From Hawksworthiomyces lignivorus (Eukaryota > Ascomycota > Sordariomycetes > Ophiostomatales > Ophiostomataceae), in the NCBI GenBank assembly GCA_002917075.1, contig NTMA01000022.1:372001-436000 (forward strand): DNA of 64,000 bases, given 5' to 3'. The stretch's first letter is position 1; the number at the start of each line of letters is the position of its first letter. Below, piece after piece: positions 1-64,000 of this stretch. The notes below the pieces were generated by a model that made no database searches, was not told the DNA's origin, and was given only the letters and a program-made list of their open reading frames with translations. Position numbers and translations under genes: made by a program.

Positions 1-733
1 TCTCTGGAAAATCTTCTCTCTCGATTTCACCGTCTCCGCCATTAATCCAAGCGTCGCCGGAGTAGTAGAATCCAGTATAAACACGTTGTAGAATTTTCAC
101 CAGCTCCTCGTAGAGCAAGCTAATAGATAGCAAAGTCATGCGCAGGTTGTGCCGACTAGAAGCTGATCGAGCAGCGCCTCTATCGTCGGCCTCATTATTG
201 TTATCAAAGCTGTCAATAGTATCCTGGAGCGCCTCAACAACAGTTCTCGCCTCGGTCATGTACGCTTCTGCTGCTTTCAAATTGTCTTCCGCTTTGTCTG
301 GCTCTAGAGAGAGCGATTCGTTGGCAATCCAGAACCGCAAGAAAAACGGTACACGTGCGATTGTCAAATAATAGGTCTGTTGACTTTCGCTTCCCAAGTT
401 GTTTATCAAGTGATCGTATTTATTCTCCAGCAAAAGGTCCTTCCGGCTGACGTCTACACCAGCGAGTTGTCCCATGGAGATATAAAGACCAATGAACAGC
501 CATTGTTGTAGAAACTGGGCAAAATCTTGGAGAGAAACGTCAGGAGGAATTTTCCCTCGTCGCAAATCCGGCGGGTAGATGTCACATCGTCCCGGATAGT
601 TATGGAATGTGTGCACATCGGGATTGAAGGGGGGAAATGAGCCTGCAATAGCTTCAAACTCATGTGATGCCTTGAACGGAACCGACTCGAAGGCCGATGT
701 AAAATGGCTCAATGTAGAAAAAGTGTTTACCAT
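1..733 (-). CDS. 5' part of unidentified protein, HET-like N-terminus (runs off left edge)
   Basis: An open frame begins with ATG at 731-733 (reverse strand) and stays open to base 1, about 244 codons, so the 3' part lies outside the window. The N-terminal region reads as a soluble protein with a YPPDLRRGKIPPDVSLQDF segment followed by FAQFLQQWLFIGLYIS. A hydrophobic 'FLQxWLFxGL' stretch after a 'Y-P-P-D-L' start resembles the leader of some fungal HET-domain proteins, where the HET domain follows further on. That family assignment is inference from the pattern, since the HET signature itself would lie beyond the edge. The rest (residues about 100-244) is mostly charged helix. No intron is needed. 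The start was chosen because it is the first ATG after upstream stops and it keeps the whole frame. Confidence 0.55.
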   Translation of the reverse strand, partial: MVNTFSTLSHFTSAFESVPFKASHEFEAIAGSFPPFNPDVHTFHNYPGRCDIYPPDLRRGKIPPDVSLQDFAQFLQQWLFIGLYISMGQLAGVDVSRKDLLLENKYDHLINNLGSESQQTYYLTIARVPFFLRFWIANESLSLEPDKAEDNLKAAEAYMTEARTVVEALQDTIDSFDNNNEADDRGAARSASSRHNLRMTLLSISLLYEELVKILQRVYTGFYYSGDAWINGGDGEIEREDFPE

Positions 734-1831
734 TGGTTTTTTCCGGTCTCGAATATCACTCACATATACATATATCGAAATGTTCGTTCCTATGGTTGTA
801 GCATAACTATAAATTTATATTCTTCAGTTATTTTATTTACTATTTAAAATAAAGGAGAGGAAAACAGTTGCCAACTCGTCGGAAAATGAGGCGTTTATAT
901 CATGCCTGAAATTGGTGCTCACCGCCTAGGAGGCTCAAGATTTAACTATTCCTGTACAGCCCTAGATTTCAATCTAAATCTCGCTTGCGACTCAGCCGCT
1001 GCCGACCACATCCGTTAACTTGTTATGATATGCCTAACTGCCTGGTTGCCTAATCATACGACTGTCCAATCCATGTTTTATTTATTTTACTTTTTTATGC
1101 TTCCTTGCTCTCTTTGTTTTGCATTGAAGGTATAACAAACTATTGGCTTCGTTTCATAGCGCCGCTCATATGCTAATTAAAATAAAAAGGCAGATATAAA
1201 ACGGTAGGTTTCAAATCCATGAAGCCTCACCAAGCCGTAGCGTAAGAGGGTTATAATAGAGCCTACATCCTGTCAATTCAGATTCAACAATTTTCAACTT
1301 CGAAGTCTTTAATTCTGTCAAGCATGAACTAGATCCCTCCCCTTGGTTTAATTTGAGGCCTGTATTTGCCAGCACGCTTGAACTAATCTGTTTGCTGGAT
1401 TTCGATGTTGTCACCTCGTATTGGTCGGCTACCGGTGCGAAGGGCTCCACGCTGAAAAGGCAGCATAAAACAGCCCCCGCAAATGCAGGTCGCAGCTCAA
1501 ATTCCGCTAAAAGTGAATGCTAACCTTTGAAGACTTTCTATAGCTTTGCACCAACCCAGTCAAACGCTGTCAGCAGCTGAAGACTCTTGTATGCAGATAC
1601 AGTGGCACGATGGCGGTCCAATTCGCCAAGGCTCGACTCTCAAAATGGGCCGCAACGCGTCTCACTGGTTATGTGGCTATCGTTGATCAGCAATAGTATA
1701 TAATGTGAATTAGTCGCCTCATCTAGAGAACATGAAATTTCTTGAATAATTTTATTGGACCTCTGATTCACGACAGAGAGCCTTTCCTTCTAAAACTACA
1801 CGGCTACATTTGTCCCAGGTAGGCTCTCAAT
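734..1831. other. intergenic, nothing recognised
   Basis: Mixed-composition spacer between the left-edge gene and the HET gene. Only short frames without family features are present on either strand. Confidence 0.4.
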
Positions 1832-3775
1832 ATGGCTGACCTCTGTATGAACTGTTGGATATACGATTTGGCAGTCAATAAACTGGTGATACAGCCAGAT
1901 GGCGTGTCGAATGTATACAGCAAGAAACGCATCATGATCTGCCGGCTGCGAGCAGGTCGTGATGCTGGCTGCCCGCTGTGCCATCTGCTCACGGATGCCT
2001 TTGAAGCGTGGCAACCCCAAGGCCGAATATCGCACGAAGATCAGGAAAAGGGTCAACCTGATGTATTGGGTGACGCTATGATCTGCTACCTGCCGGACGG
2101 GGGCTTGCGCGTCCTTCAGCTTGGTGATGGACACTGGTGGAACGTGACGGTATATCTACATTCCGGTACGTTTCTACGCTGTTTGCCATAGTGCATTTTT
2201 ATGCCATTCATGTGGGGCAGTCCCGTTGCTCACCATTCAGCGAGCCGAGGCAACCCCCTGGAGAGCGTGCTGGCAGTGCGCGACCCGATCGTCGCCGACA
2301 CGCGGGCCGAAGGCGCCCTCGACCGCGCAGCCGCCTGGATGAACGACTGCGTCGCCAACCACGACAAGTGTGCCATGGCGCACCTGGCGCGCGAACCCAT
2401 CTACTTCATGCCGCACCGGCTGCTGGACGTGCGGGCCAGCAGTGCCGACGGCAGCGGAGACTCTGTGCGCCTCGTAGAGGACGTGGCTGAGCCGGCGCCC
2501 TACGCCGCCCTAAGCTACTGCTGGGGCCCCGACGGCGCGCGCGTGGCGACTCAGACCACGATTGCGACTAAGCCGGCGCACCTGCAGGGCATCGCCGTGG
2601 ACGCGCTGCCGCGGACGGTGCGCGATGCTGTGACTGTGTGCCGCCAGCTGCAGCTGCCCTACCTGTGGGTGGACGCGCTCTGCATCATGCAGGACGACGA
2701 GGACGACTGGCGGCGCGAGGCCGCGCAGATGGGCCAGGTGTACATGTGGGTGGACGTCGTGGTGGCGGCGCAGACGGCTGCGTCGTGCGTCGACGGCTTC
2801 CTGGGGCCGCAGCAGCAGCGCGGCGGCGCCGAAGGGCGCGCTCAGCTCGTCTTTCACACGACGACGCCGCTGGCAGCCGACAGCACAGCGGCGGCGGCGG
2901 CGGCGGCGGCGGCGGCCGGCGCGGCGCAGCTGGTGCTGCACGCGTACAAGTCCAGCGATGAGCGGAAGGCGACGGCGCTCAACGTGCGCGGCTGGACACT
3001 GCAGGAGACGGTGCTGCCGCCGCGCGTGCTGCACTTCTTCGACCACGAGATGCTCTGGGAGTGCCAGACAACGCAGCTGTGCGAGTGCGGCCACGCGCAG
3101 GCCGAGGTGCAGCCCGGCCGCGACGTCATCGGCACAATGATGCGCCAGGGCTTCGACAACAGCGACAGCGACGGCCAGCGCGTCCGTCTCTCCGCATACG
3201 AGACCTGGACCACTCTCGTCGACGAGTACTCCATACGCCTCCTAACGTTCCGCTCTGACAAGCTGGTCGCCATTGATGGGCTGGCCAAGATGCTTACGCC
3301 ATGGATCGAAGAGGAAGGCGGCGGCAGCAGGGACAAGGGTAGGGTCCAGGGCTGGTGAGAGGACTGGTGGAAGGGCAGAGACAAGGGCAGAGGCAGCGGC
3401 GTCGAGGCAGAGGCTGCCATCGCTAACAAAAGCGACCTGAAACCCAGCTTATCATTTGTACGACCTCATTACATTGCAGGTCTCTTTCGTGCACACTTAG
3501 CCGAACAGCTGATGTGGGAATCTACTTACTACAGCGGAAGCAGAAGTGACAACAGCGGGCAGAACAGTGGTGACGGTAAGTCCTCACAGCCTATCCCGTC
3601 CTGGTCATGGGCTGCTGTCGACCACAGCGTGGTTTACAGGTTAAAGGCAGGAGCTGCTGTTCTGGCCGCCGTTTTCTGTAGGCAAGTGCTACCATTTTTG
3701 GTGTCCCCTGCAGTGAGGGGTTTGTCTCTTATAAGTACATTGTACTTGTGTGTTACAACGGTACTTCTAGGGTAG
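1832..3775 (+). CDS. HET-domain (heterokaryon incompatibility) protein, three exons
   Basis: HET proteins act in fungal non-self recognition and can trigger cell death. The model is exons 1832-2165, 2241-3338 and 3480-3775. The introns (2166-2240 GT...ttcAG, 3339-3479 GT...gcAG) restore phase at both joins. Exon 1 has the C-P-L-C-H-L-L motif common near the start of this family. Exon 2 has the HET core: YAALSYCWG, then LPYLWVDALCIMQDDEDDWRREA and Q-M-G-Q-V-Y. Exon 3 has the usual C-terminal GLFRAHLAEQLMW and PSWSWAAVD elements, which supports the 3479 acceptor. A run of alanines from a GCG repeat near 2888-2918 inserts low-complexity sequence after the HET core. The gene is GC-rich, unlike the AT-rich transposon beginning 400 bp downstream. 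It appears intact. The final hydrophobic 30 residues are weakly supported and may include a further unrecognised intron. Confidence 0.85.
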
Positions 3776-4003
3776 AGGTAGCCGTCCAAGGTGATCAATC
3801 TTGGGGGTTTATGTTAGTAGTACTGAGCACAGTGTATCACTGGGGTTGTATGCGAACTGGCACGTAGAAGTAGGAAGCGTGTGAAGGGGCTTGCTATTCA
3901 AGACAGCGGTAACGACTGATCGTTACTGCAAGTATCTGTTCTATCTAGGGTAAGGAGTGTGATATATATATGTGTGTAACCTCAGTTGTTCCTCAGGTAA
4001 TTA

Positions 4004-4050
4004 AATGAGGATGGAATGAAGTTCATTCGTACTTCAGTTACATCCTCATT
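4004..4050. repeat. imperfect hairpin, about 20-bp arms
   Basis: The left arm aatgaggatggaatgaagt and a right arm ending catcctcatt pair with few mismatches around an 8-nt loop. The hairpin lies about 120 bp outside the transposon's left inverted repeat. It could be a terminator-like structure or a small MITE remnant. No partner copy was seen in the window. Confidence 0.4.
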
Positions 4051-4160
4051 TCTCGAATGAGGTTGGTTCTCTTAACTTCATGTCTGCCTATGTACAACTA
4101 CGTTCCTGCTTATATAAGGGTTATGTCTTTCCTGACCGCCCTGACTACGTGGTCTACTAT

Positions 4161-4169
4161 TCTGGCTGC
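4161..4169 (+). repeat. target-site duplication, left copy (tctggctgc)
   Basis: The 9-mer tctggctgc recurs in direct orientation at 12076-12084. Each copy sits exactly 12 bp outside the perfect inverted repeat, as expected if the element ends include 12 less-conserved terminal bases. A 9-bp duplication is typical of Mutator-like elements. Confidence 0.7.
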
Positions 4170-4181
4170 GAGGCATCAGAC

Positions 4182-4226
4182 AACCTGCCCCATCTCCACC
4201 AGTTTACCTGCCCCTTGCCCCACTTT
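4182..4226 (+). repeat. left terminal inverted repeat (45 bp)
   Basis: Begins aacctgccccatctccacca and is identical, in reverse complement, to 12019-12063. It is followed by TGCCCCA/TGGGGCA inverted motifs up to about 4280. Confidence 0.9.
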
Positions 4227-4553
4227 TCATGGGGCATGGGTGATTAGTCATGGGGCAGGATTGATTAGTCAATGGGGCAGATTTCCTTACATAAGAAATA
4301 AATACAAAGTTACGGATGACAAGGCAGTCAAAAGGCGGTGAAAACCCGGAAGATTGTAAATGTATTTCGAATGCATTTACAATCAATTAAGTGCGGGGTT
4401 GGAAATGTATTTCTAACCCGTTTCTAGTAGATTTGGTGCGGGGTTGCAAATGTATTTTAAACTCATTTCTAATATGTTTCCCATAATCATGACTTCATAT
4501 TGGATTCGTCTTTTCTTCAAGTTTTTATAGCAAAACTAGATACACTCAACAAC

Positions 4554-7500
4554 ATGGCGGAATATACTATCAGCAATGAGTTGTCCTTGAGTCTCGACGA
4601 TTATCGGGAAGAAGAAGTACAAGAACAAAATATTGAAAATGTATGTGGTTATAATTTTTTTTACTTAACTTCTTCTTCTCTTACAAAACAACAGGACTAT
4701 CAACCAATTCTTCTCACTTCTGAGCAAAAACAAAGCCTTTATGTTTCAGAGATTGTCTTTGCAACATTAACGCCAGACTACCCTAAATCAAGAGAAGATG
4801 GCATTGGCTACGTTCTTCCAAAACGATATGACGTTGCTTCAAAGGTTATTCTACCTCCTGACGAAGTAAGTAAAATTTATATTCTTAATTTATTTCCAAT
4901 GCCTTAGCGATGTATTGTATAACTAGAAAATTTCTAAAGTTTTTGTCTGCAATTTTCCTAGTTCATTTTCAATGCGTTTCTAATTCAATTTTAATGTATA
5001 TACAATTAGTTTCAATATTCTAGGAAAAGTGAACGCGGCGGAAAACCAACTACTTCGCATTTTTTCAACAATACTAGTTGCCGTCGACATCGTTACAGCT
5101 GTACAGGCGTTAAAACTTGTGAATATCTTGATTCTCTCATCCGGCAACAACATCATTATGAAGTTACTGAAAGTCTTTTTGCGACAACGGCCTCTATTCA
5201 ACGACACAGAAAAGAACGTCCTACTCTTCAACGTCAAGCAACAGTATATGTTTATGTTATCAAAAAACAGTTTAATAGTCACCAAAGTTGTTTACAATGG
5301 AATTCAACTTGTTCTATATGTTTTCAGCGAGTCGCATTACGAGTACGTTCGTTTATTATATCACATTTATTTTAATTTCTTTATTAATGCATTTTAATTA
5401 GACAGGAGAAATGTATATGATAAAGTGTTCAAACTATATTTATACAAATCAAAATCATTTTCTCGAACCATTTAAGAGAGAGTTGTTGTCAGAAGTAAGA
5501 TTAATAGAGTCTCTTCTTTCAACAAACTCTATTATCCTTGAAGAGGATGAAACCTGCTACGAAGTGGACATTAGCAAACGCACTCGATTAGAATGCAGTA
5601 AGACATTCTCAATGTATATGGAATGCATTTAAAATTCCTTTCTAATTCATTTGCAATACAGACTGCGACCATCCTCAAGGACATGGGAAAATGATCACAA
5701 TGCCGTGTGAGGTTCAATGGAATGTATTTGTTCCGATTGATAATAATATTCCTTATATTTTATTTACCAGTCATGGTCAACACATACATTCACCTCCATC
5801 ACCAAAACGTATTCCAAAAGAAATCTTTGATGATATTGTAAAAGCGATGTAAATGCTTAAAGATCCAACAACACCGTTTAGTACGTATATATATTTTGTT
5901 TTTATTATTCTCTATATATACTAATAATTTTTAGCTTCTTTTTTCCAAAGTGCTGTTTTGCAAACAGTATACGAGAAGTACAACACATCAGATTTATCAA
6001 AGATTCATCCAAGTCTTTTTAACTATAGTTACTTAAAATTTCTATGGGAAAAACAAAAAGCTTTACTATTTCCTCTAGGGAACTCAATTCATGCTGTTGA
6101 ATTAGAATGGCTATTGAGACACAAAAACCAAGAGAATAAAGTAAGTTAAAATTTCATATAAAATGTAAATGAATTTCAAATCTATTTCAAATACATTTAA
6201 TATTAATATTTTAGTACATTCAACACTTTCACCATGACGGGAGACACTATTTAATCATTTGTTTTTATCGAGAACAAGCTATCTATTTCAAACGTGGCGC
6301 ATTTGATTCGTTCGAAATTGATATGAATTACAAACATCTTCGTCCAAGTGAAGGTGTAGAACTGGTGTGGGGGGTATGGCTCACTGGCTCTGAAAAAGGT
6401 AATTTTTAATCTATTTGCAATGTCTTTACAATGTATTGGATCGTCATTCACAATACATTATTAACTTTTATAGCAATGCCTATTATTCGCATTATCTCAA
6501 ACTGCGAGACAAGTGAAATGTATAAAGATGCGTTTCTTACAACATTTGATATTTTGCAAAAAGAGTATAATTATACTGTACAATGGCGTCACATGCATAA
6601 CAGTGGACTTATTGGGTTAACTGTCGACCAAGACTTTGCAGCTATAAAAGGTAAATTTTATTTATATTAATTTTTTATTATATATAGTTAATTAACTTAA
6701 GTTACAGGGTTTGCACAATATCTTGAACATATTGATCCAGAACACAGGCCGTGGGATGAACATTTTCAACATACAATACGGTTTTGTATTGTTCACTTTC
6801 GACGAGGTATTGAACGAATAGTTGGACAAAACGAAAAACTCGCTCAGTACAAGTTTAAAATGATGACATTACTTGACTGCAAATCACAAGAAGAGTATTT
6901 GCAACTGGACGAAGAATTGCAAAGTAATTAATTTACAATGCTATCAAAATGCATTTTAATTTCTTTTTGGAATTAAATACTAATACTTTCGCTAGATTCA
7001 CCGTACTCTAAGATTAAAGAATGGGCAAAGCACAAAATGAACTATGCTATCCGGCCAGGAATTTGTCATGCTTTTTCTAAAATACCGTCGAAAGACTGAA
7101 ACACAATGGCGTATCACACCAATATTGTTGAAATATTACATCAACAAAGTTATCAATACAGTGGTCGATATACAAGTCTTCTTCACTGTATTGAAAGGTA
7201 AATGAGTTTTTAATACAAACTATCAATTACTACTTTCGTACTAATATATTATAACAACCGGAGACTTGATCTGAAAATCATCAATGAGTCAGACGTATTT
7301 GAAAATCTTGGAATACGATCTCGATATCGAGCTTCCAACATAGAAGCTCGTTATACTCAAAGTTTCAATCGAGGTAGATGTAAGTAAGATATCTATAACA
7401 TTCATAATGCATTCCGAATACATTCATAATACAATTGAAACAGTTGTAAAACGCAAACGGCAACAAGAATTAAATACACAACAAGAACAATCTGCATCTT

Positions 7501-7944
7501 CGGCGAATCAACGGTCTAATTCTCAAGACATTTCATTCAACGATTTTGTTTCTGTTTTGTCAAACCATTCATTTTCTTCTTCTGGAGTGTCACGATCTAA
7601 TTCTACGAGGTATGGGTTTTGTTTTTATTTTCAATTCATTGTAAATGCATTGTTAATGATTTAGACGTTCTCGGTTATTGTACCGTCGTTCTTCAGCTCA
7701 GCAGTTTGCGATTAGACGGCAACCCGACTTGGAGCTCGAAGAATTAATGCAACAAAGAGAATTGGAATTTCAAAGAAAAAAGCAAGACATGGAGATACAA
7801 AACGAGAAAGAAAAAAATGAATTGGAAATTGAAAAAAAGACGAAACTACACGATATGGAGATGGAGAAAGTTGACAAAGATCTACGATTACAAGAACTAG
7901 AGATAAGACGTCAAGAGTTAGAAATTCGAAAGTTAGAGTTGTAG
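4554..7944 (+). pseudogene. MULE-type transposase, 13 exons, two in-frame stops
   Basis: By-eye exons: 4554-4640, 4695-4865, 5010-5342, 5402-5597, 5662-5880, 5935-6140, 6215-6398, 6474-6650, 6708-6923, 6996-7197, 7264-7379, 7444-7609, 7665-7944. All joins keep frame, about 850 codons. Exons 3-5 carry a cysteine/histidine-rich N-terminal zinc-binding region (CTGVKTCEYLD, then NSTCSICF, then IKCSNY and CDHPQGHG). Exon 7 has FEIDMNYKHLR, the likely first catalytic Asp. Exon 8 has LTVDQDFAAIKG, the second Asp, and exon 9 FCIVHFRRGIER, the C-x2-H seen in MULE transposases. The last exon is a charged E/K/R coiled coil of about 80 residues. In-frame TAA at 5850-5852 and TGA at 7097-7099 interrupt otherwise well-kept sequence. 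The TAA fits CAA to TAA in a CpA context, as repeat-induced point mutation would give; the TGA does not show that context. Introns are rich in the 11-bp AATNNATT units. Confidence 0.75.
6168..6200. repeat. three 11-bp AATNNATT units inside transposase intron 6
   Basis: Units aatgaatttca, aatctatttca and aatacatttaa follow one another with exact 11-bp spacing within the 74-bp intron 6141-6214. The same motif recurs in other introns of this gene (for example around 4970-5005, 5610-5655, 7405-7440 and 7632-7660). Confidence 0.75.
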
Positions 7945-8214
7945 CGAAATGCATTGTAAGTTATTAGAAGTTTATATTAAATTGATTGTGAATGTATACA
8001 AAAAGTAAAATAATATAGATTGTCAATTCTTTACATGAGCACTCTTAATTAGGCTACAATGTATTTTTATGATTTACTAAAACACTTACGTACAAACTTG
8101 AAACGAAATTGTATTGACTTCAAATTGTATGTCAAATACATTAGCAACGTATTGTAAACGTATTCGCATCTCTTTCGTTTAATGCTGCTCGACGTCATGC
8201 ACTGTAAAGCGTGC

Positions 8215-8895
8215 TTATACAGAACACACTGGTGCAATAGGTCGTTGAAGTTCAGGGCAATCACGGCCAGCCGCTTGACAGTTATTACATTTGTAATGAT
8301 GATGGAGATTCAACATATTCCGCATCTCTTTGACCTTTGGATGAGATGGACGATTGCTGCGGACAACTGTGACTGGAAGATCAAGGAGTTGATTGTTATC
8401 ACCTCCTTGTGGTTGTGGCTGTGGTTGTGGTTGGACTTGTGGTTGTGCTTGTGGTTGTGTTTGTGGTTGAGGAAAAACAGGAGCTTGTATAGGTGCAATA
8501 TTCATAGCAACTGCACGTGTTTTTGTTGAAGTGACAGGAACTGGGCTATTGTCATTCGTAAGATAATTACGAAGGTTTTTGTAGAAATCAATAACTTGCA
8601 TTGTTTCTGTCAGTGTTGTACGTTCAGGAGGTTTGTTTTGAACTACAGCCGGTACACCGTTCACAACATGCCGTTTGACGTGAGCTCGAAGACTTCCATC
8701 ATTAGAGAATTTGTCTTGATAAGGGCAAATAATATCTCTATTTCCCGGCTCTGCAAAACGACAATACACTTCACCAACACCAATAATAATCTCATTAGCT
8801 ACAGAGTATTCAAATGGCGATAGATTAGGCCGACGTTTGTTCTCTGAGTTGTTGAGATACTACTGGTAATGAGAGCTATTTTGATAGCTAGCCAT
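8215..8895 (-). pseudogene. zinc-finger accessory protein, paralogue A (intronless, early stop)
   Basis: This is the first of three related reverse-strand genes. ATG is at 8893-8895. The frame aligns with paralogues B and C from the start (M-A-x-Y-x-N-x-x-H-Y, then P-F-E-Y, V-Y-C-R-F, I-C-P-Y) but has TAG at 8860-8862 where B and C have Trp. TGG to TAG lies in a CpA context on the other strand, as RIP produces. Downstream it reads on without breaks: a C-x-C...L-R-A-H-V-K-R-H zinc-finger-like segment, a helix around TETMQVIDFYKNLRNYL, a Q/P-rich linker of repeated QP, and a C-terminal YKCNNCQAAGRDC knuckle. All three introns present in B and C are absent at the matching positions. It may be translated from an internal ATG at 8769, but that would lose the N-terminus. 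The role is unknown; probably a transposon accessory or DNA-binding factor. Confidence 0.65.
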
Positions 8896-9748
8896 TGTTG
8901 ACGTTGTAAAAGTTGTTTGTAGTTTTCTGTTGCGGCTCGCTGTTATATGATCAATCGATTAAAAAAAAAAATAAAGATTGATGAGGAAAAAAAAAGGAAA
9001 TATAAAAGATGAAGTTAACATTAAGATATTTATATAAAATACAATCAAAATAAAATCTAAATGAACATGAAATGAATTTCAATGAACAAAATATCGATAT
9101 AAAATATTCACTTTTATATGAACAAACAACTCTCACTTTATGTACATGACTAGAATGTTTTAACAAATGAATGGAATACTACGTAAAATTTCTTTAATAT
9201 TTTTAGACAATGAACACGTCTAATACAACAAAGAACTTTTAACACAAATGAACATAATGTATTGCAAATGCATTAACAAAAAAATCATTTACACAACTGA
9301 ATAATAAGGCACAATACATTACGAATGCATTCAAGAAAAATTATTTATACGGTTGAAATGGCGGGGACCAATGCATTACAAATGCATTAAAAAAGAATTT
9401 AGTGCTCACACATGACGAGCTCAATTTTTTTTATCTCGCATTTTGTCGCGCATCAATCAATTCATTTCTATCGCAATTGCAATGCATTTCTCCTACATTT
9501 ATATTGTACTTCTAGTTACATGTCGGCCAAATCCGCTTTAACTAATGTTAAAATCAATTGTGAATGCATTCTAAATCCATTTTACTCCAGCTCATGCACG
9601 GCAAAGTTGTCCCAGATCGCGCATATGTTCGGCGGAGTAGGACGAGTGGGCGGGGGGCAAAACGTGCGATCACCAATGATGCAAAACGGGCATTTATAGT
9701 TGCGCTTTTTCCCGTACATTTCTTTCATTGTGAGCAGCCTGGGACACT

Positions 9749-9814
9749 AATGCATTGAATAGGAATTAGTAATGTATTCACAATGTCGTTGCAATGTACT
9801 GGCAATGCATTGCT
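9749..9814. repeat. six tandem 11-bp AATNNATT units filling an intron of paralogue B
   Basis: Units start at 9749, 9760, 9771, 9782, 9793 and 9804 with exact 11-bp phase (aatgcattgaa ... aatgcattgct). The intron is 9747-9824, so the repeat makes up most of it, and the first unit supplies the 3' splice AG on the reverse strand. Confidence 0.85.
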
Positions 9815-10087
9815 CAATACTTACATGTCCACCGCCGCGCGCTCTCTGGGCTCTCCAGGGCACAACGAGATTTCCCCCTCCAAGGAGATCGGGCGTGGGG
9901 GGGCGGGCGTGCGGGGGGGCAGCGGGGGCAGGCGCAGGCGCGGCGGGGGCAGGCGCGGCGGGCAGCACGAGGGGGATGGGAGCAACAATGTTTGTAGCGC
10001 GTTCGCCCTTCCGCGGCGTGGAGGCACAGGTGAATTGGGATCATTTGCGAAATTATGAAGACTCTGAAAGAAATCTAATGGACATAA

Positions 10088-10142
10088 AATGAATTAGCAA
10101 TGCGTTGCGAATCAATTGTGAATCGCATGTGAATGTATTGCA
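10088..10142. repeat. five tandem 11-bp AATNNATT units
   Basis: Units start at 10088, 10099, 10110, 10121 and 10132 and lie mostly inside intron 2 of paralogue B. The core AATNNATT is self-complementary, so the array reads similarly on both strands. Confidence 0.85.
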
Positions 10143-10531
10143 GATATTCACGAATGGCGTCCATTGTGTCGTTCATATCTGTACGGCCATGTTTCTTGTC
10201 CTTAACAATGACATCGTGGCTTTTGTTGACATGTTGACGTAGAGAGTGCTCGTGTGCGAATTTTTTCTAATTTATTAGCGAGAAACACGCAACGCATTGC
10301 TTGCGCATTGCTAATGAATTGAGAAAGCATTGTGGCTTCACTCACCATATACGGGCAAACCACAGCGCGGTTGCCGGGCTCTGTATACCTGCAATAGACT
10401 TCTCTCGTGTCGATGTGGATCTCATTGTTGCCAATGTATTCAAACGGGGGCAGTTTTGGGCGGCGTACGTTCGCGGGCGCGTTGAGATACCAGACATAAT
10501 GAGGATTGTTCTTGTAGGTTGCCATGACTGA

Positions 10532-10608
10532 AATTAATTGCAAATGAATTGGGAATGTGATACGAAGGGATTCTGAATGGATTGGGAATGAATTGCAAAG
10601 GTATTGAG
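10532..10608. repeat. seven tandem 11-bp AATNNATT-type units upstream of paralogue B
   Basis: Units at 10532, 10543, 10554, 10565, 10576, 10587 and 10598 keep an 11-bp phase immediately 5' of the paralogue B start codon, in the presumed promoter. Several are degenerate (aagggattctg, aaggtattgag). Confidence 0.8.
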
Positions 10609-11038
10609 TGTGTGAGCGACAGAGTGTTGTTTGGGGAATGAAGGATTCGGAAGAGAAGAGAAGTGGAATGAAATAGAAATCCATTTGTAATGTATTTGGC
10701 ATTTGGTGGCTGGTCGCCCGAGTGATTTTACCCCTTTTTTGGAAATGACCCCGCATCGTACACCCCAACAAATTGAACGGACAATGCATGTCTAATGTAT
10801 GTTGTAATGCATTTAAACGTGAACATTCGAAATTCTTTTACAATGCATTACTAATGTATTACGATCTCGTTATCCACGAAATTCTATTGTAATGAATCAG
10901 TAATACTTTTGATTTTCTCTTTTTGTGCGTATGTTAAATTTCTTTTGAATACATTGAAACTTCGATTAAACTGTGTTGATAATGCCAATGAATATTATGA
11001 ATATGAGTGTCACAGAAAATAAAAATATATAGAAATTG

Positions 11039-11855
11039 TTACTCGTTTTCATGAATAGCAAACTTATCCCAAATCTCACAAGAGTCAGGTGCAACTGGAC
11101 GTGTTGCAGAAGGGCAAATGCGTTGTTGTGTGAGGCATTGCGGACATTTGTATCTGCGAGTCTTTCCACAAATACGTTGCATCTCTGTGAATTTGGGCTT
11201 GTATATATGTTAATAAACAAGTTAAAGAAAAAAAGGTAAAAAGAATACTTACCCGGCTTACATACCCAGGCCTAGCTTGTGTCCAAGGTACGATAAATAA
11301 ATCAGGAATAGGAGTGTCAGTTGAAGTATTCTGAGTAGTTGTAGTATTTATTGTCGTATTAGACGACGGTTCAAGTAATATAATATTACTAGAAGTATTG
11401 TGAAGAGTTTTGTAAAACTCTAAGGGTATGTTAGATACACATTGTAAACGTATTAAAAATACAGTTGTAATACATTAGAAATGAATTAAATTAGCTTACG
11501 TATGGCACTCATAGTGTCGGTTAAAGACGATCGACCGGGTTTTTTTCCTTGAACTGGAGTGTTATGACCAGTTTTTACATGCTGTCGTAACGAATGTTCA
11601 TTGGCAAAACGAGTCTATGTTGTTAGAAGATATATGCAATGCATTTGTAATGAATTGGAAATGCGTTTAAAATACCTTGTAAGGACAGAGAATTTCAAAA
11701 TCCTCGGGAGGTGCAAACCGACAATATACCTCGCCTGTAACAATTTCCACGGAGCCATCATCTAGATACTTGAAAGGAGGTAGTTCGGCACGGCGTATAT
11801 TGTGTTCTTCGTTGAGGTACCATTGGTAATGTTGATTTTCTTTGTACATCGCCAT
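11039..11855 (-). CDS. zinc-finger accessory protein, paralogue C (intact)
   Basis: Four exons on the reverse strand: 11855-11676, 11614-11500, 11419-11253, 11197-11039. Introns 11615-11675, 11420-11499 and 11198-11252 all have GT-AG ends and keep phase, giving about 206 residues with no stop. Order of parts: MAMYKENQHYQWYLNEE N-terminus; VYCRFAPPEDFEILCPY joined to TRFANEHSLRQHVKTGH, a C2H2-like zinc site with unusually wide C-C spacing (11 residues); a short helix TMSAIQFYKTLHN; an N/T-rich linker ending DLFIVPWTQARPGYV; and a second Cys site YKCPQCLTQQRICPSATRPVAP followed by CEIWDKFAIHENE. The two paralogues nearby show the same architecture. As the only unbroken copy it is the best candidate for a working product. 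A DNA-binding or transposition-helper role, by analogy with the second gene of maize MuDR, is a guess. Confidence 0.7.
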
Positions 11856-12018
11856 GTTGAATTCTTGTGTGGAAGAGAAATTTGATGTGGAATTGAAAAT
11901 GAATTTGGAATGGAATTAAAATGTTAAATTCTGCCGGTTTTTCTGTCTGGTTTTTCCGTCGGATTAAATATTTCCGTTTTACATAATGTTAACCTGCCCC
12001 TTGCCCCATTGTTTTTTG

Positions 12019-12063
12019 AAAGTGGGGCAAGGGGCAGGTAAACTGGTGGAGATGGGGCAGGTT
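12019..12063 (-). repeat. right terminal inverted repeat (45 bp)
   Basis: Perfect reverse complement of 4182-4226. It is preceded by a cctgccccttgcccca/tggggcaaggggcagg hairpin (about 11992-12038). Confidence 0.9.
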
Positions 12064-12075
12064 ATGTGTAGACAC

Positions 12076-12084
12076 TCTGGCTGC
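12076..12084 (+). repeat. target-site duplication, right copy (tctggctgc)
   Basis: Matches 4161-4169 exactly, and lies 12 bp outside the right inverted repeat, symmetrical with the left end. Confidence 0.7.
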
Positions 12085-12299
12085 CGTGGGGGCTGAATTG
12101 TAACATTGTGTAGGTAATACCTTTAACTTAGTTGTAAGATTATACTTTGTAGGGGCCACTTATTTGACCAATTAAAGAGATTGTATTGGGGTACCGGTAC
12201 CTTGTTTACATGGACAGGAGAGACACTTGCAAGAATAGACCTTAGCAGTAGCGCTATTCTCGTATTATTAGTTGTAGAATGCTGGGCGGCTAGGACAGT

Positions 12300-12690
12300 T
12301 TAAATTTTTTGTTGGAAAAGAAATTCGACAACAAAAAAAGGCGGGAGATTTGTTGTCAAATATTTTTGCTGGTAAAAAAGTTGAAAAATTCAATAGTAAA
12401 AAAGACGGGAGATTTGCTGTTAAAAGTTTTTGCTGTCAAAAAAATTGAATTTTTTACTGGGAAAAAAATTTGACAGCAAAAATGATACGTTTTTCGCTGT
12501 CAAAAGTCTTTGCTGTTAAATTATTTTGCTGACAAAGATATTTGCTTGCGAAAACGACGGGAGATTTGCTGGCAAAAAAAGTTAAAACTTTTACTGACGA
12601 AAATGTTACTACGTAAAAATGACAAAAGATTTATTGGTAAAAAAACTGAAAGTTTTACTGGTAAAGGGCTGGAAAAGTTTACTAGGCAAG
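12300..12690. repeat. degenerate AT-rich array of TTTTGCTG..AAAA units
   Basis: Roughly twenty variants of a 13-20 bp unit, such as ttttgctgtcaaaa, ttttgctggtaaaaa, ttttactggtaaa and ttgacagcaaaa, occur back to back, some in inverse orientation. The unit is quasi-palindromic (T-run, CTG, A-run). It lies just outside the transposon and is not part of any gene. Confidence 0.6.
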
Positions 12691-12699
12691 ATGTAATGG

Positions 12700-13250
12700 G
12701 CTAAGGCCCTGCGGACGGCCCAGGGCCAAGGAGCAGGCCAGCAGGACGGACCGGCGCGGGCAGTCGACCGGGCAACCCACCGGCCCACTTGCCCCTGACA
12801 GGTCCCTATTTCAGCCAGGAGCGAAGCTCCTGGCAATCGAAGGAAAGTCTCCTTCTTCTGACATCTTTAGTCTTTTGTTAATCCAGGCCTATAGCTTGCC
12901 TCAGGGCTCCTGAGCTTACTGCCAGTTAACCCCTTACAGAATTGTATTAATTTTATTCTTACCTTGTAGAAAACCCCGCACCTGCTATTTAGCTTATACT
13001 GGTTGTAATAAAGTATTTCTGTTTGGTTAACTAATGTTAAATCAGGTGTGTGAGAGCCATTAGATTAGAAGGAGAAATCAACCGTAGGGGCTGTCAGAGG
13101 GAGTAGCCCTCTCTAATAGTAGGTTTGTACAGTGCAGAGCCCATAGTATTCTAGGCTTATGCGTACAGTAGATGCCTGTAATAGGTCATGTGATCAGGAT
13201 AACTAAGCACTAACTCAACAGTGGGGGCCATAATCCGAACATTTTGTGAA
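12700..13250. other. intergenic, possible retroelement debris
   Basis: A GC-rich patch (12700-12840) is followed by moderately AT-rich sequence. The segment around 13090-13120 (gggagtagccctctct) loosely resembles the region downstream of the LINE fragment at about 35820-35840 (gcgaagagccctctct). The resemblance is too short to call a repeat copy. Confidence 0.25.
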
Positions 13251-13253
13251 ATC

Positions 13254-13778
13254 TTAGACCTTATATAAATCAATGTCAAGAACCGGCACAGGGCATCCAG
13301 TCGAGCTAACGCCATCGTAGAAAGCAATATCTAAGCCGCAGAGAGTGAATTGTCCGTTTGCGATGTCGGGAGTCGAGCAGATCAGCCTCCCGATCGGATT
13401 AAATGAACAAGAAAGGACGGGAATAGTGCCCGCATTTGCTACATCATCAAACAAAATCAGGCTGAGAGAGTCGGTGGATTGCTGATGAGCGAAAGCTATC
13501 CCACCATTCAGAGCCCAAGTTGTTCCCGACAATTGAAAAAGTTGCGTGCTGGGAAGCGAGTCCACGGCATAGGGTATGAGAGTTGGCGAGCCATCGGCGT
13601 TGGTGAGTGGGGTTGACGGATCGGGGCTTCGGCCGACGTATTGGGTAGTCGGTCCTTCGTGGAAAGCATAGACGGCTAGATTGAAGAACTCCGGCGGCGG
13701 TAGCTTGCAAGCACTCCGGCGCTTGATGCTTGCCGAGGCGAGGGCTGGTAGGAGGAAAAGAAGAGCGCCTGCCTTCAT
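13254..13778 (-). CDS. small secreted protein, 174 aa
   Basis: A single-exon frame starts MKAGALLFLLPALASA, a clear signal peptide with a cleavage-like A-S-A. The mature part has five cysteines (S-A-C-K, L-S-C-S, L-I-C-S, T-L-C-G, T-G-C-P), is rich in beta-type residues, has no membrane segment and ends VPVLDIDLYKV. I do not recognise a family. The length, signal peptide and modest cysteine content fit a fungal extracellular or cell-surface protein, possibly effector-like. No intron is needed. The product appears intact. Confidence 0.7.
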   Translation of the reverse strand: MKAGALLFLLPALASASIKRRSACKLPPPEFFNLAVYAFHEGPTTQYVGRSPDPSTPLTNADGSPTLIPYAVDSLPSTQLFQLSGTTWALNGGIAFAHQQSTDSLSLILFDDVANAGTIPVLSCSFNPIGRLICSTPDIANGQFTLCGLDIAFYDGVSSTGCPVPVLDIDLYKV

Positions 13779-16700
13779 CGTGGAGGTTTGTAGGAGTCCG
13801 AAGCGAGAGGGAGAAAAAACCTTGCAAAGGGGCCGAGGCGAGAATTAAGTTGTCGAACTGAACCGCGAGAGATGGTAAAGTAAGCCGAAACGATGTAATG
13901 GTTTAAGTGTCTGATTGTAAGGCGGAAACAGTTGCCGTAATAACAAAATCTAAAAAGGGGAGATATATGTGAGTGTATCCGTGTATACACGCGCGTTGTC
14001 TCTAACATTCTCTCATGCCTCCAAGTTCTTTTTTCAGCTCCTATTCAATAAACATACGTATCTAGACGAACTATTATCAAATATTGCTGGTGTAGAATTC
14101 GAAATACGTAGTAGAATAGAGGAGTCAAAACATACGAGACATTGACCAATCAGTAAAGAATACTAAATCGATTAATCCCAAAAAGTTTCAACGAATCTTC
14201 ACTGACGAATATTGACAACCCGAAGCGGCAACGTCGGTGCAGGGATAAAGAGACCATGTGGAGAGAGCCAATGTGGTATTTTCTTTTCTGTGCAGGCAAA
14301 AACACCAGTGACATTCCAATATTCCATGCAGGTTAACCGCAAATTATCAAATGCGTTTCTGCGTTGGTTTTTCAAGTTAGTTGTTATTCCTTGCTATAAG
14401 TCATAGGTAATTGACCGAAAAGGGGCCGCGCTATCGTAATGTGCTAAGTGTTTTAAAAAACACCCTTCTAGACACTACCCTAACGCGGTACGCCACATTT
14501 CTTAACACGACAATTATTATAGAGCGTTTGTATCATCCTCTTTCAGAGTTCATCGTCCTCTTCGCTGCGAAGTCTTGTTCGTATTCAAGGCAAATCCGTT
14601 CCTTTCAACGCCGGAGAAGCGCATTAGTAGCTCAACTGAGCTCATGCAGGTCAGGAAAGCAGTGTTGCGTCTTTGACCATTTTACTAATCGTCCTCAATC
14701 ACGCGGCGGTTGAGAAACACGAGAACAACGAAAGGAAAAGGGGACATTTGGTGATAAATTCACTGCGAGGGCTGTGAAAATTCCAACCCCGGTTTATCTG
14801 CTGTCCATTCTTCAGCCAGGTACGCGACGTAGGAAGCGATACGAAACACTCGTATACACGACGGATGCTGGCGATTTATCAAGGTTGAGTGGATGCCAGA
14901 ATCATCATCTGCCAAGTCTATATTTATGTTCTATGTTAAGCAGTGCCCTCCTATTATAGTTTAAATCAAGCAGTACTCTGGAAGTATTTCTGACGTGCAA
15001 GTAAAATAAAAATAAAAAAATATTATAGAGTACATATGGTATTGAAGTGTATTATGTAATTTACCTTTTCACTGTATCAATACCAGCCGTCAAGAGCCGA
15101 ACCTGATACACTCTACGGCCATCGCTACATGGCTGAGCAAATCCTTACTAGCCGCGGTGATGAATCTTGAAGACTAAACGCAAACATAAAGAAAGCCGAG
15201 ATTATTCAACCACTCTTACGGCAGCCGCCCCCATGTAATCCAAAGATCGGCACCACTCGGATGACTCTGCTGCTTGCATGTCCTGACCATCGACTCGAAG
15301 ATATCGTCAAGTTCTTCCTAGTAGACATGCTTCGCGAAACCTGACTTGGAACTTCGAAACACGTTTGCCATGACCCGCAGGCATTTTTGATCCTGCTCGC
15401 CAATGGTCACAGATACGAGACCAATACTCTACGCACTGCTCCGCTCTCAGCCTATCTCATACACGCGAAAATGGGCCGGATTTCGCACACTACACACTAA
15501 GCTCTTTTTCGAACGCTAGGAATTAATCAAAGCACGAAACCGTCACCCAGACGTAGTTCGGACAGCGGCTCGACCTGGCCGCACACGTGGTTATGGATAT
15601 CCACCTCGGCAATATCGAGCATCGTCTCTGCTCTCATCTGGGCCGACGGCCGTGCTGCGACACTCCGGGCAGCTCCGTCTTTGACTCAGTTTCGAGGAAG
15701 GATTCGCGCAATTTCGCGCCACGAACCGGCTCGGAGATAAACTGCGGCACTGGAGACCCTCTGCCGACGCCTTGTAGTCTCTGAACGAATTTGGCCAGCC
15801 GAGCGATGGATTGTCTTTCGTACCCGGGCCGCCTCTAACAAATCAACGAATCAAGTCCGCCTCTGAAAAATGCTTCTTTCCCGTCAGCGGCTCTAGAATC
15901 GGTTTTGTCTGTTCGAGCGAATCTTGACCAAGAACGATCCGGGATCTAGGTCGCGATCTGGGATGCGGCCTAGATTCCAGCCGGCTTCGCGATACAGCAA
16001 TAGATTCGACTTCTTTCTGAACGACTGGTTTCCGCCGACGTCGAAGAGGCGGTGAAAGTCGGGATTCTTCATAGCGGCTATCTGGCATGCGCAGTTGCAA
16101 ACAAAGACCGTTTGTATAACAGAAGGCCCTAGTTTACCTCGTGGGCATAGTGTTTTTGGTCGAAGTAAAATAAGTCAATAATTGTGGAGGCATTCTTACC
16201 ACCTTGGGTGGTCGCGATATCAGGTCCCTTTTAACCTAATTCATAACAACGCAGATCAAGAATCTTCTTAGAAAATTTTGCTTTAAGATAAACAAGAGGG
16301 CGGTATATATGCTCATAACAGTGGTATACATTAAATAAAATAGGATAAAGAGAATAAGAACAGGGGAAAAAATTTAAGGATTACAAAAAATAAAGCCGAG
16401 AAAGTCGTAAACAAGGCACAATAAAAGAAAGGCAAGACAAGACATAGCTACAAAACATTAAAACTAAATATTAATCTACAGCACCTCACCGTACTAGAGA
16501 GCAACAGGTCACAGCAGAGTAAGCACTAATGTATAGGGCTTGCTAGGGGCATGCAGGGCCTGTAAGGCCCTCTTGGTAGTCAGAGCTTCGGAAAAGGCCA
16601 GGGTGCTCACGAAATTATTTTTCCGCAAAATTATTTTTGCACCAAAAATCCAATAAATCGACTCACCACTATAGCGATCCCCCCTCTAGCCCAACGGTCT

Positions 16701-16930
16701 GCTGCAAAGCAGCCTCGAGGGTAGGCTAGCCTCGAGGGTAAGCCAAGGTCGAGAGTAAGCAAGCTCATAAGAGCCCTATACTGTTTTAGGCTATAACTAG
16801 GCTAGTTTTCAACCTACTATCTAGTAAGCTATACTAACCTGTACAGGAAAATTCAATCTATCTAACAGTAATACTCTCGTAAGCCGTAGGTCACGGGATC
16901 CATTGCAAAACTAGGAAGCCAAGTTTAACA
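13779..16930. other. gene-poor stretch
   Basis: No convincing gene. Only short frames occur; the best is an 85-codon arginine-rich reverse frame (15843-16100) with no family features. The 3' half becomes repetitive, with gaggctagcctcgaggg-like direct repeats near 16715-16760. Confidence 0.4.
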
Positions 16931-16960
16931 CAAAAAGAGAAAAAGGAGCGGAGCCAGGGG

Positions 16961-17206
16961 GTTCAATGCAATAGTCAAAGCACTACCGCAAAGGAGAGGA
17001 GAAATTAAAATTTCAAAAAAGGAGAAGAAAAGGAAGATAAAAAGTCAAGAATACAAGAGAGAGACAACGAAAAGGAGCGCTGTATTTATATGTGGTAGTC
17101 AAAAAAGACTCCAGCCAACAAGCAAGAAAGGATCCACCCCATATTTCCTAATCGGGGTGGCCGCCAACTCCTGCGGCCACAACAGCGGCTCCAGACTTAC
17201 AAGGAA
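16961..17206 (+). repeat. dispersed repeat, copy 1 (about 250 bp)
   Basis: Runs from agaaaaaggagcggagc to ggctccagacttac. The same sequence, diverged, appears inverted at 22843-23114 and partly at 20985-21045 and 48890-49005. It has no coding potential and is probably an untranslated or terminal part of a retroelement. It ends abruptly 20-30 bp before the HET fragment, suggesting an insertion or rearrangement joint. Confidence 0.65.
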
Positions 17207-17227
17207 AAACACGACACGCAACCCCTC

Positions 17228-17893
17228 TTGACTCTGGACAGTGTAGACACTGGTATCCCTGGTGGGTATATCGGCCTGCGGGTCCGTGGCTCCGTCGTGC
17301 CGGTGGTCATGCGCTCTGTTGAGTGGCCTGTGGGATGGCAGGGGGAGGAAAATACGCCTATAATGGAGCGTCAGCACATCCTACGAGCGATGCGGAGCGG
17401 ATCTGTCCAAATAGCATTATTAGACGCGAAGCAACCGCCTGATATGTCTGGCACCGACGCGGCGCTACCCTGCTGGCTAGACAGCGTGGTTCGCAACGAT
17501 ACAGATCTGAGGGCTGCTTGGTGCGCTGCAAACAGCCACAGAACCCCGTTTGTGGACAACAGGCCCAAGTTTTGGTACGAGGACCAATTGCAAGACGGCA
17601 TTTGGAGGTATGGCTGCCAATTCCGCCACCAGAACGAACGATATCCGGGATGGTGCAACTTCTGCGACAGCACCAAAACTTCGTCGCGACAGCTCTGCTG
17701 TCTGCAGGTTCTGACGAGCGCATTTAAGCGCGGAAAAGAGACGGACTGTCTGTATTTCCTTGTCCTGCAGGCATCCCCCCGCGTGCCTGGCACCTGGGAG
17801 CGCGTGGGCGTTAGTTGCCTTGGCCCGAGGAAGCCTCTCAAAGATATAGGGTTCTTTGATGATAGTACGGTAGAAGAGCTACTACTTATATAA
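17228..17893 (+). pseudogene. C-terminal fragment of a HET-type protein
   Basis: An open frame of about 222 codons without a good ATG at its start. Its last part, F-L-V-L-Q-A...G-T-W-E-R-V-G-V...D-I-G-F-F-D, looks like the C-terminus of many HET-domain proteins (a 'LvLxP...yxRVGlf..f' pattern). The HET signature (YxALSYxWG ... WVDxxCI) is absent. Upstream lies the dispersed repeat, so the 5' portion seems to have been replaced. The family assignment rests on the C-terminal pattern only. Confidence 0.45.
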
Positions 17894-18938
17894 TGCAAAT
17901 CTATTACTTCTTCATCGCTCTCTACACTCCATTCTACAATGGAATTATGACCTGCCCAAGCCAGCCCTGACTTGCTAAGGATATAAATATTATCAACCAA
18001 GGACTTTGTTACTTAATTCCGTATACCGATTCTTGGGATTCTTTTGCCTCTAATACTAAATCTATATAAACTACGTCCTTGCATTCAGTAATTGTTTCCA
18101 ATTGCACATTAAAAGCGAGGGACTGCTGTTCTGCCACTACTTTTGGCTAGTGAGTGCGCCACCTTTCGCAGTCTTAGCAATGGATGATTTTACATTGAAG
18201 TACTTAGTAAGGAGTATCTGCAACTGCATGCAATTTTTCATCTACTAGAAGGTACAAGGGGAGCCCTATCACTTGACCAACCAAATAGGTGGTATCGACG
18301 GCCATGAACCTGCTTTATTTTGCTATTCGTTGACTTTCATGTAGTATTGGCTACACGCGCTAGAAATTCTATTATAACAATTATAGCAATGTATATCGCT
18401 GTGGTAATTTTCGTGACCACAGAAGCTCTATAATATACAAATATGTCAGTCTTGGCTGTATGTCTGACAAGTTTTCTGGTTTGGTGAACAGTAGTAAGAC
18501 CTCACTCGCGAAATAAGATTGATTATAACAGAGGAAAAGCAAGAGTAAAAGGGAAGGGGAACACTAACGCAGTCCCCCATTAGGACGCCCTTGTCGACAG
18601 AATATGTGCCATCTATCCTTGGACACGGAGGCTACGTTGCGGGACGTCATCCGTGGCGTCTTGGCCGGCGATGTAGAACGATGTGAATCGTGTGGCTGCT
18701 GGTTGGATGTCTCTTTGTCGCTCACTCCTGGGCTAGGTGCGGCCTTTCTTCGAGTCTCGTGCTGGGGTACGGGGTACACATCGGCATCGCGCTCTCTTTT
18801 TTTGCCTTGGTCTTCTTGCTAACCGTAATCATCCAGAAGTAGGGATTCGATATGATCTAACAAAGAATTTGCCTCCATTCCACCAGTGCCTAGGTATTTG
18901 TCTAGACGTTTGAGCTAGGCCGAAACGCCGTCCCTAAA

Positions 18939-20643
18939 GTGGGTGGAGTGTCCAAACTACTTGGAACGCATCTGGGGCAGCCACTGACCGCAGCCTGCAT
19001 GTGTGCGCACGAAGACACGGTGCGCCTGCTGCTCGCGCAGATGCCCGAGGTGGACGTCAACGTGACCCGACCGGTTCTGGTGCACCCCGCTCTAGGCCGT
19101 GGCCAAGCATTCGCGCCGCGCCGCGCTCAGCGCAAGTGGACACGGCTATTTCGAGCAGTGGACAGTCGAGGAAACAAACCGCCACGTGGCGATTGCGCGG
19201 CTGCTACTGGCCCACGGCGCCAATCCGCACATTGTGAGGAGGGGCTTTCTGCCCATCAAAGAGGTCGAAACGCAGTCGCCGGAAGACGAGCGGCCCGGCG
19301 GCTTAGGCAACGCGCTGGTGCTAGCGCTCGCACACTCCAAGGGCTCGGACGTGGCCTTGGTTGGCGTGCTCATCGAAGAAGCCGGCATTGACGTGCACCA
19401 GGGCCACTTCCATGCTACGGAATGCCTCGACGACACAGGGTTCCTAGGCACTATGGACAATAATGACGAGGAGCGTCATTCCAGACGCCAGGCGAAGGGC
19501 CCCGAGACGTACTTGACGCCGATCGCGGCAACCGCACTGTACCGCAATGCGCCGGGCGTGGGGGGCCGCTGTTGCGGACCCCAGGAGCAGAATTTACAGC
19601 TGACCTCGTAGCGCCGTCCGTCCCCACTGTGTTTGCTGGCGGCGGCGGCGGCGGCGACGCCAGAAACAACCCTTGGCTCTCCTTTTTTTTTTCAAGACAT
19701 GACCGCCATGCGGCCGCTGCACGCGGCTATGGTTGGGCCGCCCTATGAACTGCCCTTGGAGCCTGAATACCATCGGGGCTGCCAGCGCGAGATGAACAAA
19801 ATTGTGGCAAGCGGTCAATCGTCCGAGAGTGCACCTTCTTCCTTGGCCCATAACGTGGCCATGACAGCCCAGCAAGCCCGGGCCCCCGCCGTCCGCATGG
19901 CCTTTCTCGACGACTGCGTGACCACCGTCCAGCTGCTGACGGCCGACGCGGCTGTCTGCGCGGCGACGATCAACGCCACGCATCCCTACATGCGCGGCCA
20001 CTACACGCCGCTACACCTAGGGGCGCGCTTCGACCGCTTGCCAATGGTTCGCGTACTACTCGACAGAGGCGCTGACCCCAGCATCCCCGTGCCGGCGACG
20101 GGTCCGCAGCGTGTTCTTCCAAGTATTTGCCTCGCTATTCCGCCTGTGCTCCCTGACTAAAAATACAAGGGACGAACAGTGCGGTCCCGAGATCCGCCGC
20201 CTCGACGCCAGCATTGGCACCGTTGGCATGACAAGCATTGTAAGAAATATGCTGCGGAGAGGGCCAAAGACGTAGAAGACGGAAAAAGCAGAAGAAGAAA
20301 TGGAAGAGGAGCGGGGAGGGAGCAGATGCGGCCAGGCGCTTGGCGATGATTGTTAAGTTATAAGGTACTGTTACATATGTCCAAGGGGATTGATCCTTTT
20401 TGTACTGGTGCAGTGGCCTAGTGGCATCACTCAACAATGATCAATGAGGCAGACCAAGACGGCAACACGGGCCTGCACTGGGCGGCGGGATACGGTCTGC
20501 CACATGCGCAGGCGGCTCTGCTTGCGAACGGTGCGCGAGGGGACGCACAGAACCAAGCCGGCGAGGTCCCGACCGAAGGTAAACCGCCGACGTCGTCGAG
20601 GCCAATGACTTTATACACTATTGATGGTCTGTCAATATTGACA
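18939..20643 (+). pseudogene. broken ankyrin-repeat gene
   Basis: Ankyrin-like units appear in sequence: AACMCAHEDTVRLLLAQM, RHVAIARLLLAHGANPHI, LVGVLIEEAGIDVHQ, YTPLHLGARFDRLPMVRVLL followed by DRGADPSIP, and GNTGLHWAAGYGLPHAQAAL. The first unit is in one frame, while the rest are in another, so a shift occurs near 19085. TAG at 19609-19611 and a stop after 20157 interrupt the second frame. An intron could remove one of these breaks, but not the frame change as well as both stops without ad hoc joins. Ankyrin arrays mediate protein binding, and in fungi they often sit C-terminal to NACHT or HET-like parts. No such N-terminal partner is visible upstream. GC content is higher than in the surrounding repeats. 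Confidence 0.6.
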
Positions 20644-20984
20644 TAATGACCAAAAAAAAGGGAGAGAGAGAAAGATAAGATTCATTATTTTACCTGATCT
20701 GTTGTTTGTTTTATATTACGACTATTACTTCGATGTAGCTTTTAAATGTACGTAGAATCAATGATCGCATGTGCTAAACCCAGTAGAAGCTAAAAGAAGA
20801 AAAAAAAAGATTGCTGATGAAAGGTGATGACTCCTTGCTGCTGTTCCTGCACTATTTAGATATTCTTCTCCTCTTGTTGCCAACACCGATCAAGTATGTT
20901 GTAAAAGGCTTCGTTCCTCAACTCTTATATCAAAACTTAGTGTAATAGACATTCAGACACAAGAGCGTCTAATAACACTTTCCC

Positions 20985-21045
20985 ATACGGGGTGGCCGCC
21001 AGTTCCTGTGGCCACAATAGCGGTACCAGACTTGAAACATGAACA
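20985..21045 (+). repeat. dispersed repeat, partial copy
   Basis: The segment ggggtggccgcc...ggccacaa.agcgg..ccagactt matches the 3' end of the copy at 17155-17205. It is short and lies just upstream of the cysteine-rich secreted protein gene on the other strand. Confidence 0.55.
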
Positions 21046-21354
21046 CCTTGTTCTCGTAAGCTCAGGCTACCGAAGAGACGGGAGTCATTACTCGCACATA
21101 CTTATCAATGTGGCAAGCTATGCGTATTCGGATGCAGATGACAAATATAAATTATATAAATACAAAGAGAAAAAAAAAATGTCCCAATGCAGCTTCTCAC
21201 CACGCTCGGAGGGAGTCCAAAGGATTTAGGGGCAAGAGACTCGCAAAGCAACAAATATCTACTTGTTGCCGCAGGGCGAACATGAAATGGAACAGGAGAC
21301 TATCGTTTAATAGACTGTTCTTGAAGCCTCGCTGGTACCAACCCGTGCGTCAGG

Positions 21355-21679
21355 CTAACAGGTCCAATTGATGTAACAACATGACCCATCGTCACAACAG
21401 GGATGCGTGCCGGAGCAACCATCTTCGAGGCAGCACTGTTGGGCGAGAGAGAGGTGTCAGCAGGCGAACCGGAATTCTATACATTGGTAGACGATCGTAG
21501 GGCACAAAAGGAGAGGAGAAACTTACGCAATACGTGGGGAATCCTGGATTGCCACAACGCTCTGCAAGGAGAGGGCGCCGCGGGTCAGGATTTTGTAGCG
21601 ACGGCACCTGGCGCGGCTCAACACGCGCCGCTGCGAGGGCACCGGTGCAAAGAAGCACGAGAAGGTGGCGGGCATGCAT
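21355..21679 (-). CDS. small cysteine-rich secreted protein, 77 aa
   Basis: Two exons on the reverse strand: 21679-21527 and 21435-21355. The 91-bp intron (GTAAGT...CCCAACAG) keeps phase 0. The product starts MHARHLLVLLCTGALAAA, a signal peptide. The mature chain carries ten cysteines in its last 36 residues, in the order C...C-C-C....C.....C-C....C-C.....C, ending Y-I-N-W-T-C. Without the intron the frame runs on as a non-cysteine peptide, so splicing is what makes a cysteine-rich product, which supports the model. The small size, signal peptide and paired cysteines suggest a disulfide-bonded extracellular peptide (effector-like or hydrophobin-unlike knottin type). I recognise no named family. 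It sits in a repeat-rich island between copies of the dispersed repeat. Confidence 0.65.
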
Positions 21680-22842
21680 ACTTGGGGTTAAAGGTATGTC
21701 GATTTAGCTTGAAGTTATGGAAAACTTAGAAAAAGAGAAAGTAGTTGTGGCGATGGCAACATGTAAAGGTCGTTGTAAAGCGAGCACAGGACTTTTCTTT
21801 TGTAGTTATCCTCGGTCGGCTCTTTGGGCTCCCTTCGGCTCCGACTCTTGAACACATTCTGACCGTCTTGACCAACATTATTCAACGAACAAAGAGTAAG
21901 GTGTACAATAACTTCAATCGTGCCGTTCTTGCCAAGATTACGAGACCTGTTATTTTAAAATAATAGAAATGAAAAGAAAGAAAAGAAAAGGCCCCACTTA
22001 GCCTCTTTCGCGTCAGCATCGATACGGACGTTGTTCTCATGTATTATCCTGAGCAGTTCCTTTGTTTGTTTCGTATTCTACCGTCTAAACATATTTCACG
22101 CCTTTGCTTGTCGATGATCCCTTGTCTTGGGTATTCTGTTTACGTATTCGTGACTATCAAAATCAGTATTTCATACTGCTTCCTTTATCATCGCGCGCCT
22201 GCCACCAACTATAATCCCTTCGGGTTTTGAAGTAGGTAGGCCATGATTGATACCTTTTAGGGGACATGGGCATTGGAGCGGTGAATCAAATCTCTGTTTA
22301 CCTGCAGCAACCATAAAAGGAGATAAAAAAATTAACCAGTCGCAAGGGGCCAGGATGAAAGACTTATGTTCCCTTACTCCAACACACCATGTATCGTTAA
22401 GGCTGTTTGTTGGTTGGTGCGCTGCAACGGTTTTCTGAAGGCGACCACGACTTATGCGGATGTTATCCCACACGAAAATGCTCACTTAAAAACTTCCTCT
22501 TTTAGATCCTGGCACCGGCGCTGCACAGTCTGGCACTGGCGCAAAGCTCTTCTGCACAGGCTGTGCTTCGTGCAGGGCGATTATTTCTTGCGCTGCATGC
22601 GCCATACTTACTACAAGCAAAGGGCTCGAAAATAGACTAAGGGAAAGCGTATATTTTTTTTCTGTGGTTGTAGGGAAGATATCCTCAAGTTAGCAACTGA
22701 AAAGGTACTTCCTTTATATATTTCTATGAATATGGTATTTTTTTTGTACTTCTTTTAAGATCTCTTCTTTGGTTTTTATATTATGTTGTTTTTAAATTCG
22801 TTTTATTTTACTTGAGTTTTGATAGTTAAATTTTTTTTATTT
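21680..22842. other. intergenic, nothing recognised
   Basis: No frame with family features on either strand. Confidence 0.35.
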
Positions 22843-23114
22843 TGTAAGTCTGGAGCCGCTGTTGTGCCCTCCAAAACTGGCGGCCTTCCTGATTAGGAAA
22901 TGTGGGTCATATCCTGCCTTGCTTATTGGCTAGAGTCTTTTTGGCCTCCTTGTACAGAGCCCCTTTCCGTTGTCTCTCTCTTGTACTCTCGACTTTTTCA
23001 TCTTCCTTTTCTTCTCCTTTTTTTTTTAAAAAAAAATTTCAATTTCTCTTATACCTTGCGGCAGTGCTTTGACTATTGTATTAAATCCCCTAGCTCCGCT
23101 CCTTTTTCTCGTCT
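22843..23114 (-). repeat. dispersed repeat, inverted copy 2
   Basis: In reverse complement it runs from ggagcggagctaggg through gagagagacaacgg to ggctccagacttac, collinear with 16961-17206. Together the two copies bracket the 17.2-22.8 kb island in inverted orientation. Confidence 0.65.
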
Positions 23115-23135
23115 TGTTAAAATGCCTCGCAGCTA

Positions 23136-23180
23136 TGCCTTGCCTTGCCTTGCCTTGCCTTGCCTTGCCTTGCCTTGCCT
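23136..23180. repeat. (TGCCT)9 microsatellite
   Basis: Nine perfect copies of the pentamer tgcct, immediately beside the inverted dispersed repeat. Confidence 0.95.
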
Positions 23181-26104
23181 TTGTTCCATTGTACCTCTCT
23201 TACGACTTTCTCGGCTTCATTCTTTGCAATACTCAAATATTCCCTTTGTTTTTGCCCTTTCTATTCTATTCTATTCAATGTATACTACTGCCATGAGCAT
23301 ATAAGCCGCGTTCTTGCTTCTCTCGAAGTAAAACATCTCCAGAAGATTTTCGACTTGGGCAGATATGACTTGTTTGGTAGTAGCTTCCAACTCCCAAATA
23401 TCAAGAGGCCTTCGTTTCTTTGTTTGGTCTTTTACTTGGCAAACCCAGAGTATTTCTGTCAGCTTTTTTTCCATTCTGGTCGGGCCGATTGTCAATACTT
23501 TTTATTTCAAATCTTACAAAAGACGGGTTGTGCTAAGAGATACGTCTTTGATTTGCCAATGGCTTTAGACCAATTTGTAAAGCACTAATGCAGGCTATAT
23601 CATTTGAGAGGTAGGCGACATTAAGGAGCCTTTATCTATCTTCACGGAAAAGATAGAATTAGGAATGAGGCAGGTCCTAAGATGACATGGCCTTGTTCAG
23701 ACATCTTTGTTGGCTAAAGAGTTTGCTTCGGAGCAAGCATATTAGCAATGAATTTACATATTTACAATATATCAAACAATCCATAGCCTTTTTCGAGAAA
23801 GAGCAAAGCTTTTTCGATATGGTACAACAAGCTACAATAGTATAAACGAGATTGCAAAGACGTCATTCAGCATGACAAGGAGCAAGATATCTTTAGAAAT
23901 AGGAATGAGCCATTAGTCTTGCTTGTATCATATCCAGAGATATTCCCTCTTTGAGCAAAGACTAGGCAGAAATATGTAAGTCTTAAGGATTGCATAATAG
24001 CAAAGAGGCAAGCTTTTGTAAATGACGTATAGGCAAACGTGACGAAACATTTAATATAGTTTGTATTACACCAGCTATACTATCGTAGACACAATTTTCG
24101 AAAACACCGTAATCTGTATTTCAATAGACCAAAGATGTAATTTACAACAAAGGCAACCTTCTCTCCATTTGGTATTATGTAAAGGAGATTCTTTCTTACT
24201 GTTTTTATTTTTTATTTTTTTTTGGTTTAATATCTGTTTTGGTAGTTACATGACTGGCAAACATACCAAAAACTAACAATGTTTTCTTAGCTGTAGCAAA
24301 AGAGTAGACTATAGCCAAAAGCATTTCAGTAATCGATGATTTAATAATACAAAAACAGACAAGATAACTCTATAGCATAGTGTCTATTTCTCTGTGCGTT
24401 GTGTATATATTCCCTTGCTGTTTTCGTTCTCTTGAGAGCAAAGATATTTCAAGATAGTTTAGTTTTTTACGTATCTTTTCCAAAGCCTTTTGCTTTCATT
24501 GTTATTTCTATTTTTACTTTTTTCAATACAATAGATATTTAAGTTGTTTATTATCCTTTGGTGACTGGTTTAAAGCCATTAAATCAAAACTTTGCATTAT
24601 CTATTGTTGATTACTTCTAGAACGATATTGTTGTAATTTCTAACGACAAGGATGAGTTTAGTAATAATAATAATGATAGTAATGATTATTGTATTGAAGT
24701 TTGGTTTCCATTGATTGAAAAAAAATACTGTTAATTTATTGAACTAAAGGATATTGAATCTGACAATGTTATAGATAATCTCAAATATGGAATATCTAAT
24801 ACTATTTTGTTGTTGGTTAATGACTTACTCTAGCTTGATCTGGACTATGACAGTATTGTTGGTATTGGTATGTAATTGATTTCTTTGTTAGTCAATATAT
24901 CGACAATAGGCTAACGAAATTGAATAGATGTAAATCTTAATATTATACTTTCTATTATAGAAAAGTCAAAAGGAGATGTTGTTTTGGTTAATGAATAAGT
25001 TTCCATTGACAACAGAGTATATATAAATGATTTTAGACTAAGTTAGTTATATAACATAAACAGCCTAATACATTTTTCATTACTATTGCTTGCTTTCTCG
25101 ATTAACAATTACAATAATCTTAGTAATAAATCTAAGCTCAATGAGCTTGTGGCAGATTAAGACCCAGAGGTGCATATTTCAGAAAAAGACTCAACGTTGT
25201 TTTCTAAACCAACATGGCTAAGGCAGTCATTTACTTCGAAACTCTCTTCTTTGTATAGTTTAAGGACTTTTTTTTTTTTAAATCGAATTTTGGAGATTTA
25301 GATTCAAATTACCAATCTTTTAAACATTTCAGTTTAGACCTATATCTTGACAAACATCAAAAGAAAACGTTATCCAATGACTTAAAAAACAGAGGATTTG
25401 GCAATGATAGCAGCAACTTGCCTAGCTTTAAACCAAAATCGTTTCGAAGAAGGGCTATAGCTAATCCAGGATTCTGCTGGTCTACAAACGGTCAGGCTAC
25501 AAAGCAAAATCATTGCCAAAGAACTCTTTAGCATCATATAAGCCCTAGTCGGAATGACATAGCTGAGATTGAAGAGAAAGACTTGTGTGAATCTTCAAAC
25601 GATGAAAGAGGTCAAGATGATGAAGACAACAATGACTTTTTGCTATTATTGTATAAAAAACAAAAAAGAAATTCTTCTATCTAAAGCAACCTTTCTAAAG
25701 GATTTACTAAAAAACGAAAACACCTAGGTGGTTATTGCTTTTGCCTAAAACAAGCTTATACAACAACTCTAAAATAGATTCAAGGCAACTGACATAACAT
25801 TTTACCACTCTATTTTCGCAAGACTTTAGAAAAGAAAAGCCTATTGAAATCCATATTACCAAATTTAAGGAAAAGCTACTATGTAATGTTGTCCTTAAGA
25901 TTGTTATAAAAGCTGATAGAGTGACTTTCTAGGTTAAGTAGAGCAAGGATCTAAATTTCTGCGTAAAATACAAACCTGAAAGCTCGATGTCTGAAGGCCA
26001 GACTTCTAAAAGCCAGCAATACATGCTACCACAGTCCATAAAAGAGAAGCCTCCAAAGAATCGAGCCAAAGAAATATATATCTTATACTAAAGTTAACAA
26101 TAAA
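23181..26104. other. AT-rich decayed repeat region
   Basis: About 2.9 kb of AT-rich sequence with no long frame and many TAA/TAG triplets. Composition is consistent with RIP-mutated retroelement sequence leading into the chromodomain relic. A short AAT/GAT microsatellite-like patch is at 24660-24690. Confidence 0.5.
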
Positions 26105-26365
26105 GATAAATAGGATGTTCAAGAGATCCTAGCTTCTTGTATATGTAACAAAGAACTCTAGTATTAAGTTGATTGGATTGGCTAGAAAGACAATAGCAAT
26201 TGGTACCTAGCCGATAGATTCAAGGAATGCCTTCAACTCCTTAGAGACTACCACAATGACCATCCAGAGATGCTAGGACCGCCTATGAGACTCGCGTAGT
26301 AGCTTCAAGCTTGCAAAGGCGACAGAAAGGCCCTTCGTCATCCTAACGATAACAAGCTAAGAAGA
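26105..26365 (+). pseudogene. chromodomain relic of a retroelement polyprotein
   Basis: Forward frame: D-V-Q-E-I-L-A-S, then V-D-W-I-G, K-D-N-S-N-W-Y-L-A, F-K-E-C-L-Q-L-L-R-D-Y-H-N and H-P-E-M-L-G-P-P. This order matches the C-terminal chromodomain of fungal Ty3/gypsy-type integrases (vDW.G......WYpA..Fk..p..LrdFH...P.lPGPP). Several stops interrupt it: TAG where Trp is expected before D-V-Q-E, TAG and TAA before V-D-W, and TAG after W-I-G. TGG to TAG and CAA to TAA are C to T changes in a CpA context, the RIP signature. The rest of the polyprotein was not recognisable. Confidence 0.55.
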
Positions 26366-27212
26366 GTGGCTCTCTATCAAGGCTTAGAATAGACAATCAC
26401 ACTATGATCTTTGATAGTAATATTACTCTATCTCAACCAATTCTCCTTGAGGATGTTCCTCTGGCTGTTTCCAACAGGCTTATCAGCTACAAACGCTGCA
26501 ATAGCCCATTCTTTCTTTGGATGTTAAACGACAATCTGAAGTGTTTACAACTATGTATCGAAACGGGAGACGGCTGCGCAGGCGTCGACCCCATAGATGT
26601 CGATAGATGGGCCTACTGTCACAACGTAGCCTCTGGACGGGAGCACCACGTAGCAAGGAGGGAGTCAGGCAGCTATCTCTAGTAAAGCTCGATCGACTTC
26701 TGAGGTCGCGGATCGAACCTCGCCTAGGCTCAGTATCGCAGGAAATCTGTCTGGCAGCCGTGGGCAATTCACTTAGGGGCTAGCAAAAGTGATGAAGAGG
26801 TCTTGTTGTTGTTCTCCTATCTCTAAGCCCTTCTTCCTTTGATCCCATTTAATCCCAGCCATCCTTCGCAATATCGCGAGGCAATGTTATAGACCTAGAT
26901 CAACAAAAGACTAAAGATGCAAAAGAAAGAAGACTTTCTCGAGAAAGCCAGACGCAAAACTCTTGGCTGAAATAGGGTCTTCTAACCCCGCCTAATACGA
27001 CGCCATACAACATACGACAAACATGTTGTGGGCCCCCTCTTGCCAAGGCAGCGAGAGTCCTCAATGGGTCTAGTCAGTCTTTGTCTAACTCATCCTTTCT
27101 CTAAGCGCTTTCACAAAACATAAAATATTATATGAAAAGACAGCTAGTACAGCCTACAGCCAAAAATACAAGTCTAGTGCTTTCATACATAGCAGTCAAA
27201 ACAATATTGACA
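26366..27212. other. intergenic, nothing firm
   Basis: Mixed sequence between the retroelement relic and the F-box gene. A ggttcgatcc motif on the reverse strand near 26710 resembles a pol III B box, but no tRNA can be folded around it. Confidence 0.35.
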
Positions 27213-29276
27213 ATGGCATCACTCGAAATAGCGTCACAACAAATAGTGTCAATCACTACTCCAGCCCCCTTGGAGTGTCTTCCACATAAGGTTCTCGACA
27301 TCATCTGTGGCTATCTCGACGACGAGTCGGACAATCGAAGCGACCTATGGGCCTTCTCTCTGACTAGTCGCCACTGTTGTGCTGCGACAGACACCCGGCG
27401 GTTCAGCCAAATCATCCTCCCTGTGCCTACCCTCGCCGAACTCGACGGCACCTTGGGCCAGCTCAGGGCGGTGCTCGGCCACGGTCGCCGCAATGGGTTC
27501 GTGCATCGATTGAAAGTACAGAGATGGAAGAAGTCACGAGAGACAAACAAAATCGACGACGACAGCGATGATGACGTAGAGAATGAATACGACTGGAGTG
27601 CTGCCAGTAACTTTGACGTGCATCCGTTTTGTCGCCTGGAGTCGCTTGGTCAAAGATCGTTCGTCTATCGGCCGCGCAATCCATGGGTGCTCTGGTCTCA
27701 AGACGACAGCCGCCTTGACGGCTGGCTACCATTTGCGGTGTTCCTCCGCGAGCTGTCCGCCTTGGATGACTTGGTGTGGTTCGGCGATCTGCCACGGTCC
27801 GTGCTCGACGTTTTAGACAACGCGGAACGACCCTGCCGGCTTCACTTGAGTGGATTTCGTCTGACGAGTCTGGTGTATGATCGCGACAATCCAAAGCCGA
27901 TAAGCCAGGATGACTTTGCCCTTGTGACGTCGCGGTCGCTATACAGCCTCGAGGCAAATATCCAGCATTTCACCCAGTGCCGCGCCTTGAACAATTCGTA
28001 CATCTTGGACTATTCGGACAAGGCTTTGCAGCGCATGATGACCGGGCTGGCGCCCAATCTCACTAACGTTTGGCTTTCCGCGAGCCATTCATTCGGCGAG
28101 TTGGACTTGCACCAGGCCTGGGAGCTCGGGCGGCCAGAGTGGGGCGGTTTTTTTTTAAACGGCCAAGAAGACGACGCCCTCCGTGGCGGCACCGGGTCGC
28201 TCGAAAGCCTCAGGTTCGACTGTAGCCCCGGGCCGCATGTCTTGAATGTGCAGAGCATGGCCAATGTGCGTCATCTCCACCTCAAATGGGAACTGGACAG
28301 TGGCCGGGCGTTGGCAGATCTCGCGTTGGGCGGCCACCTCCCGCGCCTCGAGATGCTCACGCTCGAAGAAGTATATACGTCGTCGGAGCAGTCCCAAGCG
28401 GCCGTTAATCAGATCCTCGGCTACGTAAAGCCGTTGCGCCACCTGCATCTAACGGGCTTCTTCAACCGGGAGACCTTTGATATTTTGATACGCCAGCACG
28501 GCTCGGCGCTGCGCAGTCTCTTGCTAAATCCGGATGAGACCGCCGACGATTCTGAACCAGATTATGATGAAGACTTCCAAGACGATCTGTTTGTCTTTTC
28601 GACCGATACGTTGCAACGTATTGTCGAATGTTGTCCGCAGTTGGAGGAAGTGCTTGTAAGCATAAATCGTACCCATGGTGACCATCGCGAAGTGGCCGCG
28701 TATCGTGCCTTGAGCAGGTTGTCCCAACTAAAGCGTGTAGTGCTGCGGCTATGCTGCAGTCTCCCCTGGCATCTAGGCTGGGGACAGACCCAGGGCGCAC
28801 GCGATGAGGCAGACGACGAGCTAGTTTCTGTTAAATCACTCAAGAAGTTATACACCAACTGTGCTATAGATGCTACACTCGCTCGGGCTATATTTGACGT
28901 GATTTCCTCTGAGAGTAGAGGCGCCTTACAGTATCTATACATTAAGCCTTCGTTTGTAACCAACTGGCACAATCTAGACACAACCTTCCACAGCGCCCTC
29001 CGCATTTTGATGCGAGATTGGGTGTGCCAACGGGCCAACGGGCCCAACGAGCCTAATGTGCAGAATGACCAAAGCCGCGTTATCGTTCGGGAAATCGAAA
29101 AACGATATACGCGAAGCGCTGTAGAGGAATGCTTGGCTGAGAACTGGGATGATCCACGACTGCGAGAGGATGAAAATTACGCTGCAATATTCAAGGCTTT
29201 GTGGCCGGGGAATGAACCGTGGTGGGATGGCTGGACCAGTCTTCCTCTGGAGACAGGAGAGGGGCTCTCAGACTAA
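27213..29276 (+). CDS. F-box / leucine-rich-repeat-like protein
   Basis: F-box proteins are substrate adaptors of SCF ubiquitin ligases. The frame could begin at 27132, but the ATG at 27213 (MASLEIASQ) is preferred because the 27 extra residues are not F-box-like. The F-box is the LECLPHKVLDIICGYLDD...LWAFSLTSRHCCAATDTR segment (residues about 20-60 from this start). The following 600 residues contain irregular leucine-rich stretches (for example L-E-S-L-R-F-D, V-R-H-L-H-L-K, L-E-M-L-T-L-E, L-R-H-L-H-L-T, L-R-S-L-L-L-N, L-E-E-V-L-V-S), typical of the fungal F-box/LRR family. An acidic patch (IDDDSDDDVENEYD) lies after the F-box. It is single-exon, intact and GC-rich, unlike the AT-rich sequence upstream. 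The substrate is unknown. Confidence 0.8.
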   Translation: MASLEIASQQIVSITTPAPLECLPHKVLDIICGYLDDESDNRSDLWAFSLTSRHCCAATDTRRFSQIILPVPTLAELDGTLGQLRAVLGHGRRNGFVHRLKVQRWKKSRETNKIDDDSDDDVENEYDWSAASNFDVHPFCRLESLGQRSFVYRPRNPWVLWSQDDSRLDGWLPFAVFLRELSALDDLVWFGDLPRSVLDVLDNAERPCRLHLSGFRLTSLVYDRDNPKPISQDDFALVTSRSLYSLEANIQHFTQCRALNNSYILDYSDKALQRMMTGLAPNLTNVWLSASHSFGELDLHQAWELGRPEWGGFFLNGQEDDALRGGTGSLESLRFDCSPGPHVLNVQSMANVRHLHLKWELDSGRALADLALGGHLPRLEMLTLEEVYTSSEQSQAAVNQILGYVKPLRHLHLTGFFNRETFDILIRQHGSALRSLLLNPDETADDSEPDYDEDFQDDLFVFSTDTLQRIVECCPQLEEVLVSINRTHGDHREVAAYRALSRLSQLKRVVLRLCCSLPWHLGWGQTQGARDEADDELVSVKSLKKLYTNCAIDATLARAIFDVISSESRGALQYLYIKPSFVTNWHNLDTTFHSALRILMRDWVCQRANGPNEPNVQNDQSRVIVREIEKRYTRSAVEECLAENWDDPRLREDENYAAIFKALWPGNEPWWDGWTSLPLETGEGLSD

Positions 29277-29818
29277 CAATGGTATCGAAAAGCATAAAAT
29301 GACTAAATAAGGAAATTAAGGTGGCTTTCTATGTCTATCTGGTACGATCTAGTCGTTTTAACTATGTGTTGACTTAAAAAGGTAATGTCTCTTAGTTTGT
29401 GATTAAGTATCTACTGCTATGTGCATTTAACCAGAAGAGTAGTAACTTAGATCACAAGCCCTTGATAGTGATTACTTAACATTATCTTTTTTAACTTTGA
29501 TTTTAAAGCGTTTTTTATATCAAGAATTGTTTTACTTCACTCGATTTAAAATATAATCAATTATGCCAGTCACAATGATAGAGTATGACGTTGCAGTCAA
29601 GTTCAACCTGACATATTCGAATCACAGCGCTCCGGCTGTAGTATGTTATTCTGGCACCTCAAAATCACAGTCAGGAAGGGAACTATGTATCTCTCCTCTC
29701 ATGGGGACGAATCACGTCAAAACAGGTGATGTATCAGAATGTATTAGCAAATAAACCACTATATTACAAATTATCATCTCCAAAGGCAATCCGGGTTATG
29801 AATTTAATAAAAACCGGC
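29277..29818. other. intergenic, nothing recognised
   Basis: AT-rich spacer between the converging F-box gene and the chitinase pseudogene. Confidence 0.4.
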
Positions 29819-32800
29819 CTACGCTTCACATGTGCCAAAGTTCGGCTGGCATCCTGTTGCGAGGCTGCAGGCACCTGAGGCTGCATTGCCGCAGATGCCA
29901 TTGGACGAGCAGCAGTCGCCAAAGGCGCTATACAAGCACATGGCGTTGACGCTCGAGGCGGCGCCGCACTTGCCGTCCGTCGATACCGGAGTGCAATTGC
30001 CATACTTTGTCTGGCAGCCCAGGCGTCCAGCACAAAATGCGGGTGTGCTGCCGCAGGTGCCAGCAGAGCCACAGCAGTCGCCGTATTTGCTGCCCTGGCA
30101 GGTAGCGTACTGGGAGGATGCAGCGCCGCACTTGCCATCCGTCGAGACGTAAGTGACACAGGTGCCAAAGTTCGGCTGGCACCCTGTTGCGGGGCTACAG
30201 GCGCCGGAGGCAGCGTGGCCACAGGTGCCATTGGACGAGCAGCAGTCGCCAAAGGCGCTGTACAAGCACATGGCGTTGACGCTCGAGGCGGCACCGCACT
30301 TGCCGTCCGTCGACACCGGAGTGCATGTGCCGAACTTGGTCTGGCAGCCAAGACGGCCGGCGCAAAACGCGGGCGTGCTGCCGCATGTGCCGGCGGAGGA
30401 GCAACAGCCACCAAAGGTGCTGCCGAGGCACGTAGTGTTGCTGTTCGCGGCGCCACACTTTCCGTCGGTGGACACGGGCAGCACTGTGTTGGTGGGGGAC
30501 GTTGAGGACGACACAGACGTGGATGAGGGTGGCACGTATGTGTAGCCGGCCAGCGTGGTGGTGTAAGTGGAGAACACGTCGTCGGTCTCTGTCCAGGTCA
30601 AGACAACGGTGCTGTTGGCATCCCATGACATGGGCATGTAGGACGGCGTCGCGGGCAGGACCGAGGTTGTGTACGTGTACGTCGGCGTGGCTGAGATGGA
30701 CAGGCGGCTCGGCAGCTCCGTTGTCTGGGCCCGCGGCCGCACGCGTTCTGGGCCTTCCACCGCAGGCTGTCGCCGACGGTAGTCTACGTACGAGCCGCCC
30801 GGCTCGCACTTGATCTTGGGCCCACCTGCCGACACGATCGCACGCTCTACACAGCCGTCGGCAATGAAAAAGGGTAGGTTAAAATACGCCTTGGCATAGT
30901 TTGTGTCGCTAGCTTCGGTCCAGCTCCAGCCCGTCAGGGCGCCGCACCCGTTGAGCTGCTTGTGCAGCCCGGCGCCGCCATCTGTCGCCCAGTTCTTGAT
31001 GTTGAGAACCTCAAACTCGTAGAAAAACAGCTCATCCCAGATGGCACAGTCGGCATACGTAGACACCTGCACGACTACCGTCGATGTCACGACCACCACC
31101 GTCGGCGCCGCCGGGGCCGTCACTACTTCCGTCACCGGTGGATAGCTAAAGTCGCCCTCGTACACCAGGATGCCGCCGTCGCCAATCTGGCCTATCACCA
31201 CGAAGTCGTTGGGGTCGTAGTTGTCGTCGGTCGTCGCGGCTGGGCACGTCAGCGTCGTGTACGTGGTCGACGTGCTGCCGGTCGCCCCGCAGGATGTCAC
31301 CGTCCGGGTGCAGTCCGGTCTGCCGCACTGCGTCGTCGTCGTGCCGGGGTAGGTGATCACGGAGCAGGTCACGTCACAGTATGACGCCGTCTGTTTCTGG
31401 CGACACGTGCCCTCGTTGCCGCCGCTGCCGTTGTCATCACCAGGATCTGAGCAGCCGGAGCCCACACAGTTGGAGCCCGACGCGCAGAACGGGCCGATGC
31501 AGCCGCAGATGAAGAGACAACCAGGACTGCCGCAGTTGAGGAGGCATGACGAGCCGCAGATCTGACCCGGGCGGCATGTGGGCTGCGGCGGGCCACTCTT
31601 GACCGTAACTGCGCTCGGAAAGCCCGGGGGAGGTGCAGGCGGCGGCGGCGGCGGTGGCCACGTGACGCCATCGTACGCTGGAGTCGGATAGGGACCGGGG
31701 CTATAGGTCCAGACGATGGGCGGTGCGACGCTGCGTGTCTGTGTTTCCGTCACTAGCACTGGCGGTGGGATGATGCTGCTGGTCAGCCAGACGATGGTGC
31801 CGGCGGCAGAGGTTGTGCCGTCGCCGTTGCCCGATACTGGCGTCGGGTTCCACACGACGTTGGACATCGAAATGGTCTGTGTGGTGATGGGCGGAAGCGT
31901 GATGACCGTTGTGCGGATCTGCACAGCCGTGGTGGTGATGACGCTGCCGTCCTGGGTGACGACGGTCGACCAGGTGTCCGAATAGGTAGCAGTCACGGGC
32001 GGCATTGTGATGGTCGTCTTGGTGGACAGCACAACGGGCGGCAGCACCAGCGTACAGGGCGGGATGCACTGGATGATGGGGTTTGGTTCGCTGTAGATGT
32101 CTGGGCTGACATAGATCACCTGCGACCCGCCGTCGCCCTGTCCGGGTCCCACGTTGTCGCCGTAGTCGGCATCCAGATCGATAGCCCAGTCCGACGTGCC
32201 GCCAAAGTTGAGACCCTTGACCCAGGCCACGCGGCTGCTGTACGTGTCCGTTGTCATTCAGGACATCCACTGGTTGCCGCCGTACACGAGCATGTCGCCC
32301 TCGTCGCTCGTGTACTGCTGCACACTGCCATCAGTCGCGATCAGATCGCGGATCTCGTAGTTGGAGATGTAGCCGGCAGTGTCGGTGCATCGGCCAGGCG
32401 TGGCCTCGGACAGCGGCCCGATGTACGTGCAGTCGGGGCCGTAGCAGCCCGGCGTTGTCATCTGGAACGAGCGGCCGTAGAGCGCCATGCCAATGACGAC
32501 CTTGTTGGCTGGCACGCCCGCGTGGGTGATCATGGCCATGGCGCTCAGCGTCTCGGTCTTATTGATGTGCGAGCGCAAGCAGTTGCCGCCGGGACATCCA
32601 TCACTGGAGAGAGATGGTGGTAAAGGTCAGTAAGAGTGACTGCGGACGAAAAATAACATCAGAAAAAGAACTTACTCGGAGTAGGCATTTCCGAAATCCC
32701 ACTGGCCATGAAGGTCGTAGGTCATGTACACTATGTAGTCGACGACGGCCGCAATAGCCGAGGTGGGAAAGCCGCGGAGGTACCAGTAGGACGCGGGCGC

Positions 32801-34820
32801 CGCAATGGCCAGGGTCTTGCCGGTGGGCAGCGCGGCCCGCACCAGCTTCAAAAAGGCTAGGTAGTTGGGGCCATCCGCCGGAGTGCCGGGCGGGATGCCC
32901 GGGATGTCGGTGGCACCGGGGTACTCCCAGTCAAAGTCGACGCCGTCGAGGCCGTTGGCAACGACAAACGCGGCGACATTGTTGGCCAGCGTCTGCCGCT
33001 GGGCAGCGGTCACGCCCGTGCGGAAGATGGGGGAACGTGTCATAGTCCGTCGAGAATGACCAGCCGCCAAAGGACAGTATACGTGCCACACCTGTCAACG
33101 CCTTGAAGTCGGCAAACGCGCTAGTCAGGTTGCCCACGCCCACGGTAAAGGTGTCGGAGATGGTGGCAAAAGCAAAGTGCTAGACATGTTAGTTGGAGGC
33201 CAAAACATGAACAAATATAATCAAATAGAGCCATGTAACTTACGACGTATGTATATCGGGTTATATCAATATGACTGGCCTAGAGCACAAAGCAACAATC
33301 AGCTATCAACATCGCACCGCCTGGACGGGCATCGCCACAGGCACCTACCTTCATGTGCAAGCATGGCCGTTGGCTGTTCCACGCCTCCCAGTAGCCAACG
33401 GCCTTGAACGTGGCTGGCGGTGCCGCGTTGTTGGTGATGCTCATGCCGCAGCTGGACACGCAGCCATTGGTACCGGGTTTGGCCGTGCCGGGCGCGCCCG
33501 TATCCGCGGGGTTGGCCACGCAAAAGTCGTCGGTGATGCCGCACTGGCCCCAGACATTGCAGCAGACGCTGAGAGGACACGGGTTCAGGCTGGCCAGCGT
33601 CGACATGTCGGCCGGCCGCGCCGTGCCCGGCACCGTGGGGCCGCAGATGGCGTTGGCCACGGCGCCCGGCATCGGCGGCGAGCCCGTGGACAGGCAGATG
33701 ATCTGCCCCGGCAGCAGCGCCGCACATCCCGCCCAGCCCCACGTCTGTTTGTTGGGCGCCTCAATGTCGGCTACCGTCATTGTGTTGGCTTGCGCGATAC
33801 TCGTGCAATAGTCGCCGCTCTTGACTATGTATGTCTTGCACGTGCCGTCGGCGTTGGGCTGCGGCGTAAAGTCCGGCAACGTGCCCGCTGAGCAGCAGAC
33901 ATACTGGCCAACCTGCAGGTCGATGCCGTTGCATAGGTTAGAGTCGTTGTTGAACGAGACGAGCTGCGCCGTCGTGATGCCGCAGCGCGTGGCCACAAAC
34001 CGGCATCCGTCATTGGCCACCGCTTGCGTGTACTTGCACGTGGCGCGTTTTGTGAGTTGGCCAGACCCATCCTGTCCCGGGGCACCGCCATCCGTTGGAC
34101 CGATGGTAATTGTCTTGCCCGGGACCGTGGCGATTCTCGCGCCCGCCCACGTGTCGGTCTTGGCAGAGCCACGGTCTAGACAGGTGGCATTGTTCCACCC
34201 GGCAAGGGCCTTGTTGACCGAGAGCAGGCTACCTGTGGCGTCCACAAAGATTCCCAGCGTCTCAGAGCCGAGTAAGTCAGGCCCGCAGAGCTGCGTGGCG
34301 ATCTGGCCGTGTTGGGACGCACCAGCCGCCTCTCGTTCGGTGAAACGCTGCAAAATACTGTCAAGTCCACGGGCTTCGATTTGTGGCCCCGCATAGACAC
34401 CCGCGATGACGTTGTGTGCTTTGGCCAAAAAGATGCTGGGGCCACCACTGGTCTGCGCCTGAACCGCCAGTGCCAGCGCCAGTGTTACGTCGCTGAATGC
34501 CGCCTCATCGCCGGCAGCCGGAGCACTCCAGCGGAAACCTGCAGGTCACTCGTCCGCGTTTTGTCGTCGTAGGTGGTCGTGGCATTGTCATTGGTGCCAT
34601 TGGCAGACGTGAAGGAAAAATACTGCCGTTTCATGAGAAGCCGGGCTGTCGACGACGCTGTTTGCATTGTACAAGCGCGGACAGGCATCTTCGCACTAGC
34701 ACCATGGTTCAGATTCGGGTCCAGGAGGATAGTCTAGTTGCAGTTGTTCAGCTGACGGAGGTCGCTATAGAGCGCCCAGCTGCTGGAGTCGGCCGTATTA
34801 TCAAAATCTGCGTCAGCTTC
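29819..34820 (-). pseudogene. killer-toxin-like subgroup-C chitinase (LysM, CBM18, GH18), truncated and broken
   Basis: Secreted chitinases of this class combine LysM and chitin-binding domains with a GH18 catalytic domain. Order on the reverse strand: a remnant of the N-terminal domain (34820-34430); two LysM-like parts (TCKYTQAVANDGCRFVA..., CKTYIVKSGDYCTSIA); a chitin-binding segment (C-C-N-V-W-G-Q-C-G); GH18 from A-V-G-Y-W-E-A-W-N through DGVDFDWEYPG (catalytic Glu present) and Y-M-T-Y-D; then a Thr/Pro-rich region and four ChtBD1-like modules. Introns near 33275-33350, 33180-33240 and 32604-32675 are supported by frame. Breaks: the signal peptide and first exon are missing where LINE sequence begins; TAG at 34734-34736; a frame change near 34535; a frame change in a run of five G at 33029-33033; and TGA at 32258-32260 after N-Q-W-M-S. 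It is therefore not a working full-length enzyme. Confidence 0.75.
29831..30490 (-). repeat. tandem duplication of a two-module chitin-binding block (about 330 bp)
   Basis: gtgccaaagttcggctggca begins at 29831 and recurs at about 30162. The encoded pattern is A-B-A'-B': modules ending GCQTK-GTC/GNC alternate with modules ending GCQPNFGTC, all starting V-S-T-D-G-K-C-G-A-A. High nucleotide identity indicates a recent duplication or gene conversion. Confidence 0.8.
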
Positions 34821-34839
34821 CGCTCATTACTTAAGTCAC

Positions 34840-35930
34840 CTTTACTGTGTCTAGATTTGTTATCTTACTCGAATGTGCGGCACAGCTTTACACAACTATT
34901 GTAGTCACAAGAGAGCCAGACACAAATCGAGCAGCACACATCGCCATCAGCAGCCCGGCGCGAAATGAGATGGCTGGGTTCGGGGTGGCAATCAAGACAT
35001 GCAAGCACGTTAGGGATGATCCTACGGTCGACACCCTCGCCATCACCACAGGCCCAAGGATAGAACAAAAACCTCATGTGGGCGAACTAGCTGCAATGGC
35101 AGACGCCCTAGAACAACTACCGTGGCGCAAATACCATAATGTCACGCTTCTAACGAGGAACAAAGCAGCGGTGCTCACGCTTCGGAACACACGACAACAA
35201 TCTAGTCGAGAATACATCCGCAGGATATACGAAGCCATCAAAAAGATCAAAAGAAAATGTAACAAGATCAGGATAGTATGGCTACCTTCGGGCGAACAAG
35301 ACGAACTCTGGACTGCTGCCAAAGCGAAAGCCAAGGAAGCCACACAAAAGGGCAAAGAGCCTCAGACACCAATCCCTAGAGTAAGATCAACAACACTCAG
35401 CCTAGCACAGGCTAAACTAGGAAGTACCAGCAGCCTGCCAGACAAAATCGGAAGACTCTCGAAGAGAGTAGACACACCACTGCCAGGCAAACACATTTGA
35501 TAGTTCTACGACCAAGGCACATGAAGAAAAGCCACAGTGCTCATTCAGCTGGGGACAGGAATCGCGCGACTGAACTCGTACTTAGTCCGTAAAAAAGCGG
35601 CGCCGTCAGACCTATGTGTTTGCGGAGCTGCAACTGAGACGGTCGAGCACTTTCTCTTCCGATGCAAAAGATGGACAGAACACCGTAGGGGGATGATACG
35701 ATGCACAGATACCCACAGAGGCAACATTTCATTCTACCTTGGAGGGAAAATTGTCAAGCCAGTTTGAGTAGAGCCATTTATTAGGAGAGGCCAAAGGAGA
35801 TATCCTAGAGGGAGGCAGGGCGAAGAGCCCTCTCTATAGTGCTATATACAGTGTATTACCACGGTATTCAAGTGATAGGCATGAGGTGTCAACCTACAGG
35901 CATGGTATTATATAAGCACTGCTCAACAAA
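34840..35930 (+). mobile_element. 5'-truncated Tad-type LINE, RNase H end
   Basis: A forward frame 34847-35500 continues, after stops, at 35537-35767. Features: E-L-A-A-M-A-D-A-L, then V-T-L-L-T-R-N-K-A-A-V-L-T-L, R-Q-Q-S-S-R-E-Y-I-R-R-I-Y-E-A, I-V-W-L-P-S-G, P-R-V-R-S-T-T, D-T-P-L-P-G-K-H; then Q-L-G-T-G-I-A-R-L-N-S-Y-L and C-V-C-G-A-A-T-E-T-V-E-H-F-L-F-R-C. This is the RNase H-like and C-terminal zinc-knuckle end of fungal non-LTR retrotransposon ORF2. Stops after G-K-H-I and before R-K-A-T-V interrupt it. Reverse transcriptase and ORF1 are absent, as expected for 5'-truncated LINE insertions. Its 5' edge coincides with loss of the chitinase N-terminus. The 3' limit is uncertain. Confidence 0.8.
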
Positions 35931-36873
35931 AATCATCCGCTGATGATGCGAACTGGACCCCGAACATGAAAGCCGTCCGAGCAACAATACGATTTGCAAT
36001 AGCTACAGGTCGACTTGACGCAAACCCCTAGCAAGGAAGCAGCCAGTAACCCCAATTACTAACTACATTTCGATGACAATGCACTAATCACCTCGTGCCT
36101 TACACGGAAGGTGCCGCTTAAGCTGCTGAGGATAGGACGCTGAACACTTGGAGAATGGCCTTCAAGCAAGCATGCTAACATCATTAACCCACAAGAACCC
36201 GCAGAGAGATCTCAGAAGACAGAAGATAGAAGCAGTTGACGTATGGGCTTAAGGAGACAAGAATTCACTTCAAGATATGTACTTATATTAATAATAGTTG
36301 CCCTATTGGGTTACCCCCCCGGGCGTTAATAAACTGTGTATGTCTGTGTATTCATCCGCTTTCATATAGTTGCCATCGTATCATTTTCATCTCGTCTCTG
36401 TGCCCACTGCTATTTTTATGGCTTATTCTTACACTTATTGCTTCCTTCCTCGTTCTTTGTAATACGAGCAATCTAATCCCAGCAGGAAAGTCAGGAAGCG
36501 CATAGCACCAGATGACGTTATTTTACGACTTTGCAAAGGCACAGTGGCAAAACCAGTAGGTTGTTATAGATTTAGAAATCGAATGGTGGAGAGACTTATC
36601 TAGAACCCTCTGGAATGTATGTCATCACACCTGTAAAACTCAATTTCACCTTGTGTTTATAGTCAGCGCCCACTAATCCTTAAGCGTAACGATAAAAAAG
36701 TATAAATTTACAGGTCCCCCTGAGACCCAAACGGGCAACAGAATTAAAAGAAAAAAAATATTAACTATTATTCAGACTTTCTAAATTACAAAAAGAAAAG
36801 TCTCTTTGCTAGAAGCTGGGAAACAGTTCTCTTTAGTCTTAATAATGTAATCCAAAAGAGATTTACTTTTACA
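35931..36873. other. intergenic, nothing recognised
   Basis: No frame with family features. The chitinase signal-peptide exon expected beyond the LINE was looked for on the reverse strand and not found. Confidence 0.4.
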
Positions 36874-39651
36874 TTAATCCCATATTTTACTGAATAATAC
36901 CTGTATAAAGTTCGTTCCACTTCGTTGTCTCCGAAGCGTATTCGCGAGGTTACTCCTACTCCGAAGCGTGTCAGGGTGCTCTGCCCCTAGCACTTTGGTG
37001 CGCAGCTCGAGCGTCTGCCGATGCATCGCCTCGGCCTGTTCGTATTTGCCCTGGCTGGAGAGTACGGCCGCAAGATTGCTCCTACTCATGAGCGTGTCAG
37101 GGTGCTCTGCCCCTAGCACTTTGGTGCGCAGCTCGAGCGTCTGTCGATCCATCGCCTCGGCCTGTTTGTATTTGCCCTGGTTGGAGAGTGTGGTCGCAAG
37201 ATTGTTCCTACTCATGAGCGTGTCAGGGTGCTCTGCCCCTAGCACTTTGGTGCGCAACTCGAGCGTTTGTCGATACATCGTCTCGGCTTGCTCGTATTTT
37301 TCTTGGCTATAGAGTGCGTTCGCAAGATTGTTTCTACTCCAAAGCGTGTCAGGGTGTTCTGCCCTTAACACTTTGGTACGTAGCTCGAGTGTCTGCCGAT
37401 ACATCGCCTCGGCCTGCTCGTATTTGTCTTGGCCATAGAGTGTGTTCGCAAGATTGTTTCTACTCACGAGTGTGTTAGGGTGCTCTGTCCCTAACACTTT
37501 GGTACGTAGCTCGAGCGTCTGTCGATCCATCGCCTCGGCCTGTTCGTATTTGTCCTGGCTATAGAGTGCGGTCGCAAGATTGCTTCTACTCCAAAGCGTG
37601 TCAGGGTGTTCTGCCCCTAGCACTTTGGTGTATAACTCGAGCGTCTGCCGATACATCGCCTCGGCCTGCTCGTATTTGCCCTGGTTGGAGAGTGAGGCCG
37701 CAAGATTGCTCCTACTCACGAGCGTGTCAGGGTGCTTTGCCCCTAACACTTTGGTACGCAGCTCGAGCGTCTGTCGATCCATCGCCTCGGCCTGCTCGTA
37801 TTTGCCCTGGCCATAGAGTGCGGCCGCAAGATTGTTTCTACTCATGAGCGTGTCAGGGTGCTCTGCCTCTAACACTTTGGTACGTAGCTCGAGCGTCTGC
37901 CGATGCATCGCCTCGGCCTGCTCGTATTTGCCCTGGTTGGAGAGTGCGGCCGCAAGATTGCTTCTACTCCAAAGCGTGTCAGGGTGCTCTGCCCCTAACA
38001 CTTTGGTACGCAGCTCGAGCGTCTGCCGATCCATCGCCTCGGCCTGCTCGTATTTGCCCTGGCTGTAGAGTGCGGCCGCAAGGCTGCTCCTACTCCCGAG
38101 CGTGTCAGGGTGCTCTGCCCCTAGCACTTTAGTGCGCAGCTCGAGCGTCTGTCGATGCATCGCCTCGGCCTGCTCGTACTTCCCAAGTAAAGAGTAACTC
38201 GTTGCCACATTAGTGAGAAGGTTCCACTTAGCTCTATCGTCTGTCGAATCATCCCGGAATCCCAACGCTGTTATAGCATGCGGAAGATACCTCATCCAGA
38301 CACCCCTATTCTTATACGTCGGGAAAGGGAACATCTCATCGAGTCGTTGGATCGCACGAGTGACACATGTATTTAGCTCGCCTTTCACTACTAGCCAGTT
38401 CCGCATCGCTAGCCGCACAAGTCTGTGCATCTGGTATGACTCGCCCCCATTCTTAATAATGAGCCCATACGCCTCCAGCACCGCAATGGCCTCGTACGCC
38501 TCCAGCTCGTTCTTGCCTGGCGGTAGGAGACGCTTTGGGATGTCCTTCTCTGCGAGAAATGACATAAATTGGAGATGCTGCGCAGCGAGTGGGCTATCCC
38601 GGGAGATGTGCTCGAAAGAGATGAGCCATGTAGTAGCAACTGGATTTTTGCTGCCCTCATAACGACCATGATCATTAAAGTCCTTGCTGAGCAGTTCGAT
38701 CAAGTGCTTGTCACTCGACTGGCAGTAGTCCAGATATTGTGTCGCCGTCATCCCCGCCTGGCCCATGTAAGCAGATGCTTGTTTGATGGCGAGCGGCAGG
38801 TTGGCTAGGAAGTCTAGCAAATTTGTCGTACTCTCCGGGCTACTCTTCTGGGCCGTGGCTAAGTTTCTCTGCAACATGTCGGCTGCTTCAGATCTGCTCA
38901 TCTCTGCCACATGGACGACATTTGCTTGCCGAATGCTAAGCTCTCGGGTAACCGCGTGGTTCCGCGTCGTGAAAAGGATGGAGCCTTTGTGGCTAAACGG
39001 AAGACACTTGTATAACGGTATAGTCCCGCCAGTGAGTAGGTCCAAATCGTCAGCGTTGTCGATAACCAACAGCCAGCAGCCTATGCTCTCACTGAGTGCT
39101 GCCTTAACAAGCAACTTTATATCCGCTTTATCGTCGTCGATCCCCGGAACCTTAAGCTGCCGGCCGATCTCGCGGTAGGCGTTCTCAAAAGTGGCCGCAT
39201 CTACGGCGGGAACCCAGAAGACGGAGCAGTCGGAGTATTTGTCACGCAACTGGAAGGCCGCCTCTAGCGCGATCTGCGTCTTCCCGACCCCGCCGAGGCC
39301 CACGATTGCTGTCCGCTGGCAGTCATGACGGTCTGCTTGGGGGGGGATACATTCCAGAAGCTGGTTTAGGATCTGCTGACGGCCGACGAAGTCCCTATTG
39401 CGGCCGAATGGGACGATGTAACGGGGCTCGTTCTTGTCGGTACGAGAATCGACTTTCGCATCAGTCGGGCGAGGTGGTTCTTGGCTGCCGTAGTAATGGT
39501 AATGGGTAGTGTTGGTAGTATTTCCGACTTGGAGACGTGCCTGCCCCTCGGCCCGTATGATTCCGGCGATATTGGTCGAACTAGGGGCAGCGGCGTCTTG
39601 ACCGTCCGCCGTCAAAGCTGAAATATCCATGAAACTATGCGGTTTCGGCAT
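36874..39651 (-). CDS. NLR: amyloid-like motif + NB-ARC + ten TPR repeats (925 aa)
   Basis: A fungal NLR-type receptor, expected to sense a ligand through its repeats, oligomerise through NB-ARC and signal through its N-terminus. Residues about 27-47 read TNIAGIIRAEGQARLQVGN, which fits the HET-s-related amyloid motif (I-R-x-E-x-x-A-R-x-Q-x-G-N). NB-ARC: P-loop GLGGVGKT (118-125), Walker B WLLVIDNADD, G-S-I-L-F-T-T-R, LPLAIKQASAYM, and YQMHRLVRLAMRNWL as the MHD-like element. Residues 490-909 are ten 42-residue TPRs of the G-K-Y-E-Q-A-E-A-M-x-R-Q-T-L-E-L type, nearly identical, followed by a 16-residue tail. Single exon, no break. About 800 bp away, divergently transcribed, lies a HET-S-type remnant, the usual partner of such an NLR. 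Concerted evolution of the repeats is expected. Confidence 0.88.
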   Translation of the reverse strand: MPKPHSFMDISALTADGQDAAAPSSTNIAGIIRAEGQARLQVGNTTNTTHYHYYGSQEPPRPTDAKVDSRTDKNEPRYIVPFGRNRDFVGRQQILNQLLECIPPQADRHDCQRTAIVGLGGVGKTQIALEAAFQLRDKYSDCSVFWVPAVDAATFENAYREIGRQLKVPGIDDDKADIKLLVKAALSESIGCWLLVIDNADDLDLLTGGTIPLYKCLPFSHKGSILFTTRNHAVTRELSIRQANVVHVAEMSRSEAADMLQRNLATAQKSSPESTTNLLDFLANLPLAIKQASAYMGQAGMTATQYLDYCQSSDKHLIELLSKDFNDHGRYEGSKNPVATTWLISFEHISRDSPLAAQHLQFMSFLAEKDIPKRLLPPGKNELEAYEAIAVLEAYGLIIKNGGESYQMHRLVRLAMRNWLVVKGELNTCVTRAIQRLDEMFPFPTYKNRGVWMRYLPHAITALGFRDDSTDDRAKWNLLTNVATSYSLLGKYEQAEAMHRQTLELRTKVLGAEHPDTLGSRSSLAAALYSQGKYEQAEAMDRQTLELRTKVLGAEHPDTLWSRSNLAAALSNQGKYEQAEAMHRQTLELRTKVLEAEHPDTLMSRNNLAAALYGQGKYEQAEAMDRQTLELRTKVLGAKHPDTLVSRSNLAASLSNQGKYEQAEAMYRQTLELYTKVLGAEHPDTLWSRSNLATALYSQDKYEQAEAMDRQTLELRTKVLGTEHPNTLVSRNNLANTLYGQDKYEQAEAMYRQTLELRTKVLRAEHPDTLWSRNNLANALYSQEKYEQAETMYRQTLELRTKVLGAEHPDTLMSRNNLATTLSNQGKYKQAEAMDRQTLELRTKVLGAEHPDTLMSRSNLAAVLSSQGKYEQAEAMHRQTLELRTKVLGAEHPDTLRSRSNLANTLRRQRSGTNFIQVLFSKIWD
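36925..38184 (-). repeat. ten 126-bp tandem repeats (TPR array)
   Basis: The 126-bp unit is repeated ten times with high identity. Variation concentrates at unit residue 10 (H, D or Y), residue 30 (G, W, M, V or R) and residues 37-41, while the rest is almost constant. Antisense frames through this array are artefacts of its composition. Confidence 0.9.
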
Positions 39652-40445
39652 TGCCAGTGTCTGCGTCTAGCGACGACAGCTACGTGGATTCCGAGAACGT
39701 CGATGACTCTCCAGTTGCAACCCAGATGTATGGTCTAGGTTTGGCAATCGGAGTTGGCTGTCGAAATAGATGATTTGCCCAAGTCAGCGACGGAGATACC
39801 CGCTTCCAGATGTTTCGCCTCGCGATGTTGTCCCCCTCAGACGACGATACTATTTTGCGCAAGTCCAGGGTATCTTAGTCGATGCTTCCAAATACAAAGC
39901 AACAGCAGCACTGTTACATAGGTACGGGTAGTTCCGTAGGAGATAGCAGAGCAGAACAAGCATTAGATAAAGAAAAAACAAAAAGATACGGCCTAAATCC
40001 TTGAAAATTGTGAAGGGAGATGGTCATATATGTGACAGGTGCCTACCCTTTCTCTTTGGCCAGACAGGGGAGGCCTGGGAGGGGCTGATACAACCTTTGT
40101 GGCTCTAGCCAATCAACGACTATGCTCCCGCACAGCCCATTCCCAAACCTTTTGTAGAGGAAGCAATACGGGAACAGTGACAGGGCGCCTAGAAAGAGAA
40201 TAAGGAAGGGCTGGTGCTGCGACCTTGCGTGTTGGCCAATCAGGCTCGTTGCAAATCGATATTGGCGCCTACTCCTTCATCGTGTCCTTTGTCCTCTGTG
40301 ACAACAAAGAGTTAACTGTCAATCCCTGCACCTCGCCGTCTTTTCTAGCATCGAGCAGCATCACCACCATATACTCTCCGACGTAATAAACTCTACGTTC
40401 CTCTTACCTGCTCTTGGCACAGTACTAGCTAGCCCCAGATCACTT
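39652..40445. promoter_or_regulatory. shared divergent promoter region of NLR and HET-S-like genes
   Basis: About 800 bp between two start codons facing away from each other. No coding potential was seen. Divergent sharing of a promoter fits co-regulation of receptor and effector; no specific binding site was identified. Confidence 0.4.
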
Positions 40446-40743
40446 ATGGCAGAGCTTTTCGGCACCGTCGCGGCCGCGCTGAGCGTCGCGGCGCGCTCTT
40501 CAACAACTGTGTCGACTGCTTCGAGTACATCCAGCTGGGCCGCCATTTCGGGGCCGACTACGAGAGATGCCAGCTAAGGCTAGCCATTGCGAACACACGG
40601 CTAGGACGATGGGGTGAGGCGGTCAACGTTCGGGACCAGACGGTGAACTCGGTAGAGATGGTGACGGCGAGCGGCAAGTCGGGCGTCCAGATTGGAAACA
40701 CATATGGAGGCAGTGGCCTTTGGGACGGTGGACAGCCACGGTA
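40446..40743 (+). pseudogene. HET-S-type (HeLo + amyloid motif) remnant, frameshifted and internally deleted
   Basis: HET-S proteins carry a HeLo cell-death domain and a C-terminal amyloid region with two related repeats. Here ATG at 40446 begins MAELFGTVAAALSVAA, the characteristic start of HeLo domains. An apparent extra CG dinucleotide near 40490 shifts frame. The other frame then reads L-F-N-N-C-V-D-C-F-E-Y-I-Q-L-G-R, Y-E-R-C-Q-L-R-L and R-W-G-E-A-V, all strongly HET-S-like, and passes straight into D-Q-T-x-N-S-V-E and V-Q-I-G-N-x-Y-G-G...L-W-D, the second amyloid repeat, ending at TAG 40741-40743. Most of the HeLo domain and the first repeat, roughly 200 residues in HET-S, are missing, so the gene cannot make the normal product. 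The identification rests on family similarity at both ends and on the neighbouring NLR. Confidence 0.8.
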
Positions 40744-41629
40744 GATATACCAATGCAGAGGCTGAGCCTAATGGTGCGCTGTGGGTTAGCGGGGCGTATA
40801 GTGGTTGCAGGCCTATTCGCTAGTGTGAGGGAATTTGAGTGCCAAGGGCTTAAATTATTAGCAGGACTTCATTTCTGAATAATACAGTTTTTGCTGCAAC
40901 CTGTCTTCCTTTTTTTTTTATTGCTATCATTTTCTTTTCCGATTGACTAGCTTTTTTATTTACTAAGCCCTCACACTACCATAGCACAGCTTTCTCCTTT
41001 TTGCAAATAAGTAGTCTGCGCCGCCTAAATTCAACACACAAGGCGCCTTTCCCCGTGTTTTACCCCTTAGTCGCTGGGGACAGTAATCCAGTAAATCAGT
41101 ATTTACTCCTGCCTTGGCGAAAGCAGCTGTTGCATTTCAGCAGCCTTTCTATAGACCAATGCGATTGGACATCTGCTCTCGATGTTTGCTTCGATAATCA
41201 TTCAAAAAAAATTCGACAAAGCCACGGGGTCTCAGCCCAGATCCCCAATGTCACGACGAGTGCGCTGTGTGGACCAGAGAAGATATTGTCAAGATATATG
41301 AGAAGAACAATGGCTTTGACTTGGCTATAGCTTGGCTTAAGCAAGAAATGATAAGTGGTGGTATCTGCTGGGGCTCGGGCGTGTCGCTGGAGCATATCTA
41401 AGACAAGTTGATAGATTTATTGAATCGGTGTGGAATGAGCGAAGATGTTCGCATTTTGAGTACGGTATTTAGTCCGACATTTTCCCCCCGTTTTTAACAA
41501 TACGAGCTCTCCATATCTGGGACATGCGTCTAGTCTGCAAATCAACAAACCGAAATAGAGATATCTTGGAAGCATGGCAGTCTTCCAGGCACAAAGCAGG
41601 TACCATTGACACATCCATATTCGTCCTTA
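40744..41629. other. intergenic, nothing recognised
   Basis: AT-rich spacer; short frames only. Confidence 0.4.
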
Positions 41630-42473
41630 TCAAACTGCAATGCGGATAATAATTTCCACAAGCCTTGCCGATTCCGTTTCTTTCAGAAATGGACTATGCC
41701 CACTCTCCAGCGTCACGACATCGGCGCCAGCCGCTTTGGCCATTGCCACTTGCCCCTCGTACGGAATGGCGGCGTCTTGTTGGCAAACAATGTACGTCTT
41801 CGGTGCCCTAATCTCGGCCGCAGGGTGAGTGCACTTCTGCTGGAAGCTAGCCCGACTCTGCTTGACCGTACCGGCCATGGCCCTCTCTGCCGCGTCGCTA
41901 GCGAGGTCTTGATAGAAGGCATCCTTAGCACTTTCGTTGAGCACCATGCAGCCGTTCTAGTCTCGTGTAAGTTTGGCAACTTTGGCTGCACGAGCTCGCG
42001 CAATCTAAGAGGGGGGAAGGGGAGCCTACCATAGGATCCCACCAACCCGGACGAGTGGAGTCGTCCTTCACGCCGATCATATCGAACAGGGATATATCTG
42101 GAGCAGGAGGTGCAAAAGCAGCAATATACATGACGGCCTTCACACCACCGCGCGCCCCTCTAGCGCTACGCTCGACAACGGTTTCACCAGCAACGCTGTC
42201 AGTTCCTGGTATGCCGCCATAGCTGTGCGCCACCACCACGATTTCCTGCCCTGCTTCCAACATGGGGTGCATCGCGGCCCGGACTGCCTTGACGTCGTCG
42301 TCGAGCGTGCGCTCGGAAGTGGACTGAACCAAGTCTGCAGTGGGGAGTACTGGGGTCGCCACGCTGTATCCTGCCTCGCGCAAGGGCTCGACGACGAGGG
42401 TGTAGTGATGAGGCCGGTGCCAGGCACCGTGGACAAAAACGATAGCCGGCTTCTCCATAACCGATGGGCTCAT
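41630..42473 (-). CDS. alpha/beta-hydrolase
   Basis: Two exons (42473-42030 and 41955-41630) with a 74-bp intron 41956-42029 in phase 0 that removes an otherwise out-of-family tail. The start MSPSVMEKPAIVFVHGAW is preferred over an upstream ATG at 42638 because the hydrolase fold begins at once with V-F-V-H-G-A-W (oxyanion region). The nucleophile is the Ser of A-H-S-Y-G-G, the acid probably the Asp of C-Q-Q-D-A-A-I-P, and the His that of L-E-S-G-H-S-P-F, so the triad is complete. Length (about 255 residues) fits the AB_hydrolase_6 / esterase-like group. No signal peptide, hence cytosolic. The substrate is unknown; such enzymes often act on small esters. It appears intact. Confidence 0.8.
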
Positions 42474-43142
42474 GTTGTGGAATAAAGTCTTTGGAATCAG
42501 GCACTGGATTAATGGGAAGATGTCGGAGACTCGAGGAGGCTCCATCGGCTGACACTCGGAACATAGGACAGGAGCACGGCTCGGGGTACTTATACAGACG
42601 TCTCTTGAGGGCCTGTCACGAAATGGCCACTTGGACACGCCGTATAAACCGCCTATTTAGGCTTAGCTCAACTACTCTCTCCGTCTTACCAGAGCATGGA
42701 GCGGCCGAAAGAACGTACCCTGGACAAACGCATACTACGTGGCCAGCGATAGCCAAACCGGTTGATTATACTCAAATATACAGGATACTCTTTCGTCTTA
42801 ACCGAGTTGAGCGTCTTGGGCCGTACGAACCGTATGGGCAGTAAGCTGGAATGCCAAGCCGACTGACTGGTTTGGTCAGTAGCAGGATCGCTTTGAAAGC
42901 ACTGCTAGGATGCACGGCTGGGATGCATGGAGGATTGGTCAGACACAAGCAGACCCCTCCTGCACAATTCGGCATGCGTTCTCATCTGTGGCCCCGAGGT
43001 TTCGCTAGCTAAACTGCTTGTCCAACGCAAGCCCCTAACTTTCCACTGTCTGTGCGTTTTAGATGAGTGAGCTACACTGCGAGTCTTCATAGAGGTCCAC
43101 GAAGTTGCCTACTGCGTTATAAGCATACCACACCCAGTCTAC

Positions 43143-45158
43143 CTAGCAAATGGCATTTATCCAAGCTGTCCTCGCAACGTCCTCTCCTAGTCCCGATGCT
43201 GGCCACGCAATTCTCGAGAGCGCCGCCTTTGCCGTCTCCCACTGGGCCGTTTCACAGATCTGTGCCCATCGGCGGAGGCGCTCGTCGAACCACTTCCTAG
43301 CCTCGCGCTGCCACCCGTCCGACCCACCGACTGGCTTAGCCCAAGTTCCATTTTCCTTGTCCAGCGTGACGGCTTGAGAAGGCGAGTACAGCGGCGCCAT
43401 GTGAAGAGCAACAGCACTTACAAGCACCTTCCAGAGCCACAAGTCGCAGCGCCGTGCGCGCCGGTCGCCCAGGCCAAAGTCCCGGAGAGCTGGGAGTGCG
43501 TCCGCCTCGCTCTGCTCAACGTCCAGCTGGACGTCGCGGATCAGCCTGCGAAGCAACCTCGTCCCGATCGGCTGCCCGGCGTTCCAGAGGCCGAGAACAC
43601 AGCGAAGGTAGAAGCTGTCCGCGGCAGCCAGGCCGCACCACGACGACGTCCACGACTCCTCCTCTTGCGGGCCCCGCTCTGCGGCAGAGAGCTCAGCCGA
43701 CAGACTCTCGTGGCTACTGTCGCCGCCGTGTCCGCCGCCGCTGCTTCGTGACACGCTCATTGCATGTGTCCGTGTGTGCGACAAGAGAATCCCGCAGAGC
43801 GTCTTGCACCCCCCGCAAGTGGCCGCGTCATCGCTATCGCAGAAGATGCGACTACCACTAGCGAGCGCGGAGGCGGCGCCGACCACAAAGTGCGCCCGCT
43901 TCCTCTTTTCGGCCGCCTCGCGCACCTCGGCCGCGTCCAGCGCCCTGGTGATGGCCCGCAGCCCCAAGACGAGCTCGCTGACGTCGACGTGCGCGCTGAG
44001 ACGCAGACCCGCCGCGGTGCACGTGGGGGCGCGGAAGGTGGGGAAGTAGAAGGGCATCAGGCGCATGGCATCCAGGTTGGCGGAGAGGGCAGTGAAGGAG
44101 CACCGCCATATGTTGGCGTCCTCGTCGGGCGGCTGGCCGAGTGCGTTGGGGTTGGGTATGCGGGAGGAGACAGCAGATATGAAATGGTGGGCCCTTGATA
44201 AAAAGCGTCAACACTGTACGCCTGAGCCTTTCTATGGTTTGAAGGCTGCTGCGGTATGGCAAAATACGCAGAATTGGAAGCAGGAGAGGGGGAAACTTTC
44301 AGGCTTACACGAGGACAAAGCGCTCGAGGACATCTCTTTCCATAGTATCATCCTCGTTCCCACTATGTGGCTCCTGCGCTTCCTTCATCTCAATGAGGGT
44401 CAATAACCCGTCCAAGTGCGCATTTGCGGCGGGCAGATTGCCAGTGCAGCTCTGGTACGGTTGTGTTAGCGCTCTGAAACTGCTCGGGTCTGCCTTGATC
44501 ACACGATTTGGGGTGCATGAGCAGTATTACCTCGATGACAGAGAGTATGGCTACCAGCTTTATGCAAGCTGCAGTTGTCCGCACCCTGGTATCTCCAAGC
44601 CATCGGTTTACGAGCCGTATGATTTCTCCCTTGTGGAACAGGAACGTGTTCTCAAAGACCCGCAAGTCGCCATATTTCCATGCAAAGTGCAGCCCAGCAA
44701 CAAGAAGAGCGCTGCGGAATGCAGTAGGCTCGTTGCTGGCTAGGCGCAGGCTAGAAGAGCCATGTCAGGTTTAGTGGACCTAGTTCGTGGAGAGCATCGG
44801 CTGCTTGGGTCGACATCCTTACCAATCAAGTCCTTTGCTAGGCGCATTGCATTGCCGTATTGTGGCTTGAGAGACTAACGAGGTGTGCTGGGTTAGCATA
44901 CGACGGCCCAGTTGTTCCCTGGTTTGAAGCAGTTCACTAACAGTAGATCAACAGTTCTTGTGACTTGAGGGGCATCTTGATTGGCAGCACGTCAAAGGGC
45001 TCCATTGTAGTCGTGGGTGCCCGCCAGACGAGGAGGCCGGGCACGTTCGATTGCGGGCGTTTCCTCTCGCTCAGGGGGAGGTTTGGCGGTGCATAATTAC
45101 ACTGCTTTTGGCTTACAAGACAGTTCGCACTAGGACGAGGCGCACCCGCCATCAGCAA
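43143..45158 (-). CDS. fungal regulator-like protein (C-terminal 'fungal transcription factor' domain), five exons
   Basis: Exons by eye: 45158-about 44943, 44874-44823, 44739-44531, 44451-44309, 44193-43143. Joins 2-3, 3-4 and 4-5 keep phase. The join between exons 1 and 2 could not be resolved. Sequence: MEPFDVLPIKMPLKSQELL near the start; then F-R-S-A-L-L-V-A-G-L-H-F-A-W-K-Y-G-D-L-R-V-F-E-N and H-K-G-E-I-I-R-L-V-N-R-W-L-G-D; then G-N-L-P-A-A-N-A-H-L-D-G-L-L; then P-N-A-L-G-Q-P-P-D-E-D; and W-N-A-G-Q-P-I-G plus R-I-A-W-P at the end. This order is typical of the fungal-specific transcription-factor domain seen in many Zn2Cys6 proteins, but no Zn2Cys6 cluster is visible, and many homologues also lack it. 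No break was found inside exons 2-5. Target genes are unknown. Confidence 0.65.
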
Positions 45159-46298
45159 CTTGATGGACCACGGGACCCAAGTCGAGACATGCGCGCCCGC
45201 ATCCGGCCTCAGTACTGAATGACAATCAATTCTAGACTTGTAGACTCACCAAATAGGCCGCAGCTCATCGCATCGCACATGTCTCTCTTTACAGGCGAGA
45301 CAGCCGGTACGGCTCCGTGTGTGGTACTGGCGCCTCTTACGCAGAGGCACTACATCTTCGTTTTCCACCATAGCTGTAGCTTTTCACGGCAGTTGAATGA
45401 ACAATGCTCGGTAGGATATACCATTTGTAGTTAAATCCTTAATTGAGTAACCACGGGGAGAGGAATCAAGTGCTAGATAAGGCGATGCTTGGGGGTGGAG
45501 TCATTTCCCTTTAAAGCTTCGGGTCGACATATATTGAGACGGTTTCGAGATAACGCAAAAGTATTCACAACAAACAGTTAAGCCAAGTCGGAAATAGAAT
45601 CTTAATAAGGACGATCTTTTCCTTTTTGGGCGGAATATACGGGTAATAATAAGCCTGCTCGTAGGATTTAGTGTAGTTGAGGATTCTGCCAAGCATATAT
45701 CGCTGTGGAGTTGCCGTAGGCAGTCAAAGTGACTTGTCAGGATGTCATGGTGGTATGTCTTTATAACTCTCGAGCCAATCAGAAGATCGCCGTTTCTGTC
45801 TGTTGGTAAGAGGACCATGTAACGTACAGACATGATCGTTGTTGGTTCTTTGTAAGTTCCTAAGCTGACCAACGACATTACACGCGTCAGCAGGACTCTC
45901 AACTTCAACTGATTCACGTCAGCTGTACAAATCAAAACAGTCCCACAAAGGCTGTTCACAAATGTCTTTAGTTTTAACAAGTTGTTCAATTTTTGCTATT
46001 TGTCTTCTAGAACTTGAGCCTTGCAGCCGGGAGCATACTTGTGACTGGATGTGATATTAGTTCTACTGCTTCTTATCTATAAATCTCCATCAATTGTCAC
46101 CATAAACACGGATGTGGAGTGACAATTTTTGGCCGCCACGAGGAAAAAAGTACAAACATGAAATAACAACTTGCAGAAACCGAAAAAAACCACGCACAAA
46201 TGCTCCCAGTATAAACCGGGCCTCCTCAGCCTCAGTCGAACAAACTGAAGGCAGGAAACTCTTTGAGTGCCGCCGATGTGTCGGCCGACAGACGCATA
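45159..46298. other. intergenic; one doubtful 162-codon reverse frame
   Basis: A reverse frame at 45501-45989 is open but has no signal peptide, domain or codon pattern that I recognise, so it is not called as a gene. Confidence 0.35.
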
Positions 46299-46341
46299 TC
46301 AACGCAAAACTTTATGCTGCTGAATAGCGTTGTGTCTTCCT

Positions 46342-47266
46342 TTAGCCGGCTGTCGACCGGGTGTCCGTTGGCCCACCACGCGAGGCGGTTTCGGGCAAAG
46401 TAGATGGCGATTGCGATATTCGTCGCGTGTTGCTTTTCTGCGTATACGAGTCGTGAGTGCGCATTGCTGCTGCCTGTGCAGCGGTAGTGTTCGCGTAGGC
46501 TTCAAAGAAGTCGATCGCATCGAGGGATGAGATGAATTGCGACCCCGCATCCACGTACTGGAACATGACTTGGTTCCCGGCGATGTCCTGCGTTGCGCGT
46601 AGGTAGACAATTGACCCTGCAATGCGGTCCAGGTTGGTTTGTGGGTGGAGGGCTTGCATGACGTCTGTCTTGGGGCGTTTAGGGGAGCCTTGGTGCCCTT
46701 TGCGCCGGACAGATGCAGTTGGGAGATCAATGTTCAATCTTCCGACGGTGACAGTTCGGTCGCTGAACTCGGCCTTTGCGCTTTTGGGTCCGGGAAGGTT
46801 ATGGGGTGTCTTGGTCGTCCAACCTACAAAGACGTTCTGTTAGAACGTTTTGAATTCATCCTCGGTGCATTCTTTGTCTGGCGTGTGGCGGCTCTTCCAC
46901 CTTGCGCAATAGATCTTTCAGCTGGGCATTCTGTTCGGTGCTCAGTTTATCAGCTGCGGCGATGGTTACATGGTTCGCCGACGGGTCATTTCGGTAATCA
47001 GCGTCATTGGCGACCGAAAGAGCTGATCTCTTCTTTTTTGCCGCCCTGCATTCGGTGTCTGCGCGGTGTGGGAAGATAGGACACGGTCTTCGGTCAAGCA
47101 GTTTCTGATACGATATGGAAGAGGGAGCGGGTTGTGAGCGGATTGAGAGTGTATTAAAAGTGGCAATATGCGCAAGGTAGAAAAGCTGATTTGTGTCGAG
47201 AGGCACAAAAGAAAGCAGAGTGAGTTGACCTGTTGCGAACCGCGCATGTCGTTTTCCCAAAAACAA
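46342..47266 (-). pseudogene. broken gene of unknown function
   Basis: Three collinear reverse segments seem to be one former protein: A-A-K-K-K-R-S-A-L-S-V-A-N-D...Q-L-K-D-L-L-R-K-V-E-E, then in another frame H-T-P-D-K-E-C-T-E-D-E-F-K-T-F, then after a TAA Q-N-V-F-V-G-W-T-T-K-T-P-H-N-L-P-G-P-K, continuing to the L-N-I-D-L-P-T-A-S-V segment and a 100-residue tail. The frame change near 46890 and the stop near 46850 mark it as decayed; CAA to TAA would fit RIP. I do not recognise the family. It may belong with the HNH-type pseudogene just downstream on the other strand. Confidence 0.4.
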
Positions 47267-47412
47267 GCGCCGAAAGCCCTACTGAGATCAAGACGATAAA
47301 ACCGATCTGAGAGATCTGAATTTGGGAAGGCTACCAATTATGTGCGCCAAGAGATGTGAAAGTGCTATTCTTTGCCTTCATCTCAACCCGTTCCAAGCAG
47401 TCCCGGTGAAAC

Positions 47413-48241
47413 AATGGTGTCAGACGCAGAGCGAGCGTAATTGCGCAACGAGCTGGAGTCCTTACTTGCAGATCCCTTGACTCGGAGAGACGATGCCGCC
47501 CAGCTCCTGTGATATCTTCAGTATCGTCCCGAAATGGCGCCCACGGTCGACCTCCTGCCAGCCGATGAAATCAACGAGCGGCTGCATATTGCTAAGAATA
47601 TTAAATACAAGCTGCAGGCTGAAGTGGGCGCGGGCTTTCCTTAACGAATTTTGATCTCCGCGTCTTTTTTTACGTTGCCCTTGGACAAGCGGAGACAGAC
47701 GGAGATTAGCGATGCCACCGACTTCACAACATTTGCATTTTCTTCCTAGTGCGAATCTGTAAGTTACATTGACATATGGTGGCAAAATAAAACGTATTCA
47801 CTGATTGTTTCTAGTTCTCCAATACAACTTGTCAGCAGCCCCATCAGAGACTGATACATCAGACGCGCTCAACCACAAAAGTGTCTGGAGCGCGATGCTC
47901 ACCGCTGCGTCCTCCATGGCACGGCCAACCCCGAGATGTGCCACATAGTTCCATTCGCCGCCAACGCGAGCCAAAGGAACCTACAGGAGCTCACCACTAT
48001 TACCAACGTACTGAAATGCTTCACGGGAGGCAAGCATGCCCTGCTTCTGGAGAGTGTGGCGGCATCTGATCAAGTGTGGAATATGCTATCTCTCAATCAA
48101 AAGATGCACAAATGGTGGTCAATGGGTTTCTTTGCATTTAAATGCCTGGGCATTACGCCGATCTCTTCAGAGGATGCCGGTAGTCGACGTAGTTGTCTTG
48201 ATCCTTACAGCCAATGGATACCACTGGCCGCTTGGAAATAA
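47413..48241 (+). pseudogene. HNH-type nuclease-domain protein, broken
   Basis: The 5' part reads L-R-N-E-L-E-S-L-L-A-D-P, then Y-L-Q-Y-R-P-E-M-A-P, with in-frame stops (TAA just after A-E-R-A, TGA after A-A-Q-L-L) and a later frame drift. After a probable intron ending near 47816 the 3' part reads K-C-L-E-R-D-A-H-R-C-V-L-H-G-T-A-N-P-E and M-C-H-I-V-P-F-A-A-N, the 'RD..RCvlTG.....cHIvPfa' core of fungal HNH endonuclease-like proteins, then W-N-M-L-S-L-N-Q-K-M-H-K-W-W. Such proteins are common, often multicopy and poorly understood in ascomycetes. Several stops and a frame drift show this copy is not functional. Confidence 0.55.
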
Positions 48242-48889
48242 GCCATTGAACATAAGTGTGGTGCATCCGCAGTAGAACACTTCGGCAAGCACCAAAGTAC
48301 TACAAGGGAAAAAATCCAGCACTGCAATAGCCGTCCAAAACTAGCCCTGTGCGCCAATGGAACATGGCGGCCAAGACAGCGCCTCTTGCCTTTAACTTGT
48401 AAAACCAAGGCTAACCTGATGGTATTTAGCTTTTTATCATATAAGACGGTACGAGATTTCATAGGAATTGAAGAAAGTAAACTTTGCCTAAAAATGAAGT
48501 GTGTGTACGAAGTTGCATAAGTTTAGATATAAAGCTCTATAAAGTTTATCTTGCATACAGGAGCATGGCCTTAAGATAGCTGCTACGGCCTAAGATAATG
48601 GGTAGTCGTTGCTGATTGTCTGAGATATAACTAGCTGCTGCTACATTTGTACCATCATCATATGTAAGTTACCTAGGCATACGCCCCCTCCCCCTCAAAG
48701 TTCTTACAAGAACATATACACACCAAACCTGTTCAATTCAGAAGAGCTCTCGGTCCCATCTTGAGTGCTTTGTAACAATCAACGTCCATTAAAAAGGACT
48801 GTATAAAGGAAAGGGAGGAAAGACAGGTGGCCGAGATAGAGCCTATAGAAAAGGACGAGACTGCTACCATGACATAGTGGAGAAAACAA
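48242..48889. other. intergenic, nothing recognised
   Basis: No frame with family features. Confidence 0.35.
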
Positions 48890-49005
48890 CCCGAAAAAGT
48901 GAAAGAATTTACAAAAGAAGAGCTGTATTTATATGTGGTCGTTAGACAAACAACGGGAGCCATACACCCCGGCGGCCACAAACAGCGTGCTCAAACTTAC
49001 ACTGT
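48890..49005 (+). repeat. dispersed repeat, diverged copy
   Basis: agctgtatttatatgtggtcg and gcggccacaaacagcg...aaacttac correspond to 17078-17205. Divergence is higher than between copies 1 and 2. Confidence 0.45.
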
Positions 49006-49132
49006 ATATAGCACTATAAAGAGAGGGCTCCTCGCGCTGACCCCCTCCAGGACATTTCTTAGCCTCTTCTAATCAACAGCTCTAATCAAACCAACTTCAC
49101 ATATATTTCCATTTTCCAAGGAAAGAAGCTTG

Positions 49133-52100
49133 CTAGGGTGGCGGTGGCGGTGGCGGAGGAAGAGTTGTGATGTATTCGAGCTCTTCCCAAAGTATAGCAA
49201 GCTCGTTGAAGACACGGTCGGCGTTGGCCGGCTGGGGGTCTGCGGTCTCAAAGCTCGATGTGGCCTCGAGAATGATGTCTTCCACCCAGGACCGGGCCCA
49301 TCCCGCACCTGTCTGCCAAAAATCCGTGTCAAACTCGTCAAAAGCCGACAGCATGTTTCGCAGAACGTTCACGCGGCGCGCGATAGCTCGGACCTGGACA
49401 CGCAGCCGCGTGCGCGTCGTCTGGATCGCTGACAGGACGTCGTCGTGGTGCAGGTATCGGAAGACGGCGATGACCTTTTTCTACGGCGTTAGAAGATGCA
49501 GCAACGGAACAGAAGGGAGTACCAGGGAAGAGTGGCAGAGGTTGCAAGGAAGAGGTTCCACATACGCGCCGCAGAGGCTCGAGCCACTGCTCTTCGTTCA
49601 TGCCCGTCTCGACAGAGTCTTTGATCCAAGTGCTCATATTTTCGTCGTCGGCCGGGGACACGCGGTCACCGTTCTTGCCTACGTTGAAAATCCGACCCTT
49701 GAACCCGTTGAGATCTGCTTCAAGCAGCCGGAACGGCTCGCGGTTCGTCGTCGACCCCAGAACCTCAAAGAGGCGGTCGTTAATGTTCAGAAAGTCGCGC
49801 TTGGTGTGTGGCGTGCAGCGAGGCATCCCCGTCGGGAGATTGGAGCTGCCCGAACGCCAGTAGTGATCCAGATCGGCGCCGGGGATGGTCGGCGTCCGCA
49901 TCCGCGCGCCCGAGGCCATGATGCCATCCATCAACGCGCGGGCGAACTGCTGCAAGTATTGGAGCTGTGGAGGCCGCCTGTTAGCTTATTGACGGAGCTG
50001 ATAACATGTATGTTTGTGCGTGTCTATACCTCGGTCGTGTGATCATTCTCATAGCCGTTGAAGTTGCTTGTGGCATTCATCGGAACTCTCTCGATATCAG
50101 TCGTGCTGCATGTTCCGCCGCGTTGCCTAGACAGAGTGTCAGACGTGCATTGCCACAAGAGACGCGCTTTGCGGCACTATGGAAACTGAGCAAGAAGGGG
50201 CTTACCGAAACCCGTAGGGGAAGGCATTCTGCTGCCCGTTGCGCCCACTAAAAAGGCGGCTAGGCCCAGGATACAATCTCGCTAGCAGAGATAAGGCGAA
50301 TCCGAGGACGCTTCTGGCTGTGAACGGCCGCCGTTCGTTCTTATCTGTTGATCGCGGCTCTAGATCAAAGGTATGGTTATGGGCAACAAGATGCGCCGAG
50401 AGGTCGGGCAGAGAAGCCGGCAAGGCCCACAGCTCATCGTGGTCGTCGTCGTAGTCTGGAGCCGGAGGCCATTTGCTATCGTCAGGCTCTTCGTCATCGA
50501 TATCTGAGTAATACTCATCGGGGGTACACAAGTCGGTAATATAGTCGCAAGCGGACCGGCTGCAGTAGAATTCTGAGAGGTCCGGATCCGGAGTGCAGCA
50601 GAGAGATTTCTTCCGGCCCCCTGCGCAACGCCGAGTGTTAGCATCTGCTCCAATGGCAACGGAAGGAGAGAAAATGAATGTGTATGCATTGAGGCTTGTT
50701 TGGACTTACAGAGGCAAGCTTTCCAGCCATTGTCCCCTTGTGAGTCCGTGATGAGTGTCACTTCGTGGTTGTTACACGTATTGTCGGCGCAGTCCTGCTG
50801 GCCAACCCAATGGCAATTCTGCAGAGGAGACCTGTACTTGCAGCAATAATGCTGGCCATATTTCCAAATCTTGCAGGCGGAGTTGTCAAGACTCAACGCA
50901 TACGCAACATCGGTTTCGGTATCACTACAAGACTCGCCACTACGAAGTTTCTGTCAGCTCCTTCTTTCTTCTTTTCTACTTCCTTTTTAGAATAGCAAAG
51001 GGCGGAAGGGGTATGCCAAAACAAGAACCGTAATTCTAGAGGCTACACATACCATCCCGTCCAACGGCAATCACGGGTTAGGGTAGGCATCTCATCGTAG
51101 GTGCAGCAGAAGAATTTGTAGCCACGATTGCATTGCTTGTCGTTGGATTCTGTCGGACTGCCGCCGCATCCTGAAGTAAACAGCGTGGCTTCTCCTGCAT
51201 GGCATTGCCCGTTGCAATCTAGGCCGCCGCCTCTCCACGTGCATGATTTCGGAGCTGTAGCTGTCTTGCAGCATATAGGTAGTCCCACATGATCCTGCGA
51301 GAGGAGAGAATCAGTCGGAGCACGGAAAATGCTTACATGCCTTGTAGCAGTGAACAGGGGAAACCTACACCAGGGGAGCCACATCCGTTGCGGTCCCAGC
51401 CCACCATCGTGTAGCCCGACGCACACCTTGCCATATCAGTATTAACACATTCGGGAAATCGATAGCAGTCTTGATCCAGGTGGGAATTGATCTTTCCGAG
51501 GATGCCGCCAAGGCCGCCATCGCCGCTGCTGCTTTCTGCTTGTGTCGCTGGGTGCCGGGTACCGGTCTTTGGCGAGTATGCGGCTATATGTGTCCAGAAA
51601 GGATGAGTGTTGACAGCCAGGTTGTCCTTAGCAGGGATCAGTATGCCATCCGCGTTTATAACATTCTCAGCTCCGATGGTGATCAGATTGTACAGCTGGA
51701 TGCCCCCATGGTTATTCAACATGTGGGCCATGACCTTCTGGCAGTTCAGCGTATCGACTATTTGTCACTAATCTCAGCAACAGGTGCAGGAGAGCATAGC
51801 AATTGTAAAGGAAAGGGTCAGTACGAACCACAAGTCTGCGCATACGTCGTGAACCAGGAGTATAGGCCGGCTCCAAAAATGGTAATATCTTGTGAGTCGA
51901 CAATGCGAAGAGCCCACCCCGAGTCGCACGGCTCTGTGTCATTGCAAGGAAATGTTGGGTCGCTATTAAACGCATTCAGGGCGTCTTTGTACGGCTGTGG
52001 CGGTGGTGGAGTTGGCTGGTAGTATGGCTGCTCCGTCTGGATCATGCCTGCCACGATGTTCTCGGCCTGAAAGAACTGATACTGATAGAACACAGAATGC

Positions 52101-55100
52101 TCTGATGCCGTCCCGTACAGCCAAGTTGGATTGGTGCTTTCAATCAAAAACCCCCTTGCTACATAGACGGACGTTTGGACCTATTCCCGCCAATATTTGT
52201 TAGCCCTGCTGCGAAGTTTGCTAGGAGACGACAGAGGACGTGGCTGCATTACCATACTATTCGTATCGCTGCTTGGGTCCGGATCGTCGAGATCACTGGT
52301 AATGTTAGTTCACAAACTCAGCATCAGTTGAGGCCTAACAGGTATGTCCATACTGATCGGCAACCCATAGCCAGGAATTCTCTATATAGGCAGAGCCGCT
52401 TTTTGTCAGGTGCAGCATTATGCTTCCGCCATAGCAACCGGAGTCGATGCCGGACGTGGCAGGAGGGCACTCCTTGGATGTGAGCCCCGTACCGACGGCT
52501 CCTCCAATCCTTGCGTGGCAGTCTGGTCCTTGGTTAGAAGACTATTCTTGACGGGGATGGACAGCCACATACAACTCACCCCACATGGCAGCGGACCCGG
52601 GCTTGTCGGCATTCATGTTCCACTCGACCAAGATAACTCCCGGAGTCTGCCCCTTGGTACTGAAGATTAAGTCTTGCATTTCGACGGATCCAATGTCGTC
52701 TGCCAGCCCAACGCTGAGCATGGGCCTCGGGTTTCTTTTCATTTTCCTTGTCAGACCGCTATCTTATCCTCCAATGGAGAGAGCAGATTCGGTGTTCACC
52801 TACTTGGCATCTTGAAATTTGGCTCCGTAAGCGACCAGCTGTGCCCAGTTCTCCCCCACGAGTCTTGTGCCTGCAGGAACAACGACCGTGTCCGTGAGAA
52901 TATAGGTGCCGGCATCGACATAAATGACGTGATTATTCGCATTGTCATGGAGGGCCTTGCGGAAGCAGGCTGTGTCATCGGTGCTCCCATCGCCTGAGGT
53001 AAATCGTCAGCAGTTTGTCGGAGACAAGGATATTTGACAGTATGCGAGCGTACCTCTACAAAAGTCTTTCAAGTGAATAAAATCAGACGGCTGTAGGTCT
53101 TCATATTGCGGCTTTGCCCTCTCGAAAAATGGGCTCTTTGGAAGTCCTTCTGGGTTGCCCGCAACCAGGTTATTCGATCTCGCGACGGCCGAGTCCTGGC
53201 GAGAGCTTTTGTCTAATGTGTGGTCGGAGTACAAACGGCCCATGGACCACGAGTCTACAACCTTTTGGCTTCCGGAAACTGGGTTGTCGCGAGATCCACT
53301 TTTCGAGTCCTGCTCCCTAAGCCACGTCTTGACGTTGTCAAAAACCACATTGTCAAGGGAGATGCCCGTTGTCGAGTTGCCAGTCTGGTTTGTATTGGCA
53401 ACCAGAAGGGCAACGTCCGTGTTCTTGAATACTGAATCAATGATGGAGATGGACCCAACATTGCCTGATCCGTCCCTGCTGGTCAGATTGAACCCAATGG
53501 AGGCGCCGTCAATAGTGATGCTTTTCCAAGTCTTTTCTCTGGTTAGCTGCTTTCTGATTTTCCACCATTAGGGGAAAGATGAAATCCACGAGTCGGGAAT
53601 CTGACATACCCAACCCCAGTCCCAGATAAGCTGCACGGGTATTGCGACATTTGTAAATTTGAGTCGTTGGGAGGTAAACTGTTGATTTCCACCGGCTGAT
53701 ACCTGTCAGATGCGCATCCATGCAGAGGATATGAAAGAATAAGCAAATTTATTCTACTTACAAATTCCGATATGGCCTCCATTAAACTCGAGATCGCTCA
53801 TGTGGCCACCGCTTCCATTCTCAGCGACTTTAGAGACACAGAGTTAGCATCATCTTACTACTGTTAGGCCAGCTATATTGAGTGTGGAGTCAAGGCTGAT
53901 CCCTTACAAACAGCAACGTGCTTCGTTTTGCTCGAATCCGAGCAGATGAACTTGACAAACTGGAGACTGGTAGCCTGCGCAACCTGGTAATGAAGAGCTG
54001 CCATATCAGCGGGTCTGACAGTCCGGGACGTGTCGAACACGAAGTTCCGGATCTGGCGGTAGAAGTTCGCCTGATAGAGGTCAGTAGGCTGTATACCGTA
54101 AAAAGGCTCATCATCCGGGCCTGGCTACAAAATACCGTATTGATAAAATATTCATGGTCTAGCTTGTCCTCTCCTTTTTTACCATCGCCCCAATAGTGGT
54201 CCGTAGAGAGAATTCCCAAGCCAAGGAAATTCTTAGCAGACATGAGGGTAGGGGGGTTGACGGCCTGCCGCAACCGTCAGCTCTGCACATATGGACTTTC
54301 TTACGAACCATCAATTTTGCCAAACTTACATCTCCAATAACTTGCATCCCGTAGCTGATCTCTATTACAGAGCTTACGAGATATGTGCCTGGGCAGCAAA
54401 AAGGGAAAGAGTCAGCATAAAGGAGGCATAGTGAGACAAGGTGTATATAACAGCATACCAGGAGGAAAGTATATAATTGCGCCCTTAGTTGTCGAGCCGT
54501 AGCATGTGCCGGTGCAGCTCTGCCCATCTGCAATTGCCTTTTTGATTGCCGCAGTGTCATCCTAGATATGAGTGTCAGACCAGATATAGCAAGAGAAGGC
54601 AAGCGGGAAGGACTAGCTGCGCATGAATACGTACGGTTCGGCCGTCTCCCTTTGCGCCATAGGCGGTGACATCTCGAAAGACCTAGTCAAATTAATAATT
54701 AGACAAGTTTTGCCTAAAGAGTGTTGTTCTTTTGCTAGCATACCGTGTAGTTAGATGGGTTGTTGCCCCATGGCCACGATCCTTGGTGTTTGATTCTTCC
54801 CATCCAGAATGAGGCAGCACCGTCCTCTCGATATTCCGTTGCCTTCAGTGTTGCGTTGCTAGTTGCATTGCTAGATTCTTGAAACATGTCGGCCTCTGCT
54901 ATTAGTGCTGCAGCCTCTGCCATCTCATCAGTGATGGAGAGCAGTGGCGGTGGTTGTAGAGCGCCGTCGGCCTTTCTTCTCGTGCCGTACTTGTTGCGGG
55001 AAGGATTTTCCAAGCGCGCCTTGTTGAGGACAGATACCTGGCTGACAGCCTCTTCGACGATGTCCCGGGCACTTTGTATCTGTGTTTGGCTAGCATTGCT

Positions 55101-55259
55101 CAACCGCTGTGGCATCGCAATGGACCGAGCAACGTGATTTGGCTTCATACGGCCGCCATATTCTATTTGCGCCGGGTGAATTGCCGCCACAGCATGCCCA
55201 AAGCTTCCTACTGCCAGGCATGGGACGACAAGAAAAGCCCACACGAAGCAAGAATGCAT
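49133..55259 (-). CDS. GH55 beta-1,3-glucanase fused to a chitinase-type killer-toxin C-terminal region, 21 exons
   Basis: Read 5'-3' on the reverse strand, 21 exons can be joined with GT-AG introns and no stop, giving about 1,450 residues. The signal peptide is MHSCFVWAFLVVPCLAVGSFG. Exons 1-15 (55259-about 51372) are GH55: F-R-D-V-T-A-Y-G-A-K-G-D-G, F-F-A-E-N-G-S-G-G-H-M-S-D, a second D-F-C-R-G-D-G-S-T-D-D-T, A-D-H-D-L-D-D-P and V-A-R-G-F-L-I-E-S-T, i.e. the two pectate-lyase-like beta-helices of exo-1,3-glucanases. Exons 16-21 are not part of GH55: I-C-C-K...C-T-W-R-G-G-G-L-D-C-N-G-Q-C-H-A-G-E, C-H-W-V-G-Q-Q-D-C-A-D-N-T-C, G-R-K-K-S-L-C-C, R-L-F-E-V-L-G-S-T-T-N, and a proline tail. That cysteine-rich region is the usual C-terminus of subgroup-C (killer-toxin-like) chitinases. 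Likely a secreted wall-degrading enzyme. A two-gene reading is possible but needs a stop or start that I could not find. Confidence 0.75.
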
Positions 55260-55752
55260 TATGATTTCCTAGGTTGCTGTTCTTTCCTGTCTATGCAGAT
55301 AGGTGCAGGGCAAGGAACAGCCGCGGATGTTCCTGGCTATGTAGTTCTCTTTTATTCTCATCAACATCTTGGTGGTGACAGACATACAAGCACTTTACAT
55401 TGGCAGATTAAATAACCGGATTTTCTCTACATCTAGCATGCTTGATTCTAGATAAATTTAGGCTTGTGGGAAGAGCTGCGGCACAAGTGGCTGTGGTAAA
55501 TGAGTAGAATAGACTGCGGCGTGGACGCCGTTCCATGACGCAGCTTCGCGATGCCGCTCCGCGCCCCGGCAGGGTGCTAAATTACAAGCTTAATATCTAC
55601 ACATTTAATATCACAGAAAATTTTATCAGATTCTTGGGGTGATCTTAATCGCGAGACAATTTATTGCATTCACTGCAGACTATGCAATGGGCTGCCTTGC
55701 CGGTAGAATCCTTCACACAGCGAGCCACGATCTCTCGTAATAGGCTATGTAT
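55260..55752. other. intergenic
   Basis: Upstream region of the GH55 fusion gene and downstream region of the 317-aa secreted protein. No gene seen. Confidence 0.4.
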
Positions 55753-56706
55753 CTAAATTGGATGCCCATAGGGATACGTCTTGGGAGGACGCCGATAATA
55801 CCTGTCCCATTCCGAATTCGACGTGTCTACTACGAGGTTTCCGTAGATGTGCGACATGGAATCGAGCTTGACGTACATCCAACCGACGTCCTTCATGGTG
55901 CACCCCTCGATGGGCTCGTAATCCGAATCACCGTTGTCCAGATATTCCTCTAGGCTAACGTCCCCCTCTTCGATGTCGGCCAGATCATACTCATCGAGCA
56001 CCGGTGGCGGGGGGTTGGGGTCGAACTGTGCATCGACAAAGACGACGTGGCCCTTGATCCTGTGGGTGCGGTAGCTGTTATCTACGTTCTCGAGCGGCTC
56101 GACCCTTGCCGAGTCTATGCTTGCCTTGTCCGCGTAGATACAGAATCGGTATCGTGGCACATGCTCAGGATCGACGCGGTCGGCGCCCGGTCCATCCCGC
56201 TCCACCGACCGGGTGTGGATCCAAGAGAGAAACTCGTCCCTGATCTTGTCCTTGGAAGCGCCGTTGTATGACCGACCCTCTATGACCTTGTTCTGCAGGT
56301 AAGGCCCAAGACGCTCCTTCTTCCCCACTCGATTGAGCGCCATATCGGTGGCGAGTGTGATGGCCCGCAGGAACGTCTGCCAGGCCTCGTCGTCATCGTA
56401 CGACACCCGGTATATCAAGAAGCCCCACTTGTGGTGGCCCGAGTCAAACATGCTGTTGAAGACATGAGTGAAGCCAGAACGCGGGCTTGAGTCACCTGGC
56501 TCAGGAACCAGAGGAGGGAGGGGGCTTGGCGCAGGATCCATCGTGTCCTGATCGTAGTTGTTGAGATGGTCGAGGTCGGTCGGTTGAGGCGGGTAAGGGG
56601 CGCAGACAGGCGGTATGTAGTTCTGCAATGATTCTCCGGCGGCGTGCGAAAGTGGTGGGCGGCCGAAATAGAGAGCCAAAACGAGACCAGCAGGTCGAAA
56701 TTTCAT
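55753..56706 (-). CDS. secreted protein, 317 aa, unknown family
   Basis: Starts MKFRPAGLVLALYFGRPPLSHA, a signal peptide; single exon. Then a proline-rich stretch (P-P-V-C-A-P-Y-P-P-Q-P), a mixed alpha/beta part (G-F-L-I-Y-R-V-S-Y-D-D-D-E-A-W-Q-T-F-L, H-K-W-G-F) and an acidic C-terminal region (L-D-E-Y-D-L-A-D-I-E-E-G-D-V-S-L-E-E-Y-L). Few cysteines (three in the mature part). I do not recognise a domain. The R-V-S-Y-D-D-D-E-A-W segment resembles proteins often predicted beside chitinase genes in fungi, but that is recollection, not evidence. It is encoded upstream of, and on the same strand as, the GH55 fusion gene (gap about 490 bp), so co-expression is plausible. Confidence 0.7.
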   Translation of the reverse strand: MKFRPAGLVLALYFGRPPLSHAAGESLQNYIPPVCAPYPPQPTDLDHLNNYDQDTMDPAPSPLPPLVPEPGDSSPRSGFTHVFNSMFDSGHHKWGFLIYRVSYDDDEAWQTFLRAITLATDMALNRVGKKERLGPYLQNKVIEGRSYNGASKDKIRDEFLSWIHTRSVERDGPGADRVDPEHVPRYRFCIYADKASIDSARVEPLENVDNSYRTHRIKGHVVFVDAQFDPNPPPPVLDEYDLADIEEGDVSLEEYLDNGDSDYEPIEGCTMKDVGWMYVKLDSMSHIYGNLVVDTSNSEWDRYYRRPPKTYPYGHPI

Positions 56707-57558
56707 ATTTTATATTTCCTTGGTAGGCTGTTTTTCGTAGAACTCGATATCCATGCTTAATGTAAAATAAAAACAAAAATAAAAGTAAAAATGCCTGACT
56801 AGGCAAGCCACGACGACACGAAGGATCAGCACTGATTTAATACTTCGAGCCGCCTCTGCAGTGGCTGAGCTCGGTCCAACGGCCGACACTGACTCTCCAA
56901 TCTCATGCAGCGGCACAGCAGAGGTCCTAATATGTGTTTCGTGGCAGCCCAGCACGAGTTTACCCGGACAGAAACACGCGGTAGCCCAAAGTGTGATGAA
57001 CCCTTGACGTCGGCTGCCTAAATTATAAGAGGATATTATAAGATGATTGATAATACTAACTAGACGTAAAGGGCTATGCCACCGGGTCAGTGAATCCCCC
57101 CCATCAACGGTTGTTCCCGATTTAGAGTAGATCGCCATCTGCTACTAAACGTTAATTTGACGAGACGGGTCGTTCTAATATAGACTAATACAGACTAATA
57201 TAGAGCAAAAGCATCCTCGGTCTGTGCCTGCTGCATCCACACCTTCATGATCGCAACCTTGTGAGGATTCTCGTAGTCAAGACTCGTAAGGATTCAACCC
57301 ATCTCTCACTATAAGCTTTTGTTGACCGTTGGTTGAAAAATTACTATAGAGGAAGATGATGAAGTCTAACCAATGGCAAAATACTGGCCGCGATCGAGAG
57401 CAGCAGAACAATGTCTGTAGCTTCGGAGGGCCGCCCCAAGTATAAATATCTCAGCAGTATGAACGGTAGGGGTGCCCAATGCATTCGGTAGCATTACTCC
57501 AACACTTCAGACGGTTCAGTGTTTTATGGTTTCTCTCCACAGCCATTAGTTATCCACC
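56707..57558. promoter_or_regulatory. divergent intergenic region of two secreted-protein genes
   Basis: About 850 bp between the starts of the 317-aa and 176-aa secreted proteins, which face away from each other. A TATA-like tataaatat occurs at about 57440, some 115 bp upstream of the 57559 ATG. Confidence 0.4.
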
Positions 57559-58089
57559 ATGCATCTCAACGCTCGCCACACCTTTTTTGTCCTTGCTGCC
57601 GTCGGCCAGTTCCTTGGGAGCAGGGCGGCCCCCCAGTCGACAAACGACTGCAACGACACGGACAAGCGCATCTGCTACGGCGACCCGGATGGCACGTCGC
57701 AGGGCGTGGACATCGAAGACGTCGCCTTCGTGGCGGCGAATCTTCGACAGCAGGGCGGCCTACTGACCATGCCCACGGGCAAGGTTGACTGCAGCGAATG
57801 GACCATCTACGAGACCGGGACTGTGCTCCTGCTCTCCAAACACATCGAGCAGCGCCTCAACTCGTCGGTCGCCTTCGAGGACGTCGCCACAACCATCGAC
57901 GGCGGGCCGAACGCGACGGATGGCGATAAGAAGAGCGCGCTCATAGGCTGTGCCGAGCATGGTGGCCAGATGACCGTCAAGGTTGATCCGAAGAATCCGG
58001 CGTACGCGACAGACAGCTACAAGAGCAACCATTACACGCCCAGCGGCATCATCATCAAGATTGTCAAGGCCCCTAACAGCAGCAAGTGA
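57559..58089 (+). CDS. small secreted protein, 176 aa
   Basis: MHLNARHTFFVLAAVGQFLGSRA is a signal peptide; single exon. The mature part has four cysteines (D-C-N, I-C-Y-G, D-C-S-E-W, G-C-A-E), with conserved-looking blocks D-V-A-F-V-A-A-N-L-R, D-C-S-E-W-T-I-Y, K-H-I-E-Q-R-L-N-S-S-V-A-F-E-D-V-A-T-T-I-D and G-I-I-I-K-I-V. I do not assign a named family. Similar secreted proteins seem to occur near killer-toxin-like chitinases in other ascomycetes, which would fit this cluster, but the assignment cannot be confirmed here. It is intact and GC-rich. Transcription runs towards the LysM gene. Confidence 0.75.
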   Translation: MHLNARHTFFVLAAVGQFLGSRAAPQSTNDCNDTDKRICYGDPDGTSQGVDIEDVAFVAANLRQQGGLLTMPTGKVDCSEWTIYETGTVLLLSKHIEQRLNSSVAFEDVATTIDGGPNATDGDKKSALIGCAEHGGQMTVKVDPKNPAYATDSYKSNHYTPSGIIIKIVKAPNSSK

Positions 58090-59078
58090 AAAACTAGAAG
58101 AACTGAGGAGTCGTTGGAACTGCAAATCGTGTCTTGCTAGGTATTACCGGATTGTAGTGTGAGGCTGCCAGGGGGAAGTAGGAGAGTTTTCAAACAAAGG
58201 AGTTTTCCAAACATTTGAGCAAGACAGAAGAAGCCATAGAGAGGAGAGTAGGAAAAAAAACATTAATGAAAAAAAGGCGTTGCCCTGTTAGCCAGACTGA
58301 AACCTTAACGCCTCGCTTGTATCTAACTAGCACCACTTCTCACAAGCACAGTTCCGCTAAGCTAGAATGGTCATTGCTTCGTATACTGTAGCAGAAGTGT
58401 TACGATTGGATTGACTTCTGCTGAGATTGACATAGAGACTGTTCTTAGTTGCGAAGTTATCAGGCCATACATTTAATTACTGGATTGATTATAATCCAAT
58501 TTCTTTTGGCAGTAGTGAAAGAGGCACAGGTGGCTTAGGTGCTATGTAGACCATGGCACACTGAGACGGTCAGTGGTTTTCGGCCGTTTGTGGAAGGATT
58601 AAAGACTTTTTAAATAAATTAACACAGGAGGCCGCCACTGCCTTCTGTTCCTTTAATTTTGATTGTAGAGGATTGCTGATTTAAATTGACTGCTGCGCAA
58701 TTTTCATTTCATGCTTCAAAGTTTTCGTTGTTGTCGGGAGCACTATTTCTTCCCCAGAAAGAAAATTAAATGAGTAAAATAATAATAAACAAAACGCCTT
58801 TGCAACAGCCGCCTAACTGCGCCGCTTATGAAAGGAGTCCCTGAATATTACTATTGTCTGTCTAGAATCAACATCACTATGGATATATCTAGTGGATCTG
58901 CCTAAATCCACTGTTGACGAGGTTATTTTCGTGTTTCGCCTGTCTAGTCTGCGGCAGTCTGTTGAGTGATTCTGGATCAGGGTGAAAAGGTCAACGATTC
59001 TGCACCTGAGAACCAAGGCCTGGTCAAATCAGAAGAAAACAACGAAAGCACGAAGTTTTCAAGCTTGCATACGTCAAG
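58090..59078. other. intergenic, nothing recognised
   Basis: AT-rich spacer upstream of the LysM gene; only short frames. Confidence 0.4.
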
Positions 59079-60810
59079 ATGGGTCATCGTCTCATCCTCG
59101 CCATCTTGGCAGCCTCCCTTGTACGGTGGGCCAGTAGCCAGCAGTTCGTGACGTTCAGACTGCCCTACGAGACATTGGGTCTCAGCAGTGCATGTGCCGA
59201 TGTTCTGAACACGACGGTTTCAAGCTGCGATTCTATTCTTGGGTACTCGACCTCTATGTAAGCCGCCCGTTTCTAGGGCACCCGCTTTTGGTACACCAAC
59301 ATTGTTTACTTACCTTTGGCAATCTTGCAGGACCTCGACTGTTGACATTCTGACTGAAGAAGAACTCGCTAGTCTCTGCGTCGCCCGGTGTCGCGATGAT
59401 CTATTGAAATTGCGAGCCAATATCACGTCCACGTGCAAAAAGACGGATGTCATGGTATATCAACAAATCGCGTACCCCGGTATGTCTTCTAGTAGTAGCC
59501 TACTACTATTCTGCTTTGAGGACTAGTATAATTCTAATCTTGGACGATGACCGCAGCAACGTTTATGCTGGACAAGTACCTTTATTCATATGACGTGGGA
59601 TGCTACAAAGACAAGTACGTATGCTTGGGGGCGATGGCAGTGTGGGGAGTCTGCTAGTCCTGGCGATTTGCTCCTTCTGACCGTAATCCTGTGGCAGAAA
59701 AACACAGAGATACTGCGACCTCGTTCTCGCCGACTGGCGGAACAAGTCCACCGCGGTGGAGGCGGACCCATGCTCCGACTGCGTTCTCGGCGTGCTTGAA
59801 GTCGAGCTGGGCTCTCCTATCGGCTACAGCGCCGATCGGGTCTCCGAGTTCGCATCCCTCACATCGAGCTGCAGCGCGACCGGCTATTCGTACTCGGTAT
59901 CGACGTATGCCACCAGCACAGTCAAGACGGCAACAACCTCGGCCACCGGCGGAGCTTCGGCGACAGCGTCCCCCTCGGGCGACTGCGCGCGCTCCTACAC
60001 GGTCCGCCAGGGCGACACGTGCGACAGCATCGCCCTGGCGCAGAACGCGTCGACCTATGGGGTGATCGATACCAACGCGATCGACATCTTCTGCAACCAG
60101 CTGCCCAAGCCCGGCCGCAACATCTGCCTCCCCACAGCCTGCGACACGTATGTGGTGGTGCCGGGAGACACATGCGACAGCATCGCAGCGCGGTCCGGCG
60201 TGACAGGAGCCGATATCATCGCCTGGAACCCGGTCTTCGACGACATGTGCTCCAACATTGACCGCTGGTGGAATTTTGTTCTCTGCGTCGGATATAGGTA
60301 TGGTTTACTCTTTCTCTCTCTCCTTTGTCTTCATGCCCACTCTGCCGGCTGACACCTCCCGCTTCCCCTTCTCAAAGGAATGGCACGGCGCCCAAGACGA
60401 CGAGAACGGCCGCGCCGACAAAGTCCAGCTCCGGGGCACCCGCCACCAAGACAACGTCCTACACGTGGCCAGCAGCGACGTTCAAGCCGCACGCGCCGGG
60501 CACCATAGCGTCGTGCACAAAGTACTACAACGCGACGGACAGCCCCCGCCTGTCGGCGGCAGACGTCGCCCTGATGAACCGCTGCCTGTTCTGGACATCC
60601 ATGCGCGGCGTCCCGCTGAGCGACCTGCTGCTCTGGAACCCCAGCCTCTCCGCCGACGACTGCTCGCTCTCGCCCCAGTACAGCTACTGTATCGCCGTCG
60701 CTGGCGCAGCGTCTCCATCCGCCGGTAGCAATGCCACCAGCAAAGCTACCACTACCACTGTCAGCAGCAGCATCAGTAGCAGCAGCGCCAGCGTCACTAC
60801 GCATGGGTAA
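59079..60810 (+). CDS. secreted multi-LysM protein, five exons
   Basis: LysM domains bind chitin or related glycans; in fungi such proteins shield hyphae or blunt host recognition, and LysM genes are known to neighbour subgroup-C chitinases (for example TAL6 beside a tac chitinase in Trichoderma). Exons by eye: 59079-59258, 59332-59479, 59556-59608, about 59698-60297, 60379-60810. The joins keep phase and no stop remains. Signal peptide MGHRLILAILAASLVRWASS. The N-terminal 150 residues have paired cysteines without LysM. Then a Ser/Thr linker, LysM 1 (S-Y-T-V-R-Q-G-D-T-C-D-S-I-A...N-I-C-L-P), LysM 2 (T-Y-V-V-V-P-G-D-T-C-D-S-I-A...L-C-V-G), a second S/T linker, and a third, diverged LysM-like part (C-T-K-Y-Y...F-W-T-S-M-R-G-V-P-L-S-D-L-L-L-W-N-P-S-L). 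The C-terminus is Ser/Thr-rich without a GPI-like tail. Confidence 0.8.
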
Positions 60811-62868
60811 ATGTGCTAGTTCTAGCTTAGTTGTGTGAGACTATCTAACCGCCTGCATCACCCGCGCAGTACAGTTGGACGTGGGTAGCCCAGAGAGAAC
60901 CCACCTTTTCGTGGCTTGCTTGCAAGAGGCAAGGGACACGCAATTTGCTGGTGCTGCTATAATCACGAATACAACTACACTATCTATGCTGATCTTTCTT
61001 TAAGCAAGTTTGGGAGAATAAAGCGCGAGATCTTTCTGTTAGTGTAGTTTCTGTAGTTGTCCATTGGTGTCGGATAGCATATTCGACTTTGTTCATAGAG
61101 AGATGGCTGCGCCGTGATAGGGCGAGAGAAGGATATTTATTTTTCTGTTTGTGTCTTAAATTTAATAATATTTTTCCCAAAATTTAGTCTTTAAACTGTA
61201 ATCAGTCTGACTATAATTTAGGCATTTGATTTGTCCACAGAAATCCTGTAACCGAGCTATAGAAAGAGCCGGTGAAGAAGTAGAGGCCTCTTGGTGTCCT
61301 TATACTAGTGATCCTACCGGTCCTTGGGGTCTTAGGTAGGATAGTGGAAAGTCGCCCAGGGGCAATCGCTAGCCACGGGGCTCGTTCCGTCCTAGATCGA
61401 TGTTCGAGACCTAGCAACTGCGCATGTCGAAGCCTTGTTACGCCCAAGTGCAGGAGGCAAACGGTTTATCCAGGCGGCCCGGAGAGGTTCTCGTACGATC
61501 TTGCGGCGTAGATTATTGAAGGGGTATTTGACTGGGGGAGGGGGAAAGCCAAGCGCCAGAAGCAGGCAGTTGACGAATCCTATGGGATAGATGGTGAGAC
61601 TACGGCCGGTGAGCTTGGGATAACATATACCAGCTTCAGGACGACCGTTGTGGATCTGATATCGCAGCTCTCCAACGTGCAGAGAGCGTCGTTGTAAGAG
61701 ATGCTAAATATAGATTTAACAACGGACAACCTTTTTTTCTTCGTGCGTTCTTCTTGCGAAGCACTTTCGTTCTTAAGACCCCTGTTTCTTGCGTCGTGGG
61801 TGTCACCAGTGAAATTTCCGCACTTGCCATATAAATTTGTTGGCGGCAGTGGCTGGGTACTAGGTCCGCCAATCCTCGAATTCACAACAACAGATCCTGA
61901 CTTGAGACATATTTGTATTGGCGAAAATTTGGTGGTCTTGGTAGAGCGGCTGTGAGACTGTACCTTTGATTGGTATGCTCTACTTTCAGGGTCGCATTGG
62001 AGTACCCGCGGAGCAAGCTTCTCTCCTCGGTGCTCTGCTGTCCAGCTGAACTGCCCTACCAGAGCTGGCCTTAGCGCTTAGAAGAGCAATCGTGATCGCA
62101 ATCGCGCTCGTTATCGTTTAGGCGTAAGAACTCGGCCGAGACCACATATATCATAGAACGTGTTTCGACAGACTGAGCCCCAATCTGCCTCGTTATTAAT
62201 GCGTCTCGACACCGGTTCCCTGTACTGGTGTCGCATCTTGGGCCATGCTATGTCAGCCCTTTCTGCCTAGAAGTATCAGCGGACGCTGCTGTTGTCGTTT
62301 TGCTAACCCCTGAACAATCGAACGGTTTTCTTCTAACCGTTAGTCCTAACTGTGAAAATGGGCTGTGTAGATGCAGCTCTGTTGATCGATGGCAATCCCA
62401 CAAAGATCCACAGCAGTTTCGTCCTTGGCTCCTTCACTCCTTGTCCCAATCTTTCCTTAATGTCTTTCATCCTGTCTTGGTTGTATTCACAGCCGCAATC
62501 ATATTTGGCCCCCATTCACTCTTTACGCCTTATGTCCTTGCATCTAATGGTCCATGTTTTCATGAGCCTCATGTCTGGAAAAAATAAACTGAGGTCCATT
62601 TATTCTCCTGTAGTTTTTGGTCACTGCTCTCATCTACTTTATTCCTGGGTATATATATATATAATATGCCAGAACCATCAATTTTCCTTTCCAAGGAGTC
62701 CTCTTACCTTTGCAGGCAGTCCTCTCACCATCCTCCTTTCCGCTTCCACTCTCGTTTACGTTTCTAACAGCTCCGAGTAGATACACGTGTTCTACTTTCC
62801 CTTTTTCTGTTCTCACTTCCACCGTTTCCTTCTTGCCTTCAGATTACTTGCCGACCTCACTCCTTGCC
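60811..62868. other. intergenic, nothing recognised
   Basis: About 2 kb with only short frames and no family features; pyrimidine-rich just upstream of the protease start (62690-62860), as is common in fungal promoters and 5' leaders. Confidence 0.4.
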
Positions 62869-64000
62869 ATGAAGAGCGCTTCCATTGCAGTCGGCGCCGT
62901 GCTGGCAGGCGCCGTCAATGCTGCCGTGCCCCAGGGCGTCATCCAGTGGGATATCGAGAAGCGACAATCGCTTACAGGGCTGCAGCGGCGCGCCTCTGAT
63001 ACCATCCCGGTAAGCCTCGCTAACAGGGTCGTTCAAGGCGCCTACTTTGCCAACGTCGAGGTTGGTACTCCCCCTCAGAAACTTGCCCTGCAGCTGGACA
63101 CTGGAAGCTCCGACATCTGGGTGCCATCAAGCAGCGCTCCTGCATGCTCCTCTCGAAACGGCTCCAGCGCCTGCTCTGGAGGCACTTGTAAGATAACTTT
63201 TTTCTTCATTTATTTTAATTTCCGATTTTACTACTGCTTTCTTTTGTCCAGCTCTTCTAATGGACATGGATAGTTAATGCTGCCGATTCATCAACTTTTT
63301 CGGTCATTCTCGAGGATGGGTTCAATATCACTTATGGTGACAAGGGAAATGCCATTGGAGATTACTTCAGTGACGTGTTCACCATCGGCGGCGCGAGTGT
63401 GCAGAGTATGACCATGGGCCTCGCCAAAAACACTACCATTGACTTTGGCCTCGTGGGCGTTGCCTACGCTTTGGACGAGGCCATTGTGGTAGACTCGAAG
63501 AACGCGTCGCCGCCATATGCTAACCTGCCGGCTGCTCTGGCTAATGAGGGCGCGATCATGTCTACCGCCTTCAGCTTATGGCTGAATGATCTCGGTATGT
63601 ATTTGCAAAAAGGAATGGGAGATCTGAACGATTCTAAAGGAAAACAAAAAATAAGAACATATACGGGGAAGAAATGGACATCTAGCTGACGATATTTGCT
63701 GTAGACGCGAGCACAGGCAGCCTTCTCTTCGGTGGCATCGACACAACCAAATACTCCGGCGATCTGACCACGCTCGACATCCAGCAACGTGTCGGGGAGG
63801 GCGATTATTCGGCGTTCATCGTATACCTGACGTCGGTCGAGGCCGTCAGCTCCAGTGGCAGCGACAGCTTGTCGTCGACCGAGTACCCTATTCAGGTAGT
63901 CCTCGACTCGGGCACGACCTTGAGCAATCTGCCGCAGGACATGGCCGAAGAGGCCTGGAAGGAAGTCGGCGCCATATATCTCTCCCAATTCAATTTAGCC
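62869..64000 (+). CDS. secreted pepsin-type aspartic protease (5' part, runs off right edge)
   Basis: Family A1 endopeptidase. ATG at 62869 starts MKSASIAVGAVLAGAVNAA, a signal peptide, followed by a short propeptide with K-R and R-R sites. Exons: 62869-63187, 63274-63594 and 63706 to beyond the window; both introns are GT-AG and keep phase. The first active-site motif is L-Q-L-D-T-G-S-S-D-I-W-V and the second V-V-L-D-S-G-T-T-L-S-N-L, with the flap Y-G-D between (I-T-Y-G-D-K-G). The cysteine pair P-A-C-S...A-C-S-G after the first Asp and the L-F-G-G-I-D-T-T-K-Y block match the candidapepsin / SAP-like or yapsin-type group. Everything needed for activity up to the edge is present. The C-terminus, and hence any GPI anchor, lies outside. 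Confidence 0.85.

Follow-up and report, generated by a model that had tools for sequence, protein, structure and literature searches.

The window analyzed here, a 64,000-nucleotide stretch of contig NTMA01000022.1 from Hawksworthiomyces lignivorus, encodes on its reverse strand a 925-amino-acid NLR of the NB-ARC/TPR type in a single open frame (36874–39651), identified from the open reading frame list, Pfam and sequence signatures. The P-loop, Walker B, LPLAI and MHR signatures were all found, and the NB-ARC domain covered residues 109–303 (38743–39327, reverse strand; PF00931, 39.6 bits against a cut-off of 23.5). Ten TPR_12 stretches were recognized by Pfam, and ten 42-residue TPR units were located at 36910–38169 (reverse strand), with a mean protein identity of 83% among the first nine. 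No effector domain of its own was detected in the receptor among the best 25 of the 37 Pfam families listed and, being built of NB-ARC and TPR, it does not carry the NACHT domain and WD40 repeats of NWD2-type proteins proper. The preliminary description of this locus had regarded the receptor as complete, which holds for the open frame but not for the N-terminus, where an extension of about 38 residues, present in two sister NLRs described below, is absent. Sequence homologous to this extension, with an in-frame TAG inside, lies upstream at 39652–39723 (reverse strand), as revealed by the match to one sister (the C117 NLR), which extends to C107:411723 and crosses one TAG.

Divergently oriented to the receptor, with 794 bp between both open reading frames (39652–40445), we found the relic of a HET-S-type effector, in agreement with the NLR–effector pair originally proposed. 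On the forward strand, residues 1–16 lie in a first frame (40446–40493; tblastn, 87.5% identity to the intact effector of locus C117, see below) and are followed by a frame break, HeLo residues 17–63 in a second frame (40496–40636; tblastn, 76.6% identity), an in-frame deletion of 180 codons and the second amyloid repeat, r2 (40637–40726), which together with a short tail and the stop spans 40637–40744. Within the frame 40436–40741, Pfam matched positions 11–59 of the 205 in the HeLo model (PF14479, 72.1 bits against a cut-off of 23.2) and positions 35–65 of the 65 in PF11558 (37.9 bits against 32.2); an external r2 profile scored the repeat at 42.3 bits. The deletion junction (40628–40636, forward strand), placed by alignment to the C117 effector, marks the loss of residues 64–243 of this intact homologue, in which VRD codons stand at both deletion edges (residues 61–63 and 244–246). 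The frame break and the absence of most of the HeLo domain and of the first repeat, as initially described, were thereby confirmed, and an adjacent effector with a full HeLo domain and two repeats was found at C117 and not in the window. These two lesions were the only ones in the relic, whose surviving stretch kept 23 of 24 columns of at least 90% conservation, compared with 20 of 24 in the intact C117 protein. Over the HeLo part, the nearest copy found shared 74% DNA identity with the relic (105/141), 27 of the 114 aligned effectors were closer to the relic than the C117 effector is, and a weak 77-column tree grouped the relic first with a Sporothrix bragantina protein. Judging from these comparisons, the relic is no close copy of the C117 gene and may have belonged, with the window NLR, to a pair that had long been separate.

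The N-terminus of the receptor had been suggested to hold a HET-s-type amyloid motif. We located this motif (r0) at residues 25–46 (39514–39579, reverse strand) with an external profile, tblastn and PF11558. The external profile, built from 230 r1/r2 repeat units of 116 database effectors, none of them from the present genome, gave 19.4 bits (E 3.6e-6 among 187 NLRs), the best score in 20 shuffles of six-frame segments being 9.0 bits, and the C117 effector used as tblastn query also matched the motif (E 3.7e-4). With PF11558, a score of 16.4 bits (E 0.0089) was obtained, below the cut-off of 32.2, and whole-genome searches with PF11558 and PF17108 missed the motif. The suggestion of a single N-terminal HET-s-related motif therefore stood with the external profile and fell short of the Pfam threshold. 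When a profile of r2 units only was employed, the window motif dropped to 12.2 bits (E 0.017) and that of the C117 NLR gave 7.7 bits (E 5.4), which is noise level.

The same divergent layout was present at C117, an unlinked locus on another contig, where a sister NLR and an intact 277-amino-acid effector are encoded with an ORF spacing of 546 bp. This effector combined a full HeLo domain (171.6 bits) with both PF11558 repeats (62.6 bits), the sole such case among the eight HeLo matches of the genome, and it matched the solved HET-s HeLo chain 2wvn (E 2.6e-72) and the prion-domain chain 2kj3 (E 6.3e-14). The genome-wide search for matching HeLo proteins, which the preliminary description had recommended, thus yielded one intact candidate; a receptor with no executor whatever in the genome was rejected on this ground, and the view that the receptor had been left without one did not hold genome-wide. 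A segmental duplication was also rejected, since blastn of window positions 25001–55000 against 9.5 kb around the C117 pair returned the NLR and the effector alone. Between the 794-bp and the 546-bp intergenic stretches, no significant similarity was observed (best shared word 10 bp, E 0.32), and a search for promoter elements common to both loci gave nothing significant.

Across the whole genome, PF11558 produced three matches, namely the C117 effector, the window relic and a third receptor with a HET-s-type motif, the C137 NLR. The external profile, applied to the DNA upstream of 58 NB-ARC loci, gave three positives (22.1, 19.4 and 13.2 bits), with 8.8 as the next score and shuffles at or below 9.0; NACHT-type NLRs were covered by the Pfam and pattern searches, which are less sensitive. 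A degenerate motif pattern occurred at seven places, five of which were the three NLR motifs, the C117 r2 and the relic r2; the remaining two had stops nearby, and a reversed-pattern control gave three places. PF17108 pointed to five places, none above cut-off: four were known motifs, and the fifth (C46, 15.5 bits, E 1.4), located in the NACHT region of a further NLR, was taken as chance. Hence, three NLRs, one intact effector and one relic were found with one motif in one genome. In the 9 kb containing the C137 NLR (about 3.5 kb upstream and 2 kb downstream), tblastn of the C117 effector detected no HeLo trace of a lost effector, with one hit to the motif of the NLR and a second, at E 2.2, attributed to chance.

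Other HeLo proteins were considered as partners and discarded: in those of C106 and C112 the HeLo domain is not followed by a HET-s-type motif, that of C145 is fragmented, and that of C110 bears a different C-terminal motif and two in-frame stops. The external profile gave nothing above noise at the C106, C112, C145, C110 and C37 loci (best 5.5 bits, E 0.67), and a C110-type motif pattern was encountered at 15 places, compared to 12 in the control.

The window, C117 and C137 NLRs grouped together to the exclusion of all other sequences (support 0.962 in a tree of 194 sequences and 1.0 in one of 131), and a HET-s-type motif was present in none of the 184 outside NLRs examined. The window NLR was the closest of the three to outside NLRs, including 64 that were found solely by the C137 query. 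For the NB-ARC core, dN/dS was about 0.16–0.28 across the three receptor pairs.

Motifs of the r0 type are described as resembling the repeats of the cognate effector, r2 in the canonical family (PMC4518210). Compared over 22 columns with 225 r1/r2 units, the window motif ranked the r2 of the unlinked C117 effector first (score 73, next 58), the r2 of the neighbouring relic 62nd (score 40) and the C117 r1 200th. Upon column resampling, the C117 r2 was preferred over the relic r2 in 10000 of 10000 replicates for the window motif, moderately for the C117 NLR motif (0.88) and weakly for the C137 motif (0.62), whose best unit belonged to an outside effector. At the DNA level, the window motif and the C117 r2 were identical at only 37 of 66 positions, which excludes recent gene conversion as the cause of the match.

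Since the motif of the intact C117 effector fits the window receptor better than that of the relic, this receptor is probably not bereft of an executor, and probably shares one with its two sister receptors. Based on motif similarity, we consider it reasonably probable that the three sister receptors use their common HET-s-type motif to signal in trans to the one intact, pore-forming HET-S-type effector. A cue bound by the TPR array would lead the NB-ARC domains to oligomerise, the N-terminal motifs would then fold together into a beta-solenoid, and this would template the C117 r1–r2 region, releasing its HeLo domain and causing cell death. The gene beside the window NLR was once a HET-S-type effector, which would have been free to break because the unlinked one could serve; through the in-frame deletion of 180 codons and the frame break, one dispensable effector copy would recently have been lost. 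Among the three fates that had been envisaged for the receptor, use of another effector was accordingly the best supported, with the C117 r2 as the best of 225 units, while nothing was found in favour of a new role.

Recent orphaning, the third of these fates, persisted as the main rival, although the preference of the window motif for the C117 r2 speaks against it. In this case, which we regard as unlikely, the window NLR served its neighbour only, the neighbour broke recently, and decay of the NLR is still to come. The relic does look young, given its two lesions and well-kept columns, and the NLR is already without the N-terminal extension of its sisters. Further, in Podospora het-s strains, where executor function is lost, the receptor gene nwd2 is described as a pseudogene (PMC4344463), the reverse of the window, where the effector is broken and the NLR open. 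However, a motif nearer to the unlinked r2 than to that of the neighbour is unexpected for a private pair, and the NB-ARC core did not evolve faster. The few lesions and the highly conserved remainder would also suit a polymorphic locus, with an intact allele in other strains as in het-s/het-S type systems and the sequenced strain as carrier of the null one; the Podospora het-s/nwd2 locus is reported to be polymorphic (PMC4344463). We find this improbable, as it leaves the motif match to C117 unexplained.

That a sequencing or assembly fault has made an intact effector look broken, by collapse or miscalling, seems very improbable. The frame break does lie in a GC-rich stretch and could be a base-calling error, but with the C117 homologue as reference, the 180-codon deletion has the edges that a short-homology deletion should leave. 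The closest copy detected is, moreover, too distant over the HeLo part for a collapse, and the contig continues for about 69 kb beyond. It is highly improbable that the relic still acts through a short r2-only product that either hinders the amyloid signal or nucleates it: r2 is very well kept and contains an in-frame ATG at 40658, but the HeLo frame offers no start codon ahead of this ATG, and reading from the relic gene's own ATG meets a stop after 43 residues.

Returning to a shared C117 executor, we tentatively suggest that this genome may be shifting from private pairs to a converging network, in which three NLRs with different TPR arrays would act on one amyloid-gated executor and neighbouring effectors would be shed. 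With regard to such neighbours, one looks freshly broken and one was not found. If true, the network would be a fungal counterpart of plant sensor/helper NLR networks, with an amyloid motif of about 22 residues as the common plug. With a receptor retained next to a broken effector, and the best-matching motif carried by an unlinked one, the locus makes it directly testable whether amyloid-signalled fungal NLRs work in closed pairs or branched networks; it also cautions against reading an NLR's effector from its neighbourhood alone.

Activation of one effector by different NLRs has been proposed in print, and in non-adjacent amyloid signalling, NLRs likewise outnumber the effectors of one motif per genome. 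The many-to-one cases described there are aggregate co-occurrence (a mean of 5.7:1 for motif NLR12 with enzymatic effectors) or proposal (PMC9815663, PMC5485727), whereas the present genome shows an actual 3:1 set, in which the motif is the canonical one and an effector lost beside one NLR has left its trace. Systems of this kind are known and many-to-one wiring has already been proposed; the set found here is a concrete natural example. In the titles and abstract openings of the open-licence literature searched, no paper announced the combination of a retained NLR, a broken HeLo effector next to it and an intact effector at another site.

In Podospora anserina, the FNT1/HELLF and PNT1/HELLP pairs likewise combine an NLR bearing an amyloid motif with a cell-death effector, and PNT1 is given as a PP-NB-ARC-TPR protein (PMC7889193, PMC12881547); they differ from the present set in belonging to other motif families, HRAM5 and PP, and in having one receptor per effector. 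The three such pathways of Podospora are described as parallel and without cross-seeding (PMC7889193), which counts against sharing, though their motifs are different ones. The NWD2/HET-S pair of this species resembles the window in its NLR with one N-terminal motif, its divergent neighbour with HeLo and C-terminal repeats and its PF11558-type motif, and differs in being NACHT/WD where the window NLR is NB-ARC/TPR. Its open reading frames are given as about 0.6 kb apart (PMC4344463); the spacing is 794 bp for the window pair and 546 bp for that of C117.

The window (C107:372001-436000 of an assembly of 43.7 Mb in 191 contigs) encodes at 36874-39651, on the minus strand, an NLR receptor of 925 residues in one open frame, in which a short N-terminus precedes an NB-ARC domain (Pfam, 39.6 bits against a cut-off of 23.5) and a TPR repeat region. 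It contains the nucleotide-binding signatures GLGGVGKT, LVIDNADD, LPLAI and YQMHR. The TPR array comprises ten consecutive 42-residue units, and units 1-9 share a mean identity of 83% at the protein level and 88% at the DNA level, and three or more residue types occur at just 7 of the 42 positions; fungal NLR repeats are described as typically combining high internal conservation with concerted evolution (PMC5485727). Near the 3' end of the gene, a weak RVT_3 reverse-transcriptase-like match (34970-35497, plus strand; 18.5 bits, below cut-off) is perhaps a retroelement remnant. An Abhydrolase_6 alpha/beta-hydrolase at 41630-42545 (minus strand) runs across two overlapping open frames and is either broken or intron-bearing.

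A HET-s-type amyloid motif had been proposed at the N-terminus of this receptor. The repeat was located at residues 25-46, where the Pfam repeat model PF11558 gave a weak match (16.4 bits, E 0.0089; cut-off 32.2). A repeat profile was then built from the C-terminal r1 and r2 units of an intact HET-S-type effector on the unlinked contig C117 and of 120 database effectors (the best 120 of 154 found), with 232 of 242 units used and 10 dropped for length; both own-genome units were removed from the test profile, leaving 230 units from 116 proteins. Against 187 NLRs (3 own and 184 outside, the latter from the best 120 of 1938 and the best 120 of 527 proteins found), the three own NLRs were recovered at E 3.6e-6, 4.8e-6 and 7.3e-4, and none of the 184 outside NLRs tested carried the motif (best E 0.79). 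The proposal was thus borne out for the window NLR by the outside-effector profile (E 3.6e-6), though PF11558 stayed below its cut-off. In a six-frame scan of approximately 1.5 kb 5' of 58 NB-ARC loci of the genome (51 and 7 further), the same three NLRs scored 22.1, 19.4 and 13.2 bits, the next locus 8.8 and the best of 20 shuffles 9.0; with an r2-only profile the order held less well (22.6, 12.2 and 7.7 bits; last E 5.4). Together, the profile results on the NLR set and on the upstream DNA indicate that the motif is real in the window NLR and rare within the genome.

The other two receptors are an 873-residue NB-ARC/TPR NLR adjoining the C117 effector in divergent orientation, whose motif is the weakest of the three and is supported by position and neighbourhood, and an NB-ARC/TPR NLR of 1152 residues on C137, for which no HeLo partner was found in 9 kb around the locus or in the genome-wide HeLo list. 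A degenerate motif pattern occurred at 7 places in the whole genome: the three NLR motifs, r2 of the C117 effector, r2 of the broken effector beside the window NLR, and two others with stops close by (reversed-pattern control, 3). For its 43.7 Mb the genome has a large NLR repertoire, with overlapping lists giving 51 NB-ARC, 89 NACHT and 150 NPHP3_N matches. The NACHT-type members of this repertoire (NACHT and NPHP3_N) were covered by the Pfam and pattern searches only, which are able to miss a divergent motif, since Pfam missed that of the window NLR itself.

PF11558 matched at three places in the genome, namely the C117 effector, the broken effector and the N-terminus of the C137 NLR (the last below cut-off). 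The HeLo model PF14479 gave 8 matches, among which the C117 protein alone joins a full HeLo domain (171.6 bits) to both PF11558 repeats (62.6 bits). This 277-residue protein showed 50-56% identity to its ten best database matches, its nearest named relatives being Sordariomycetes, and matched two chains of known structure, 2wvn for the HeLo domain and 2kj3 for the prion domain. Its residue 33 is H, the state of 76 of the 121 proteins in the alignment; PMC3321046 ascribes the inactivation of HET-s to a point mutation at this HeLo position. The genome therefore keeps an intact effector with HeLo, r1 and r2, and the earlier picture of a receptor left without an executor was not upheld.

The neighbouring effector is broken, as previously described: Pfam and comparison with the C117 homologue revealed a frame break and the loss of most of the HeLo domain and of the first repeat. 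Its frame at 40436-40741 exceeded the cut-off of two models: HeLo, with 72.1 bits over positions 11-59, and PF11558, with 37.9 bits over positions 35-65. With the C117 homologue as reference, residues 1-16 lie in a first frame (40446-40493) and residues 17-63 in another (40496-40636), and residues 64-243 are absent with the frame preserved; the ATG frame meets a stop after 43 residues. Since VRD codons flank residues 64-243 in the homologue, a short-homology deletion would explain the 180-codon gap. At the 24 columns in which effectors show conservation of 90% or more (114 of 121 rows kept), this relic departs at 1 and the C117 effector at 4; given such conservation of the surviving stretch, the break looks recent. 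Over the HeLo portion, the C117 protein is 76.6% identical to the relic, and 27 of the 114 effectors come closer; a weak 77-column tree paired the relic first with a protein of Sporothrix bragantina (0.825), C117 joining next (0.871). The HeLo identities and this placement indicate that the two effectors of this genome separated from each other long ago. Judged by its sequence, the relic is no close copy of the C117 gene, and its pairing with the window NLR may be old.

When scored against 225 of 233 repeat units, those of full length, the motif of the window NLR ranked C117 r2 first (score 73; next 58), relic r2 62nd (40) and C117 r1 200th (25). Column resampling favoured C117 r2 over relic r2 in 10000/10000 replicates for the window NLR, in 88% for the C117 NLR and in 62% for the C137 NLR, for which one outside unit scored above C117 r2 (71 vs. 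69). The window motif and C117 r2 are alike in protein, with just 37/66 bases shared in DNA. NLR motifs (r0) are reported to track their cognate effector, being r2-like in the canonical family (PMC4518210). By this published rule, and with C117 r2 ranked first, the unlinked C117 protein would be the best partner of the window NLR in the genome.

In NB-ARC core trees the three motif-bearing NLRs formed an exclusive clade (support 1.0 among 131 sequences, 0.962 among 194), so that the motif probably arose a single time, before the receptors multiplied. The window NLR branched first among the three in the 131-sequence tree. Its core was also nearest to outside NLRs (distance 0.489 vs. 0.698 and 0.734), a comparison biased in its favour as these were mostly found with it as query; the 64 found by the C137 query alone gave the same order (0.829, 1.038 and 1.075). 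Core dN/dS was approximately 0.16-0.28 for the three pairs, and neither core distances nor pairwise dN/dS revealed signs of decay in the window NLR core.

These data lead us to favour, with some reserve, a reading in which three receptors are wired to one executor and a second effector has been lost. The window NLR would then be kept because an executor, the C117 protein, is still present, which would answer why a receptor persists beside a broken effector. The main alternative, that this receptor was recently orphaned, appears unlikely to us, as its motif matches C117 r2; it would nevertheless accommodate a relic that appears young and may have been a long-standing partner. It would also suit the absence from the window NLR of the approximately 38-residue basic N-terminal extension common to both sister NLRs, whose upstream counterpart (39652-39723, minus strand) aligns and holds a TAG stop. 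In Podospora het-s strains, nwd2 decay accompanies lost executor function (PMC4344463), whereas here the neighbouring effector is broken and the receptor retained.

Paired amyloid-motif NLRs are already known; in one survey (PMC4518210), 98 of 155 cases were adjacent. An amyloid N-terminus with NB-ARC is reported as common in Sordariales (87 NLRs, 56%; PMC12258605). In Arthroderma, HeLo genes adjoin NB-ARC/TPR NLRs, with a different motif (PMC3321046). That different NLRs may activate one effector was proposed in PMC5485727, and excess NLRs with non-adjacent partners are suspected in PMC9815663; the present set provides a concrete, testable case for the one-effector/several-NLR proposal.

Further HeLo-type sequences were observed elsewhere in the genome. 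A second HET-S-like effector gene, in a stretch taken from C110 (L021:2500-3460, i.e., C110:443500-444460, minus strand), matched HeLo at 156.7 bits over stops, with two in-frame stops and a double C-terminal motif of a different type; no NLR-like open frame was seen in 7 kb around it, and it is either another decaying effector of this genome or intron-bearing. On C106, an NB-ARC/TPR NLR (L022:5159-7645) has as its neighbour, in the same orientation, a HeLo protein in which no C-terminal amyloid motif was recognised (L022:2116-2832). A HeLo-type sequence on C145 (L024:3500-4500, minus strand) is in pieces, split by stops.
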